This document shows, in pieces, positions 1-64,000 of a stretch of 64,000 bases of DNA. The position numbers and the translations under genes are program-made. Origin of the DNA: Grammothele lineata (lineage: Eukaryota; Basidiomycota; Agaricomycetes; Polyporales; Polyporaceae). The stretch is taken from positions 1 to 64,000 of the forward strand of contig NDFF03000067.1 in NCBI GenBank assembly GCA_002150815.3. The letters run 5' to 3'. The stretch's first letter is position 1, and each line of letters begins with the position of its first letter. Below the pieces are notes generated by a model that was given only the letters and a program-made list of their open reading frames with translations, was not told the DNA's origin and did no database searches.

Positions 1-305
1 CGCATCGAGCCACGTCGGTCCAACAGTCCTTCTATCGCCGACACCTCAGCACCCTCTCTCGTAGACATTTCAGCGCACGCATCGTGATACGCTGTCAAAG
101 CTCATACCTTTTTCTCTACCAGTCTCCGACTACCCACGCCAGTCCCAGTTCATCGCTCACACCATGACCACCTGCCCGCTCCCGAATCATGTTGCTGCCG
201 AGAACCTCGACTCGTCCCGTCATCCATCCCTCGCCCCGCCGCGATTCTCCTTTCCCAGTCTGAGCTCGCGAGACGCCAGGCATCGGCACCATCGAACGTC
301 GGTGG

Positions 306-1050
306 GGGCGTGTTCAGTACCTATACGAGCGTCAGTCAGCTGTACCCAAGGAGGGGAGACAGGACCGGCACGCACATCGTCGTCATGAAGGTCCGAGTCG
401 GGATACGCCGTCGTGGACTATGCAGAGGCCATGTTCTGCGCGTAGATGACGAGAAGGACGAACGGACTCTGTGCACTACGCCCCTTGTCATAGATAACAA
501 ATAATCTTCATGACGTCGGATTGCCGTGGCCATAGAGCAGCTGGTGGGGGAGGCGAGGCGAGGGCGCGTTCAACGACACCCAATACCGAAAGGGAGACTG
601 GGGTGGGGTGGGGGCCAGACGTCCACGACGATGACTTGCGAGAAACGCGACGACCAGTCTAAATGACCGACAGAGCATGCGTAGCACCGACACAGCGCAC
701 CGTCAGCGCACGGTGACCCGCCCGGCGAGCAAACATAAACGTACAAGAGTCTACGAGTGCAGAGTGCACGTCTCTCTCCAGAGCTCCTGCTTGAGGACCC
801 GTGCCGACGGGCGGGCGCGTACGAGCGAGGTGCACGACTAGACGTGCAGGAAGCAAGCACAAGGCGAGTGCGGAGGGAAAAGACGGAAACTAGTAGAGAG
901 TCGGCGGCGGGCGAGCGAAGGATGCCCTCCGAGCCTACGGCGGACCAGCGCGTTGTATGGACCCGGTCGGCGACCCGACCTTATTCCACAACCGAGCAGC
1001 CAGGTACGACGAACGCAGGGAGGGCGCGCAGGAGCGCGGCAGAGACATGA
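306..1050 (-). repeat. Dispersed repeat copy 1 (minus orientation, 5' end truncated)
   Basis: This stretch matches the other five copies when reverse-complemented. The conserved core (GGTCGGGTCACCGACCGGG region, GCGCTGGTCCGCC, and the GTGTCGTTGAACGCGCCCT block) lies between about 540 and 1,010. Left of it, 306-540 matches the 3' extension also seen in copy 6 (around 48,420-48,650), so the element is longer than the core. The AT-rich 5' end present in copies 2, 4 and 5 is missing here. The element's reading direction points left, off the window edge. At its downstream end sits a short ATG that begins MATAIRRHEDY. Whether this is a mobile element, a solo LTR or a duplicated promoter is not settled. 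Confidence 0.75.
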
Positions 1051-1709
1051 CCGCGGAACTCGGTGGGTCGGTGAATAACATCGCTCACAAGTCAAGTCCG
1101 AGGGCGCTTAAGCGACCGAAGCGACTCGGACGCGTCACTGTCAGCGCGCGCGTTTGTGAGCGTCGAGCTTGAGCTTGAAGCTCGACTCCTCTCAAGCCTC
1201 TCGGATAAACGTCGTCTTGCCCTCCTCATCCCGTAAACTTATCGCATGTCTGTTTCTTTACCGACGATTCTCCTCTATATCTTCCATCTCGCAGTCACTA
1301 CTGCTCTTCCGGTGCTTTAGCCTTCCATACATTCGATATCCTCACTTAATCTCATTCCCGCCACAGTTCGGTCACTCCCTTCCCGCTTCCATGTGCACTC
1401 CCTCAGCTTGTTCACTCGTTTTATCGGCTTACCTCGCTGCCCTGGATTCTGGACAAACATCACACGAACAATCTGCTGCGTCGCCTACAATTTTCACCCC
1501 TCGTATAGAGAATTTCATAGGCGTTACAAGGAGGTATCGCACTCTCGCCTTCATCCCAGTAATCATTGCTCGGGATACACTGACTCTCGATATGTGTAGC
1601 ACATGGTACTTCTCCGTTACGTCTGGCCTTATATACGGCTACTCTGCTAAAATGTACCGGTTAGCTCTATTTGTAATAAGAGAACATTATCAGAGATCCT
1701 TGCCCTATT
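1051..1709. other. No supported gene; A/T-richer spacer
   Basis: A 194-codon open frame runs on the plus strand but shows no domain, no convincing codon preference and no paralog, so it is not called. A 9-bp perfect stem with a 7-nt loop occurs near 1,162-1,186 (GTCGAGCTT...AAGCTCGAC). Confidence 0.4.
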
Positions 1710-2332
1710 CTACGGTTGCGTCGTGTTCTTCGATGGCCCTGCATTATTTTTGAGACGGTCGAGACGATCTTGAAGCCGTTGGCTGCGGCGTTGCAAATAT
1801 TTCTCGAGGATCTTGGCAGAAGCGACCTGAGTTTGAATGGTTTGTATCACAAGGCTGTTGCTCTCGTTCTCTTCTTCAAGGGCGGCCAGAGTCTCTTCCA
1901 AGCATTTGCGCCGTTGGCCTAAGCGCTCGGCCTCCTTCCGTCTGTTAACAATGTCTTGCCGTCTATAAACAATGTCATTATCAGAGGGTGGGCAGGAGAT
2001 GCGACTAGCGTACTGCAGGATAGAGTCCCAAGCTGTGATTTCCCGATCGTCTGCTGCTGCCTCTCCTGTCATAAAGAGCCGAACAATAGCTGGCGAAAGC
2101 AAAGTTTCGGCGCAGACTGGGCAGGCCAGCTTGTCCTCGGACTTCGTGGATAGCAACGAGCGAGAGCATCGACCACAGACAACATCTCCTGGTACCGGTT
2201 CAATAAGATCCCAATCTGGCCCGATCGTCGCCACTCACCGCAAGGTTGTAATACATAAGGCTCTGCTCCCGATAACGGCTGGTCAGAGAGAGGTAGCAAA
2301 CATGCACCACATACAGCTCTATTTAAACCCAT
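1710..2332 (-). CDS. RING-like zinc finger / coiled-coil protein, 190 aa
   Basis: Two exons (2332-2239 and 2188-1710) are joined by a 50-nt GT-AG intron. The junction restores a zinc-finger pattern split between two frames: CGAC early, then QPCGDVVCGRC, then ACPVC, at about residues 10-60. This is the C-x2-C, C-x(2-5)-C-x2-C, C-x2-C layout of RING fingers, but the usual CGH histidine is Asp (CGD), so the second zinc site may be altered. The rest, from about residue 100, is a charged predicted coiled coil. RING proteins usually act as E3 ubiquitin ligases; with the His replaced, ligase activity is uncertain. It is the first of three co-directional RING genes. The start is the Met just before GLNRAVCGAC; an in-frame Met 22 codons upstream is possible. 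Confidence 0.75.
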
Positions 2333-2399
2333 GGCACAAGTTATATCGAGAGCAATTATAAGATGGAGATAGTTCGAAGAAGGGTGTGCGGCGGGCATT

Positions 2400-2610
2400 C
2401 CGCAGATTAGGCTATCTCAGAGACAAAGGTGATTTACCCCTCCGGGATTGAGCCACCGGATCGACACCGGCTGCTCTACAATCTAGTTTGAACAGAAACC
2501 ACGCGTTGACACATGCTTTAAACACAGCTTCTGATGACCGGGACGAAGAGGCGGCTTGAGGAAAACGAACTCCTGTTGCGACGGAGAGTGAGTGACACAC
2601 TATGAATACA
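2400..2610 (-). other. Possible coding remnant between RING genes
   Basis: A 62-codon minus-strand frame contains AVFKACVNAWFLFKL, which looks protein-like. It has no intron model, no partner exon and no recognised domain. It may be the 3' remnant of a further gene or chance. Confidence 0.15.
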
Positions 2611-2824
2611 CTACAAGTGCGACTATCTAACTGAGGCGCAGACGCTTCTGTGCATGTTCGTTAACCGGAAAAATGTGAAAGAAATCACAGACTCTAACGC
2701 ACATGGACAGGTTCCTCTTGATCAGCAGCACCGCTGTCAGAAGAAGTGCCACGAGGGGCTTGAATGTGTGAACTTCCAGGTCCGTCCAGTCGAACGCCCC
2801 GGCCTTCAGATGACTTACAGAATG

Positions 2825-3476
2825 TCAGAGGTAACCTTTAGTTCTGGGAAGTAAACATACTGAACACTGTAAATCTTCCAAGGCAACACGCAAGTCATGT
2901 CCCTTCTCCCGCCGCTCCCGAATCAAACTGTACTTGTGCGACATGCCATTTTCTAGCTCTTGTGAGCGTTCATCGACCGTTCGCGCCTTCTTTCTCAGCT
3001 CTACGATGCGTTGTTTCTGACTGGCGATCTGCTTCTCTTGCGCAGCGATACTGCTTACCAGCGACTTGCTCATTTCAAAGTTCTGCTCAATCGTATGCGT
3101 GAGGTTGAGCATGTACCTGTACAATGTATGGACATGAGCAAACGCATTCACCAACCTCAGACATTGACTGATCGCTAACCTGTCTGCGACACCCACAGCG
3201 TCGACTTCATTCGCCTCGTCCTCATATTTCAATCTGATGGCGGCAAAATCGACATTGCTACTGGAGCATCGCATAGGGCACTTTCTTGCATCTATAGGTA
3301 GCTGCTCATAGCACTCAGAACAGAGTACATGCCCTAGCAAGGTCAGGAAAGTCAGAGCGCCAGACACTGCAGCGCTCGAACAGAACCATACCGCATGGAG
3401 CAGCTTTGAAGCTCGTCATGTCGGAGTCCCCACAATCATCTACTGTATAGTAGCATATGCTACACTGCGGCCGCAT
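2825..3476 (-). CDS. RING finger / coiled-coil protein, 197 aa (probable E3 ligase)
   Basis: Exon 1 (3476-3392) and exon 2 (3333-2825) are separated by a 58-nt intron; phases match and give 198 codons including stop. The spliced N-terminus reads MRPQCSICYY, then APCGHVLCSEC and KCPMRC. That is a complete C3HC4 RING in the first 55 residues with the CGH histidine intact. After it comes a region of unknown structure and then a heptad-like coiled coil rich in E, K, Q and R (about residues 110-180). Architecture matches its neighbour at 1,710-2,332, but sequence identity outside the zinc ligands is low. A role as an E3 ubiquitin ligase is inferred from the family. The last residues (after about LEDLQC) could hide another intron. 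Confidence 0.78.
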
Positions 3477-3479
3477 TGC

Positions 3480-4780
3480 GGTGGAGGTCGATGGCGTATG
3501 AAGGTTGTATGAGGGCCTGTTTAGGCGGCAAGAAGTCTATGATCGCCGGCGCAATCTACCGGCTGTGCCACTGGGAACACTCACGTGACATTGACCACGT
3601 ACGCTTAACTGACCCCGCCAACGGAATGCCAATGTGCAGCAGCGTTTCGCGACGTGTCCGAGTCGAGAGCCCTCGAGAGCCACGCTCGTCTCCATCCGGC
3701 GTCGCAAAACGGCTGTACTGAACCAGGCTAGCCCGAGCTATTGGAAGCCGTTTTCCAGGGGTTCCATCACGTGTTCGTCTGGGAGCGACAACTTAGGTAT
3801 CTGAACGCTTTCCTCGGGTTAGACAGAGCACATCGTCAAACGCCCTCAGGCTCTCAGCGCACAATCATAAGTTTCGCACGGGCCCATCTGATTCCAGAAA
3901 TTGAGATCGCTCGCATTGATTAGGAACATCGTGAGCACTCCCAACGGTTCCGAATACCGAAATGTTTGCCGAAATGTCCGTCCCAGTGAGGAAAACCTTC
4001 TGCCAGAGGGTACTCGTTCGTGCCCAGGCCTGTCTGCCCGAGGGGCCATAACTAAACTACTATATAAGTGCCAGTGAGGGTACGTAGGCACTTTGCAGAC
4101 ATGGCGGGCAGCAACAACTGTATTTACGCCAGAGGCACTCTTGGCCTCTGCGCACCCGTACGCACCCAGTATTAACTATCGCGCATGCGACAGAACTCGG
4201 GAACGCAAAGGGGCGTGCAAACGTGAGCGCGGGGCCCATTGCACACCATCGCGAGTTGCAACCGCACACATGAGGAGGGTATGGCCTAAGGATGGCCGCC
4301 GGGGGCGAGCTGGCGAATGCTATTCACCCCAACCTGCTTTTATGTACGCCCGTGACGTTCTTACATACACCGCGTTCGTACACACCCGTTCTCCGTGGCC
4401 ACTGCGGAACAGGTCGAGGATGTACGCAGCAGACGTACGCGCGGGGGAATGGATAGGCCCGCCAGGTTGTCTCTGCGAAGTCGCTGCACATGCCCCGTTT
4501 TCCCCGCAAGCCCGAGGCTCTCTTGGCCTTAACGCGCCCGCGCGTACCTGGTGCTCACGGCGGCGGGGCGACTGGGCGAGGACATGCGCGCGGGGGCACG
4601 GTCCTTCTTAGGCTGTCACGGTGGCTTCGCAAAGGATAGACCCGGGGAGCGCCCTCGTCAGGCTCGCGCAGCCCTCGTCTCTCGGAACAAGCACCCATGT
4701 TGAACGAGTCTGCTCGCGCTCGCACGCTCAATTGACAGCGACGCAGACGTATGCGCCATCTAGAACCGACATACGTACAG
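3480..4780. other. Intergenic, no supported gene
   Basis: Short open frames on both strands, GC-rich and without domain or paralog. Several GTACGC/ACGTAC-rich stretches (4,100-4,560) but no clean repeat unit. Confidence 0.4.
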
Positions 4781-4783
4781 AGC

Positions 4784-6146
4784 TTATTGTTTCGGGTAAG
4801 CACGGCAGTTCCAGTGAGCCGGCGGAGCGAAGAAACGCTCAAAGGTCTCCTCAGGCGACTCTACGTTGACCACCTCACCTCCGGCAGTCGTACCACCTTC
4901 CGTGGACCCACCCGGGTCTTCCGTAGCCACAGCTTCCGCCGCGAGGATCTCCCTTGCCTCAGCGATGCCTCCTTCGGCGGGGACCTCGCGAATCGACTTC
5001 ATAGTATCCGAGATGTGTTTGAGGGCATAGTTCGTTACCGGTTTGATGTGCGTGGCGGCGCGGCACTTCGGACACAAGAACCGAGGCTTGCAGTTGTTAA
5101 AGTGTCGCTTCTGAAACCTGAAACCGTGAACTTGGAGATGCTTTTCCTTCATCCTGCTGAACCACTGTTGAAGGCAGGAACCGCAGAATGTGTGGCCGCA
5201 GCTGAGTCTGAAGCACGAAGCGTGTTATAGCGTTGCCGATGAATCAATGAGGAGAGCCCTGAGACAACGCACATGTAAGGCCTGGCCATCTCCTCTGTGC
5301 ATACCTCACAGCTAGCGAACTCGTTCGCGCTGGCCACAATCTTGAAGGAGTGTTAATTCAGACAGTGACGGGCCCAAAACAGTGCACGTACGCGTTCCAG
5401 ATCTTTGATACGTTTCTCAAGGGCAGCTACAGTGTCCAAACGTTTTTTCTTCACGCTGACAGCTTCATCGTCAGAGCTATCGATGACCTCTTCCGACGAC
5501 TGGGATGTGGAAGCGGGCGAGGGGGAACGTTGGCGCTTTGTATTCTGACTCGATGATGTCGGCGAGACCCCAAGGAGCTCGACTTGCCCGGACGAGTGCA
5601 AAGTAGACGGGGTGGCGGATGAATGCGCCGCAGGACGCTGCCAGACTGGGTACTCGTCATTAATTACTGTGAATGAGGAAGAGATTGATCTAGAGGCTTA
5701 CCGACAGTGGACAGAGCGGTAGTGATGGCAGACGACAGCACAAGCTGGACGCCACGGAAAGGAAGCAGAGGGGGGGCGGGAGGAGGCGGAGCAGAGGAAC
5801 TGCTATCATCTGAAGGCCCAGCATGCGGAGAGCTACTTCGCTGATGATGGTCATTCGTAGCAGTGGGAGATGAGAGAGGGGGTGCGTCCTCGTGACGGTC
5901 ACGGCGACCGCGTCGGCCGTAGTGGCGAGTGACAACGTTGGAAGAGCGCCAGTCGGCAGGAATGCCGGGATCATCGGACCCAACGTGAGAACCTGTACTA
6001 GTAGCATGGGCCTGGAGCCGATTGACTCCGCCTGGTCCATAGCCCCGGGGCAACGGAATCGAGGTGGCAGGGTGAGGCGACGACTGAAGTTCCCCCGCGT
6101 TCGTGTCCGAGGGATACTCTACTTGCGGTGGAGCGTTACTGTTCAT
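4784..6146 (-). CDS. RING-type E3 ubiquitin ligase candidate, 403 aa, four exons
   Basis: Exons 6146-5702, 5666-5392, 5340-5273 and 5207-4784 join in phase (introns of 35, 51, 65 nt) to 404 codons including stop. Residues 1-200 are Ser/Pro/Asp-rich and disordered-looking, with a poly-Pro stretch. Residues about 220-245 form a short coiled coil (AALEKRIKDLERIVA) running directly into the RING. The RING spans about 251-311: CEVC, SCGHTFCGSC, then an unusually long loop of about 33 residues before LCPKC. All eight ligands of a C3HC4 RING are present, split over two introns. The C-terminal part is acidic/Gly-rich. A nuclear or chromatin role is possible (SDDEAVSVKKKR resembles a nuclear localisation signal), but this is inference. 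Start chosen at MNSNAPPQ, where the coding bias begins. Confidence 0.82.
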
Positions 6147-7096
6147 CTTAAGAAAGTATGTGGCGTACAAGGGATTGGAACGTAGAAACGGGTACTGGCT
6201 GTCAGGTTTTAATACAAAAACACGGGTTGGACACAAGAGCCTTTGCTTGGGTAGGAAGCGATGGTGTCAACGCGACATACTCAGACGCCTTGTCAGTAGG
6301 AAGAATGGCGAAAGAATTGAGATGAGTCAGAAAGAGAACAAACGAGCAATGACGCACACAGCGCAATGCCGGATGTGAAATAGACGACTTTGAAAGGAAT
6401 GAGCGGGGAGCCTGGATATCGACAAAGCATAGGGTCAACACGGGGGAAGACCACTGTTCGGAATCCCACCGGACGACTTCAAGTTCGCTAGAAGATGTGC
6501 ACTAGGTGAGATGGTCCTCACGTAACATGCAGCACACAAGGGCTTAAGACAATTGTCCCACGAGGTAGTGAGCCCAATTGGCGATCTGTCCCGCCGATCG
6601 TAGACATTTGCATCGTAGTACCACCGGACGTCGCGTATAGCTAGGACATAATCGTCCGGAACAAGCACAACCCCCGACGGCCCGGCGGACGAGAGCAAAT
6701 CATCGCGGACACTGTCGTCCTGATACACAAAGCAAATGGCATGCGGCAGCTAAGCTTGCAACGCTCCACGTACCTTTGTCAGTGTCACTGAGGGCAAGAA
6801 AAAGCTAGGACAGCCCACTGAGCCCAAACAAAGCTCAAAGACACTTCATTTCTCTCGAAATGAAGCCTAATTATGGCCTATACCCGCAAGTTCGGTGAGC
6901 GAAAGGATCGATTCGAATCGCGCGGCCACCGCCCTCTCACCGGACTTCGGGTCAGACGTGGAGCACACGACGCGGGGCCTCACTGAAGCGAAGAAAGTCT
7001 TATAAAGCGAGTGTAAGTACACGGAAACCAACTGCCAACAAGGACAGCAGCAGAACGAGTGCGAAAAGAGACACCGTCTCGAGATCGCCGGAGTTT
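6147..7096. other. Intergenic with one doubtful minus-strand frame
   Basis: A 97-codon minus-strand frame (6,728-6,435) contains RDVRWYYDANVYDRRD and later CAACYV; it could be a small gene or remnant. Nothing else is supported. Confidence 0.25.
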
Positions 7097-7914
7097 TTGA
7101 GCACGCGGATGAGAAGGGAGGCCAGAAGAGGAGAGGGGAAAAATTGCTGGCCGTCCTCCTTGGAGCAACTCCCAATAGCTCAGTGGAGGGGCCCTGTGCG
7201 TCTCGTGCGTACCTCACAGGGAGCTTTGGAGAGGGGAGTCTTTGTCAACACCGCAGAGTTCTATATCGCCCATCGAGCGTCGACAGTCGCACAGCTCCTG
7301 GAGCCCTCTCGAGCGTCCGCTGGGATAGTCGCAAGTGCTGCCGGAGACATGGTCGTCGGAGGTTTCGGGTTCATCATGACGATCCGTGCGCGATACATCA
7401 GGGAACTCGAGGAGCACGGATACAACTGCCCCTTCACCTTAAACCTACTCGTTGTTTCATGGAGGCCGCACACGCTCAGTATCGCCTTCTACCTGTTCCC
7501 ACACGAAGAAGAGGGGGACCCGGACTCCAGCGCAGAACGTAGTACCTATGCGCTCTGCGCAGCGGTTGATACAACTGGGCAGTCCAGCCACAGTATGGCC
7601 TCTCCCGGTGCACTGAGCCGGGAGGAAGATGACTCCGTGGAGAAATCCTCCTGTTCCGCAGCAGCAGACTCTCGTAGCCGAGTTCCGAGTCGAGGAAGTC
7701 GGGCTCTCCGCCGATTCTGGCGGAGGTGATCAAGCAAGTCGGGCTCATCGACGAGGCGCGTATCAAAGCGCTTGGGAAGCTCTCGGACGCGGTCATGGAC
7801 CGGCTGGAGAGCAGCCTCGCGGAGGCCGGTCTGGACGTCGCAGTGCGTCTGCTCAGACCGCCGCTCGTGCGTGAGGGGCTCAAGCAGCGCGCGGCCGCCG
7901 CCCTCGCGGAATAG
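7097..7914 (+). CDS. Unknown protein, about 258 aa, two exons
   Basis: The first frame (7,097-7,636) has a fungal-type C/G third-position bias and reads like protein from about LERGVFVNTAEFYIAHR onwards. The frame then changes at a 41-nt GT-AG intron (7,637-7,677) into PSSESRKSGSPPILAEVIKQ, followed by a helical, Leu/Ala-rich C-terminus ending KQRAAAALAE. The phase is kept across the intron. The start is uncertain: the first 45 residues look less protein-like, and a start further in (near MVVGGFGF) is possible. No domain recognised. A 235-codon minus-strand frame overlaps it; I judge that one a shadow because it lacks the helical periodicity. Confidence 0.45.
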
Positions 7915-7979
7915 GCGCGCAATTGCGCAGTGGAGCGTCCTCTTGGAGGAGCGTGGATCACCCTTCTCGTTCGTGCGTG

Positions 7980-8655
7980 CACCTCCATGGATGAATGTCA
8001 CGTACATGTGCTTGTACACGCGAGCGCATCTCGAGCGTGGAATCAGCGCTGACTGCATCTGTGTGCGGGGTGACATCATGGATTGTCGTCTCGAAGTTGA
8101 ATCGTCTTGTAGTTGTGTGGTGTAGTTACCTGCGTCCTGTTGTTTGTGTGTTGAGATAGCGACTCCTAGGAAGAGATGGAAGGCGGCTGCCTGGGGCGAT
8201 GACCAAAAGTTTATGTTACATGTAGATGTCAACGTTGGCTCGGAGAGAGGCACAGCCCAGTGGCAGTGTGCCGCAGTGAGATATGCGTAGCACGAAAGCG
8301 GAAAATGAACGTCATATAGTCAGAAGGCGTAGTGCATAGCGAGATGAGGACACGTGAAACTAATTCAAGACTGGAAAAACCAACGGGCAAAGTATGTAGG
8401 ATCTGACAAACCTGAAGTCACGGAGCGAAAGGTCAACATGAGATCGAATCAAGATTCAAGCATGTGGTAAGAAGCAATATTAATGGGGGCGGTTCTATCG
8501 GCCACGCGTCAGCTCATCATCTCCGACAAGGATGCCATGACCGTCCAGCAAGGCGCGCTGCAAAGGCTTGCGCCAGTCCCGGAGGGTAGAAATCCCAGGG
8601 CTGAGATCTCTTACGCCTTGACAGGCGCGACCCCCTCTGTAGCCACGGTCAAACG
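7980..8655. other. Intergenic, nothing supported
   Basis: No coding bias, repeat or RNA gene found. The interval separates a plus-strand gene and the 3' end of a minus-strand gene. Confidence 0.4.
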
Positions 8656-8659
8656 TCAG

Positions 8660-10003
8660 CTACTGTGGAAACGTAGGCAGACACGCGAGGAATGTGACAG
8701 ACATACCGCTGGATGGTGCGGCCGGGACTGGGAAGCTACTAGTAGAGCCCACGGATTGCAACTGCAATGCAGAGAGCTGCGCCCGAAGTTCCTGCTTCTC
8801 ACGCTCCGCTGCAGCAGCGCGAGCTTCTGCGTCCGCACGAGCAGCCTCTGCCTGCGTACGAGCAACACGCTCTTCAGCCGCGTGAGCTTTGGCGGCCACT
8901 ACCTCGGCTTGGGCGGCGGCTGCCTCGGCTTGGGCGGCGGCTGCCTCGGCTTGGGCGGTGGCCGCCTCGGCTTGGGCGGTGGCCGCCTCGGCTTGGGCGG
9001 TGGCTGCCTCGGCTTGGGCGGCGGCCGCCTCAGCCTCGGCCGCATCCGCGCGCAATGGTGCCAGAAAGTCGCAGCGGACCTGAACCGCACCCTGTTCGAG
9101 CTCCTCCACGAGTGAGGCGATCTTGACCGTGTACTTCTCTCTAACGTCCTTATTGACGATCCTGTTGCTGACGTAGAGCGTGGGCCACCCCTTCTTGGTA
9201 GGCGAGGCCATCAGCGCGGGTAGGCCGGGGACGTAGTCGGGCCGCGCTAGGTCCTCCTGGTACTGCTTGACAAGCTCTCGCCTATCGTCCTCCGGAAGAC
9301 GTGCCATCTCGGACTCGTCGACGTCCATCGCCTTGAACGGTTCGCCACGGAGGGACTCGAAGTCTTTCCCTGTGGCGAGGAGATACGTGCTCCGCGCAAA
9401 CCAATAGCAATTATATCGCAGCAGCGTGTAGTGCTCCTCGTCATTATGGAGGACGGCGAATGAGGCGATGAGTCTCGCGATGGGAATCTTCACCTTTCCG
9501 CTGTCCTCCAGACAGTTGTCGCGGATGCTACTCATGGATGTGTGCACCACGACGCGGTCGAGAGCTTTGACCAGATCACTGCGTTCGCCAGTAGCAGAAA
9601 CGATGGAGGCCGAAACCTCTTTAGAGGCCCCAAGAAAAGCATTCGAGCTGTGTCGCTCCACAAAATGAAATGTACGTTCAACTTTCAGGCAGCCAATGCG
9701 AGAGAGCGTGGGAGGATTGTCGATATTTGATTGGATGGACGGGAGGGACACCTCGACGCCGAGATACTCATGTTTTGAGCGTGACTTCGTAGCCTCGAAT
9801 ATGTAGATCCGAGTGATGAAAGCGTTGCATAGTACTGGAAGGGTATCTGCGGGGGTCGCAGTCGTCAATGTCTGCGTGGCTCCGAGGACGGCGTTGGCAG
9901 CGACGTGCTGATTGAACCGGTCGATGAACTCGTTGAGCGTGTATGCGTTGTCGTCCCTGGCGGACGGAATGATGTGATGAATCGTGATGGAGGTGTTAGA
10001 CAT
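8660..10003 (-). CDS. NCYWFA-motif fungal protein with Ala/Gln/Glu heptad coiled coil, 447 aa
   Basis: One uninterrupted frame. Residues 1-320 form a globular domain with EEHYTLLRYNCYWFA around 189-203, a pattern I associate with a large Agaricomycete family of unknown function (a Tyr/Leu-rich strand followed by NCYWFA or NCYWYA). From about residue 325 there is a long coiled coil built of near-identical heptads (AQAEAAT and variants), then a charged helix (ERVARTQAEAARADAEARAAAAEREK). The heptads are encoded by a 21-bp tandem repeat. The frame is open for 131 further codons upstream, but the region before MSNTSITIHH lacks the same bias and is probably 5' UTR. The conserved Cys suggests a peptidase-like fold could be considered, but no catalytic set is visible. 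Function unknown. Confidence 0.75.
   Translation of the reverse strand: MSNTSITIHHIIPSARDDNAYTLNEFIDRFNQHVAANAVLGATQTLTTATPADTLPVLCNAFITRIYIFEATKSRSKHEYLGVEVSLPSIQSNIDNPPTLSRIGCLKVERTFHFVERHSSNAFLGASKEVSASIVSATGERSDLVKALDRVVVHTSMSSIRDNCLEDSGKVKIPIARLIASFAVLHNDEEHYTLLRYNCYWFARSTYLLATGKDFESLRGEPFKAMDVDESEMARLPEDDRRELVKQYQEDLARPDYVPGLPALMASPTKKGWPTLYVSNRIVNKDVREKYTVKIASLVEELEQGAVQVRCDFLAPLRADAAEAEAAAAQAEAATAQAEAATAQAEAATAQAEAAAAQAEAAAAQAEVVAAKAHAAEERVARTQAEAARADAEARAAAAEREKQELRAQLSALQLQSVGSTSSFPVPAAPSSGMSVTFLACLPTFPQ
8890..9040. repeat. 21-bp minisatellite inside the NCYWFA gene, about 7 units
   Basis: Units of 21 bp such as GCCTCGGCTTGGGCGGCGGC repeat head to tail, differing at few positions. 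On the minus strand each unit encodes exactly one coiled-coil heptad (AQAEAAx), so unit gain or loss changes coil length without breaking frame. Confidence 0.85.
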
Positions 10004-10009
10004 GCTGGG

Positions 10010-12006
10010 CAGGAGGGAGCGAAGGAAATGAAGGAAACGAGAGATGCGGGGGAACGCCATGTCTGAGGACGCTAGGTTTATAGAGAGATCATGATAAGAG
10101 GATCCTCCGGTTTTCCGTGCAGCTCGAGGAACGGGGAAGGCGTGCTCACCTTGTGGCTGAACGGTCGTCGATTGACTCGCGCTCGACCAAGTGGGGTCGT
10201 GTGTGCCCCGGGGCTCCCACAACGCCTCGGCGCCCAGAGCTGCCGCGTTGAAGACGCGTGTTGGGTTCAACTTGAATCGTCGGCGTTTTGCTGTATTTGG
10301 GTACAGGATTTCCTCGCGGCTTCTTCCGGGCCTCCGGCCCTGCTCTTGTCTCCAGAGCTCAAATGAGTGCTTGGACGTTGATACCTTTGTGGCCAATCAA
10401 TGTGGTTCCCAACGGACGGATAACATTGGATGCAAGTACAGAAGGAGGTCGAGGCGAATGGGCACTATTTTTAAAGAAGGGAGGCTCGTTGGGCGTCAAT
10501 TAAGGAACGGCCACTGACGTCCACGCGTCGCGACGCGCTCCGGCGCGTTCGGTTCCAAACAAGTTCCAAAGCCCTTAAATCTCCCGCTGTGCTTCTCGTT
10601 CCCAGCTTACATATGATCGTATGGTGAGCTCAAGCGTACCGTGGTACGGCCATCGTCAGCGAAGCGTCCGGCGTCATGCTTCGGTACGCCGCTCTGACGC
10701 GTCGACGTATCGCCCTCATCCTTCCGGTCTCATGAGCACCCCGCAACACTGTCCACCTCACTTGGTGAGATCCATGCATCGTTGATTCAGAGCGGCCGCT
10801 AGGCGTCGGCGCATCGATGCATGAGGGAGCACAGAAGAGGCAACAGCTTGAGCTGGCCCGCTCGCTCGACTTGTAGAGTCGAGCGTTGTCATGCAGTCAG
10901 CGGACCCACGAGCTAGTAAGTACCTCCAGATGAGGGCGGCTCACTTCTTCCTAGCTACACAACCATGTTGAGCCTTCTCCGTCCGCCAGCCGTCGCCTTA
11001 ATCGCGAGCTCGGGGGCATGGTCTCGAGAAAGATACTATTAGTACTGACAGAAGGTCGGGTTTCGTTGAGCGAGCAGTCGTATATGGAAAATGGGTTAAC
11101 TGACATGCCATATTGTGCGTATCTCGATCTATGCAGGAAACCGCCGTCCGCCTGGAAGGAGTGAGGGAATGGTATATCCAGGCTTACAGAGGCAACTTCA
11201 CGGGTTATACGTTCAGGTAGAGCCTATTACTACCCAGCTTGAGGCTGGAGGGTTGGCCGGTCCCGCTGTGCAAATGGTTACGTATTGAAGGATAGTTGGC
11301 TCACCTATCATTCGTCCCTATTCTGATCGTATCATTATCTATCTCGGGGGTTGAGTAGGCCATATCATCAAGGACGTCTGTAACACAACGGACTTCTTGT
11401 GCAGCGGGGCCGGTTTCGTGTCCATTGACGCTGTACACGACCCGTCGTAGGCAGTCAATGGAATAACCCAACCAGGTTGAGCTTGCTTGAATATGCGATG
11501 CTGTACTACTGTGGGAAGAAGAGCAAGGATCGATTGCACCGTCGTTGTGGTGAATACACTTAAGTCAAGGCAAAGATACGGGGATGGTAAACCCGACCAA
11601 CCTCGACCTAGCGCTACTAACGTTTATCTCCCCTCTCCGATAAGATAGATGGAATGAGTAAGGCGCTTATCTGAATGACTCGGCCGGGCGTACTAGTGCG
11701 CGTCGCTTCTGCCTCCCCCGCCGCCTCCCCCGCCGCCTGCCTCGCCGTCGTCGCCGTAGTGTCTGTTCCAGTCCTCTTGGAGATTCTGTAATCGGTGGTC
11801 ATCTATGACTCCATTCGTGGTCTCGATGAGAACGGGGCGTTGTCGGGGTTGAGGCTGCTCTCATGGCAGCAGTCACAAAGACCTTTGCGTCGACTGACAG
11901 CTCGTATCACCATAATTCACCCAGCCCGCATTTTTCATCGAGACCGACACGCACTCATCTTCGCACTCTTCGTTCATACGCAGCGCATATGCTCCCGCGC
12001 CGTATA
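10010..12006. other. Long non-coding stretch
   Basis: No frame with coding bias apart from the open 5' extension of the minus-strand gene up to about 10,396. Two items stand out: a 9-bp perfect stem with 5-nt loop near 10,872-10,894 (CGCTCGACT-TGTAG-AGTCGAGCG), and a short CCCCCGCCGCCT direct repeat near 11,715-11,740. Neither has an assignable role. Confidence 0.4.
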
Positions 12007-13884
12007 ATGCTTTCCGTTTCAACTGGCTCGGATGACATCCCCGTGAGTCTTCTTGGTCTGCCAAAATTTACTTTGCTGTCGATGCCAAACGCGCCTCACA
12101 GTTCACATGTCACGACGATGTTATCTCTTCACCGAGCCCCAATACCGCCGTTTTGGGGGATAGAGTCATTGCCCGTGAGTTTTCTCGCACTTATAAGATC
12201 CAGACTCAGGCTATACTTCAACATTAGATGGAGTTTGCCATTTATGCGAAATTCCTCGAATATCTTTGTCCGAGGGAGGGCTCTCATGGTGTGCTTGCAC
12301 ACTCCTGAGTGCTGACGGCAAGATTAAGAAGCTGCAGCGGGAACTGGATGAGGCTATGGGACGAGTATGGGAATTGGAGGATGAAGTGGCTATGGAGAAG
12401 TCTCGAACGACACAACTCGGGCTAGAGATACGGCAGTCGAGGGAACGGCAGGTAAGTCGCTATGTGACCTATGTTGCTTGGCTAACATATCAACGCCACG
12501 ATAGCAGGCGGTTGAGTCGTGTAGTGTAGCCGAACTGGAGGAAACGCTGCGTGCTGAGGCGATATGCCACGAGGAATCGGAGGCTCGGCATGAGCGCCGA
12601 CGGGTCGATCTAGAAAAGCAACTTGAGCGAAGTTTGAATGTTGTGGTACGTCTAGTACTACATCCTGATAGTCGCATTGCTCACAATTTCCGAACCTGTA
12701 GACTTCGTTAGAGGCGGCGCTCGCCGAGCTTCGGGTCGAGCAGGAAAGGTGTATGTCGCAGGCACGAGTAGAGCATGAAACCGCGACTGCGCTTGCAGCA
12801 GCCAGTAATGACCGTCTTCACCAGCTTGAAGATGAAACTGTGAGTCCTTTCCCTATCTGAACGGCATACGTATGAATGATCTATTCGCCGCCGTCTATCC
12901 TGCAATAGACGTCGTTACGCGTCAGGCTAACTGGATCCCAAGAGGAATGCGAGACGCTCAAAGGACAGTTGCATCACATCATAGCTGAACTCGACACCTC
13001 CAAGACAGATCTGGAGAACCTCCAACGTCGCTCTGACGACCGCATACAACAATTGTGTTCGCAGATCGAGGATAAAGAGTGTGAGTCAGCTTAGTTCGCG
13101 GAACCACATTTCACTACTCAACCTCCCAGCCGATCTGCTGAGCTTGTATGCGCGGATCCATGATGGAGAAATCTACAGTAACGCCAATATTCAACATTTG
13201 CTCCGCCTCCCGTCCTACGAGAATATCGCAACGCGTGTACGCGGCGGCGTTCATTCGCTAGGACAAAAAGTCATTCCTTGGGCTACGTCTTCCCTTGGGG
13301 ATACCTTGCAGCGCATTTGGGGGGTGTTCCCGTTGTGGGAGTCCACCGCGTTCTGTGCGCTCATCACCGCATACAATTCGCATGCAACACAAACGTCCAA
13401 CGGCCACGTGATCATCACGTAAGTGATACTTAAGGTCATTGCTACTTTGGAGGCTGAGTGCAGCGCGTCATAGGAACCTCTGGGAACAGAGATCCCAATG
13501 GCAAGCGTCCATATATAGTATATTCGTGGCCTGTTCCTCGGCCACGTATTTGTGGCTGCATTATACTAGCCAGGTATCACTCTCTCACTTGACCATGGCT
13601 CTTATATACCTAACGCCGCTTCAATCCAGCCCGAATTGCATGGCCTGTTCGTGTACCCCGCAATGTCGGCAATGACTACAATCTGGAATCTCCTTATGAT
13701 GGTTTTCGGTGGTGAGCCGTGCGTTTGTGGGAAACCACAGTGGCTCTGGTCGAACGGATTAGCTCCATCTGGTGTGGCGGACAATCTTCTCTGGTGGCTG
13801 ATGGGCTGCTGGCTCAGTAATCACTCTGCGACCATAACTTCCGAGATAGCGTCCCAGTGTTACATCTACCTCTCACGCACCTAA
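12007..13884 (+). CDS. Nine-exon gene: Cys-rich start, long coiled coil, membrane C-terminus, 475 aa
   Basis: Exons 12007-12042, 12102-12174, 12228-12451, 12505-12645, 12702-12839, 12909-13080, 13130-13418, 13474-13573 and 13630-13884 join in phase to exactly 476 codons including stop. Residues about 15-75 contain FTC, HGVCHLCE and SWCACTLL, a degenerate zinc-binding arrangement reminiscent of RING fingers. Residues about 75-278 are an almost continuous coiled coil (KIKKLQRELDEAMGRVWELE and onward). The rest holds two likely membrane segments (near SIYSIFVACSSATYLWL and MTTIWNLLMMVFG) and a Cys/Trp motif, GEPCVCGKPQWLWSNGL, followed by NLLWWLMG. The C-terminal part is paralogous to 41,389-42,270. 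A role as a membrane-anchored coiled-coil protein is inferred; no named family recognised. Confidence 0.75.
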
Positions 13885-14245
13885 CTATGTAGTCGTTCTT
13901 TCAAGCTCGTTACTCGCGAGCTCTCGCTCACGAGTAGCGGCCTCCGGCGCCAAACCTCTAGCACGCGCTGGAGTCATGTACCGAGTAGCAAAATCGCAGG
14001 TGAACGCGTCGGTCGCGTATCGCACAGTGACGCGAGTGACCTCTGTGATCATCCTCTCCTCACATACATGAATCACCAAAATACATACTATAACTTCTTT
14101 AATTCAGCAGCGGTTTGGCCTCAGCGCTTCCTGCCGACGCCCGCTGACTGCACCGCCCTTCCTCATGACGACACGTCTCAATTTTCATACGAGCCACGCT
14201 CCGTTTCTAAGCCCACGGATCATTAGGGGGTCGAGGCGCAGCGTC
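13885..14245. other. Spacer, nothing supported
   Basis: Short frames only; 3' flank of the nine-exon gene. Confidence 0.35.
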
Positions 14246-14329
14246 AGTGTCCACGGCCCGCGCGTGTAGCCGAAGGGACTTGTTGCACAGAACGGTTCGT
14301 GCGGATTTGGGGTGCTATCTCCTTACTAG

Positions 14330-14920
14330 TTCTCGCGCAGGTTGCTCCAGGCAAGTGGTCTATGGCCACGAACATTCCTGTCTCGAGGGATCCTATCTAT
14401 GTGTTGTACAGGTCCGTGGAGGGTATAGTCTGGGCTGAGAAGCGCGAATAGGAGTGGGACGGGATGCAAGGGATACAGATATCTCCGATGATGATGATGA
14501 CGCAGATCGCGATGGTGTGATAGTCCGAAGGGTACGACCACGAATAGCGACACAGCAGTGTACTTTTGGCGGAGGGTCGGTCTCTTAACCACGGTGGTCG
14601 ATCTAACCAGCTCGTGTAATGCTGTTAACGCTGGAGAGACTGCACGTAAGTTAGAGCATAGCGCAGGAACGTGTGTGACACGGATCCACTCACGGCAGTT
14701 TGACGTTTTCGCGTGTTCCGTCGTCAAGTGTGATAACGACATAACGAAGACCCTGAACGTTCATACGTCAACGACGACAAAGAACCATGACTACCAGGCG
14801 CTTTATGATGCTCACCTCTATGGTTTCCGTGCTTCTCACAACACCGATGTGTGTGGTGCCGTCCTCGAGAAAGAATACGCGAGTGCCGACCTGGAGCGGA
14901 TGTTGTCAGTCCCAGAATGA
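14330..14920 (+). pseudogene. Possible gene remnant with acidic segment
   Basis: Patches of protein-like sequence occur in different frames: one reading RDTDISDDDDDADRDGVIVR near 14,461-14,525, and a later one ending EKEYASADLERMLSVPE near 14,870-14,920. I could not join them by introns into one phase-consistent model. It may be a decayed gene or a gene with exons I misread. Confidence 0.25.
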
Positions 14921-16737
14921 TGTCTGGACTTGAGTGAGACTGTTGAGGGGATACGTACAGGGAAGGGTTCCATAACCTTGGTGGGTGGTGCGAGTGGATG
15001 GGGATTGGTGTGCAGTCAACCATCAAAGAGCACATCCTTATATACGAGCCATAGAGCGCCGCGGACAGTCGCTAGCAGTCACGACAGAGTGTTGTAAAGG
15101 GGACGAGTGGAAGGGTCGCCTCGAAAGGGGGGCCAGCGAATCGAAGAGGAAACGTGACGGAGGGAGCGTTGGGCGTTGGGAGCGGAGGACGCGCATCGGA
15201 GTATGATTGAGAATCGGGAGGTCGGTCTAGGCAGTGCCACTGCCCGTCAGGAATCGAGCGCATGCCCTACGAAGCAAAGCAGGTGGCAGCCTGGATCCAG
15301 ATCAGCAGATTTGGGGGAAAAGGCTTCTCGAAAGAGAGCGGCTTCGCGGGAGGGCATAAGACAGTGAGGGGCGCGTCCCGAGATTCACAAAGCAGATGGG
15401 ACCACCAAGGAAGGTTCAGAGCGTCGAAGCCGCCTGTATGATGGCCATGCTGCTACCCCAAGGAGTGAATGGCTGGCATACAGTGTGTGCGATAGCCTGC
15501 CACCAAAAAGGGCCGCGCCGGAGGGGCTGTTCTTGGGAATAAGAATGCCGGCAATATGAACCGCGCCTCCGGGTCGGCCACCTTGACGTATGTACCTAGG
15601 GCTAGCTGGACGTAGGAAGATGAAGGCGTTCTGATAAGCAAGATAGCTAGATGCGAGGGGCACGGCTATGAGCCGCGACACCAATGAGGTGTAAACCAAG
15701 ATGAGCAGACAAAGTCCCGGCTAGGATCTGACATGCTGGGGAGGCGAGGGGCGCGGGTGACAGACGAACGAATCCGACGAGACATGGCAGAGTGTGGCGG
15801 CCGCTGACACCCACACAGCGCGATGCATACCCCGGCGCGGCATCGCAGCCGCCGAGTGCTTGGAACCACGCTGAGGGCTGCTGAGGGCTGTTGATGGCTG
15901 TTGAAGGCTGCTGAGCGCTGCGAAGCTGAAGGACTGCTCGCCTACGGCCCACCAACCCTGCCAGGGCCGTGCTCAACGCTGCGGTCGCGCGTACTCGGGC
16001 ACCGATGTTACGTAAACGCCCTTCTCCCAGCGCCTTCAGTGAAGTTCACCTACAGCGTCCCTCGTCCGCGACGTCCCCACTATCATGCTTACTGTCCACT
16101 CGAGATCTACCCCGTCTCCTGCCCCCCCCCGAAATGTCCGTCATTCTTGTACACATGTATTGACATGGTCGCGCAAGAGAGCGAGTCGATGGATGTCACA
16201 TGCGCGCACAGATCGAGGCCGCGGAATATTCAATCCCAAGGCCTCCCTCGACCGATTTGCCACATGCATGTCGCAAGGCTCGGGTGCAATGCCCTTCTAT
16301 CTGCGTCCACCTATCACGACCGATGATTCAGCTTATCCAACTGCCTGCAACCAGGTTTGCGTGCGTAATCGCCGGTGCGCAGTAATTTCGCCTCACGGTC
16401 TCAGCCTCCGAGTCCTCAGCTCAAACAGCCATCGTAACCCTGTCCTGGCCCGCGTATGGAGCCCTGGGCTTATGGGTAATATATTAATGTCAGTAGAACC
16501 TCCTCGTGTAAATCTTGAAAAAAATGCGTATCAGTAATCTGAAATCACGAGCCGGCGCAAGTATCGTGCTGCTACACGCAAAGCGCGCGCAACAGTACTA
16601 CATATACAGCAGGTGCGAACTTGGTCGAAGGGAGGATTTCTCACTGTGGCGTACTGGAAAGGTGACTATAAATACGCCACGTCTTTGTGCACAAGCGTAC
16701 TATAGCAGAGGAGGAGTGCAAATTTTTTGGAACCCAG
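14921..16737. other. Intergenic, with a short tandem repeat
   Basis: No supported gene. A degenerate 12-bp tandem repeat of the type GCTGCTGAGGGCTG lies at about 15,868-15,925 (five to six units). Confidence 0.4.
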
Positions 16738-17530
16738 TTACCATCGCCACCCCCCCGGAAAATCCACCAAACTATGAGACTGGCCATCTTCTTCTAGGGA
16801 CTGTTCGGAGCCGCCGTGCTGTGCTTCCGAGTCAACTACACTTTGCAAGAGGTCACCCGTGTGGCCCTGATCGGTCGCGGAAAGCCAGTCGTCCTCATCC
16901 TCGCTCGAGCTGGAGCTGAAGTTCGCCTCTTCGTCCCCAAAGAAAGAGGCGTCGTCGTCTGGAGTGCGCTCGAGTCGTTCGTAATAATCGTCGCCGAGGT
17001 ATGAGCGGGAGAATAGCGTGAATACCTCAAGGATCTCCATCGCCTGGGTGTTGCGTCGGGTCTCATAGGCAACTCGATGAAGATGATAGAATGCGTTGCA
17101 GATACGACGGCGAAAGTCCAAATAAACGAGGGGGTCTTTGAATAGAAGGTGCGTCCGTGTGGTGCTATCGAAACTCGGTCTCCACGTGATCTCATTCCGT
17201 CCCTGCTTATGGTCCTTCTATGACTGAAGTTACAAGGCTGTATGTCCGACTCACGTTGAGCTCTTCCGTGATCCACTCTACGGTGAGGACGGAGTTGAGG
17301 AGTGTAACATCCGAGGGGGGATGGTGCCTCGAGATGACTGTTAAGATATCTATAGAGTCAATGTCAGTGAGCAGCTACAGATGCAGTAGCCTTAAGGAAC
17401 GCATACACTGATGGGGGGATGGTTCTGTGAGGATCACGCGGCAGGGATGGTAGCCGACATGACGATGGTCTCGGCTGGTCTTCGCAAAACCCACTCCCCT
17501 GACAGCAGCGAAATGAACAACTGGTAGGGT
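16738..17530 (-). CDS. Acidic-tail protein, cluster A paralog (5' end unresolved)
   Basis: Three exons are clear: about 17530-17379, 17337-17255 and 17217-16738, with introns of 41 and 37 nt in phase. The protein contains VHFAAVRGVGFAKTS, CRVILTEPSP, LTVEWITEEL, GRNEITW, HLLFKDPLVY, then NAFYHLHR and RSYLGDDYYERL, and ends in a Ser/Asp/Glu-rich tail closing with FPGGWRW. The gene at about 42,550-43,326 shares all these blocks and both intron positions, so they are paralogs. The upstream exon is uncertain; a protein-like stretch (KLLPKLSRRISPRLLASYII) near 17,720 may belong. No domain recognised. The short acidic tail (residues from about SFFGDEE) could mediate protein binding. Confidence 0.65.
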
Positions 17531-17969
17531 CCTGCACAAGGTTGAGTGGCACACAATTGCATTGAGTAAGAAATGCGCTCAACAATAACCCGGAGACTCC
17601 TTGTTCAGCCATTACCGACGTGCTCACAGTGGTACAGCTTTTGTAGGAGAAAAATGCACGGGAGGCTATGATGTACGATGCGAGTAACCGTGGAGAGATA
17701 CGGCGACTCAACTTCGGTAGCAACTTGAGGACGTCGAAGTACATCATGTGTCTTTGTTCGCTAGCGAAGAGCCCGTTACACTGACACCTCAGCGTGACCG
17801 AAGGGATAAAGAGCGCTCGCGCACCGCGACAATTCAGTTTCGCACATATGTACAGTAGCCCAAACTCTCTTCGGCTAGGCGGGCCCTGAAGGCCTGACAG
17901 CAGCCTGTCAGTGATGTCACATGCGACACCAAAGTAAGGTGGAACACTGAGGAGAGTCAAGACACTTGT

Positions 17970-18827
17970 TCAAGAGACCATCGCGCGCTCTCGATGCACC
18001 CATATGTCCCGGACGCCGTGCTAGCTGAGTATTGCCTTATGAGCGCCAATAGTATTATTATAGCATGTATCAGTATACATGTAAACTGCTTTGTGTCTTC
18101 CGATCCTGTGTGCAGAGCGTGCAGAGAATGGCTTTGAAATCCGTGGAACGAATATCTTCTTGACAAAGCTCCGCCCACGAGCACTAGGCGGCGCGTGGCG
18201 GCGCATTCCACGACCCTGGGGGAAGGGCGTGTTCCAACATGAGTCATAGGCGACGTACCACGTTCCAGCCGGCGATGAGCGCTCGTCTTATTACCCATAG
18301 GCCACCCTGAGCTCCTCGCACAGTCGTACGGATGGGGACAATACCAGTGAACATGCTCGCGGGTCCTTCCACATACAGGCAAAGGCGGCCAAACGCAACT
18401 GTGCAACTTTTAGGCTTTATGAAGATATGAAGCCCCGTATGAGGAGGCGTAGTGACAACCTGATACTGAGGAGGAACTTGAAGTGAGGACTTATTCGCGC
18501 GTTGAGTCGCGGAACAAAAGGTACTGTATCTTCCACACTATTTGTACGGCGTCGGGGGCCTATGGACGAGGACGTTTGAAGACGCGCCGGATAAGCAACG
18601 CCAGAGGGGTCGAATATCGAAACGGCGTGAGGTCGTTAGTTCAGGGAATAGAACCATGCAAGATTGTCAAGTGAGGGGTTGACGTTGAAGCCCCGCGCGC
18701 GAGACTATCAAATCAATCGACTTTGACGAGCGAGCGACGGGGATTTCAGTATTAAATTGCCGCAAGGGCGGCGTTATGTAATTAAAGCTTGACTAGTAGG
18801 CAACTGAAAGCAGGCAAGACAGGCAAC
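17970..18827. other. Spacer before repeat copy 2, nothing supported
   Basis: A 149-codon minus-strand frame (18,406-17,957) lacks convincing protein character. From about 18,620 the sequence contains diverged short modules resembling the AT-rich 5' end of the dispersed repeat (GAAGCCCCGC, GCAAGA). Confidence 0.35.
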
Positions 18828-19720
18828 TACAGGATTCGAATCGCGCAAGGATTGCAAATGAAAAGTTGAAACCCCGCAAGACTTTCTGTAATCGAATGAT
18901 TGAAGGGATGCAAGAATATCAACTCAATCAACTTAATTGAACGCGGGCGGCCGGTTCGTCAAGCATTAAGCGCGGCAGAGGCGCCGGGGCGCGATGCCGA
19001 CGGAGCGCGGACGCAACGCGGGCGGTGAGCGGAAGTCGACGATGTGACCGACGTCCACCGCGATGTCCCTCCCGCTCTCCCGCTCTCCCGCCCTCCCGCC
19101 TTCTTTGCCTTCGTCGTACCTGGCTGCTCGGTTGTGGAATAAGGTCGGGTCACCGACCGGGTCCATACAACGCGCTGGTCCGCCGTGGGCTCGGAGGGCG
19201 TCCTTCGCTCGCCCGCCGCCGACTCCCTGCTAGTTTCCGTCTTTTCCCTCCACACTCGCCTTTCGCTCGCTTCCTGCACGTCTTGTTGCGCACCTCACTC
19301 GTAGACTCCGGTACGTCTGTTTGTTCGCCGGACGGGTCACCGTGCGCTGACGTGCTACGCATGTTCTATCGGTTATCCAGACTGGCCGTCATGCTCTCTG
19401 CAAGTCATCGCCGTAGACGTCGGCTCCCCACCCCATACCTGTCCCCCTTTCCGGTATCGGGTGTCGTTGAACGCGCCCTCGCCTCCCCACTCCCACCGGC
19501 CGCTCTATGGCCACGGCCGCAACCGGACGTCACGAGGAGCTTGTCCCGGGGGTATAGGACGGATGATATCCCAGTCTACACCGTGGATCCGTTCAGCAAT
19601 GTTGGGGTTTCGTGGCCACGAGGTGCGTGTTCAAATTACCTGAATATCGGATGCGGCGGGACTGAGGGCAACGGCAGTTCGACAGACGTTTGCGCTGTCC
19701 CGATGGAGCCCTTCGTTTGG
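18828..19720 (+). repeat. Dispersed repeat copy 2
   Basis: The 5' end (18,828-18,955) is AT-rich and includes GAAAAGTTGAAACCCCGCA; it is nearly identical to copy 4 (30,765-30,890). The core contains a CTCCCG run, GGTCGGGTCACCGACCGGG, and the ATGGCCACGGCC end at about 19,508. An internal segment of about 75 bp present in copies 1, 3-6 is missing near 19,290. The 3' tail from about 19,546 (GGGGGTATAGGACGGATGA) is shared only with copy 3. Confidence 0.85.
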
Positions 19721-20130
19721 GAGCGGAGTGTATGGCAGGTATGGCAGGTCAGCAGCCTTGGTCGCCATCATCCGTTCTCTAGCCTTCATTCTAACGACTT
19801 GTTTGCACATATAGAATGTCTCGACGCTCAGACCGAGCATGCCGCCTGACTTCGCCGCAAAATTGATTGGGCTGAGAACGTCGGGCGTCCTCAATATTTG
19901 CTAGATTTACCCCTTCACACGCCCTCACCCGGTTTTCGAGGCTTTCCGAGGCCAATGCGGATGTACGCCATACTCTACAGTGTCGGCTTGATCGACAATG
20001 GCGTCGTATTTTGCTCTCGTTGGTAGATTGCGGACGGTTCTTGATGCTATTCCTCTCATCGCCGATTCTTGTCATCAAGGGCTCCTGTGCAGTGGTGGTG
20101 TTGGCTAGTAGCTATCGGTGCACCCCGATC
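19721..20130 (+). pseudogene. Possible gene remnant downstream of repeat copy 2
   Basis: A plus-strand frame reads ANADVRHTLQCRLDRQWRR and then LLSLVDCGRFL, VIKGSCAVVVLAS. This resembles a common Agaricomycete family in which a helical segment precedes a GS(A)xL motif, but the upstream part carries stops and no complete domain is seen. Weak call based on pattern only. Confidence 0.25.
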
Positions 20131-20290
20131 TTGCCTCTATCCTCGAACGGTGACATATATTTAACGCCATGTACCTTCTCTGTGTGTCTGCTCTCAGGGC
20201 CTCGTGCCGCTTTCGAGCTCTCGCGCTCGTTCGATCAATCCCAGCTGCCGGACGCCTCGCCCTGCCAAAGCGCCTCTCCTCGGTTTCAAA
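20130..20290 (+). repeat. Inverted partner of the ATPase pseudogene 5' region
   Basis: This stretch aligns, reverse-complemented, with 24,150-24,330. Shared strings include TGCCTCTATCCTCGA, GGGCCTCGTGC, TTTCGAGCTCTCGCG and CCCTGCCAAA. It may be the 5' remnant of a second ATPase copy in the opposite orientation, or one arm of an inverted duplication. Confidence 0.6.
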
Positions 20291-21799
20291 CAACAATATC
20301 CCGGGATCCCGCCATTCCACTGGCCCCGTTTCTAGCACACAGACCCTACGGTACGTCTCGCTGTGCTCTTCACTGTCATTTTCGCGTTCACATTCTTCCT
20401 TCGTGCCCACTCTGTGCGCCCGGCGCTTCTCTCGCAGGTCCCATACCCGCCAACTTCAAACAACTCAACACCTTCCCCCACCGTTCATTCTTCCTGAGGA
20501 CTCTCTCGTGCGCTCATGACATCTCTATTGAGGGTCTGAAGTTGCCATTTTCTCATTTCCGATCGTTCCGCATACGCGCGAGCTCCCGCAACATTGGCCT
20601 TGCGCGCCTTCAGCGATATCCATCCGGCCTGAGATCCCAGCACCCCGCATTTCGGGGTAACGCTACGGAGGGCCATATTGGAGGTGGAATGGGCTGGTGG
20701 GGGCTGGGAAGCGATGGGGAGTTGGGATGTAATCTGGTTTTATACCCGTTTGTCTGTCGCTTTTCCGTGCCAGTCCATCACATACCCGGGCTTAGGACCT
20801 GCTACTATCACCCATCGTGTGCTTCGCTCGGAACTCAATTATTGTCATCCAACAGACCAACCTCAGTCATCGTCTGCCGTGACCCGAAGGACTCACCAGA
20901 AACGCACGACGCGTCGTCCCTCGGATTTGGACACCCACTCGAAGCGAACGTACTCTCAATGGCAAACGTGCCGAGACCAACGCAAGCGAGAGCGCGGACG
21001 TCGACGTTGACGTCGACAGCGAGTCGGAGTCGACACTCGCTGGACAGCTTCTGCGTATATTAGGCCTCCGCATGCGGGCCTTCGAGCCCGAACGACCCAC
21101 ATCGCAAGTCGACACCGTGCGCCCGACGCTCTCGCTACGTGTCTCGCGTCCTCGCAAATACAGTGAAGTCTGTACGTCAGGACCGTCGACGACTTCGTTC
21201 GCTCAAAACCTAACATTTTGCTCGGGAAGAAGGCCGTCAGTCATAGAACAGCACGGCAAGAAAAGAGCGCGCACTCACCGAACCCGCCGCGTCACCGACA
21301 ATCACCCTGTCTACTCCAAGTTCAACATCACGCCGACGCACACGTTCACACATTGCACACGCAAAGGACGGAAGCTCCATGTCTGCTTTTATTACGTCTC
21401 TCTCGTTATGTTAGATACTGTGTAGGTAGATACTCGTCTGCATCCCATGCACCGAATTGCGCGTTGTATAACGAAGCGCAAACACATCGGGGAGGTCGAA
21501 CCGTAACGCGTCGCGGAGGGGGGAGCAGGTGCGGGTCATGACGTGGACAAGAGTACTACTGCAAAATGTTGGGGGAAGAAGGTAGGGAGCTGAGAACGAA
21601 CGTGCACAATCGAGTCAGAGCCTAACGCGCCGCGGGTCGATAAAACGAGGGAGGGAGAGCACAGCTAGTAGGACTTAGGAGTGGTAGGCGGTGAGCGTGG
21701 GTCGAGCGGAGGTATGGGCGCTGGGGGTAACGCGGGTATGACACTACAAGCTGCTGCTAGCTGCCAACGTTCGTACCTCGGAACACGCATCCGAGAAGC
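20291..21799. other. No supported gene
   Basis: A 350-codon plus-strand frame crosses 20,011-21,063 but includes the duplicated ATPase-like stretch in a non-matching frame and has no domain. I do not call it. Confidence 0.35.
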
Positions 21800-24250
21800 G
21801 TCGTCATTCACGTCCATCCACTGAGGTCTACAGGGGTGGCACTCAAGGACGCTGCCAGTGCGCGGAGCCTGGATGGAGCTGAAGCGCTGGAGCTCTTCGG
21901 GCTTCATCAAGATCTTGTAGCCGAAGCCAACCTTGCGAGCAGCGCGACGGATGAACAAGATACGGTTGTAGTAGAGCGACTCGTGGATCGAGGGGGGGCG
22001 CGCGAGATCGTGCGAACCATGGGAACGCTAGTCTCCTTGGTCTGCGCGACGGCGGCGTCGTGACGCTCACGGAGGCACTTGATGATCGTGACCTTCATCG
22101 CGAGCTTAATGAGGTCGGGAGGGAAGAACCAGACGGTGTCCTGCGAATGACGATAAGCATATGCGCGAGCCAACGAACGGCGTCATAACGTACCCAAACC
22201 CAGACGATACCGATCCAGCCACCAGAGATCGCCTCGATGTTGATGAAGCCCCAGTTGTCGTACGCCACAATAATCGACGAAATGAACTGCGCAATGCAGA
22301 ACGCACCCATGAGAGCGAACGATGGATGCTCCATGAAGAAGCCGTGCGAACGTGTGACGAAAATGAGGGCCTGCAAGATGATGGCAACCTCGAGGTAGAC
22401 GATCGAGTGGAGCTGGCAGTCGTTGTGGTCGACTGCCGCGGAAGTCGCACCGCCGGAGAGCATGACCCCGAACTTGTCGTTGAACCAGGTCGCGCGGATG
22501 ATGACCGCGACGAGGGCGACGCTGCAGTCGCTTAGTTGACGTGCAGTGCTGATAACCGACGAGGAAGACTCAAGTTGAGAGCGTGAGGTAGAGACCGTAC
22601 TCAACGGCGTACGCGAAGATCTCGGCGAGATCCCAACTGTCTGGAGCATTCGAGGGTAAGACACGGTCGACCGAGAGCGCCATGATGGTACCGTCGTTGA
22701 GAAGGGCAATGATCAGGACCATGGACGGCGGGAAGTCGAACTTGAACGCGAAGGCGAGGATGGCGAAGCAGACAATGATACGTGACGGATCGTGACGGCG
22801 CAAGCGTAGAGCGCGTACTGCGGATGGCGTGGACGATCGTGGAAAGACCGGGCTCCGTGGGGACGATGTCGGCGGCGGAGCAAGCGGCGTCGGTAACACC
22901 CTCGACGGCGATACCGACGTGAGCGTGGGAGAGGGCAGGGACGTCGTTGGCACCGTCACCGGTCATAGCGCACAGGTGGCCGAGAGCCTAGGGATGCTTG
23001 ACAATCTCGTACTTGTGCTCGGGAAAGACACCCGCGAAACCGTCGGCGTTGAGAATCATCTTTTCGAGCGCGTTGAGGCATAACCAGGCTCGGGACCGTC
23101 CTTGAGAACCTTCGCGGGGTACTGTGATCGCCGAGGCCGAGACGACGGCCGGGCGTCGTCAATCATCTGCTTAGTGTCCTCGCAGGAGGCGGAGGTCGAA
23201 GATGGCAGGGAGACCGATGAGCTCGAAGCAGTTACTCTCACCCTCCTGATCGTCACTGTCAACCTCCTCGTACGCAACCGCGAGCACACGGAGACCGCGC
23301 TGGTTGAGCTCCTCAATGTCGGCCTCGAGGCGGTCCTCGAGCGCGGGAAGGGTCACCGATGGCGCCGACGACGCAAGAGTCGATGACGTCCTGGTTCTCC
23401 GTGTGAGACGCGTACGCGACAAGGGAAGGATGACGTCCTCAGCCGGGAAGGAGCCGTTGGTGCGGATGGTGTCGCGGTCGATCATGAGCCTGTGCGTCGT
23501 GAGCGTACCAGTCTTGTCAGAGCAGAGAATGATGACAGCGGCGATGGCGGCGATGCGAGTGACGGTGAGAAGGCAGTCGGCGGGGACGATGTCACCAATC
23601 TTGAACGAGATCATGTCGCCGGGAATGAACTGGGTCGACTCGATCCCGCGTCACTGGCCAGCGCGCTTGATCTTCGCCTTGGACGCAAGGGAGTCCATGA
23701 ACGTCTTAACGGCGTTACCCGCGTTGCGCTCCTCGTAGAAACCGACGACGGAGTTGATAAACAGAGGGTGACGATACCGACGAAATCCCGCCAATCCGGA
23801 GGGCGGTGCTCGCCGTTGGACAGAGCGATGGCGACAAGAGCGGCCGCCTCCATGACACAGGACACAAGCTCCACATAAAGGAGAGTAACTATCGAAAGTC
23901 GCATCAGGCCGGAGCCCGCGAAAGCGATAAAGGGCAGACGTACATAAACGAAGGGGTTCTGCTCCTCGCTCTCGAGCTTGTTGAGGCGGAAAAGTTCGTG
24001 ACGGCGATTGGCCTCCTCGCCGTTAAGGCCGTTCTCGTTCCACTGAAGCAGCTTGAAGATATTATTGACGATGATGGTCTTAAAGTCGACCTTCTCCTTG
24101 TCGTAGAGGTCCTCGGCTTTGACTCGTTGGATCTGGAAGCGGTTTTGGCAGGGTGGGTGAAGCATCCGGCAGCCGGAACTGATTTGGCGGACGCGAGAGC
24201 TCGAAAACAGCACGAGGCCCTGAGAGAAGGCACACAGAGGAGTTACATGG
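21800..24250 (-). pseudogene. Plasma-membrane H+-ATPase (P-type, PMA1-like), decayed copy
   Basis: Fragments of a fungal proton pump appear in order on the minus strand: N-terminal VKAEDLYDKEKVD and NKLESEEQNPF, VMEAAALVAIALSN, SFKIGDIVPADC, the phosphorylation site CSDKTGTLTT, LKDGPEPG, the hinge [12 protein letters not shown] with [26 protein letters not shown], and C-terminal EELQRFSSIQA. They lie in several frames. After PADC the sequence jumps to the DKTGT site, so the actuator TGES motif and membrane helices 3-4 are gone. The KMVTGDQ segment is also missing, and an in-frame TAG precedes MTGDG. A protein-like stretch where helix 1 should be (starting VYVRLPF) may be a retained intron, which would argue against a processed copy. 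The protein cannot pump protons. Confidence 0.85.
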
Positions 24251-24693
24251 AGGGATGAGGGCGAAATGCGAAGGCGTTGAAGAGACGTCGTTGCTCGAGG
24301 ATAGAGGCAGACGCAGGGGCTCGCGTGCGGCGGCCCCAACGCGCGAATCAGCCGAAACGGGAAGCACTCTGCAAAGCGCTCCACGTATCCGTCCGATCGA
24401 GCGTAATGCTGGAATCGCCCATCCATTCGGTCACCCCTTTACTTGCAGTTGTTCCGCAACTTGACCCAGCCTCAGTGTTCACTTATTCCAAACATTGAAA
24501 ACGTGTCAAGTTACTCTATCTGACGGAAGGGATGTCTCAAATCTGGTTTCGTTGCAGGTGCGCAATCGTCTTTCATTAGCAGAACATCCACCATTGTGAT
24601 GGACAGCCGCCTTTCAGGGCTACGCGTTGCGATATCCTCTAAGTAGGTGCGCCTCCCTTCCCCAAACCCCTACCTATCTCATCAACGGTCAAC

Positions 24694-26589
24694 ATGTCGC
24701 ATCTCGGTCGGCGTGGCACGCTCTATCTCGCCGAAAATGTTGTGCAGGTTGCACCTCCCTCCATTACCAGCTGGACGGTCAGTTCATTTTTCTGCTCTAT
24801 CACTGAATTACTCATACGAATCTAACGTTTATAACTAGGCTATCAGTCCTTCTAGAAGAAGATATTCCCTGTGTGCTCCAGAGGCAGCTGTCAGGTAAGA
24901 GAATTTGCTGTAGCGACCTGAGTATGACATGATACCGGAATAATTAGTACGCCGCCCGCACGAAATCCCCCTCAACCGCCGTATGGTCGGCGCGAACATC
25001 AATGTGCACTAGCCTTGGTCGACGACACGTGCCGGGAAACCGGTAGTGAAGATACGGGGTGCGGGACCGATTTTCGTGAGTGGTCTATCACTCAAGAAAC
25101 ATTTTGTGAATTCATTGCGAACGGCGAGTCAGGTGCGCTGGGTAATAGCGACGAACATCCTATATCACTGGACTTACCGGACCTGGCGACGTCGCATTCT
25201 CTCTACCTACGTTCGACTTCCCACACGACTGCTCTACTTGAGAGTGGTCCAGGCCAGCAAAATGACTTTGAAATAGCTCGGTCGCAGTCTCGTGGTAAGT
25301 CCCTGAACACGGTACATTCAGATTAGGTTTGACATGTCATTAGACAACCACAATGCGCCGTATGGGGGAAGCTCCCGCGTTTCCGTTGTCCACGAGACAC
25401 GGTTCGTTCGTGGACCTCCTGTGCCAGCATCGTTCCCCTCGGGTGCCCAGACTTCATTGTCTGCTTGTGCTGCTGGACCCCCTGGTACCAATGCCGCGAC
25501 GTTGTCGGGCCAGGATACTGAATCAATTCGCGATCACACCTCGATAAGCCTGCCTTTCGTCCACTTCAACACCAATAAGCGACGTGCCGGTGCTACGACG
25601 CACACAATTCGCCATGGCGCACGTTCCAGTCAAGCTACGCTAGCGACTCCAAGCACGTCTTCAAACATGCGTCCGCCGGGAGTCGACGAGCGTCGCCCCG
25701 AGGGTGAAGATTCGGCTCCTGGGACCTCCGATGCACAGAGTGGCATCACAGGATTTGAAGTGGATGAGCGCCTTGGATTTGGAAACGAGGTATGAACGTT
25801 GTCTGCGGCTTGGAAGTGTCGGACTGATCACTTCGGATTGTGCCCCAATCGCGACCTCGTCAGATCCCTCGTGCGTCTATCACAGCTCGTCTGCGAACGC
25901 CTCAACGCTCCATGTCACCTTTATCGCCACTTCCTTCGGAGGTCGAAAGAAGTCCTTCGCCGCCCGCTGTCAGAGGACCAGTCCCACTGATGCAACCCGG
26001 TGAGGCGGGCGTGGCTCAAGATGAGGGTGTGGACGAGGAAAATGACCGGCCACAAGCACGCCGCGGCCAAGCAGGTACACCAACGGTAGTGGCTGCCGAC
26101 TACTTCAACACTCGGGACGACTTGGAGAACGTAGTGGACTGGGAGCAGCTGAGACAGACGAAAGCCATTCGAGGCCTGCCACGGTTTACCGTCTGGTACA
26201 TGACTGCTGGGCCATTTCTGCTGGTCGAACCGCCGGCGGGACTGTCGGGTAATCGGGACGACCTCTATATCCACTATGACCGTCGGTCCGGGCGGTCATG
26301 CATGTGGCTTCTTAACGCAACCGACAAGTGGGTCATCGTCCGAGAAGGGGATGTCCAACCTTCCGACAAAGACCGGTTCCTCAGCATATCGAAGGACGGG
26401 ACACCCGGCTGGGTCACCGAAAAGTCGTGGTCCGCATACCGTAGTCGCAACAAGAGGTCGCGTCGCCTCGACCTGAAGGTAGGAGAAACGGTCATGCGAG
26501 TAGTTAGTTGGCTGACGAAACGCGCAGCATCGATAATTCGATACTTGGACGGGAGACATTGGGACAGGAGCTACAGGAGGGTAACCTAG
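24694..26589 (+). CDS. Unknown protein, 552 aa, five exons (paralog of 32,423-33,564)
   Basis: Exons 24694-24777, 24839-24894, 24948-25294, 25344-25789 and 25864-26589 join in phase to 553 codons including stop; introns are 49-74 nt. The first 310 residues are Ser/Thr/Pro-rich, low-complexity and probably disordered. The C-terminal part (from about DYFNTRDDLENVVDW) is a folded-looking domain with FTVWYMTAGPFLL, RSCMWLLNATDKWV, RFLSIS and GTPGWVTEKSWSAYRS. The same order of blocks occurs in the gene at 32,423-33,564. The last 50 residues are basic. No known family recognised. Repeat copy 3 starts about 200 bp downstream of the stop. Confidence 0.65.
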
Positions 26590-26794
26590 TACGCCAAGGG
26601 GTCTGAGCGAGATTCGGCATGCTATTACATCCTTGGGATGCCTGTGGGCTCGAATGTTTGTACGACAGCTGAAGTATATATGTATGTGTGTGTTGTGTTC
26701 CTCGCTGTGTCTCTGACGGCACGGGCGGACTTGGTTATTCGGCGGGCAACCGTCAAGGCCACTGGCCCATCGGGCAGGCGGCGGCGGGCGGGCG

Positions 26795-27740
26795 AGAAGC
26801 GCCGGAGCGCGATGCCGACGGAGCGCTGGCGGTGAGCGGAAGTCGACGATTCGGATGTGACCGACGTCCACCGCGATGTCCCTCCCGCTCTCCCGCTCTC
26901 CCGCTCTCCCGCTCTCCCACCCTCCCGCCTTCTTTGCCTTCGTCGTACCTGGCTGCTCGGTTGTGGAATAAGGTCGGGTCACCGACCGGGTCCATACAAC
27001 GCGCTGGTCCGCCGTAGGCTCGGAGGGCATCCTTCGCTCGCCCGCCGCCGACTCTCTGCTAGTTTCCGTCTTTTCCCTCCACACTCGCCTTGTGCTTGCT
27101 TCCTGCACGTCTAGTCGTGCACCTCGCTCGTACGCGCCCGCCCGTCGGCACGGGTCCTCAAGCAGGAGCTCTGGAGAGAGACGTGCACTTTACACTCGTA
27201 GACTCCGGTACGTTTATGTTTGCTTGCCGGGCGGGCCACCGTGCGCTGACGGTGCGCTGTGTCGGTGCTACGCATGCTCTGTCGGTCATTTAGACTGGTC
27301 GTCGCGTTTCTCGCAAGTCATCGTCGTGGACGTCTGGCCCCCACCCCACCCCAGTCTCCCTTTCGGTATTGGGTGTCGTTGAACGCGCCCTCCCTTCCCC
27401 ACCCCCGCCGGCCGCTCTATGGCCACGACTGCAACTGGACGCCACGAAGATCTTAGCTAGCTCGGGCATGCCACGCCGCTCGTCGCGCCTTTTCGCCATA
27501 CAACATCTTATGGCTTTCGCGTACGCTCCCGCGCGCGGTATGGTCCGACCTCACGAGTGCGGCCCTCTTCGGTATCACGTCGCATGTCGTCCCGGGGGTA
27601 TAGGACGGATGACACTTGGTCTGCACCGTGGATCCGTTCAGGAATGCTGGGGTTTCGTGGCCACTAGGTGCGTGTTCAAATCACCTTAATCTTGGATGCG
27701 GCGGGACTGAGGGCAATGGGGATTCGACAGACGTTTGCGT
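26795..27740 (+). repeat. Dispersed repeat copy 3
   Basis: Core almost identical to copy 4, with a longer CTCCCG run near 26,882-26,925. It lacks the AT-rich 5' end. The core ends at ATGGCCACGACTGC (27,418), where the short frame MATTATGRHEDLS stops at once. The 3' part continues with CATGCCACGCCGCTCGTCG (matched at about 41,578) and the GGGGGTATAGGACGGATGA tail shared with copy 2. Confidence 0.85.
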
Positions 27741-28800
27741 TATCTGGACGGAGTCCTTCAAGCCGCTTTCGCCAAAGGGCGCGTCTGAAAGTAGTCGCTG
27801 TGGCCGGTCTGCCTCCGGGAACACGACTTTCGAGCGTTCTTTGTGCGCCGTCCTAGTGCATTGGTCGAAGGCCGCCTCGGCGAGGAAGGTTCCGTCACCT
27901 CTTCGTCCTACGCACAGTCCACGAATTCTAGTGCCCACTGCCAGTACATGCCATCCGTGCACGCACACGGCCAGCTTTGACAGCCCTTTGAACAATCCCC
28001 CATCGGGCGATGAGTTGAATGCCGTTGGCGGCGACCGGGCTGCCGTCCTCTTTGACCCTCGTTCAATCCCGCATCGGGGTGATGGCGACGCGCGGTGATC
28101 AGGGTGTTATCTGTATTGAATTTTTCAGCTCACCCATACCGCACTTGGTCCGGCTGGATGGCCACAGCACCGCAATCATTCTCCTTTCATTCGGCTGGAG
28201 CAGTTATACAAGTAACCCGACATCTCCCTACCTTTCCTCCGCTCCAGGATACTAGCTGTAATACCAACATTTCCCGTCGTCCGCTCATTTGCACGGAATG
28301 CCGTTCACGCTTACCTGTCGTCGTCACGCTACAACGCGTACACGCGGCGCGCGCGCTCCTCCCCCAAGTTGCTACAGTGACAACTATCATAGCAGCAGTA
28401 GCGGCACACCTCCGTCCAAGCACCGCGTCGTAACCGCCGTCCTGTCCTTACCCGAGGCACGTCACTCTAGCGGTCCTCCCGGGGTCAGTTCTCCGGGACA
28501 GTTCTCCGGGAGAGTCCCCTTCGAAGAAGAAATGGGATAAGTCGAGCATCGTCAAGACCGCATATGCATCCCATGGCCCCGGGACTATCAAACAAGAGGC
28601 TGAAAGGCCGCAACCCAGGAAACGTCGCGGTAGAGACAATGCTCGTCCAGCATTTGGCGTGGTGAAGCACTCAAGAAGGTGTAAGAAGGCCTGGTCAACG
28701 AGCTCCTCTATCGGCTGGATCTACACCGTATGGTGTCGCCCTACTTTACATGGGCGGCGCCGGCGGTCGTGACTTAGGGTCACGACCTACTCGGCCACGG
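27741..28800 (+). pseudogene. Coding-looking region, exons unresolved
   Basis: Several protein-like stretches follow repeat copy 3: RSLCAVLVHWSKAAS, a Cys pair in RRPLICTECRSRLPVVV followed by a hydrophobic helix, and, in another frame, SPSKKKWDKSSIVKTAYA with a basic RKRRGRDNARP segment near 28,510-28,640. Short introns (for example 34 nt at 28,099-28,132) can join some of them, but alternative frames compete. A gene or its remnant; product unknown. Confidence 0.3.
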
Positions 28801-30764
28801 TCTGCAGGGGTGCTTATGACGACAAGCGGACGTGCGGCCCATCTCATTCTGGCATGCTTCGTTTCTTCGAGTACGTCTCACATTGTATGCTACCCCTTCA
28901 GCACAATTAACTATAAGGCGGAGTCGCAGCGATCTCACAACGTTCAGACAACGTCACTGAAAAGCTCCGGAGTTTGTGCTTATTGCGCCCTCGTACCTTC
29001 CAGCACGCAGCCCTGTTACTTCCAAACGACCACTACAATCACCTCGTAGCCCTCGAAGTCCTTAAGATAGAGAACTTTCTCGACCAGCTACGGTGTACGT
29101 CCTCTGTAGTATAAACGCGAAACCGGTAATGATAGACGTACATGTCCAGTCTTCGTCCACGATCGTCGACCTAAACTTGGATTGTTGACGCAATCGGAAC
29201 GGTATTCCACGTGTTCGCTACATGCATGAAATCTCAATGGCGTAAGATGACGTACAAGCGGATCGACGACACCTAGGATGCCGCTGAGCAACTTCACTTT
29301 TTCCTCAAGTGATGCCGCCCGAGAGTTCTTGTCTCCCATACGTCCCGAGGGCGTACGAGTCGCTGACAAAGAAGGGGACGTACGATTCTTCCTTACCGCC
29401 CCCCACCCCCAGCTCACATTCTCTCATGGATGCCGTCGGGGGACGGCGCCTCTGGTTCTTCTGCCGCTCCTTCGCAGACAAGCCGAGCGCACAGAGACGC
29501 CAGCCGTCACCAACAGTGGCTGTTCCAGTACTGTCGAGTCTCAGGGCAGTACTCATGGCGACGAGACAGAGGACGGCCAGACCCGAATTTCTTGCCTAAG
29601 GAACCCCTACGACACCGCACCATATCCGCCGTCTCCGGCCTTAGCGTTGCGTGTCGTCAACAAACTCCGTCGTGGCGCTTGAATCCGACGCCGGTCATCC
29701 CTAACCTGTGCTGGGTGGTGCGAGCTCGAACAAAGAGGCGCCAAAAATCAGGACCTAGCCTACCACATCCCACACGTACAAACACGTTCGGAGGAAGATG
29801 CCGCGTAGGAGAATGTATCACGGAAGCGGCGCGCCTCCGCCGCTTTTCCGGCGAACGCCTTGAGCTCTGAAAGGTCAGGTTCTTAGTAACTTAGATTTCG
29901 GCTCACACCCTCGACATGTACAGCAGTCGTACGCGAACGCACTCAAGCGAAGGACGCCGAAGGACCTGTCTGAGTCTGTCTTCTACTGAGTACTGCTATC
30001 ATCCTGTGGGCGCGTGGCCCTCCTCGGATCGCTCGTCGTGGCATCATTGTGTGGTTCGGCAGTGCCACATACCATGATGGAGCGTACACAGTCCAGAGCC
30101 GTAAATGTTAGTGTTCTAGCAAGGATGAATACTACGTGTAAATAACACCACCAATGTACTTCACGATTGTTACAATAGTCTTCGGTCTAAACAGTCGTCA
30201 GGGAGCGGAAACGTATCTCTGGAGACGGCGGTGTGTAAGGTCAGCAACATGCCATAAGAGTGGAGGTGGGAACGTTTGGGAAGTGAGCAGTTTGTAGCGA
30301 CCACACGTGACGTGGTAAGGACTCAACAGGAGGGGCGAATGAGTACCTGCGGTCTGAGCCACGCCAGGATGGCCCGACAAGAGACACCATCGCTACGCTT
30401 CGGCGAGTCGAGTCGAGTTTGAAGGAGATCTAGCATTTAACTCCTTGCCTTAGATCGAGCCACTGGTTTGAAACGGCGACGAAAATGTTTAGGAGGTGTA
30501 AGCACCAACTTGGCAGGCCGTTCAAGTCATGGCTCGGGGCCCCGAGCTGGGGTAAGGCGCTGAGCGCTCGTACCAAGCAAAGACAAACGAATTCCCCCAT
30601 AAGACTAAAGTATGCAGTATCATACAGCGGCTTGGAATCGCGTGAAATGGTGCGAGTAGGACCAGAACGGAAGCTGCACAGGTGGTTGAATTACACAAGT
30701 TTATCCTGCCAGTGAGGGTCTCAAAGGGGGATAAGATCAATATTATTCATAAGCAGGTGATTGA
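28801..30764. other. Mostly featureless spacer
   Basis: Overlapping open frames at 29,278-29,870 on both strands are not distinguishable from chance. The stretch 29,880-30,760 shows no coding signal; short GAGTC repeats occur near 30,405. Confidence 0.35.
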
Positions 30765-31570
30765 AGACTGATTCGAACCGCGCAAGGTTTTCAACTGAAA
30801 AGTTGAAACCCCGCAAGACTTTCTGTAATCGAATGATTGAAGGGATGCAAGAATATCAACTCAATCAACTTAATTGAACGCGGGCGGCCGGTTCGTCAAG
30901 CATTAAGCGCGGCAGAGGCGCCGGGGCGCGATGCCGACGGAGCGCGGACGCAACGCGGGCGGTGAGCGGAAGTCGACGATGTGACCGACGTCCACCGCGA
31001 TGTCCCTCCCGCTCTCCCGCTCTCCCGCCCTCCCGCCTTCTTTGCCTTCGTCGTACCTGGCTGCTCGGTTGTGGAATAAGGTCGGGTCACCGACCGGGTC
31101 CATACAACGCGCTGGTCCGCCGTAGGCTCGGAGGGCATCCTTCGCTCGCCCGCCGCCGACTCTGCTAGTTTCCGTCTTTTCCCTCCACACTCGCCTTGTG
31201 CTTGCTTCCTGCACGTCTAGTCGTGCACCTCGCTCGTACGCGCCCGCCCGTCGGCACGGGTCCTCAAGCAGGAGCTCTGGAGAGAGACGTGCACTTTACA
31301 CTCGTAGACTCTTGTACGTTTATGTTTGCTCGCCGGGCGGGCCACCGTGCGCTGACGGTACGTTGTGTCGGTGTTACGCATGCTTTGTCGGTCATCTAGA
31401 CTGGTCGTCGCGTTTCTCGCAAGTCATCGTCGTGGACGTCTGGCCACCACCCCACCCCAGTCCCCCTTTCGGTATTGGGTGTCGTTGAACGCGCCCTCCC
31501 CTCCCCTCCCCCATTGGCCGCTCTGTGGGTACAGACGCAATTCGAAGCCGCAAGGATCTCTGTTTCATCC
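30765..31570 (+). repeat. Dispersed repeat copy 4
   Basis: Contains the AT-rich 5' end with the palindrome CAACTGAAAAGTTG and the full core. From 30,790 to about 31,195 it differs from copy 2 at only a handful of positions, pointing to recent duplication or gene conversion. The downstream end reads GTGGGTACAGACGC instead of ATGGCCAC, so the conserved ATG is lost in this copy. Confidence 0.87.
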
Positions 31571-31599
31571 GTTGCAGGCCACCACTCGGCACGCTGTGT

Positions 31600-32422
31600 T
31601 GGGCGCCCTCCTATATGTTCCATTATTCGCGCTTCTTCCTTTTCGCAACCACGACAACCTTTGCTTAGACAAGGACAGAGACGAGGGCTTCGCGGCTGCC
31701 AGGTGCGTTTCCTCGTCTCCCAGTGTTTTGTCTAGTCTTGCTAAGGTCCGGGTGCGCCGCAAGTCCGCGTGCGACGTTCTAGTGGCTCGCTGCAAGTATG
31801 CGATGGGCACTGCCGGATACTCGGTCTACGTTTGTGGTGCCGGCGCGCGGCTCGACCTCGCGTCTGGTGTTGAAGTAGCTGAAATGCTGCTGGCTTCTGT
31901 GAGGCTTCAGCTATCGTTGACATGTGCACGACGAATCCTCCATGTTCTTGGATCAAATCCCGTTATAGTTTGGCCGCCGGAGGCGCCCTGAAGTAGACAC
32001 GTACGGCTTTTTGCCTCTTGTCCGTTGTTTTCGATACCATGTCTTTCACCGGACTCCGTAGGACATGTCGCGCTGTCGGTGCGTTCCGTAGATGTGCTTC
32101 TTCAAGTGGTCTCTATCTCCGTGGTTGTTCCCCGCCGTGGCGTTGATAAGTGCCGTTGTATCCATAGTCCTTTACGCTACGTGGGGATGGCCTGTATAGT
32201 CTAACCCTGTATATTCCTTACCGCCCTTCGGCTTACACACAAGCACTACTTATAACCTCGCGATGGTGTCGATGGAATATCCGGCCATGTCACACCGCAG
32301 CCATTTGCTTTCTCTAACCTGTAGGGGCCGAGCACTAGCGCTTGCCGGTTATGTTGGCGCGACGCTAGGTCATTGTTTCTATTGAGTGGCGTTATAGCCC
32401 CGTCCCTTTTCACCATTCCACG
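31600..32422 (+). other. Possible upstream exons of the following gene
   Basis: One plus-strand frame (to 31,991) contains RVRRKSACDVLVARC and EVAEMLLASVRLQLSL and could be coding. No phase-consistent link to the gene at 32,423 was found. Confidence 0.2.
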
Positions 32423-33564
32423 ATGTCTTACGCTGCACCCCTCTACTTGTATGAAGACGTTCAGCGCGACGCTTTACCTTACTCAAACGTCGACAACCTC
32501 GAAGGGCTTGCCGTCATCGGACTCCCCCTGGTACTCATCGGAGTGGCGTTAGTGCGCCTCGCATGGACTCGAAAGGCTGAACAAATCGATGTTCCCAAGG
32601 CTATTCCTAAGAAGAGACGTGTTCGGGCATCGCCCATAGGCAAGGTGGTGCCCAAAGATTACTCTTTCTCTTCCTCTGCCGCCGTACGAGCCCTCGAAAC
32701 TGCCCACTTGTCATATATTGCACCGACGCCACCCAGATCAACGGCGGGTGTTCAACCCTTTGCTCTACGAGTGTGGGGGAATCCGAAACCATCTGCGATG
32801 TCTCGGTGGGGATGTATGCTCACAACTCCTTGGCTGTACACTGATATTTGCTTGACAGTGGCACCCAGTCTGTACAGCAGCCAGTCACGCAAGTTGGCGC
32901 ACAGCATGTCGATGGGCTCATTCCTACTCAAGAAAGATCGCCATCAGTTATTCCACATTCAATCCTGGAACGACAGAATGACCAAGGATACCCACCGCCC
33001 AAGCATGAAGCGGGAGGGTCGACGGCGAGATCACATTCTCCAGAATGTGATGACGCTCTGAACATCTCTCCTGTAAGTGCATCAACGTCGATTCTCGAGC
33101 ACCAAACATCGTTTGACCCTACTACCCAGACTTCGCCATTCTATCGACGTATAATATGGTTTAAAGGCAGCAAGCGCAGGGACACCTATTCTGAAGCGAC
33201 ATGCTGGTTCGAATTCACATCTGAAGCCCCGCTGCTCCAACCACCTGCATTCCCAACGAGCATCGAGTTAGCTGCTCGGGACATTTTTCTGAATCGCGCT
33301 CATCACTGTCTCAGGCTCTGGGTTTGGATGGCCGGCGATGTCGATGGCATTTTCCGGTGGCAATCTGTGGACGCCGGGTTCGTTCGAACAGACCGCAGGA
33401 GATTAATCATTAGGGAGACGGAAAGGGTGCCATCGTGGGTTAGTGCCTCAACGTTTGAGGCTAAATACAAGAGCAAAGGCACGTCCTGGCCCGAGGTTAA
33501 TGCGATATCAGATCCACTGATCCCCTTCGATGATCTCACAGTGCACGACATGCAGAAGAATTGA
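32423..33564 (+). CDS. Single-pass membrane protein of unknown function, 362 aa, two exons
   Basis: Exons 32423-32805 and 32859-33564 join in phase across a 53-nt intron. Near the N-terminus a hydrophobic stretch (LAVIGLPLVLIGVALVRLAW, about residues 29-48) is followed by a basic cluster (IPKKRRVR), typical of a membrane anchor with a cytoplasmic basic side. The middle is polar and probably disordered. The C-terminal domain contains CWFEFTSEAPLLQPP, LRLWVWMAG, RRRLIIRE and VPSWVSASTFEAKYKSKG, matching block by block the C-terminus of the gene at 24,694-26,589. It lies downstream of repeat copy 4. Start is the first Met of the frame; upstream exons are possible. No family name known to me. Confidence 0.65.
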
Positions 33565-34389
33565 CTGTGCGACTGCGTGAAGCGAAAGTACTACTGACGT
33601 GGTTCGCGCTGGCGACAGGAGCCCAAAAATGCGTATCTGAGCGACCTGTCGTTACTCTCTCTTCTCTATGACACACCTAGCGTAGATACTGGTCATTGAG
33701 CCCTAGGTAGTTAGAACGTATTCGTAGCGACTTCTGGACACATCACGAGCCGGATGCGTAATATCGGTGTACGCGGGATCTGATGCGTGATGGCGCTAGT
33801 TGATCTTGTGCCTAAATATGATAACAGATTAGTGCGAGGCCAGCTCTGAGTGCAAATCCGATCGACAGCCTTTCCCTAATACCTGCCTTGCCTCCCCTAC
33901 TGTCGTCTTCTTGCAAGCCGGCATACTCCCTGTTCACCAAAACATTCTACGGATAACGGGCGCTTCAAATAGTGGTCACAACAAGTGGCTTGATCCCCAC
34001 TATGCCGCTTTTACAATCGTTGCGGCAGCGAGGGTTGACACGATGGCGCCGACGGAAGGTTTCATTCCAGGAGGCCAGATGCCGGGCGATTTTCAATGCT
34101 TGTGTATGTGCATGGTTGACGCTATGCATACCCGTAATCCTACCCTTCTATGGCTACTGTATCCAAGCCAGCGATCGCGTTCACTTTCAAAATCTGCTTT
34201 GCGTCACTTTCTGCTTCGATGTCCTCTCGATGACTGCGGCCTCCATCGGTGGGTTTCCCTCATTTGCTTCGCCTCATACTGTTAGGCTGATAACGAGTCT
34301 GTTTGAATTTAGCTATTCGCCGTGCGATTGGACGTCGACCTTTATATGCGTTGGGAGGACCTAGGAGGCGGGCTGCTTTCAAGGCGAAT
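33565..34389 (+). other. Possible membrane-protein fragment
   Basis: A plus-strand frame (33,972-34,364) has AIFNACVCAWLTLCIPVIL and further hydrophobic segments, suggesting part of a membrane protein. No exon partner found. It lies just upstream of the transposase gene. Confidence 0.25.
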
Positions 34390-37300
34390 ATGACCATCTT
34401 TGTCTGGGGCGTCGGTAACAAAGCTATACCACTTGGTGCGTTTCATGTTGTACTGACCGTTCCCTGAGTATAACATTACGTCACTGGGTGGCAGCTGTTC
34501 ACGAGCGATGGAAGATCTCCGACATTACATGGTCCCTCCGGCGTCGCCATCTCATACCGAACCTCAAGCGCATTCAACCGATGGTTTACTTCGATTCTTT
34601 TCAACGCCGCCCGCTATCCGAAGAGAACACACTGCGCGATATTGGCGCGGGAGATCTTTCAGTCTTGCAAGTTCGGTATTCTGTCCACGGCGGATCCACG
34701 ACCGGACATAAATCTTGTATGGTATTTCGCTCTGAATCCCCATACGCTTCTAACGAATGATCCACTCAGCGCTATCGGAAGACGAGATAGCAGATGGCAA
34801 AGTGCCTAGAATAAGACGACGTGGGTACTACATTCTGCGTCGGTTCCATTAGGTCTCAGGATCCATAATCCTCTAGCCATCCCCAGCGGTGCCCGCACGG
34901 CTAGGCGTAAGGCCAAGAGCGCTAGGATGAACGAGACGATCAGTGACAGCGACACCGAACTAGACGACAGGTCTGGAGAGATTCCCGCTGCATCATCGCC
35001 GCCATTTCGTCATTCTCCAGGCTCCCAAGGCCCCTCCGATACCCAGACTGCCCATGTTCTGGATGACAATCATGTCTCACCTCCTGAGAACCGACGCTCG
35101 ACCAATCCACCACCCGATTCGAATCAACGCAGTATACCAATCCCTGCCCATGCCGAGCATGCCTCTCCCGATTCTCCACACCCACATCTCCGCGCTGCTG
35201 AACTCCCTTCGAATCTAACTCCCCCCCCAGAACATGATCAAACGAATCGGCCTCAAATCATTCCCGGGGGGGCACCTTTAGATCCGTCAGAGACTATCCG
35301 CGATGATCTCGATTTCCTCTCATCGTACATTCAACACCAGATTCGCACTTATGTTCCGCGAGAAACGTTGATATTCTCGGATCGACCGCCAGAGGATGCG
35401 GAATTTTACATCACATTTATCGAGCATGTCACGGAACCCAATGACGACCCGTACGTCTTAGACTCGAAAGACACCCGGAACGCGGCGTTTCTGGCCCACG
35501 AGGAATGTCTTATCTCCACATTCATGGAGGTCTCCACAATATCCTCATCGGCTCCGTCGCCGCTGCAGTCTCGGTGCGATGAACTATTGAATACGCTTCG
35601 CCAGGAGTGGACACGTATGCAGTTCCATAAACGTCGGGAGTGGCTGCGACAAGCAAAAGGTATTGGGTCAAGCAGGCGTGCGGGAGCCGTATACGTCGAC
35701 TCAGGTGAGTTGGAATACACTTTGTGCAGTTTTGAGGTTGAAGTAGCCTCCCCAAGAACGATACTTTCCAGAAGCTCTAAACTTCGATCCCTCAGTCTTG
35801 GTTCACCACCTGACTGCGCTGGTTCTCCATCTATTCTACAAGCTCTCACGTCGAGCTACTCATGTCCTTCTCGTGGCATTGCGAGTCCTCGTACGCAAAA
35901 CAATGAAACGTGCAAGAGCCAACGATACCGAAACCCAGGAATTACTCAACTATCTTCCAATCGACATCCGGACGATTCTCGGACGCTTCGATCTGGATCC
36001 AGTAGCACGCACTTTCGTCTGCTGCCCTGTGTGCTGCGCCCTATACAGCTCGCCATATCCCGATCACTGTTCTCATAAAGCTACATCCCAGAGCGACCCT
36101 TGCGGCTCTCCCTTGTGGCGAAGTCGGAGTATCCGTGGACGTCGCATGGCATTTCCCATCCGAGTCTATCTTCATCAGGACTTGAAGCACTGGTTAGCTC
36201 GTTTGTTGTCCCGGCGTCACATAGAAGACTGGCTCGATTCAATGCTCAAACGTGCTGCTGCACCCCCACCTGCGATCATGACCGACATTTGGGATGCTCC
36301 TATCTTGCGAGACATTCGGTTCAAGGACGGGAAGCGATTCGTAGATGCCCCCGGGAGCGAGGGTCGACTCGTTTTCGGTCTCGCCGTTGATGGCTTCAAT
36401 CCCTTCCATTCCAAACCAGCAAAGCAGGTAGTATCAGTCACTGGCATCTACGTCTATTGTCTCAACTTACCACCTCATCTTCGCTATCGTCCCGAGAACA
36501 TGCTCCTTGTCGGTGTTGTCCCCGGACCCCACAAGCCCTCCATCGACCAGATCAACCACTTTCTACGACCACTGGTCGAAGATCTTCTCCTCTTTTGGGA
36601 GAAGGGTGTTTACTTTTCTCGCACGGCAAAATATCCAGCGGGGCGTCTTATCAGATGCATCCTTGGGCCCCTTGTTTGCGACCTGCCTGGGGCAAGGCAG
36701 ACTGCTGGGTTTGGCAACTACAACGCTAAATACTTCTGTAGCCTATGCCTCTTGCCGCTTACAGAAATTGATAAGATCGAGAACCCGGATTCCTGGACCA
36801 TGCGCTCATGCGAGAACCATAGGGCAGCCGCCGAAGCATGGAGGGACCAACCCACTCAAGCCGCCCGAAAGGCCGCTTTTGAGACCAACAGCATCCGATG
36901 GTCGGTTCTCCTCGAACTCCCATACTGGGACCCCATCCGCTTTACTGTTATCGATTCAATGCACAATCACTACCTTGGTCTCCTCAAACATCATTGCCGT
37001 GTCCTGTGGGGTATGAATGTAGATGTAGATGACGATGGTGGTGATGCAGACGAGACCCTGACCGGGGCCCACCGTCTACAGCTCTCGCATGCCCTGGACC
37101 GTTTCTTCTTCGGGACAGCTACTGAACTCGAAGGGTTCACGAAAGCAATCCTCCGTGGCGTTTGCGCAGTCTTGAACATCCAGCGCAGCAACCGTTCGAA
37201 GCGACATATCTTGGCCCTTCTCATAGCAGAGGTGAGTAATACTACATTGGTGTTGATATTCTGTCTGAGCTCCGTCAGCGTTCCAAACATGGGATAGTAG

Positions 37301-39320
37301 ATACTCGTGGTCCTCAGAGCCAGGCGCAACCGGCGCTCGTGTCCACCACTACCCCCGCTTCTGTTGGCCAGGCAAAGCGTTCAGACTACCGCGCTCTTGA
37401 GAGGGCTCTTCTATCGGGAAACTCGAAGAATACGATTATGAGCAAATTCAACCGGGATGCTATGCAAGAACTGTGCAAGAACTTGAAGGAGCAGATCAGT
37501 CTAACGCCCGGCGCGGCTTCGAAGGACGGGATGGCAGAGTGTTTGATCGCATGGGTACATGTTGTTCTATGTGCGATGTTTGGCCTTTAACTCAGGTTGG
37601 AGTATTTCAGAGAAACAGACAGCCGTGTCAGGCATCGCCATCGCGAGAACAGCAACCGACATCTCATAGCGCTTCCTCGGAAATCTCTCCGTCGTTACAA
37701 GCCCGGGTATGCTTATGATGATTTTTCATTGGTGGGCTCAGCTGACTTCAGCCCTCAGATCGATCAGTTGCGTTCGGTACGACCTTCATACGAACCCTCT
37801 CATACGCTCCATTAACATAGCACTCTTCGCGTTGATGCAGGCTAATGCTGCTGATGTTGAATCGCACGGATCGATGGTAACGGATCGCGACACAATCCTT
37901 GGTAAGAAGACTCTCAAGCACATTCACCAGCGTATGCCGGACACCGTACTCCCATCCTGGGTCGGAACGGTGCCTACTGATGTCGGGACGAAGACCCGGG
38001 GTAAACTCAGCGCAGACCAGTGGCACATCCTGTGTGTCATATATCTTCCAGTCATACTCATACCTCTATGGCACAAGATGGAGTCCCGAAAAGCGATTCT
38101 TGACAACTATATGGACCTTGTTACCGAAGTTATGGTCGGCGGCTTGCTTGAGATGTCGTCTGAAGCTATCGAGATCTATAAGACCACATCCCTTCGGTAT
38201 CTGCAGCAAGCTAAAGCGCTATATCCGCACATGAGGGTCACCCCTAACCAGCATAATTCGCTTCATATCCCGTTTTTCCTTCGTCTATATGGACCCCTCC
38301 ATTCCATCCGAACGTTCTTCGCGGAACGCATGAATTACCTCCTACAGCGCCAGAACACGAATGCGAAGTTCGGTACGTAGTACTGATGTCACTCGGTCCA
38401 TTAAGTCTAACATAGAATTGTAGGTGAACTGGAAGCAACGTTCTTCAAGAACAGTTGTCGGGCTTCCAATCTCCATGTTCTCCTAGAGGACGAACGCATT
38501 CGTCAAGACGTCGAGGAACTCGTGGATGCCGTCGAGGAGATCACGATGGAGGATCGCAGAGGCACAAGATTGCGCGAGTCCGTCTCCTTAGGGCCAGGTC
38601 CGCGAAAGCAGGGGACGCAGATGAACAAGCCAATCACGCTTTCAGACGAGTGCTTCGCCGCGTTTCTCGTCTTTTTGAACCGTCAGAGATGTCCACCGGT
38701 CTTTTTTGACGTCCGCCAGTTGCAACGCTCTCCTGGGTCTCGGCAACTCAACCCACGTGCATTTCACTGCTCCCGCTTGTTCCATGGCGGCATCACTTTT
38801 CGCAGCCATGGGGATTCTTCGAAAGATTGTAACGTGATGTACCGATGTCCTGTTACCTCCTCACTACGGGCCGGCTGTATTCAACAAATCTTCGCTTATG
38901 ATATACGCGATGTCCAGATCACCGGAGACAGCAGGAAGACGTATCTCTATGTCGCCCCACTGGAGGAACTGTCTCAGCGGGACGAGGAACGGGATCCGTT
39001 TCGCAAGTACGCCTACGTTGGGGGAAGGCTATTCTACGACAAGTACTTGCCAGCCGTTATTATCACACCCGACGACATCGTCTCACATTTCGCCCGGACA
39101 CCCATGACGCTTCAAAACATCTCTACGCCGTGCATCCATGCCCTTCCTTTGGACAAGGTGAGCCAACTGAACAAGCCAAAGACCACGCCGATATTGAGTT
39201 TGAGGACAGAGTGTTCGATTGATAAGCCGACTTCCGGACCCAGAAGATACGAATGCGAGCAACGATGATCAAGATGCAGCGGAGGGCGATGACGACATGC
39301 TGAATCTTGGGGACATCTAG
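34390..39320 (+). mobile_element. Plavaka-type (CACTA superfamily) transposase gene with N-terminal ubiquitin-like domain
   Basis: Exons 34390-34435, 34495-34716, 34770-34820, 34877-35704 and 35772-37235 are in phase. Residues 1-83 start MTIFVWGVGNKAIPL and contain NTLRDIGAGDLSVLQVRYSV, ending in HGG: the order of a ubiquitin fold. A polar linker follows. The transposase core contains CCPVCCALY, IMTDIWDAPILRD, LAVDGFNPF, LNLPPHLRYRPENM, VGVVPGPHKPS, CDLPGAR, WSVLLELPYWDP and DSMHNHYLGLL, typical of Plavaka/Tnp2-like transposases of mushrooms, which cut and paste DNA. Later parts include GKLSADQWHI, NQHNSLHIPFFL, AERMNYLLQRQNTNAKFG and an acidic end (DDDMLNLGDI). Exons between 37,590 and 37,860 and the last junction are unsure. 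No stop breaks the called exons, so it may be functional. Terminal inverted repeats were not located. Confidence 0.85.
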
Positions 39321-39670
39321 CATAGGTCTGTAAACCATTTTGAGGATGGGACCGAAGGAGCACAAGTGGTGCGCTTCAACCCGTTTCTCCTCGGAAACAC
39401 GAGTTTATGGGAGTGCTAGAGGCGGTTGTGCTCACAGTCACGTCATGTTCGGAAGTATTGGCGAGATAAAGCTCATAGACTATTCCATGCAGAGCGACAC
39501 GGAATGCACTGGTGTGATTGTATAGATATATAACCGTGATGTCTCCAACGTACCACCTCCTGTTCTCCAAACGTAACTCAAGGGGCTATCACCAATGTCA
39601 CTAAAGTCGCGGGAGAGTCAAATGAATGGTCGACACGGCGCAACAGAGCTGGATGGGGAACTTGTACTAG

Positions 39671-40311
39671 TTATCTCTTCGACTCGCCCTCCTTCGCGGC
39701 TTCCTTCGCCAGTTGATTGCTACTCGTCCGCCCCTTGATCATAAGCTTCGACGCAGCTCGCTCGCTATCATCTGTTTGCTCTCGGTTCTGTTTCGGACCC
39801 AATAGCCTGCTCTCCAGCCTACTGACTCGGATCGTGCGGTAGACTTCCCACAACTTGCGCGAGAACGCGTTCGCGCTTGAGTCACTGTCCTCGGACCTCC
39901 GGCCTGAGGGATTTGAGGAATCGAGAAGAGCGGAAGAGGAATCTGTTGCCGAAAAGAGGGCGAAATTGGAAAAGATGGTGGATTGGGCATAGGAAGCGGG
40001 TGGTGAGGAAGCGGGAACCCAGTCGCTACACGATTTAGGTATGAGAGGTGACTGCGGAACGCTGGGCGTCCCGCTTGCAAGAAATCCGTGCTGGTAAGAA
40101 TGCTGCGAGGAAAAGAGGACAGCATCGTGCTTTCGATGGTCGGAAAGCTGGCGATCTTGATTGCGCGAGGCTTGATAAACGGGCGCCACGATTGTGAGCT
40201 TGAAGCTGCATCCGACATCGCGTCGGGTTCGGCGGTAGTGACGGGTCTTCGTATGGGATCGCCATCGGGTTTGTAGAGCTCACCAGGACTGTCATCCACC
40301 GCAGGGCACAC
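39671..40311 (-). CDS. Unknown Ser-rich protein, exons incomplete
   Basis: Two overlapping minus-strand frames look coding in succession: first VDDSPGELYKPDGDPIRR and SWRPFIKPRAIKIASF, then, in another frame, RRSEDSDSSANAFSRKLWEV with VSRLESRLLGPKQ and a basic end KEAAKEGESKR. An intron must join them between about 40,080 and 39,930. The gene lies directly downstream of the minus-oriented repeat copy 5. Product unknown. Confidence 0.4.
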
Positions 40312-40439
40312 ATGCGGGGCACGGGGCGAATTGTGGGAGATTTTGAGCCGTTACGAGAAGTTGTCAGTCGTCAGCATCTGCCCTCATTTGCGGGGAGTGT
40401 CGGAAACAACGACATTTGGATGAGGCATGGGAGGTGCCT

Positions 40440-41100
40440 GTAGGCGACGCCGCGATAATGGCCATAGAGCAGCCGGTGGGGGTGGGGAGACGAGGACGCG
40501 TTCAACGACACCCAATACCGAAAGGAGGACAAGGGTGGGAGGCCGACATCCACGACGATAGCGTGCAGAGACCGCGACGACCGACCTAGATGACCGATAG
40601 AACATGCATAGCACCGACACAACACACCGTCAGCGCACGGTGTCCCGTCTGGCGAGCAAACGTGGACGTACCGGAGTCTCGGTCTACACGTCTCTCTCCC
40701 CTTGCTCCTGCTTGAGGAACTGTGCCGACAGATGGACGCGTACGAGTGGGGCGCGTGACGAGACGTGCAGGAAGCAAGCACAAGGCGAGGATTGGAACTT
40801 GGCGGCGGGCGAGCGAAGGACGCCCTCCGAGCCTACGGCGGACCAGCGCGTTGTATGGACCCGGTCGGTGACCCGACCTTGTTCCACGATCGAGCAGCCA
40901 GGTACGACGAATGCAAGGAGAGCGGGAGGGCGCGAGGGCGGGAAGACATGGCGGTGGACGTCGGTCACATCGTCGACTTCCGCCTCGCGCCCCGGCGCCT
41001 CTGCTGCGCTGGTTTCATTACATAAGTTGATTGAGTTGAAAGTCTTGTGGGATTTCAATATTTCAGTTGAAAAGCCTGCGCTTTTAGAATCTTGCAATTG
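40440..41100 (-). repeat. Dispersed repeat copy 5 (minus orientation)
   Basis: The reverse complement matches the core and, at 41,020-41,100, the AT-rich 5' end (GGCTTTTCAACTGAAAT, CAAGACTTTC, CAACTCAATCAACTT). It is more diverged from copies 2-4 than those are from each other and groups with copy 6 (both share a deletion next to AAGTTCCAATCCTCGC). The ATGGCCATTATCGC end at about 40,452 points left towards the gene at 40,311. Confidence 0.83.
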
Positions 41101-41388
41101 ACCTTCACACCAGCGGCAAGCGCAAGTTCTCGACTCCGACTGTACAGCACTACCCAACGTTTGAAACGTAGTGCTGATCAGGAGCATGACCTCCACGACC
41201 GAGTCCCGTACTCCCTCCTTCCTTCGATTTCCTTGGTGATTAAGTATTGCGGCACCTGGCTCGACACTAAGTATTGGAGGGCTCTTAAATAGCCCTTCCG
41301 GCGTGCGGTGAGCCTTTCTAGGGCTTTAGTTACCTTGACATCTCAAATCTCGCATTGAACCTATTAGAACTATACTGAGAAGGGGCAC

Positions 41389-42270
41389 GTGCCGCGCCTA
41401 GCGGTGGTGCCGAGGCCTCCGTTGCGCATCCACATTTTTCGTGAATGTGATATGCAACGCTGTTGCGGTGCGCGAGGAGCTGGAATGGCGATCCCAACCC
41501 TCGTCTTCTACACCCTGACCGTCCATCGTACACCCAAGGCACGATCGGACGTCACGAAGACCTCAGCTAATAGCCCCGACACGCCACGCCGTTCGTCACG
41601 TCTTCCAACCAAGCCATGCGATGGTGACTCCGGCCAGGCCTTTCCCGACTTTGGAGAAGCCGTAGGTTACGCTCAAAGCGTGCTACAGTCGTCGTGGCTT
41701 AATCTGACTCGAGTGCACGCTGCGTTGTTCACTGCATGGTCGTCAGGAGTGTTGGCGCTGTTTGCGCTCTGGTATGTTGGAATCCGAGGTTAGCCGTCTT
41801 TGCCGTTGACATTGCTGGATCATAGATCATGCTTGGCACGGGTTTACGCTTCGTGCTGGCGTGTCATCCTCGATAGCTTGGTCGCATATACTGATGCTCA
41901 AGCATGCGCTCGCTGGCCAACACTGAAATGCTCCCTGCTACCGTCTCGTCCTACCAAGGTATGCAGCGCCTTTATTCGTTGCTGAACGTGTATGTGTAAT
42001 CACATCCGCTCCTACATCAAATCGACTGCTTTGGTCTTAGCTCTCGCGGGAGCTTCAGGATTCTGTAGCGTCATTTTTGTCGCATTAACTTGGGGCGAGG
42101 CGCCGTGTATCTGCGGGGAGGCTGAGTGGCTTCCGTCGAACGGCCTCCCCCTGCCCCTCTTAGTGAACGACGTCGCGTGGTGGATGATGGGTCGCCCTTT
42201 CACCCCCAGGCCAGCAACCGTACTTTCAGACATCGCATCCCGGTGTTACGCCTATCCGTCACACACGTGA
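41389..42270 (+). CDS. Membrane protein with CxCG/WW motif, cluster B paralog (possibly broken)
   Basis: The end of the gene reads GASGFCSVIFVALTW, GEAPCICGEAEWLPSNGL, NDVAWWMMG and DIASRCYAYPSHT. The order and spacing match the C-terminus of the nine-exon gene at 12,007-13,884 (GEPCVCGKPQWLWSNGL, NLLWWLMG, EIASQCYIYLSRT). Earlier exons are visible (VHAALFTAWSSGVLALFALW; TLRAGVSSSIAWSHILML), but one junction near 41,910 lacks a good donor, so the copy may be decayed. It has no coiled coil; its first exon overlaps a fragment of repeat sequence (TPRRSSRL at about 41,580, also in copy 3). Two to three membrane segments are likely. Function unknown. Confidence 0.55.
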
Positions 42271-42549
42271 TTAATTGTACCGCGCGTCTTCGTAGGTCCT
42301 CAGGCGTCTTCAAAGAGGCGTGCGTTAATTCGCATCACAACAAAGACGATGCAACGTTTTCGGGGTCGGCGAGCCTCGTCGTGCTGGCGTTTAGAGCTCA
42401 GTCTCTATACCTCCACACGGTCGCTTTCACCCTTCGATATCCCTCTAGCAACAGTTTCCCGCCTAGCATGAGCAACATTCCCATCTACCCGCGGATGGAA
42501 GGGCACTTGTTAGGCCAATCACCCCGTATAAGCTAATGCACGCTGCTCA

Positions 42550-43326
42550 CCGCCACATGTAGATGTCCGCCACTCGTCCATTTCGCTGCCGTCCGGGGAG
42601 TTGGTTTTGCGATAACTACCCCGGACGACCCTGTCTCCAACTTCAAGCGTTGTCGCGTGATACTCACTGAGCCGTCCCCAGAGGAGTGTATGTCGTTTAT
42701 GAGCCACTCGTAACCTCTCGCTGACCTTAGCGATAGATCTGCTCACAGTTATGTCGAGGCACCATCACATAACGGAGGTCACATACGTCAATGCGTTTCT
42801 CACTGTTGAGTGGTCTATGGACGAACACGACGTGAGTCAGACATGATAATACGGCCAAGATCATCAGCTGACCGATGTCCAGGGGCGGAGCGAGATCACT
42901 TGGAGGAACCCCGACTCCGTTGCACAGATGCATCTTCTCTTCAAGGACTCGCTCGTTTACTGGGACCTTCGACGTCGCTTTACCAACGCCTTCTATCATC
43001 TCCACCGCGCAGCTCATATGACGGTACGACACATGGCGATAATGGAAGACTTCGAGGCGGTCAGCATATTAGCACGCTCGTACCTGGGCGACGACTACTA
43101 CGAACATCTTGACGAAGTTCCATTCGACGACGACAGTTTCTTTGATGACGAAGAGGCTGCTTGGAACGGGAGCGAGGACCAGTCCGACGATTGGGTCAGT
43201 GCCACTGGAGAGAGCAGTGGAGACGATCGCTCACAGGATATAGCCCCTGAGCACGATGAAGGCCGGTCCCTAGACAGAGATGCAGTCCCTGTGAGTCCGA
43301 TGGATCTTCCAGGAGGGTGGCGGTGA
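42550..43326 (+). CDS. Acidic-tail protein, cluster B paralog
   Basis: Exons about 42559-42709, 42749-42831 and 42868-43326; the second intron is only 36 nt. Blocks VHFAAVRGVGFAITT, CRVILTEPSP, FLTVEWSMDE, GRSEITW, HLLFKDSLVY, NAFYHLHR and RSYLGDDYYEHL, the acidic tail SFFDDEE and the end DLPGGWR all align with the gene at 16,738-17,530. Compared with that paralog there is one extra nucleotide between the GAGGCACCATC block and the TVEW block. This either breaks the frame or means another splice site is used. It follows the membrane-protein gene by about 280 bp in the same direction, unlike in cluster A. Upstream exons not resolved. Confidence 0.6.
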
Positions 43327-43410
43327 TTATGTAGCGTTCGGGAGGTGCGCAGTGGCGGCGAGTCGAGAAATCGCATGTAGGGGTTGTGTCTTATGTTGAC
43401 GACAGAGGCA

Positions 43411-44241
43411 TCAAACATAGATGCGGCTTGTGCGGGTTACGTCCACAAACTCATACGTATGCTTGAGTTGGGCGAAAAGAACGACAGATCTGAGTCGCGT
43501 CGTTATTACTCCCTCGTAAGACTCCGGTGGGATCGAGGAGTCGGCGAAGACTGGCGATGCCGCTTTACTGGCTTCACTGTCCGGAGTTCCGAGGAGCGCA
43601 GCGCTATCCCCGAGATTTCCCACGGCCCTCGTTGCCAGGCGCGCTATGTGCCGCATTTGTTCACAGTCATTATTAGCTGGCGTTGATGTTGTCGCCTTCC
43701 CCGTCTTCGTCACCTTCTGAAAGCTCCTCAACATTGTTACATGGCCGTTCATACAATTGGTATATAGCCGAAATGTTGAAGACCAAGTTACGATGGCAAG
43801 GCCTGGTGTGAGTTGATGCGAGCTGGACTTGGTTGTTATCATCAGTGCTGTAAGTACTCAATAATTTCCTATCCAAGGCGTTGTACAGAATTCATCCAGC
43901 AGCTGTCATGCTCAGCCATAGGCGAACAGTCTGATGTGCTCTGCAAGAATGTACAAGCTAGTATCTTCAATCCAAGGTGTATTATATGCCGCAATCAGGT
44001 CGTCGATGAATGGCCTCGAAGACGAGGTACAATTTACACAATATTGTTGCCTACCGTTTCTGAGATTTCTCCAGATTGTGGGTGCCTCATCTTGTATACG
44101 CTCGAGCTGTGTGTCGGGGCGGGATGGGACACAGGCCGAACGGTCCGTGACAGCCTTGAGGGCAGCCTCGCCAACCACTCCTTTGTTCGCTATCTCAGGT
44201 GCGCTGTCTCTCCCTTGGACGTCCTTGCTTAGGACCGTCAC
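43411..44241 (-). CDS. Possible minus-strand gene, unresolved
   Basis: Protein-like stretches on the minus strand include DTQLERIQDEAPTIWRNLRN, FIDDLIAAYNTPWIEDTSLY, VEELSEGDEDGEGDNINAS and SVVLFAQLKHTYEFVDV. They fall in two frames and could be joined by introns near 43,910 and 43,690, but no unique model emerges. Plus-strand frames overlap. No domain recognised. Confidence 0.3.
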
Positions 44242-44283
44242 TCCAGCCGCTCACATTCCCCTGATATTATAGCGTCGCCCTCA

Positions 44284-45263
44284 ATGCCAGCCGCTCCAAC
44301 TCCTCTCATCAGCGATGGCGACGAGGATACCATAGTCACCGCACCCAACACTATCTCCGTAATCACCGCTGTCGAAACTCTTCGAGCCACTGAAGCAGCC
44401 ATCGTCCCAACCAACGTCAGCACCGTCGCTCAAGGCAGCCCACCAGGCTTCGCCGAAACCCCCAACCTCCCCAGCGTCGCTCCAGTACATCTGTCTTCGG
44501 TCGACACGCAGGACGTCAACACCCACGAAGCACCTCCTCCATATTCCGCAGGTGCCTCCGGTGCCTCCAGCGCATCCAGGTCACCCGGCCTCAGTGCACC
44601 TGGTAGTAGCGTGCCTCGCCGGAGAAACCGAGCGCATATACGCTCCGCGTTGGAGGCGCTCAACAGCAACCAGACCTTGATCTCCAACATCTCAGACACA
44701 AGAGCGGTACAATTCTTGAACGCTCTCCAGGGGCGCGAGATCAGCGTTGTAGCGGTGAGTCTCGTCTCAAATCACCCGAACGTCCACCAACCTGTCCCCA
44801 GACTTTGACAACGTTCGCCAGTACGAGCGCTATGTCCGTCGAAATTGATGGGGAAACGTTTCGAGCATTGGTCTTTGAGGCTATTGAAAGTACGTTCACT
44901 ACGATGCTCTCCAGCAACTTGTACACTCACAGCTCATCGCAGAGTATATCAATGAGACGTTCCCTCTCACATATGTCACCGGAGGCCATGTCGACTTCGC
45001 CTCCACGGTACGTTGATACCTCAATGTTGAGAACACTTCTCGCGAGGAACTCATGCATGGTAACAGAACCCCTACGCCCCTATTCCCAGCGTTTCGATGC
45101 GTTACATACAACGACACGGTACCATTTGGCGTCAGCGTCACAATCGTGCTCAGCGGATCCTCTTCTACCGGCGCTTGGGATGTCTCTGCACGGCAGCGCT
45201 TCCGTATTCGTCGTCGTAATCCTGGTTGCGTTGTTGCTGTACCTGTGGAGCGACGTCGTGTAG
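44284..45263 (+). CDS. Pro/Ser-rich protein with two competing 3' models
   Basis: Exon 1 (from 44,284 to about 44,754) is clear: a low-complexity Thr/Pro/Ser-rich start, then PRRRNRAHIRSALEALNSNQ and ISDTRAVQFLNALQGREISV. Model 1 uses a canonical GTGAGT donor and one further exon to 45,263 (310 aa); it ends in a hydrophobic tail, VFVVVILVALLLYLW, as in tail-anchored membrane proteins. Model 2 uses weaker donors and exons 44802-44833, 44891-45007 and 45067-45219 (258 aa); it reads NVRQYERY, DALQQLVHSQLIAEYINETF, VTGGHVDFAST and SMRYIQRHGTIWRQRHNR. Both are phase-consistent. Model 2 looks more like a folded protein, model 1 has the better splice site. Confidence 0.5.
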
Positions 45264-45269
45264 ATGTAA

Positions 45270-45949
45270 GGACGTGGCTAGAAGCCGAGAGGAAAGGTGA
45301 CCGGTGTACAGCAGAGGCTATGACGGGTGAGGTTGTCTCGATCGTAGCCCGCCCTTGCCTGTTAAGATTAGATGCCATGAATCAGACGAGTTTCTTCCGC
45401 TCAGCCCCAGCTGAAACTACGTGGGCTGCACTCTGCCGCATAAGAGTTCGTGACATCATACGGCGGGCGTGGGTAGGATGAGTGTCAGCTATCCATCTCT
45501 GAGATGTCATTGTCAGCGACTGTACGCATATCGCCCCTCAACTTTCCCCACCCTGCCTTGCAGCTCGCATAAGAACTCAGGGCTGAGGCCTCAAGGCCTC
45601 AACATCAGGAGTCGAGTACAACTCCGAGGGCTCTGAGACGCTCCGAGTTGTTTGGTAGTGCCACGTGATGCAAGGTCATGACAGGTACTACTAGTTAAGA
45701 CGTCTCTTCGTCGCGATGCTCATGTCGTCCTTGCAGTTTGACCTCTTTGACTTCTTTCCCAACGTTACTTACCTCGCACTCAATGCCTGCTCCGGCCCGC
45801 GACGTGCCTCGGTCCACTCATCCGAGTGGCTCAGCAGAGACAAAGGAAGGCTGGGACTATGATGTGCGATGCGTACGAGTGCGTCTCTTCCTCTTGCCCC
45901 TTCACCGTGATTCTCTCTCCGTTGCAGTTTTTGTAGCTGGACCTTCAGA
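45270..45949 (+). other. Spacer with possible 5' exon of the coiled-coil gene
   Basis: A frame starting at 45,723 reads MSSLQFDLFDFFPNVTYLAL and could be a first exon, but I found no phase-consistent donor to join it to 45,950. Confidence 0.25.
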
Positions 45950-47256
45950 ATGGAAGAATACCCTCGCGAGGACGCCGTCAGCATTCTCAGCGAGAAATTT
46001 GAACAGTTTGAGGATAGTTGCGAAGGACTGGACAGAGCTTTCCAATCGTGAGTGGCTACGGTCCTCCCTCACCTCCCACCCGTGAAGAGCCTTATAGTTG
46101 CTGCAGGAGACTCGTTCCGCTTGGTCTCAGCACGAAACCTTGTCATTGGTTAGAAAGACTGTCTTCGACGATCAGGGACGGCAGTCTTGAATATCGCTCC
46201 CATTGCGAGAGAGACATTATTCGGGCCGCCTCAACAATCCGACGCAAAGGTGCCAAGTTCGATACGTTGTATGCCCATTTTTGCGAGATTGAAAAGACTC
46301 GCGACGAAGCCTTGAACATTTGGTCGAAGGCGAGTGCTGCCCCCGGCCTTCGAGATGTGCGCCACTCATATCATTTCGGGACGGCCAGGCCCAGGAGAAG
46401 GCTGGACATTACCTCCACTCATTCAGCGATCATGAGCAGGCTGCTCTTTGTGCGGAATTCGAGCGCATCGAGGATTCTATCGCAGCGTTCACGGAGCGCA
46501 ATGAACGAGCGCGTCGTATGTTCGAGGACCATACGAATAACCTCCTTTTCTTATGCCGGCCTCTGGTACAGTGCTGCGTTTTCCTTTATGATAACTGACT
46601 TAAATGTTATCGATATAGAATCAAATTCGCGAGGACATGGCGGTTCTCTTTGCCACCCCGGTCTGTCAGCGTGACAAGGTCGCTGAGCTGCGGCGCGCCC
46701 TAATCCTGATCAAGGAATTATTTTATCGTCGCACCACCGTTCTTACCGCGCGGTCTGACAGCCTCTACGCTGAGTTAACTGAGATCTTCACGAGCGGCCC
46801 TCTTACTCGGGACGAGTTCGAAGCTCATATCGACCGATATGACGTCATCCTGGCGGACCTAGAGACACATCGCCGGACCCAGCCGGATCTCCTCGACATA
46901 GCTGCGGTACGATTCCGTGTCTTTTACCCCATGCCACGTCGAAAGCAGCGAGCTAACTCATTTTGTCTGCGTGCAGAAACACCTTGAGGAGTTGTCCACC
47001 ACTCCTCTCGCCATCCCCGATGCGGCTGGACACGACATCGTGCTTAAGGACCTCCGTGCTTGTAGTAGTCTGGCGGTTAACCTCCTTCATGAGCTGATTT
47101 ATCTTCGCGGCGTGCGTTGCATTAAGCTCTGTATCTGAGCACATACTGACGTTGTCACAGGAGATCCTTCTCATCGAGAATGCGGTTGTCCGCACCATCC
47201 TTCGCATGCACATCAACGTCCAGGCTCAGGACTCGCAGGACTTCCAGGAAGAGTAG
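45950..47256 (+). CDS. Coiled-coil protein of cluster B, at least 338 aa, six exons
   Basis: Exons 45950-46047, 46107-46329, 46389-46565, 46619-46906, 46977-47111 and 47161-47256 join in phase to 339 codons including stop, counting from MEEYPREDAVSILS. The protein is nearly all alpha-helical and charged: EKFEQFEDSCEGLDRAF, EIEKTRDEALNIWSK, EFERIEDSIAAFTERNERA, VAELRRALILIKELF, RYDVILADLETHRR, then LLIENAVVRTILRMH. The third intron (46,330-46,388) has a GC donor (AAG|GCGAGT) and an AG acceptor; without it the frame breaks. An upstream exon may exist, as the frame is open before the Met. No domain recognised. It is not clearly homologous to the cluster A coiled coil. Confidence 0.75.
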
Positions 47257-47769
47257 TGACTGGCGCGTCGCGCTGATCAAGGGCTTAGCAGCGAGGCCGT
47301 TGGTAGAGATCGCTGGAGGTCGATTAGGAATATGCTGGGCACAAGCTGCAAGGCGTCGAAGGGCATAGCGTCGTCCATCTTACTGTTCTGTGTACGAGAG
47401 TTACCGAGATCAATGCCCCCTGTTGTCTCCTGTGAACTCCTGCGTGCGTCGGCGGACGGTCGACGATGTTGACTGTACTGACTGCATTGATTGACTTGAT
47501 TTACTGAGCTGATTTACTGATTGAGCTCCTTTTATTGGCGGTCATGTATAATGAGCAGGGCGCCCATCCCGAGACCGTCCTCTTCCTCGTCTAGACACCA
47601 CCCTTCTTGCCATCCTGAGACGAGTCGAGTCGAGTCGACATGCATCGCATGATCCTCGTCCGACAACGTTCCTACGACAATGGAGATGCAGACGTCGTGC
47701 GCTTTCAGGATGGAGACAGGAAGCATGGTGACGACGGCTCTTGTTCACACCTCAGACCATGAGTAACCG

Positions 47770-48650
47770 GGTGATTGAAGCCACGCAAGATGATCAACCG
47801 AATTGTTAAACCTTCATTAACTGGATTAATATGCAAAGGATCTTAATTATGGGAAAGAGGCGCCGAAGCGCGGTGCCGACGCAGCGCGGGCGGTGAGCGG
47901 AAGTCGACGATGTGACGACGTCTATCGTGATGTCCCTCCCGCCCTTCCGCCCTCCTACCTTTCTTCCTTCCCGCCCTCGTTGCCCTCGTCGTACCTGGCT
48001 GCTTGGTCGTGGAACAAGGTCGGGTCACCGACCGGGTCCATACAACGCGCTGGTCCGCCGTAGGCTCGGAGGGCGTCCTTCGCTCGCCCGCCGCCAAGTT
48101 CCAATCCTCGCCTTGTGCTTGCTTCCTGCACGTCTCGTCACGCGCCCCACTCGTACGCGTCCATCTGTCGGCACAGTTCCTCAAGCAAGAGCAGGGAGAA
48201 AGAGACGTGCAGACTGAGACTCCGGTACGTCCATGTTTGCTCGCCAGACGGGACACCGTGCGCTGACGGTGTGTTGTGTCGGTGCTATGCATGTTCTATC
48301 GGTTATCTAGGTCGGTCGTCGCGGTCTCTGCACGCTATCGTCGTGGATGTCGGCCTCCCACCCTTGTCCCCCTTTCGGTATTGGGTGTCGTTGAACGCGC
48401 CCTCGCCTCCCCACCTCCGGACGTAATCCGACGCGGTGAAGACTGTTTGCCAGCGGCTGTGAAGGGCTCGGCTCAACGATTTCTTTCGTCCTTGTCGACG
48501 TCTTCGCGTAAAACGTGTACGATCTTTCGGGCGTTTTATGGCGACGTGTCCCGACTCGGAGTTTGACCTCGAGGGGGTGCGTCCCAGTCCCGTCTCCTCT
48601 CCTTGGTATAACTATCTGACGCGCGCGTAGGTACAGAAGATGTCCCCACG
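47770..48650 (+). repeat. Dispersed repeat copy 6
   Basis: Has a diverged AT-rich 5' end (47,770-47,850), the core, and a 3' extension (48,420-48,650) with GTCGACGTCTTCGCG, CCCGACTCGGA and CGTCTCCTCTCCTTGG that aligns with the 306-540 stretch of copy 1. It shares the AAGTTCCAATCCTCGC deletion with copy 5. The ATGGCCAC end is deleted. Confidence 0.82.
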
Positions 48651-50555
48651 CTACGTCTGATGGTACCGATGCCTGGTGTCTCGCGAGGTCAGACCGGGAA
48701 ATGATAATCGTCGCGGCGGGATGAAGCTCCTGGTGACAACGTGGATTGGGAGAGCGTGAGAGGAGTGAGGAACTTGATTTGGACGAAGATCCGGGCTCGT
48801 GAAGCCACTGCACCGAACTAGCTTTTCGTCCCGCTTCGGATGGCGTGTTCAGGTCGAATTTGGTTACGGAGAGCGTCTGCGCCCCTTGGAGTGAAGACCG
48901 GTCACGGCCTCCATCGCAATGCTCGGCGGTGATCAGGTGTGTTTCTATTGGGCAGTGTCTCCCACCCAGCCTTATGTTGACGCCATATCGTAGGCTTAAG
49001 AAATCTCAGACATCTTGCTGAGAGTGTAGTTCGTCTTATCCGCGCAGTTGATTTGGCTGAATAATTTGATTTCCTTGCAACGTCCGTTAGACGTCCAAAT
49101 TTGTATCCTCACTCCAACTCTGATTCGGAGAGTCGGTGCGATATTCCAGCTTTTGTGGACGTTCCGCCCGGAGGAGTGGTACCCGCAATGGTTGATAATG
49201 CCCGTTATGGAGCCTTGCTGACTACAGCGTTGCTCTAATGTGACCAATCCGGCCCCGGCTTTGCCGGTTGGGGCCCGCACGACAGTCTTAGAGGATCACC
49301 TTTGGACGCGGGTATCCGTGCTACCAACGAACGGAATGGTCTTGATGCACCTTACAGGCTGTTGCGCCCACCGCCTTCGAAAGCACTCATAGTTCTACGA
49401 CAAGGTGAGCGGTGGAGCACCAAAATAGATGAAACTAGAATGTGACGCCAAGTTCCGTTGTGAATCCATTTGCGCCTGCCCCTTCAAATATCTGCAGCCT
49501 TCTTGGGCGCGAAATAGTCCGCATTCCACGGCTGTGATGATGGGCAAATGTGTGCTATAAGAAGCGCATGCGTTTGACGAGCGTCATAGTCGCGGAGACG
49601 GGTGAATGGAGCGCCCACTTGGGTGCGCCCAGATACGCGTCACGTCGGACGTCGTACCATCCTTCGCGCATCGTATTGTGAATTCCCCGCGCGTTGATGT
49701 CTTCGAGTGAGAAGGACACAACTCGCATGGGTTCTTCAAACTAGACCCTGAGGGCCGCACGTCGAGCCGTAGCACCTGGAGGAGGATACGTTCGACAGGC
49801 GGTATAGTCCCGCTTCTACAGGCTCTGCGGGTACATGGCACAGTGAACCGGTAGTACTTGCCCGTGACTAGGGGGTAGAGGAAGGGTCCTATTACGAGCT
49901 CGACCCTCTATATGGCGACGGTGCATACTAAGAGTCCAAGACCACTCTGTCGATCAGGGTTGGCGTGATAAAAGCCGAGAGCCTCCGCATTCCTCCGTCG
50001 TCAAGCTTACACGTGTTTACATCACAGCCCTTCAAAAATGACGTAAGACTACTGATGGAGGGGACATGCTAATAGAGCGTGTGCTGCCTTATCAAGTAAG
50101 CACTCTACTAAGCTTCTCAACTCGGGGAAGGGCTATTCATTGAGTATTAGCCACTTCCAGTGCTCCGTAATATTCTCGTCAACCACGTTCAGCGAGAGGA
50201 GTTGTTTCCTCGATTTCCCTCACCCGCGCGTTTGGCTTTCAGATTGGCCTTGTTCGAACAATCGCCGCTTTGGTTTTGTGAGCGTGGTGTTAGCTTGGCG
50301 GATTCTGTACGCAACTAATTCATCTTCTATGTTTTGTCATAGACAGACTACTCGCCCTGATTATCCAGGAACCACAGTTTTTCGCAGCTGGACAAGGAAT
50401 TCTCTGGGGCGCGGTCAGGAGAATGGACGAACGCAAGAGCTGCAGACTTACCTCGAGGTGGCGTAAAACGGATAGAATGCTGGCGGTCCCTGTATCCACT
50501 ATCTTCGGTCATCTTCCTCGTGTCGCCTTTGTAGAGGATAGACAATGGTGCGGCG
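48651..50555. other. Gene-poor spacer
   Basis: Only short frames without bias. No repeat, RNA gene or promoter pattern that I can defend. Confidence 0.4.
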
Positions 50556-50616
50556 TTGTTCGTGGTGGCCTTGCCTCCGTCTGAGAACTGCTCAGCGCCG
50601 CAATGGCATCACGAAA

Positions 50617-51585
50617 GTATGCGTGTACCCATAGTACTAGTAGTTTTACTCTTCGGCAATAGCGAGTCGAGCGAGTCGGACGACGAGGGCGCGGACGGGA
50701 ACCGGGTGGGAGGGAGGGACAGCACTGACGCCGGCGTCCTCGGGGCCTTCACCGTGTTCAACTCAATACACCGCCGCGTGCTACCTCTGCTCCTCTCTAC
50801 TCACCTCTCGCAACTCGCCTTTCTTTCTCCCGCCACTCTTCCCCGGTTTCTTTGCCGTCAGCCTCGTTTGACCGCTCTACTGGAAGCATTTCTATTGAGC
50901 CGCCACCTAATCAGGGAGACTGACGCGCCCTCCGCCTGCAACGCGTTGCCTAGGTAAGTTTATGTTACCGCTACTATCACTACGTCTTCCCTGAGTCTTC
51001 CCTGGTCGTTCCAGCCCCATCAAGCTGATCTGTCGGGGCGTTCACCAAGTGCTCTCCCCCAAGCGATTCGCTGCAGGACCCGGAGATACGAGAGGAGGGA
51101 CGCGTCTTGGTGAGCATTTGCCTTTCGTGTGTTGCCCACATCCGCCTCCCTTGCCTTCTTCCGCGGCTTTAGTCGCCATGCTGTTGCACTTGAACAGGCC
51201 GCAAACCCTGATCATTGCACTTGCGGCCCGCAACCTCCTGCATTCCGCTTCGCCCGCTAGATGCGCCAGCAGTCCGTCGGTACGCCCTTGTTCCTCGTCG
51301 TCTGTCATTCCCCCTCCCGGCATTCAAACGCCTTCACCCGTAGACGTATGGACTTCCACTCCCCCTTCCCACCGGGACGATAGCCACGTCGTCAGAGCTT
51401 TGTGCCCCATAACCCCGCACGCTGACCCGTTAGAAGAACTCGTACCTCATATTCTTCCGTCCTCGTTCTCCTGCTGTCGCACAATCTGTCCTCACACACC
51501 CTTCGCTATGTACGTACCTTTGACTGGTAGTCTTCCTTCCCTCTACACAGCAATGACCTCCTCAAAGAAATCACATATGTCATGA
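50617..51585 (+). CDS. Doubtful two-exon gene, possible secreted or membrane protein
   Basis: A frame beginning MRVPIVLVVLLFGNSESSES resembles a signal sequence. It runs through FNSIHRRVLPLLLSTHLSQL and LEAFLLSRHLIRET to a good donor at about 50,955 (AG|GTAAGT). A 61-nt intron leads in phase into PIKLICRGVHQVLSPKRFA and then a long Pro/Ser-rich frame to 51,585 that may contain further introns. No domain recognised. Could be chance. Confidence 0.35.
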
Positions 51586-51844
51586 CATTCCAGACCTGAG
51601 CACAACGACGTAAACTACCGGCTGCGGTCCGTTTCGACGACGTTCAGCCTCGGGATGTTGCCGTTACTACGTTTCTGACGCTCGGGGTGGGCCCTTAGAG
51701 GGTACCTTCATTCACTCCTCTCGACTCTCACATTCGCCCACCAGACTGTAGTAGCCTTGAGGGAACTGGCCCGAGCCATATCAAACGCTTCGGCATCGAT
51801 CCTCTCGCGAGCGGTGCGGTTTTGCTATCGCGCGACGATTTCCG

Positions 51845-51990
51845 TAGGCTTTAAGGGACCGGTTGAGGACCGGTCCTAGGACCGAGACCGGACCGTCCAG
51901 CAGTCTCAGGCGGTCCAGTCTTTGCGGTCAGTCCCGGTCCTCAAGATCGGCAGGACCGAGACCGGTTCGTCAGGACTGGTCAGGACCGTT
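51845..51990. repeat. Subterminal GGACCG/CGGTCC cluster
   Basis: At least ten copies of GGACCG or its complement, many in palindromic form (GGACCGGTCC, GACCGAGACCGG), within 150 bp of the element's left end. In hAT elements such motifs bind transposase; this role is inferred. Confidence 0.65.
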
Positions 51991-52959
51991 GAGGAGCGGT
52001 TCTCCTAGAGACGTATAAGTGGTATTGTAGCATCCACGGTACGTATATACAGCGCAAACATACATATCAATACATTTCAGCGCAGGCTGTAGAACGCCGA
52101 CACTGTCAGCGCGGGGACCCAGCGCGAGCTGCTTGAACTCCGGGCCTGGCTTCGACTCGGACACTCGAAGTTATCGCGCTCAAGGTGTCTCACGCATAGA
52201 TACAAACACGACAAGTGTAGTGTAGAGCACTAGAAGAGAGCACATACTACGAGCAGGGCCTTGGGAAGAGGTCCGCATGGGCTCGATATGTGAGTCTCAG
52301 TAAATCGCGGACTCTCGCGAGGCCGGGTATGACATGCCGTGCGCCGTGCCGCGCCGTGATGCACTATTGCCAGGGCTTCCCAGTGATTGGACGACTTGAG
52401 TGCGTGCTCAGATGGCAAGAGGACTGTGCGCGCTCAGACGTACGCTGTCAGCGGTCTGCAAGGCGGGTCGGCTCCGACTAGGACGCGTCGCGGTTGGCTC
52501 ATCGGTGATTCTGGAACCATAGCCGCGCGGCGCGTGTCAGCAACAAGAGATTGCGGGGTCATGATCAGTGTTGGCGCGGGCATGATGCGGGTCGCCGGTC
52601 ATCAGGCACAAGAGAACGTGCGTGTGCGTGCCGCAATGCGTTACAGAGCGCATCGACTACTTAGTAGGGGAGGGGGTGCGAGCGCGAATGGTGGCGTCGC
52701 GCGAGCTTGACCGGCGGCACGTCTAAAACCGTAGAGGCTTGGTGTTGGGTGCGCCGGGGTGCATGCCAGCTAGTGCTTGCGGCGGCGGGATGGTTTGCGT
52801 ACTGAAATCATGGTCGCGCGCGCACCAACGCTGGCGAGTCGACATGGTTAGCTAGGCCAGCGCTGGCGCAAATCATGAGTCGCTAGAGCCATGAGCGAGC
52901 GTGAGCTTTGCGTCTCCGTGTGCCTCAGGATCGGACCAGGACCGGACCATTAAAGCCTA
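51845..52959. mobile_element. hAT-like non-autonomous element, 1,115 bp
   Basis: The left end reads TAGGCTTTAAGGGACCGG and the right end, reverse-complemented, TAGGCTTTAATGGTCCGG. The outer 10 bp are identical and similarity continues for about 30 bp. The flanks are GATTTCCG (51,837-51,844) and GACTTCCG (52,960-52,967), an 8-bp target duplication with one mismatch. The length of 8 bp is typical of the hAT superfamily. The left 150 bp are packed with GGACCG/CGGTCC subterminal motifs, also typical of hAT elements. No transposase is encoded, so it would depend on one elsewhere. Confidence 0.7.
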
Positions 52960-53235
52960 GACTTCCGTGATGTGAGTGAATAATGATATTAGTCCTCTGT
53001 GCGCGACATTGACAAACTCGCAGTTGTTGCGGTGTCTGTTAGACCATCCCGACTTCGAAGCGACGTTGCGTACGCAGAGCTCGAGCTCATAGCCTTGACT
53101 CGACGCGCTGCGAGAGATGTAAATTGAGGCGCGCAACAGGTTACCGCAGCCGGCACCAGTCTCTTGCGTCCGGCCGTAAAGCTTAAAGCGTCGAGCGGCT
53201 CCGGCACGGAACGGTGATGAGTTATGGCATCAGTG

Positions 53236-53399
53236 GTGGTAGTGGTAATGGTAGTGGTAGTGGTAGTGGTAGTGGTAGTGGTAGTGGTAGTGGTAGTGGT
53301 AGTGGTAGTGGTAGTGGTAGTGGTAGTGATAGTGGTAGTGGTAGTGGTAGTGGTAGTGGTAGTGGTAGTGGTAGTGGTAGTGGTAGTGGTAGTGGTAGC
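53236..53399. repeat. (GGTAGT)n microsatellite, about 26 units
   Basis: A nearly pure hexanucleotide run interrupted once by GATAGT. Either strand stays open in all frames, giving artefactual Gly-Ser, Val or Pro-Leu frames; these are not genes. Confidence 0.95.
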
Positions 53400-53401
53400 T
53401 G

Positions 53402-53907
53402 GTCACATGGCGGACTCTGACCGCATGAGATCAGCATGTAACCCTGTCGCGACATGGAGATGACATTGGGACAGAAACTGCTAAATTACCGGGATGTAAC
53501 CAAGAGGCAAATATCACATGCGCCGTGGCGTTTCACAAAGCATGGAAACACAAAGGATGAGTATGAGTCAGGCTGGATGCAGGCTGGATACATTTTGAAT
53601 GTGCGCACAACGCAACGCGCAGATTCTTCCCATTGACATCTGAGAAACATTTAGGAGACAAGTTAGCTACTTTGATAATGTATCCGCCATGGAGATTTCC
53701 TGGAGTCATCCTAGAAAAACTGCAAATGTTTCTGGCATGTTTCAGACTTTTACATACCACTCTCATTTCAAGTGGATCCGCGTGTTGCATGCGTCATGGA
53801 GCCACTTGGCTCGGGTCTGATTACATGCCGGTCTCATTCCAAAAGAAGGTTGTATTTTCCCAGCAGGTGACATGCTGATCTCATGCGGTCAGAGTCCGCC
53901 ATGTGAC
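53402..53907. mobile_element. MITE-like element with 38-bp perfect terminal inverted repeats
   Basis: The first 38 bp (53,402-53,439, starting GTCACATGGCGGACTCTGAC) are the exact reverse complement of 53,870-53,907. The interior (about 430 bp) is AT-richer than its surroundings and has no coding capacity. A clear target duplication is not visible (only TG on both sides). The left end directly abuts the microsatellite. The class cannot be assigned from the ends alone. Confidence 0.8.
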
Positions 53908-53909
53908 TG

Positions 53910-56177
53910 CCATGTATCACTTCGTTTCATGACCCAGCGCCCCCGGTGTTGAAGATCGTGTTCCCCGCGGCGTACGTGGCGCACGGCGCGTCCCCCTACG
54001 CCACCGTATTCGTCTCCTCAGTGCTCCTAGGAACGTTGCGAGGCCCAGCTGAATTACGCCTGAGTGCGCACAGCAGCATCCTGTCGGTCCACGGCCACGG
54101 ATGCTGCAATGCATGGAAGTACTACGCCACCGTTCCCCGTATTATGTCAGCTCCGAGCAACTCTAATGGCCCAGAACGCGAGGACCCACCTTCGCTTGCT
54201 GATCCTCCGGCGAAGCCATGGCCAAATCCGGACCAGTGCCCGGCCAGCCACGCCGGCCGCGCGTGTCTATTGAACGCTATGTAGGCCCGCGAAGCCCCCA
54301 TACGGAAGCGCCCCCTGCCGCACCGCGCCCCAGACCTAGCAGAACACACTTCAGAACACGCACACAGCCAGCCAGAGAGCTGAACCCGCACCGTCCGCAC
54401 CGCACGTGCCAAAAATACCGTGCCCGCTGCGCCCCCCACAGGCCTCAGAATCGAACCGAACATATCGAGCGACGGGGCAGATCGTCGCCGACGACCACAT
54501 TTGGCGCGCGCTTCCGCGAGGGGTGCACAGGTGATGATGCGGTCGACCGACCGTCGTGCCCTGCCTGCATTGCGGTGGGCGGGCGTCGGCCGAGGCCCGG
54601 TGCGGTCTTGGGCGGTGCGTGCATTCAATGGGCCTGACGGGGAGGCGGGGCGAGTGCTCGCGGGCGCGGATGGGTATGGGGATGCGAACGATGTGTCGAT
54701 GGAGATCGTCATGGGGAGGACAACGGCGATACAGTACCGAACAGGAACGCACTCGGAGACAGCGCGATCAGCAGTAAGCTCGCATAGATCTGGGGTTCTA
54801 ATGGGCATCATCATCATCAAGCGTGCAGGTCAACGACACATTGACCTGCGAACCTGCGGACAGGAATCGGCGAACGCGCCCGGGATCGGAGGTGCGGGGG
54901 CGGCGGCTCGGATCACTTGCGCAGTGCGCCGCCGCCGCATTGAACGCCCAAAGAACTGCGAAAGCAAGCGAACCTAAGCCGGACGAGACAGGCTTGCCTT
55001 CTGCGCGCGAGTGCTCCCGCGCGAGACCGAGACCGAAGCGACCGGGGAAAGAAGTTCGAGGGGAACGGCGCGGAGGGCGCGGCGAGCCGCAGTGACCGAC
55101 TCTGACTAGTACTGGGTGCACTGGCGGGACCGCACGCAGCGCTGGCGGGCGGGCGCAGCGCGTCATACCAGTCGGAGGGGCGTGCGACACGTCAGAGAAG
55201 CAGACTTGGAAGGTAGCTGGAGGCAGCTGATCTTGGGCGATAAGGCGAGGGGACGAGCCCGTTCGGGGATGCGGCGCGCGAGGCGCACCTCCGATTCCAT
55301 AGGAGAACTTTTGCGTGACATACAGTACTGCTATTTGGAGCCGCGGCGCAGAGCGCGTCCTAGGATTTGCTTGGATTCGCAGGGTGTTTCAAACGAGCTC
55401 GAGTGTCTGACGACGCGGGCGAAGAGGGGCTTGGCGGGGTGTTGGGCAAGACAACAAGAGGGCATTTAAGCAATCCGCAGACTCTACGCAGGCCCAAGGT
55501 GGTAAGTTGGGTCGCCTTCCTTCTGGATAGACGAATGAGAGCCGCGTGGACGATGAGAGACAAGCGAGCACCGCACAGCGTACGAGGCCGCCCCCTTGGT
55601 GGCGCCGGGCGCGCTGGCGGGCGGGCGGGTTCGCCGACGTCGGCCCCGTCGCTTAACGGTGTCGGCGCCGGGGCTGTGACTACTCTCAAGAGGGCGATGC
55701 CACGAGTTGCCTTTTTCTTTGACGCCACGACATTATTCACGCTCTCGCGCACTGGCGCGGTCATGCGCGTCCTAGGATTGTGGTCGAAGAAGCACTCGCG
55801 GGCTTCGAAACATTCTGTGCCTCGAGCCCGAGTCATGTTGCGTGAGCTCCTCCCCCGGTTGACGACCCAAGAAGGAAGGGAGCGGGCTCGGGCGCGTGCA
55901 CAGCTCGGCCGCTGCCCGTGCTGCTATGGAGGCCGTGGCGATTCCCGTCACTTGTTCGCCCCCGCTGCGCGTCTGATCACTTCCCTGACCATGATACTTA
56001 AACACAACGTCTTCACGACCCCTTCACAGCAACAAACCATCCGTCCCCCGCTCTCCGCTGCACCCACAACCACAACCAACCTCGAGAGCACCAGCCACCG
56101 CGACCACGACGACGTTCCCCGTGCAGCCCGTCTACTACTACGTCTACTACCCCCTCAACCCGCCGACGCCGACCACG
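53910..56177. other. GC-rich stretch, no supported gene
   Basis: Many long frames on both strands result from high GC. None shows a domain or intron model. The last 200 bp are C-rich and pyrimidine-biased, as in a 5' leader of the following gene. Confidence 0.4.
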
Positions 56178-56888
56178 ATGCCCGGCAAGCACGTCCACTT
56201 CGCCGACGTCCCCTCGCCCACCTTCTCCGACTCTACCCTCACTGGCTCGCCCGGCCCGGTGACACCACCCCAGCCCTTCTACGCCCTCGCACCAGGGGCC
56301 AAGGCGGCGGCGTACGCCCACCCACACTCGCCCGCCCCCGCCGTGCACATCCACCCCGTCCTCGCGCGCACCGTCGCGTACGGCACGCCCCTCTTCTGGG
56401 ACCTCGGTGAGCCCGCAGAGTCCGCGCGTCCCCAGCTCCCCGGCGCGCCCCCACGCCTCACCGACGCCCTCGTCTGCGAGGCCGCAACCAACCCCCCGCT
56501 CCCCGAAATCGCACTCATCTGCGACTACCTCCCCTGGACCATCGCCGTGCGCCCCACCCCCGGGGCCATCTGGTCCGGGGCTTCCTACGTCACCGTCGGC
56601 GACGTCCTGCACGCGCTCTACCGCGCCCTCCGCCTAGGGGTGACCGACCCCGAGCTCGGCGTGCTCGAGCCCGCGCAGCGCGACCGCGTGCGCGACGCGT
56701 TCGTCCGGCGGTACCGCCGCGCCACGGACCCCGCCATGCGCGCCATGGAGAAGGCCAAGTCCGTCAAGCGCGTCGACTTCCTCCGCGAGCACCGTTCCTT
56801 CCTCGGGCTCGCGCCCGTACCGGGGGGTCTCCCCGCCAAGGGTCTGGCGCCGGGCATGGTTTGGGCGCTGCAGGTCGGGCGCGCGTGA
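56178..56888 (+). CDS. DUF6699 family protein, 236 aa
   Basis: One exon starting MPGKHVHFADVPSPTFSD, a typical opening for this basidiomycete family. The core contains TPLFWDLGE, LPGAPPRLTD, LICDYLPWTIAV, YVTVGDVLHALYRAL and the end VKRVDFLREHRSFLGLAPV, in the usual order of DUF6699 (beta strands around a PW motif, a helix after VTVxDVL). The function of the family is unknown. Codon usage is extremely C-ending, as expected for a well-expressed fungal gene. The frame is open upstream to a possible splice acceptor (CCCGTGCAG at 56,117-56,125), so a 5' exon is possible. A decayed copy of its 3' end lies at about 61,995-62,120. Confidence 0.88.
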   Translation: MPGKHVHFADVPSPTFSDSTLTGSPGPVTPPQPFYALAPGAKAAAYAHPHSPAPAVHIHPVLARTVAYGTPLFWDLGEPAESARPQLPGAPPRLTDALVCEAATNPPLPEIALICDYLPWTIAVRPTPGAIWSGASYVTVGDVLHALYRALRLGVTDPELGVLEPAQRDRVRDAFVRRYRRATDPAMRAMEKAKSVKRVDFLREHRSFLGLAPVPGGLPAKGLAPGMVWALQVGRA

Positions 56889-56894
56889 GCGCGT

Positions 56895-59800
56895 TTTGTC
56901 GCGTCCTCATCGACACCCTCCGCAGCAGCACCGGCACTTGTTGAACTCAACGGTCGCGACGCGCGCGCCCGGTTGCGCGCCGTCGTCGCGGTTGCCCCTG
57001 CCGTCGCCATCACTCCTGCCCTCTCGCCGTCGCCATACCCTCCCGCCTCTTTCGGCCCCCGCAACCGCCGTCATGCGCCGCTGCTGCTGCGCGCGGGCCC
57101 TCCGCTTCTTCCCATGGACTTGTGCAGCGCTTCGACATGAAACACACTCTGTATATGCATGGTTCGGACTGCGTTTACGTTTCTATTTACCTGTGCCATA
57201 GTGTACCAATACCCCGTTCGAGATACCACTCCCCTCTTCCCCCCTTCTTCCAGTCCCCACGCCCCTGACGACGAGACGACAGCGAATGATATGTAAAACC
57301 CTCATCTCACACTTAGCGTACTCTCTCCGGCTCTTGCCTCTATCACTCAACACATCTAAAGCATATTCCGCACGTAGCTTGTACCGTAGTCCACTCGCAT
57401 AACATCCATAACAAAGTAACATAGCAGCAGCAGTATCACTCCGCATCACATACTTGTACACTAGTCCATTACTCACTCACATATGCATCCCTCCTCACTG
57501 GCTCTCTCTTCCGGCGTCGCTCTTCCTTTTTCTCTTTCGCCTTCCGGATCCCTGTTTTCACGACGGTTTCTTCACGATACTTAGACGCTTTTTTTACGAT
57601 TTGGAATGACGAGGCACGACCCATTATTTTTACCACTCATGAAACCCCCTCTGTGTGATTCGCGCTCGACGTCCATCGTCTCAACGTCTGCAATGCCTCA
57701 ACGTCTCAAGTTTCGCTAACACCAGCAGGGACGTCAACACGGATGCTAACGCCAAACACTTGCCATCGCGCGAGTTCCCCAGCTCGACGACGTTGTCGCG
57801 CGCACGCCCAGCGATCGCCCGTCGTCCGTCGCCCGTCGTCTGTCTCCCATCTCTCATGATCTCTGCCTCCTGTGGCTCTTCGGCCGAAGGGAGGAGCGCC
57901 GCGAACTCTCCTCCCGCACCGGGGAGCATGTCGCGGCCGATCTCCCGTGTGTCCTTCCGTGTCCGCCCATCCGTCCATCAATCCGTCCGTCCGCCTACCC
58001 GTCCGTCCGCCTGCGGGCCGCGCGCCTCTGAGAACAAGGTTATGTCATGGAAATGCCTCCGCGAATGGAAGAAATGTTCCCTTTTCGAGCGAGTGTGCTC
58101 GTCCCACCTGCGCACGGTGGTGATGACATCATGCGTCGGGCGTGCGCGACACGTGTTCGCGCTGACGGTGAGGCGGCGCTCCCGCTCGAGGGCGCAGGGC
58201 AACATGAAGTTTGAAGCGTAAGGGCCGCGCGTGGTGGGGCTCGGGAGGGAGATGGTCTTTTGTTCGTGTCGCGAGCCTCCCATCTCCGCTGACGGCGACT
58301 CGCCAGTTGGACGCGTGTCGGCGGGGAGTTTGGGCGGGCACAGCAGAACGAGCCTGAACGATGATCGATTCGTTATGTATGATTGCATGATACAGCGGTT
58401 CGACACAGTATCCAGCGCGTCTCCCACCGCGCCCGCGCGCGGAACAAACGCAATCTGCACGTTGTGTTGGGCAGCAAGCTCCGCGCGTGCTTCACAATAG
58501 CGTTAATACGTGCGAGCTTCATCGACGTGCATTGTCATCGCCATCGCCATCGACATCGACGCGGAACTGCGGCGGCGCGCTCGCACAGATGCCCGCGGGC
58601 GGAGAAACGAACAACTAACGGACCCTTGAGCGGACAGCCCGTCGACACTGAAACGGCGATCGGAGAGATACACGTGCCGCAGATGTTTGTTCGAGGATTA
58701 AGCTTTTTGGGCACGAGGCTGCGACCGCGCGCGAGGCCCGCGGCTGGCAGTGACGTGTCTGCGCACTTGGGCGAGGGTACCAAGCGTCGGAGGATTCGGA
58801 GGCGATCAGTGGATGAGAGACACGTGTTGGGTCAAGTCGCGATGGGTGCCTCCGATCGCGTCGCAACACGAGGCGAAAAGCGTCGCGGAATCTGCGCAGT
58901 GTACATATCGATCCACGCGACCGGAGCATGCGTCGCGGGACTGAGGCTTCGCGTACCTGCAGAGATCCGGGAGTGACCCCGGGCGACGACGTCATAGGCC
59001 AGCTGCGCGGGCGAGCGCGATTTAGTAAGGCGGATAATTAGAGGCGTGCCCTAGTACTGGTGCGTGGGCGGCACGACGCCGCGGGGCCGAGTTGTGTCTA
59101 TATTGTAAGACGCATGTCGGGCCGCGGGGGTCGTAGGGGGAGCAGAGGACCCCCGCGCGCGGCGCGAACGTGCGCGCGAGTCGGGGACTACGCCACGCGT
59201 CGCCGCCCTGACGTCCAGTCGGAGAGCCCATATAGAATTTGAGGCAATTAGGCGTCGTGCATCTCCGTTCCGAGATCCGGTAGGCATCAATCGATGTCAA
59301 CGGCGAGCGTATCACTGTGCGCGGGACTTCAGCGCGCGTGAAGCTCCTCGCGCCGCACGACTAGTAGGTATCAGCTACTAATTCCATGGCGCCAGATGCT
59401 CAGTACGCTCTCCCTGCGTACAGAAGAGCAGCAAGCAATGTCGCCCTTAAATGAACGCGATCCACGTATAACTTCGTCTGTGCAAGACGCTGTCATCCAG
59501 TTCTAACTTAGCCAGTCTCCGACGTTCCCATGGGAGACTGCTGCACGTCCAATGTAGGTCGTACAGCCTACGGTTGAGCACAAAGCGATGTGGGCGGCTC
59601 CAGGGTATTCGCCCTCCGCCTCCGTTTCCTCCCCAGAGGGTGCCATCCTCACTGTATTCTCCTTCATATCTACTTAACGTCCTCGACAGCCCAGCACTGC
59701 GACATTACGCTCGCCACATGATTGCTGGTGCCCGCCAGTGACGCTGCCGTAGAAATAGCGTCGTCTCCATTGTTTTCACATAGTTAGCAAGTATCTCACG

Positions 59801-60232
59801 CTTAGGAGGAGTACCCAACTCCCGTTCGCCCAGCCGGATGCGTACCTTCTGGATGGAATCTAACTAGATACTAGTATGAAGTCAGTCGCGCGGGCGACAT
59901 GATGATATAGACTACGCACTGACATGCTAGTACTGCAGTATAATGTATGCCAAACGTCGATCTATGCGATTGGCGGCTGACGATGAAAGTGAGAGACAAG
60001 TCGCGGTCATTCAACGTTCGATAAGTAAAGTTCGTACCAGCTAAGACGTCTTCCGGACCGACGGTCCGCGGCCCGGGCTGCACAGCCTCCAGTATACCGA
60101 GGACCAAACACGGTCACCTGACCTTCCGCGTCGTCCGGTTGATCTCTCTTCGAGTTTACTAGCACCTATCATAGGTCACAGCTTTGGCGGAACCTTCCAT
60201 CCCCTCCAATTCACTTACGGCCCACTTACAAG
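56895..60232. other. Gene-poor region with simple repeats
   Basis: No supported gene. CCGT-type tetranucleotide runs occur at 57,955-58,012, and a CATCGC run at 58,535-58,557. The stretch 57,180-57,640 has the lower GC and T-rich strand bias expected for a 3' flank. Confidence 0.4.
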
Positions 60233-61066
60233 ATGAACGTGGGTACACGCGCCAACAACGTATCCCATTCCCCAACACCCACTCATGAAGCTATGCAGCA
60301 CCAGGGTTCCCCCTCTGGATCCCCATCGGTCGCACATACGCCATTACTCTCCCTGAATGGTGGAGCGAACGATGCGGCAAGTGTGCCCAAGAACCCGGAA
60401 TCGGATTATTCCCTTCGAGAGAATGAAGAGAGACTCTACAAGCTTCTGATGAGTGTGTGGATGACTTGGGCTGTTGTAATTGCGCACCGTTCTTACTTGC
60501 CCACACAGAGCGGCACAGCCGTCGTCCAGAGACCATGGAAACAATGCGAGACGATGAGAGAACAAGTTACGCAATACTTCCGAGGAGAAACGTAGTGCGT
60601 GCCCTCAATATCATCGTTCGCGCTGTCAGCTACAACGTAGCTGACAAGCCTGTAACTGAATAGATTGACCGGCTGGCTCGCGATTCAGCACAGAACGTGA
60701 AGGCGGGAAACAAGTCATGCTCTACATGTACGTTTTTCCTATTTCCTCTTCCTGTATGCCTCAAGTCATGATTTCCCTCTGCTGTCCCTCATATATCTAT
60801 CCGCTCAATTTGTGTTCTGTACACATCGGCTACTCTGAACAAGCTGCTGCTCATGGTGCAAGGGAAGAAGCCAGGCACGTTGGCAAACGTAAGTCAGCCT
60901 TATTTCCCTTTCCCGTTAGCACCTTCGTCTTACACCTGCTCCCGGAAGTCACCATCCCAGTCCACCATATACAGAAATCAAGCAAAGGAGTGAAGAGGTC
61001 TCGAGTGATTCTCAGAGACACGTCTCGTAAGTGGCTCATCGACGCGCTCACCACAATCTCTGACTA
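60233..61066 (+). CDS. Small basic protein of unknown function, multi-exon
   Basis: Exon 1 (60233-60452) reads Ser/Pro-rich, then SDYSLRENEERLYKLLM. Exon 2 (60509-60591: KRHSRRPETMETMRDDERT) and the third exon from 60,664 (IDRLARDSAQNVKAGN) follow in phase through 56- and 72-nt introns. Later exons include LLLMVQGKKPGTLAN (to about 60,890) and a last exon (from about 60,976) KGVKRSRVILRDTSRKWLID ending at 61,066. The junction between the third and fourth exon is not resolved. The protein is highly basic and helical. No family recognised. Confidence 0.5.
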
Positions 61067-61210
61067 GAATCAGAGTCTAGCGCGCCGCTCAGACCTGATA
61101 GCTTTCCCCGTGACGCTTGCAACCAATATCTCTCCGCCATGCCATGCTTGTCATGGCAGTCCACGCCTCCCCGTAATATTCCTCGTGAGTGGCTTTCGAA
61201 ATGAGATCGT

Positions 61211-61679
61211 GTGATTGTCGTTCCCGGTCACCACGGCTGCGGTATGCAGTTCTACCAAATACGTACCAGTGCTGATTGTGTGATCATATGTGTGCGTGTG
61301 GTAGCCGCGAACCAGAGGCCCTATGTAGGGAACGCCATCGCGAATACGCGTTCGGTTTCACATACTATCAAGGATGAGACGCTATTTCCTGCGGCAACTA
61401 GTGGGCCAATGTACAATGGTCGAATCCCCGCAGTCTCAGACTCGTCTTCCTCAAGGAACCGGCGACGCTCGTCGTACAAGCACAGGCGCAAGCACAATCC
61501 ACCGTCAACAGACTCGAGTGAAAGGAATGCCGCCCGCAGTCCTTGAGCACAGAAGAGTCATACTCGAAGACACCAGCGATTGTGTTCTATGGCAGATACC
61601 GAGGGTTCGACTCCTGCCTGGTGCAGGTTTTCAACCAAACGAACGCATTATGTTAGGAGATGAGAAGGAACAGGTGTGA
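61211..61679 (+). other. Possible exons of a neighbouring gene
   Basis: Two overlapping plus-strand frames, one with Ser/Arg-rich SSSRNRRRSSYKHRRK, the other with LEHRRVILEDTSDCVLWQIP. They might join through an intron near 61,520. Weak. Confidence 0.2.
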
Positions 61680-61994
61680 GTGAGAATGGAGTAGCGGGGC
61701 TGGAGCGAGGTGTTCTTTCTCCGTATCAGATCATGAGCTATGCACCTGCACTGGCTGCAACGTATGCGCATAGACTACTAGAAGGGCATCGGCCGGCTGG
61801 GCCCGCCATTGAACTTTGAATGTTCAGCGAACATTAATGCATTCTACCGTTATACCCCTGCTGTCGTTTGACGATGAACGGGTTTTGGGAGGACCCTAAG
61901 CGCGCGGAACACCCGCACAACAGAGGTCGCGCTGCGTGCGCCTTTATTGGATACGTAGATAGAGGAAAGTCACTAGTGAGCACGATAACAAATT

Positions 61995-62120
61995 AAGTCG
62001 AAGTCAAGCGAATCAACTCCCTGGAAGACTGCTCTACTTTCCTCGGGCTCGAGCTCGTACCGGGAGGACTTTGAGGAAAGGCCATGGCGGAAGGCACCGT
62101 GTGGGCGCCGCACGTCGTCG
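61995..62120 (+). pseudogene. Decayed 3' fragment of the DUF6699 gene
   Basis: The stretch CTTTCCTCGGGCTCGAGCTC at about 62,038 and the following GTACCGGGAGGACTTTGAGG and GTGTGGGCGCCGCA match the end of the DUF6699 gene (56,750-56,885) with several differences and a stop (TGA) where the parent reads on. Upstream, GAAGTCAAGCGAATCAACTC matches the VKRVDFL codons. Only about 125 bp is recognisable. Confidence 0.7.
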
Positions 62121-64000
62121 ATACCCGCCAGTACCAGGTAATACACACCGAAATAGTTTCCTGAGATTCACGTCTGCATATACTAAATACAACGAAAACT
62201 AGAAATCCGGTCTGGCGCTCAGACTGGGAATCGCTGCGAACTATGTTCTTCGGATTGCACGTGTGACGTTGCCGCTGGCTGAAACGCCCGAGTCTCCTGG
62301 GTCTCGCCGACGACAGCCGGAGTAGAACGGGCGTTGCAATGCGGGAGCACGATCGGAGTGCGGGCGAGGCTGTTGCTTGACGAAGGGAGGCGCACTCTAG
62401 ATTTGAGGCGCACGAGCTACCGCGACGTCAGTGTGCTGTATCCTTCTTCAAGTCAGCGTCCAGAGCGATGGGCATAGGCCCACGCGCCCGGGCTACCGCG
62501 CGTGAGCAATCAGCTCTGAGCTAAAGAAATCTGACGCGTCGATGTCAGACACCTTGTCAAGATCGACTCGTGGTGGAGCGCGCGTGGAGGCAAAGTCCAC
62601 CACCTCCCGCCCACCCTCAACCCACAGCACCCGTGGTCGCTCCTCGAAGCCACAAGGCGAGGCAATGGCGACGTACCTGAACGTCACCGCCGCCGCCGCG
62701 TGTTATCGACCTTCTCGGGCTGGAGGCTCAAGCAGGGATCTAACTTCGCGCCGCGCGCCGCGCACGGCCCAGCGATCGGTGTGGTTTGACCTGCGGGTTG
62801 CCGTAAGATGATGCCTACGCCCCCGCCGCACCCCGCGCCCCTCCGCGCGACCTGCGCAGAAGGGGCGCGGGGCCCGAGACACCTCGAACCTTCTGTGCGC
62901 CCGCGCAGACACGCAGACGCGGGGCTGTGAGGCTGTCCCTGTATTCGAGGAAGCTTGCGGGAGATCGTTTACTTTGCAGCCCGTGCCGCACGCCCGCGCG
63001 GGGAAATCAGGAACGCCGGGACCCGGCGCACCGAGCAACTGCGAGCGTTTCGTTATGTTAGTGCGCCTTCCATGCGGGGCGGCCGACATCCGCCCTGCGC
63101 GCGCGTCCGAGTCGAAGGTCCGGATGCAGCGCGCCGCGGCGGCGTGCGCACGGGCACGCCGCCAGTACCTGTACCTTTCTTCCTGACCTGTATTAGGTTT
63201 CGGCTCGCCCGCACAGAACCCGGGGCACGGTATGTATCCTGTTCGCAACACGAAGTGTGTGGATAGGGAAGGCGCTGGGGATGGCGAATGGTTGTACTCA
63301 CTAGCGTTCTGTCAATCTGCGGCACCGATGTCTAGTGGACGGTGAGGCGCTGCGATCTAATCTTTAGCTCGCATCACTGCGCTCAGGCGCGGGTAGCTGG
63401 ATGCCTGAGGTGTAGGTCCGACCCGATGTTGCCGCGGCCCCCACGAGACGGAGCGCGACGTCAGCGGTCGCTCCGGGACAGTGCGCCGAGCCCTAAGTGG
63501 AAGAGGGCGCCTCGGGGATTCGAACCCAAGAACGCCACGATCCGTTCTCGTTGCAGCTGCGCGCGGGGGGGTATCACGAGCAGGCGCTCCAGCCGCAGGA
63601 ACGCGCGCCGGAAATCCTCCCGCGTGCGCCGGGCCCGGAAACCATTCAGTCGCGCGGCGCGCTCTAGAAACCGCGAAACCTCAATATGTGAAGGAATGTG
63701 AAGAAGGCGCAGGCCTTACTCGTCTTATCTTCATTGCGGTTCCGAACCTTGTTGGGAAAGGAATGTGACATACTCGAGAGAGAGCCCCAGGACGAGTCTG
63801 TACGCGACGACCACGGAGGCTCATGCTTCCCGGACTTCTGCGCGAACGGCCGCTGCTCCGCCAGGGCTTCGCGACGCAGGGTAGGAGCTGCTCGGGTTCA
63901 CAATGACGATCACTGTCGTGGGCGTATAGAAAGATACCCGCACGCCACAACGCCTTCGCGACTCGGGCGCGGGCAAAGTTTCGAAAGCCCCAGGCGCTGA
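62121..64000. other. Right end, no firmly supported gene
   Basis: A minus-strand frame at 62,687-62,493 reads YVAIASPCGFEERPRVLWVE and DIDASDFFSSELIAHAR and may be the 3' exon of a gene, but no further exon was found. The remaining GC-rich frames are not distinguishable from chance. Confidence 0.3.

Follow-up and report, generated by a model that had tools for sequence, protein, structure and literature searches.

A predicted in-frame fusion of a ubiquitin-like domain ending in Gly-Gly to a tnp2/EnSpm-type transposase in Grammothele lineata

Plavaka elements were reportedly first described in a paper of 2014. Plavaka and EnSpm transposases are recognisably similar, and in Kojima 2025 (PMC12730594) Plavaka stands close to EnSpm; the main text of that paper nowhere uses the word ubiquitin. 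The transposase considered here is encoded in a 64,000-nucleotide stretch of Grammothele lineata DNA (the window, on contig C58 of a 41.8-Mb genome). It resembles the tnp2/EnSpm (CACTA) transposases of Agaricomycetes in that its core domain passes the Pfam cut-off for Transposase_21/tnp2 (PF02992; 54.2 bits, cut-off 28.6), and it also has C(2)C and H..H motifs like those reported for the CMCT group (PMC12730594). It differs from those transposases in that its protein carries a ubiquitin-like domain (Ubl), which none of 34 relatives has, and in that no terminal repeats were found here. The likeness to Plavaka (PF18759), the class to which a first-pass annotation of the window had assigned the transposase, is a weak match to the later part of the core which, at 19.1 bits, lies below the curated cut-off of 26.3; among the 69 Plavaka matches listed in the genome, none is on the window's contig.

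Ubiquitin-type domains that end in Gly-Gly stand ahead of another protein in the ubiquitin-eS31, ubiquitin-eL40 and FUBI-S30 precursors, and the present locus shares this arrangement; here, however, the domain is joined to a transposase and preceded by two hydrophobic segments, and the Arg-Leu-Arg ahead of the Gly-Gly is mostly lost. Ulp1-like proteases occur in some DNA transposons. Helitrons carry OTU and VTD deubiquitinase domains (PMC9741609). The likeness to both kinds of carrier is that a mobile element taps the ubiquitin system, but in those cases the element has a protease, whereas here a modifier-like domain is fused to the transposase. The F-box fusions and immune-domain fusions derived from transposable elements in PMC12062965 and PMC8195603 are other fusions than Ubl-transposase, and our searches of an open-access library, subscription papers being outside its scope, turned up no account of a Ubl fused to a DNA transposase.

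The predicted gene occupies 34002-39268 of the forward strand and has 10 exons, which encode 1585 amino acids without an internal stop; its nine introns are all GT-AG and 47-67 nt long. Exon 1 (34002..34248) encodes a protein start of MPLLQSLRQRG..., i.e. the basic MPLLQSLRQRGLTRWRRRK, and two hydrophobic segments whose best 19-mers have Kyte-Doolittle means of 2.23 and 1.92, the second segment extending 2 residues into exon 2. A gene start at 34230 was dropped for 34002 after comparison with two paralogues, on contigs C214 and C249, whose proteins start MRDI(L/V)RRQR and contain a counterpart of this exon. Exon 2 (34313..34435), with a phase-1 intron on either side, encodes a basic linker followed by MTIFVWGVGNKAIPL, i.e. 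strands 1-2 of the Ubl, which starts at the ATG at 34390. This MTIF had been taken for the N-terminus of the protein, but exon 2 opens at 34313, exon 34002-34248 lies upstream of it, and both have counterparts in the two paralogues; the Ubl is therefore not N-terminal, as a conserved exon with two hydrophobic segments precedes it.

The Ubl as a whole (MTIF...HGG, 34390..34694) is split by a 59-nt intron (34436-34494), after which exon 3 (34495..34716), containing NTLRDIGAGDLSVLQVRYSVHGG, supplies the remainder of the domain. Exon 3 encodes AVHERWKISDITWSLRRRHLIPNLKRIQPMVYFDSFQRRPLSEENTLRDIGAGDLSVLQVRYSVHGG, with the Gly-Gly codons at 34689-34694, and seven further complete codons, so that it does not end at YSVHGG as first annotated but runs 22 nt past the Gly-Gly, to 34716. 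Exon 4 (34770..34820) is a short linker, SEDEIADGK, symmetric in phase (1-1), with counterparts in C214, C249 and a further locus, C204, although alternative chains are possible. The first-pass annotation had three further junctions running in phase into the transposase; the phase is indeed kept, but in the present model the junctions are 34716/34770 and 34820/34877, both phase 1. Exon 5 (34877..35704) encodes a low-complexity and basic linker and the beginning of the transposase part, and exon 6 (35772..37231) the transposase core matched by PF02992, with the motifs TDIWDAP, VDGFNPF, CSLC and DSMHNHYLG. The rest of the transposase is encoded by exons 7 (37279..37554) and 8 (37603..37776), both taken from the splice model only, by exon 9 (37841..38372), which contains a DUF4218-like region scoring 13.3 bits, below the cut-off of 27, and by exon 10 (38424..39268), with which the predicted protein ends.

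At least one in-frame GT-AG chain across the 232 nt between the Gly-Gly and the transposase exon is permitted by 38 of 400 shuffles, and the real stretch permits six. An in-frame chain at the window locus alone is moderate evidence for a fusion; since six chains are possible there, the window alone does not uniquely fix linker exon 4, and the case for a fusion therefore depends on comparisons among copies. A genome search with the transposase core found C249 (58%) and C214 (57%) as the closest copies, then C149, C94 and C186 (42-46%), the rest being weaker or shorter. The Ubl part, used as a query, matched four loci, i.e. the window, C214, C249 and C204, and the Ubls of two other species recovered the identical four loci and none extra. 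At all four the Ubl immediately precedes a transposase of the same orientation, and the linker exon is symmetric 1-1 in each. The window, C214 and C249 have introns at four identical places, all phase 1, and in C214 and C249 the module, linker and transposase core follow one another without a stop codon. At the DNA level, 34313-35704 matched no copy in the genome beyond the window's own. The core of C249 (L033) reads DAFNPF where the window and C214 have DGFNPF.

The Ubls of C214 and C249 are 47-48% identical to that of the window. Codon-position counts show that the Ubl is under coding constraint: between the window and these two copies third positions are identical at 0.23-0.26, which is near random, against 0.68-0.70 for second positions; for the window and C214 these counts give 49% identical residues against 26% identical third positions, and 28 of the 40 residues identical between the two are encoded by different codons. 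Exon 1 is less alike, with 21-25% identical residues and second positions at 0.47-0.49. As a splice model, the fusion has the support of this conservation and of two annotated proteins of other species (P0035 and P0036, described below).

The module could also be a separate small protein, made from its own transcript or by alternative splicing, with the transposase starting at its own Met, e.g. at MNETISD (34927). An early Met is indeed present in the transposase exon of the window and of C214, the fusion is found in none of the 34 annotated tnp2 relatives and the three closest of their models start inside the transposase; however, the transposase exon of C249 has no Met in about its first 80 residues, phase-1 introns link the parts at four loci and two annotated proteins from other species are fused. 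In addition, of 7996 candidates scored (0.55-1.75x module length), none matched the module as a free-standing protein at E up to 10. We therefore consider two separate products unlikely. Judged from the sequences, the best explanation is that one gene encodes one protein, predicted to comprise two hydrophobic segments, a Ubl with a terminal Gly-Gly, a linker and lastly a tnp2/EnSpm-type transposase. The Ubl-like sequence from 34390 on, in frame with a transposase, is thus present as first annotated, the profiles described below finding ubiquitin and the paralogues sharing the module; of the Ubl-transposase polyprotein proposed then, the Ubl homology and the in-frame fusion model stand, but the N-terminal position and the Plavaka class do not.

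The Ubl is not absent from all related elements: it occurs in C214, C249, C204, P0035 and P0036. The 34 annotated tnp2 relatives, at 27-54% identity and with the closest from Ganoderma and Lentinus, all lack it; in 19 the match is preceded by 80 residues or more, and several with a long N-terminal part have a cysteine-rich motif instead of the Ubl. The three copies with a Ubl are monophyletic in the tnp2 tree (99/96), with P0001-P0003 (Ganoderma, Lentinus) as their sister group. The models of P0001-P0003 start inside the transposase and are therefore uninformative on the presence of the Ubl, and many of the annotated relatives appear Ubl-less because their gene models are short. Annotation of the closest relatives may have begun within the transposase partly because the 5' exons are many and small. 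Of the 6 tnp2 copies in the genome whose matches are long (at least 364 residues), 3 have the module, as does 1 of the 2 copies of the C204 type; the module was not detected in the 3.6-5.4 kb upstream of the less similar copies C149, C94 and C186. Viral contigs contained no relatives. As the copies in the genome are single and diverged, these genes may be immobile or host-adopted.

Exact and near-exact inverted-repeat scans gave no convincing terminal repeats for C214, C249 or C204. An inverted pair in the window (30.8-31.5 kb and 40.5-41.1 kb) is doubtful as termini: it belongs to a contig-local repeat, and the two copies on either side of the gene are not among the most similar pairs of that repeat. 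This repeat, of about 0.5 kb, occurs in both directions at 530-1064, 19029-19510, 26836-27422, 30966-31528, 40462-40983 and 47897-48418, and 6 of the 7 genome copies listed are on the window's contig. The C214 gene is flanked by 99%-identical 250-bp direct repeats (L032:236-485 and L032:8925-9174); they look like terminal repeats, but the repeat is also found in different surroundings in C245 and C10, with two kinds of flank. Among the neighbouring genes of the window, 55995-56885 (forward strand) encodes a DUF6699 protein (98.8 bits, cut-off 24.1). Two others on the forward strand, 32400-33561 and 25828-26586, are by eye likely members of an orphan gene family and have no Pfam match; the first contains LRLWVWMAGDVDGIFRWQSVDAGFVRTDRRRLIIRETERVPSWV and has four weaker relatives elsewhere in the genome, and a motif like its own was seen twice, by eye, in Trametes sanguinea P0024, upstream of a tnp2 transposase.

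The module also occurs with a second type of transposase. The order at C204 is a basic start, two hydrophobic segments, a linker, a Ubl ending PGGA and a short 1-1 exon, and this module shares its reading frame with a C2H2-like finger and with a transposase for which no Pfam family exceeded its cut-off in the three pieces scanned. C212, the other copy of this type in the genome, has stops, and the module was not detected in it. The Ubl was found in 2 of 16 relatives of the C204-type transposase, several of the other 14 models starting inside the transposase. Both are annotated as single proteins: P0035 (Cubamyces lactineus C8Q73DRAFT_680493, 1595 aa) has the hydrophobic pair, a Ubl at 147-230 (E 1e-23) and GGS, and P0036 (Mycena sp. 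CBHHK59/15, 1161 aa) has a Ubl at 33-114 (E 2.5e-21) and GGA, these E-values coming from a profile whose C204 row had approximated letters at one junction. The Mycena model is without the hydrophobic pair, and its annotated start may be wrong; overall the pair stands ahead of the Ubl in 5 of the 6 cases, its second segment being weak (1.31) in C204.

P0035 and P0036 are 48% identical to each other over 1167 columns. When the full window protein was compared with them by BLASTP, the Ubl was the sole significant match (39-40% over 83 residues; E 3e-12 and 3e-13, respectively), and nothing outside it passed E 0.01. A profile comparison of the two transposase families aligned 125 columns near the DUF4218-like region (probability 87.7, E 3.4e-6); to judge by these alignments, the two families are related at profile level only. 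As a second transposase family has it, the module, i.e. hydrophobic exon, Ubl and linker, behaves as an N-terminal unit that fits different transposases. The Ubl tree separates the domains according to the transposase family to which they belong (98/97), consistent with either a single old transfer or a common origin; the tree does not give a direction.

We compared six Ubls (window, C214, C249, C204, P0035 and P0036) with known structures and families. The six-member profile matched ubiquitin 1otr_B in the PDB at E 1.3e-6, profile positions 1-82 aligning with ubiquitin 1-76, and the 3-, 4- and 6-member profiles all ranked ubiquitin first over its full length, whereas the reversed profile, used as a control, gave no ubiquitin match. 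The domain is, on this profile evidence, ubiquitin-like and related to ubiquitin over its whole length. That the resemblance is due to chance or convergence might be argued from the 82 residues of the window Ubl alone, which found no ubiquitin in the PDB (the best E, 0.33, belonged to other proteins), from the 121-aa window piece, which matched no Pfam family, and from the profile of the three tnp2-type Ubls, which gave monoubiquitin at E 0.0026 only, the lower E-values coming from multi-ubiquitin chains. The agreement of the three profiles and the failure of the reversed one make chance or convergence highly improbable, as does the fact that Pfam ubiquitin or Rad60-SLD models match individual members, albeit below the curated cut-off for the window (Rad60-SLD, 12.3 bits, cut-off 23.8) and for P0035 (PF00240, 11.6 bits, cut-off 25.4).

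Further comparisons bear on the same relation. The hydrophobic core positions of ubiquitin are hydrophobic at 15 of 15 in five Ubls and at 14 of 15 in C204, and two ungapped blocks of the window Ubl have 19 identities with ubiquitin over 65 positions, a count reached by none of 20000 shuffles. The entry for ribosomal protein S30, 7oyc_e2, matched weakly with the single sequence (E 0.96) and at E 0.00028 with the three-member profile. The predicted fold of P0035 was counted in favour of a Ubl; an AlphaFold model of the Mycena fragment has the elements in the right order but overlays poorly.

Invariant columns number 10 of 87 in the six-Ubl alignment, two of which are the terminal Gly-Gly, and the residue that follows is Ser or Ala in all six. 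Other features of ubiquitin are lost: Val70 is Arg in all six Ubls, R72-L73-R74 is retained in C214 only (C249 retains R72-L73), and of six lysine positions examined 6, 27, 29, 33 and 63 have no lysine in any Ubl, Lys11 being retained in two. The C-terminal Gly-Gly of a processed ubiquitin-type modifier is therefore present, but its R72-L73-R74 tail (outside C214) and I44 patch are not. The part most needed by a cleaving enzyme has thus been kept, whereas the parts for chain building and standard binding have not; with R72-L73-R74 in C214 only, an ordinary ubiquitin protease may fail to recognise most copies.

This pattern can be read in two ways. Processing at the Gly-Gly would free the transposase from its hydrophobic N-terminus, in the manner of the ubiquitin-ribosomal-protein and FUBI-S30 precursors, which are cut after Gly-Gly; from the relation to ubiquitin, the strictness of the Gly-Gly and the fusion model, we put this at a little under an even chance. 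What counts against it is that the Gly-Gly could instead be a hinge. The Ubl would then stay attached as an adaptor, with the Gly-Gly as a flexible hinge before the linker, and a host factor bound to it (candidates being the proteasome, a Cdc48-type segregase or a SUMO- or ubiquitin-binding repair or chromatin protein) would set the stability or place of the transposase. The loss of residues for conjugation and chain building is in favour of such an adaptor, and many larger proteins carry a fused Ubl domain that is not cleaved. However, a mere hinge gives no obvious cause for an invariant Gly-Gly followed by Ala or Ser in Ubls that are 28-48% identical to that of the window, and the hydrophobic exon is left unexplained. 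An adaptor is therefore a real but tentative possibility, well short of an even chance.

If the Gly-Gly is processed, the N-terminus would keep the precursor chain at a membrane, or inactive in some other way; a protease that recognises the Ubl would then cut after the Gly-Gly, the Ubl would remain on the N-terminal piece and the transposase would be freed for the nucleus. As transposases act in the nucleus, a membrane anchor would be odd unless it were removed. Kyte-Doolittle peaks of the transposase parts themselves reach 1.64-1.73, and such peaks are no proof of membrane insertion. The more specific proposal of a membrane-tethered latent transposase is plausible but doubtful; in it, a shuffled module of two membrane segments and a Ubl would keep the enzyme away from the nucleus until it is cut behind the Gly-Gly by a host Ubl protease, and the module would have moved between two transposase families as mostly phase-1 exons. 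With such a cut by a host protease, the host ubiquitin-type machinery would gate transposition.

Here the transposase itself incorporates the modifier-like partner, in two transposase families and three fungal genomes, and the strict Gly-Gly of that partner makes control of transposition by host Ubl processing directly and cheaply testable. These fusions hint that such mobile elements may exploit the ubiquitin-type machinery of the host cell to regulate the enzyme that they encode.
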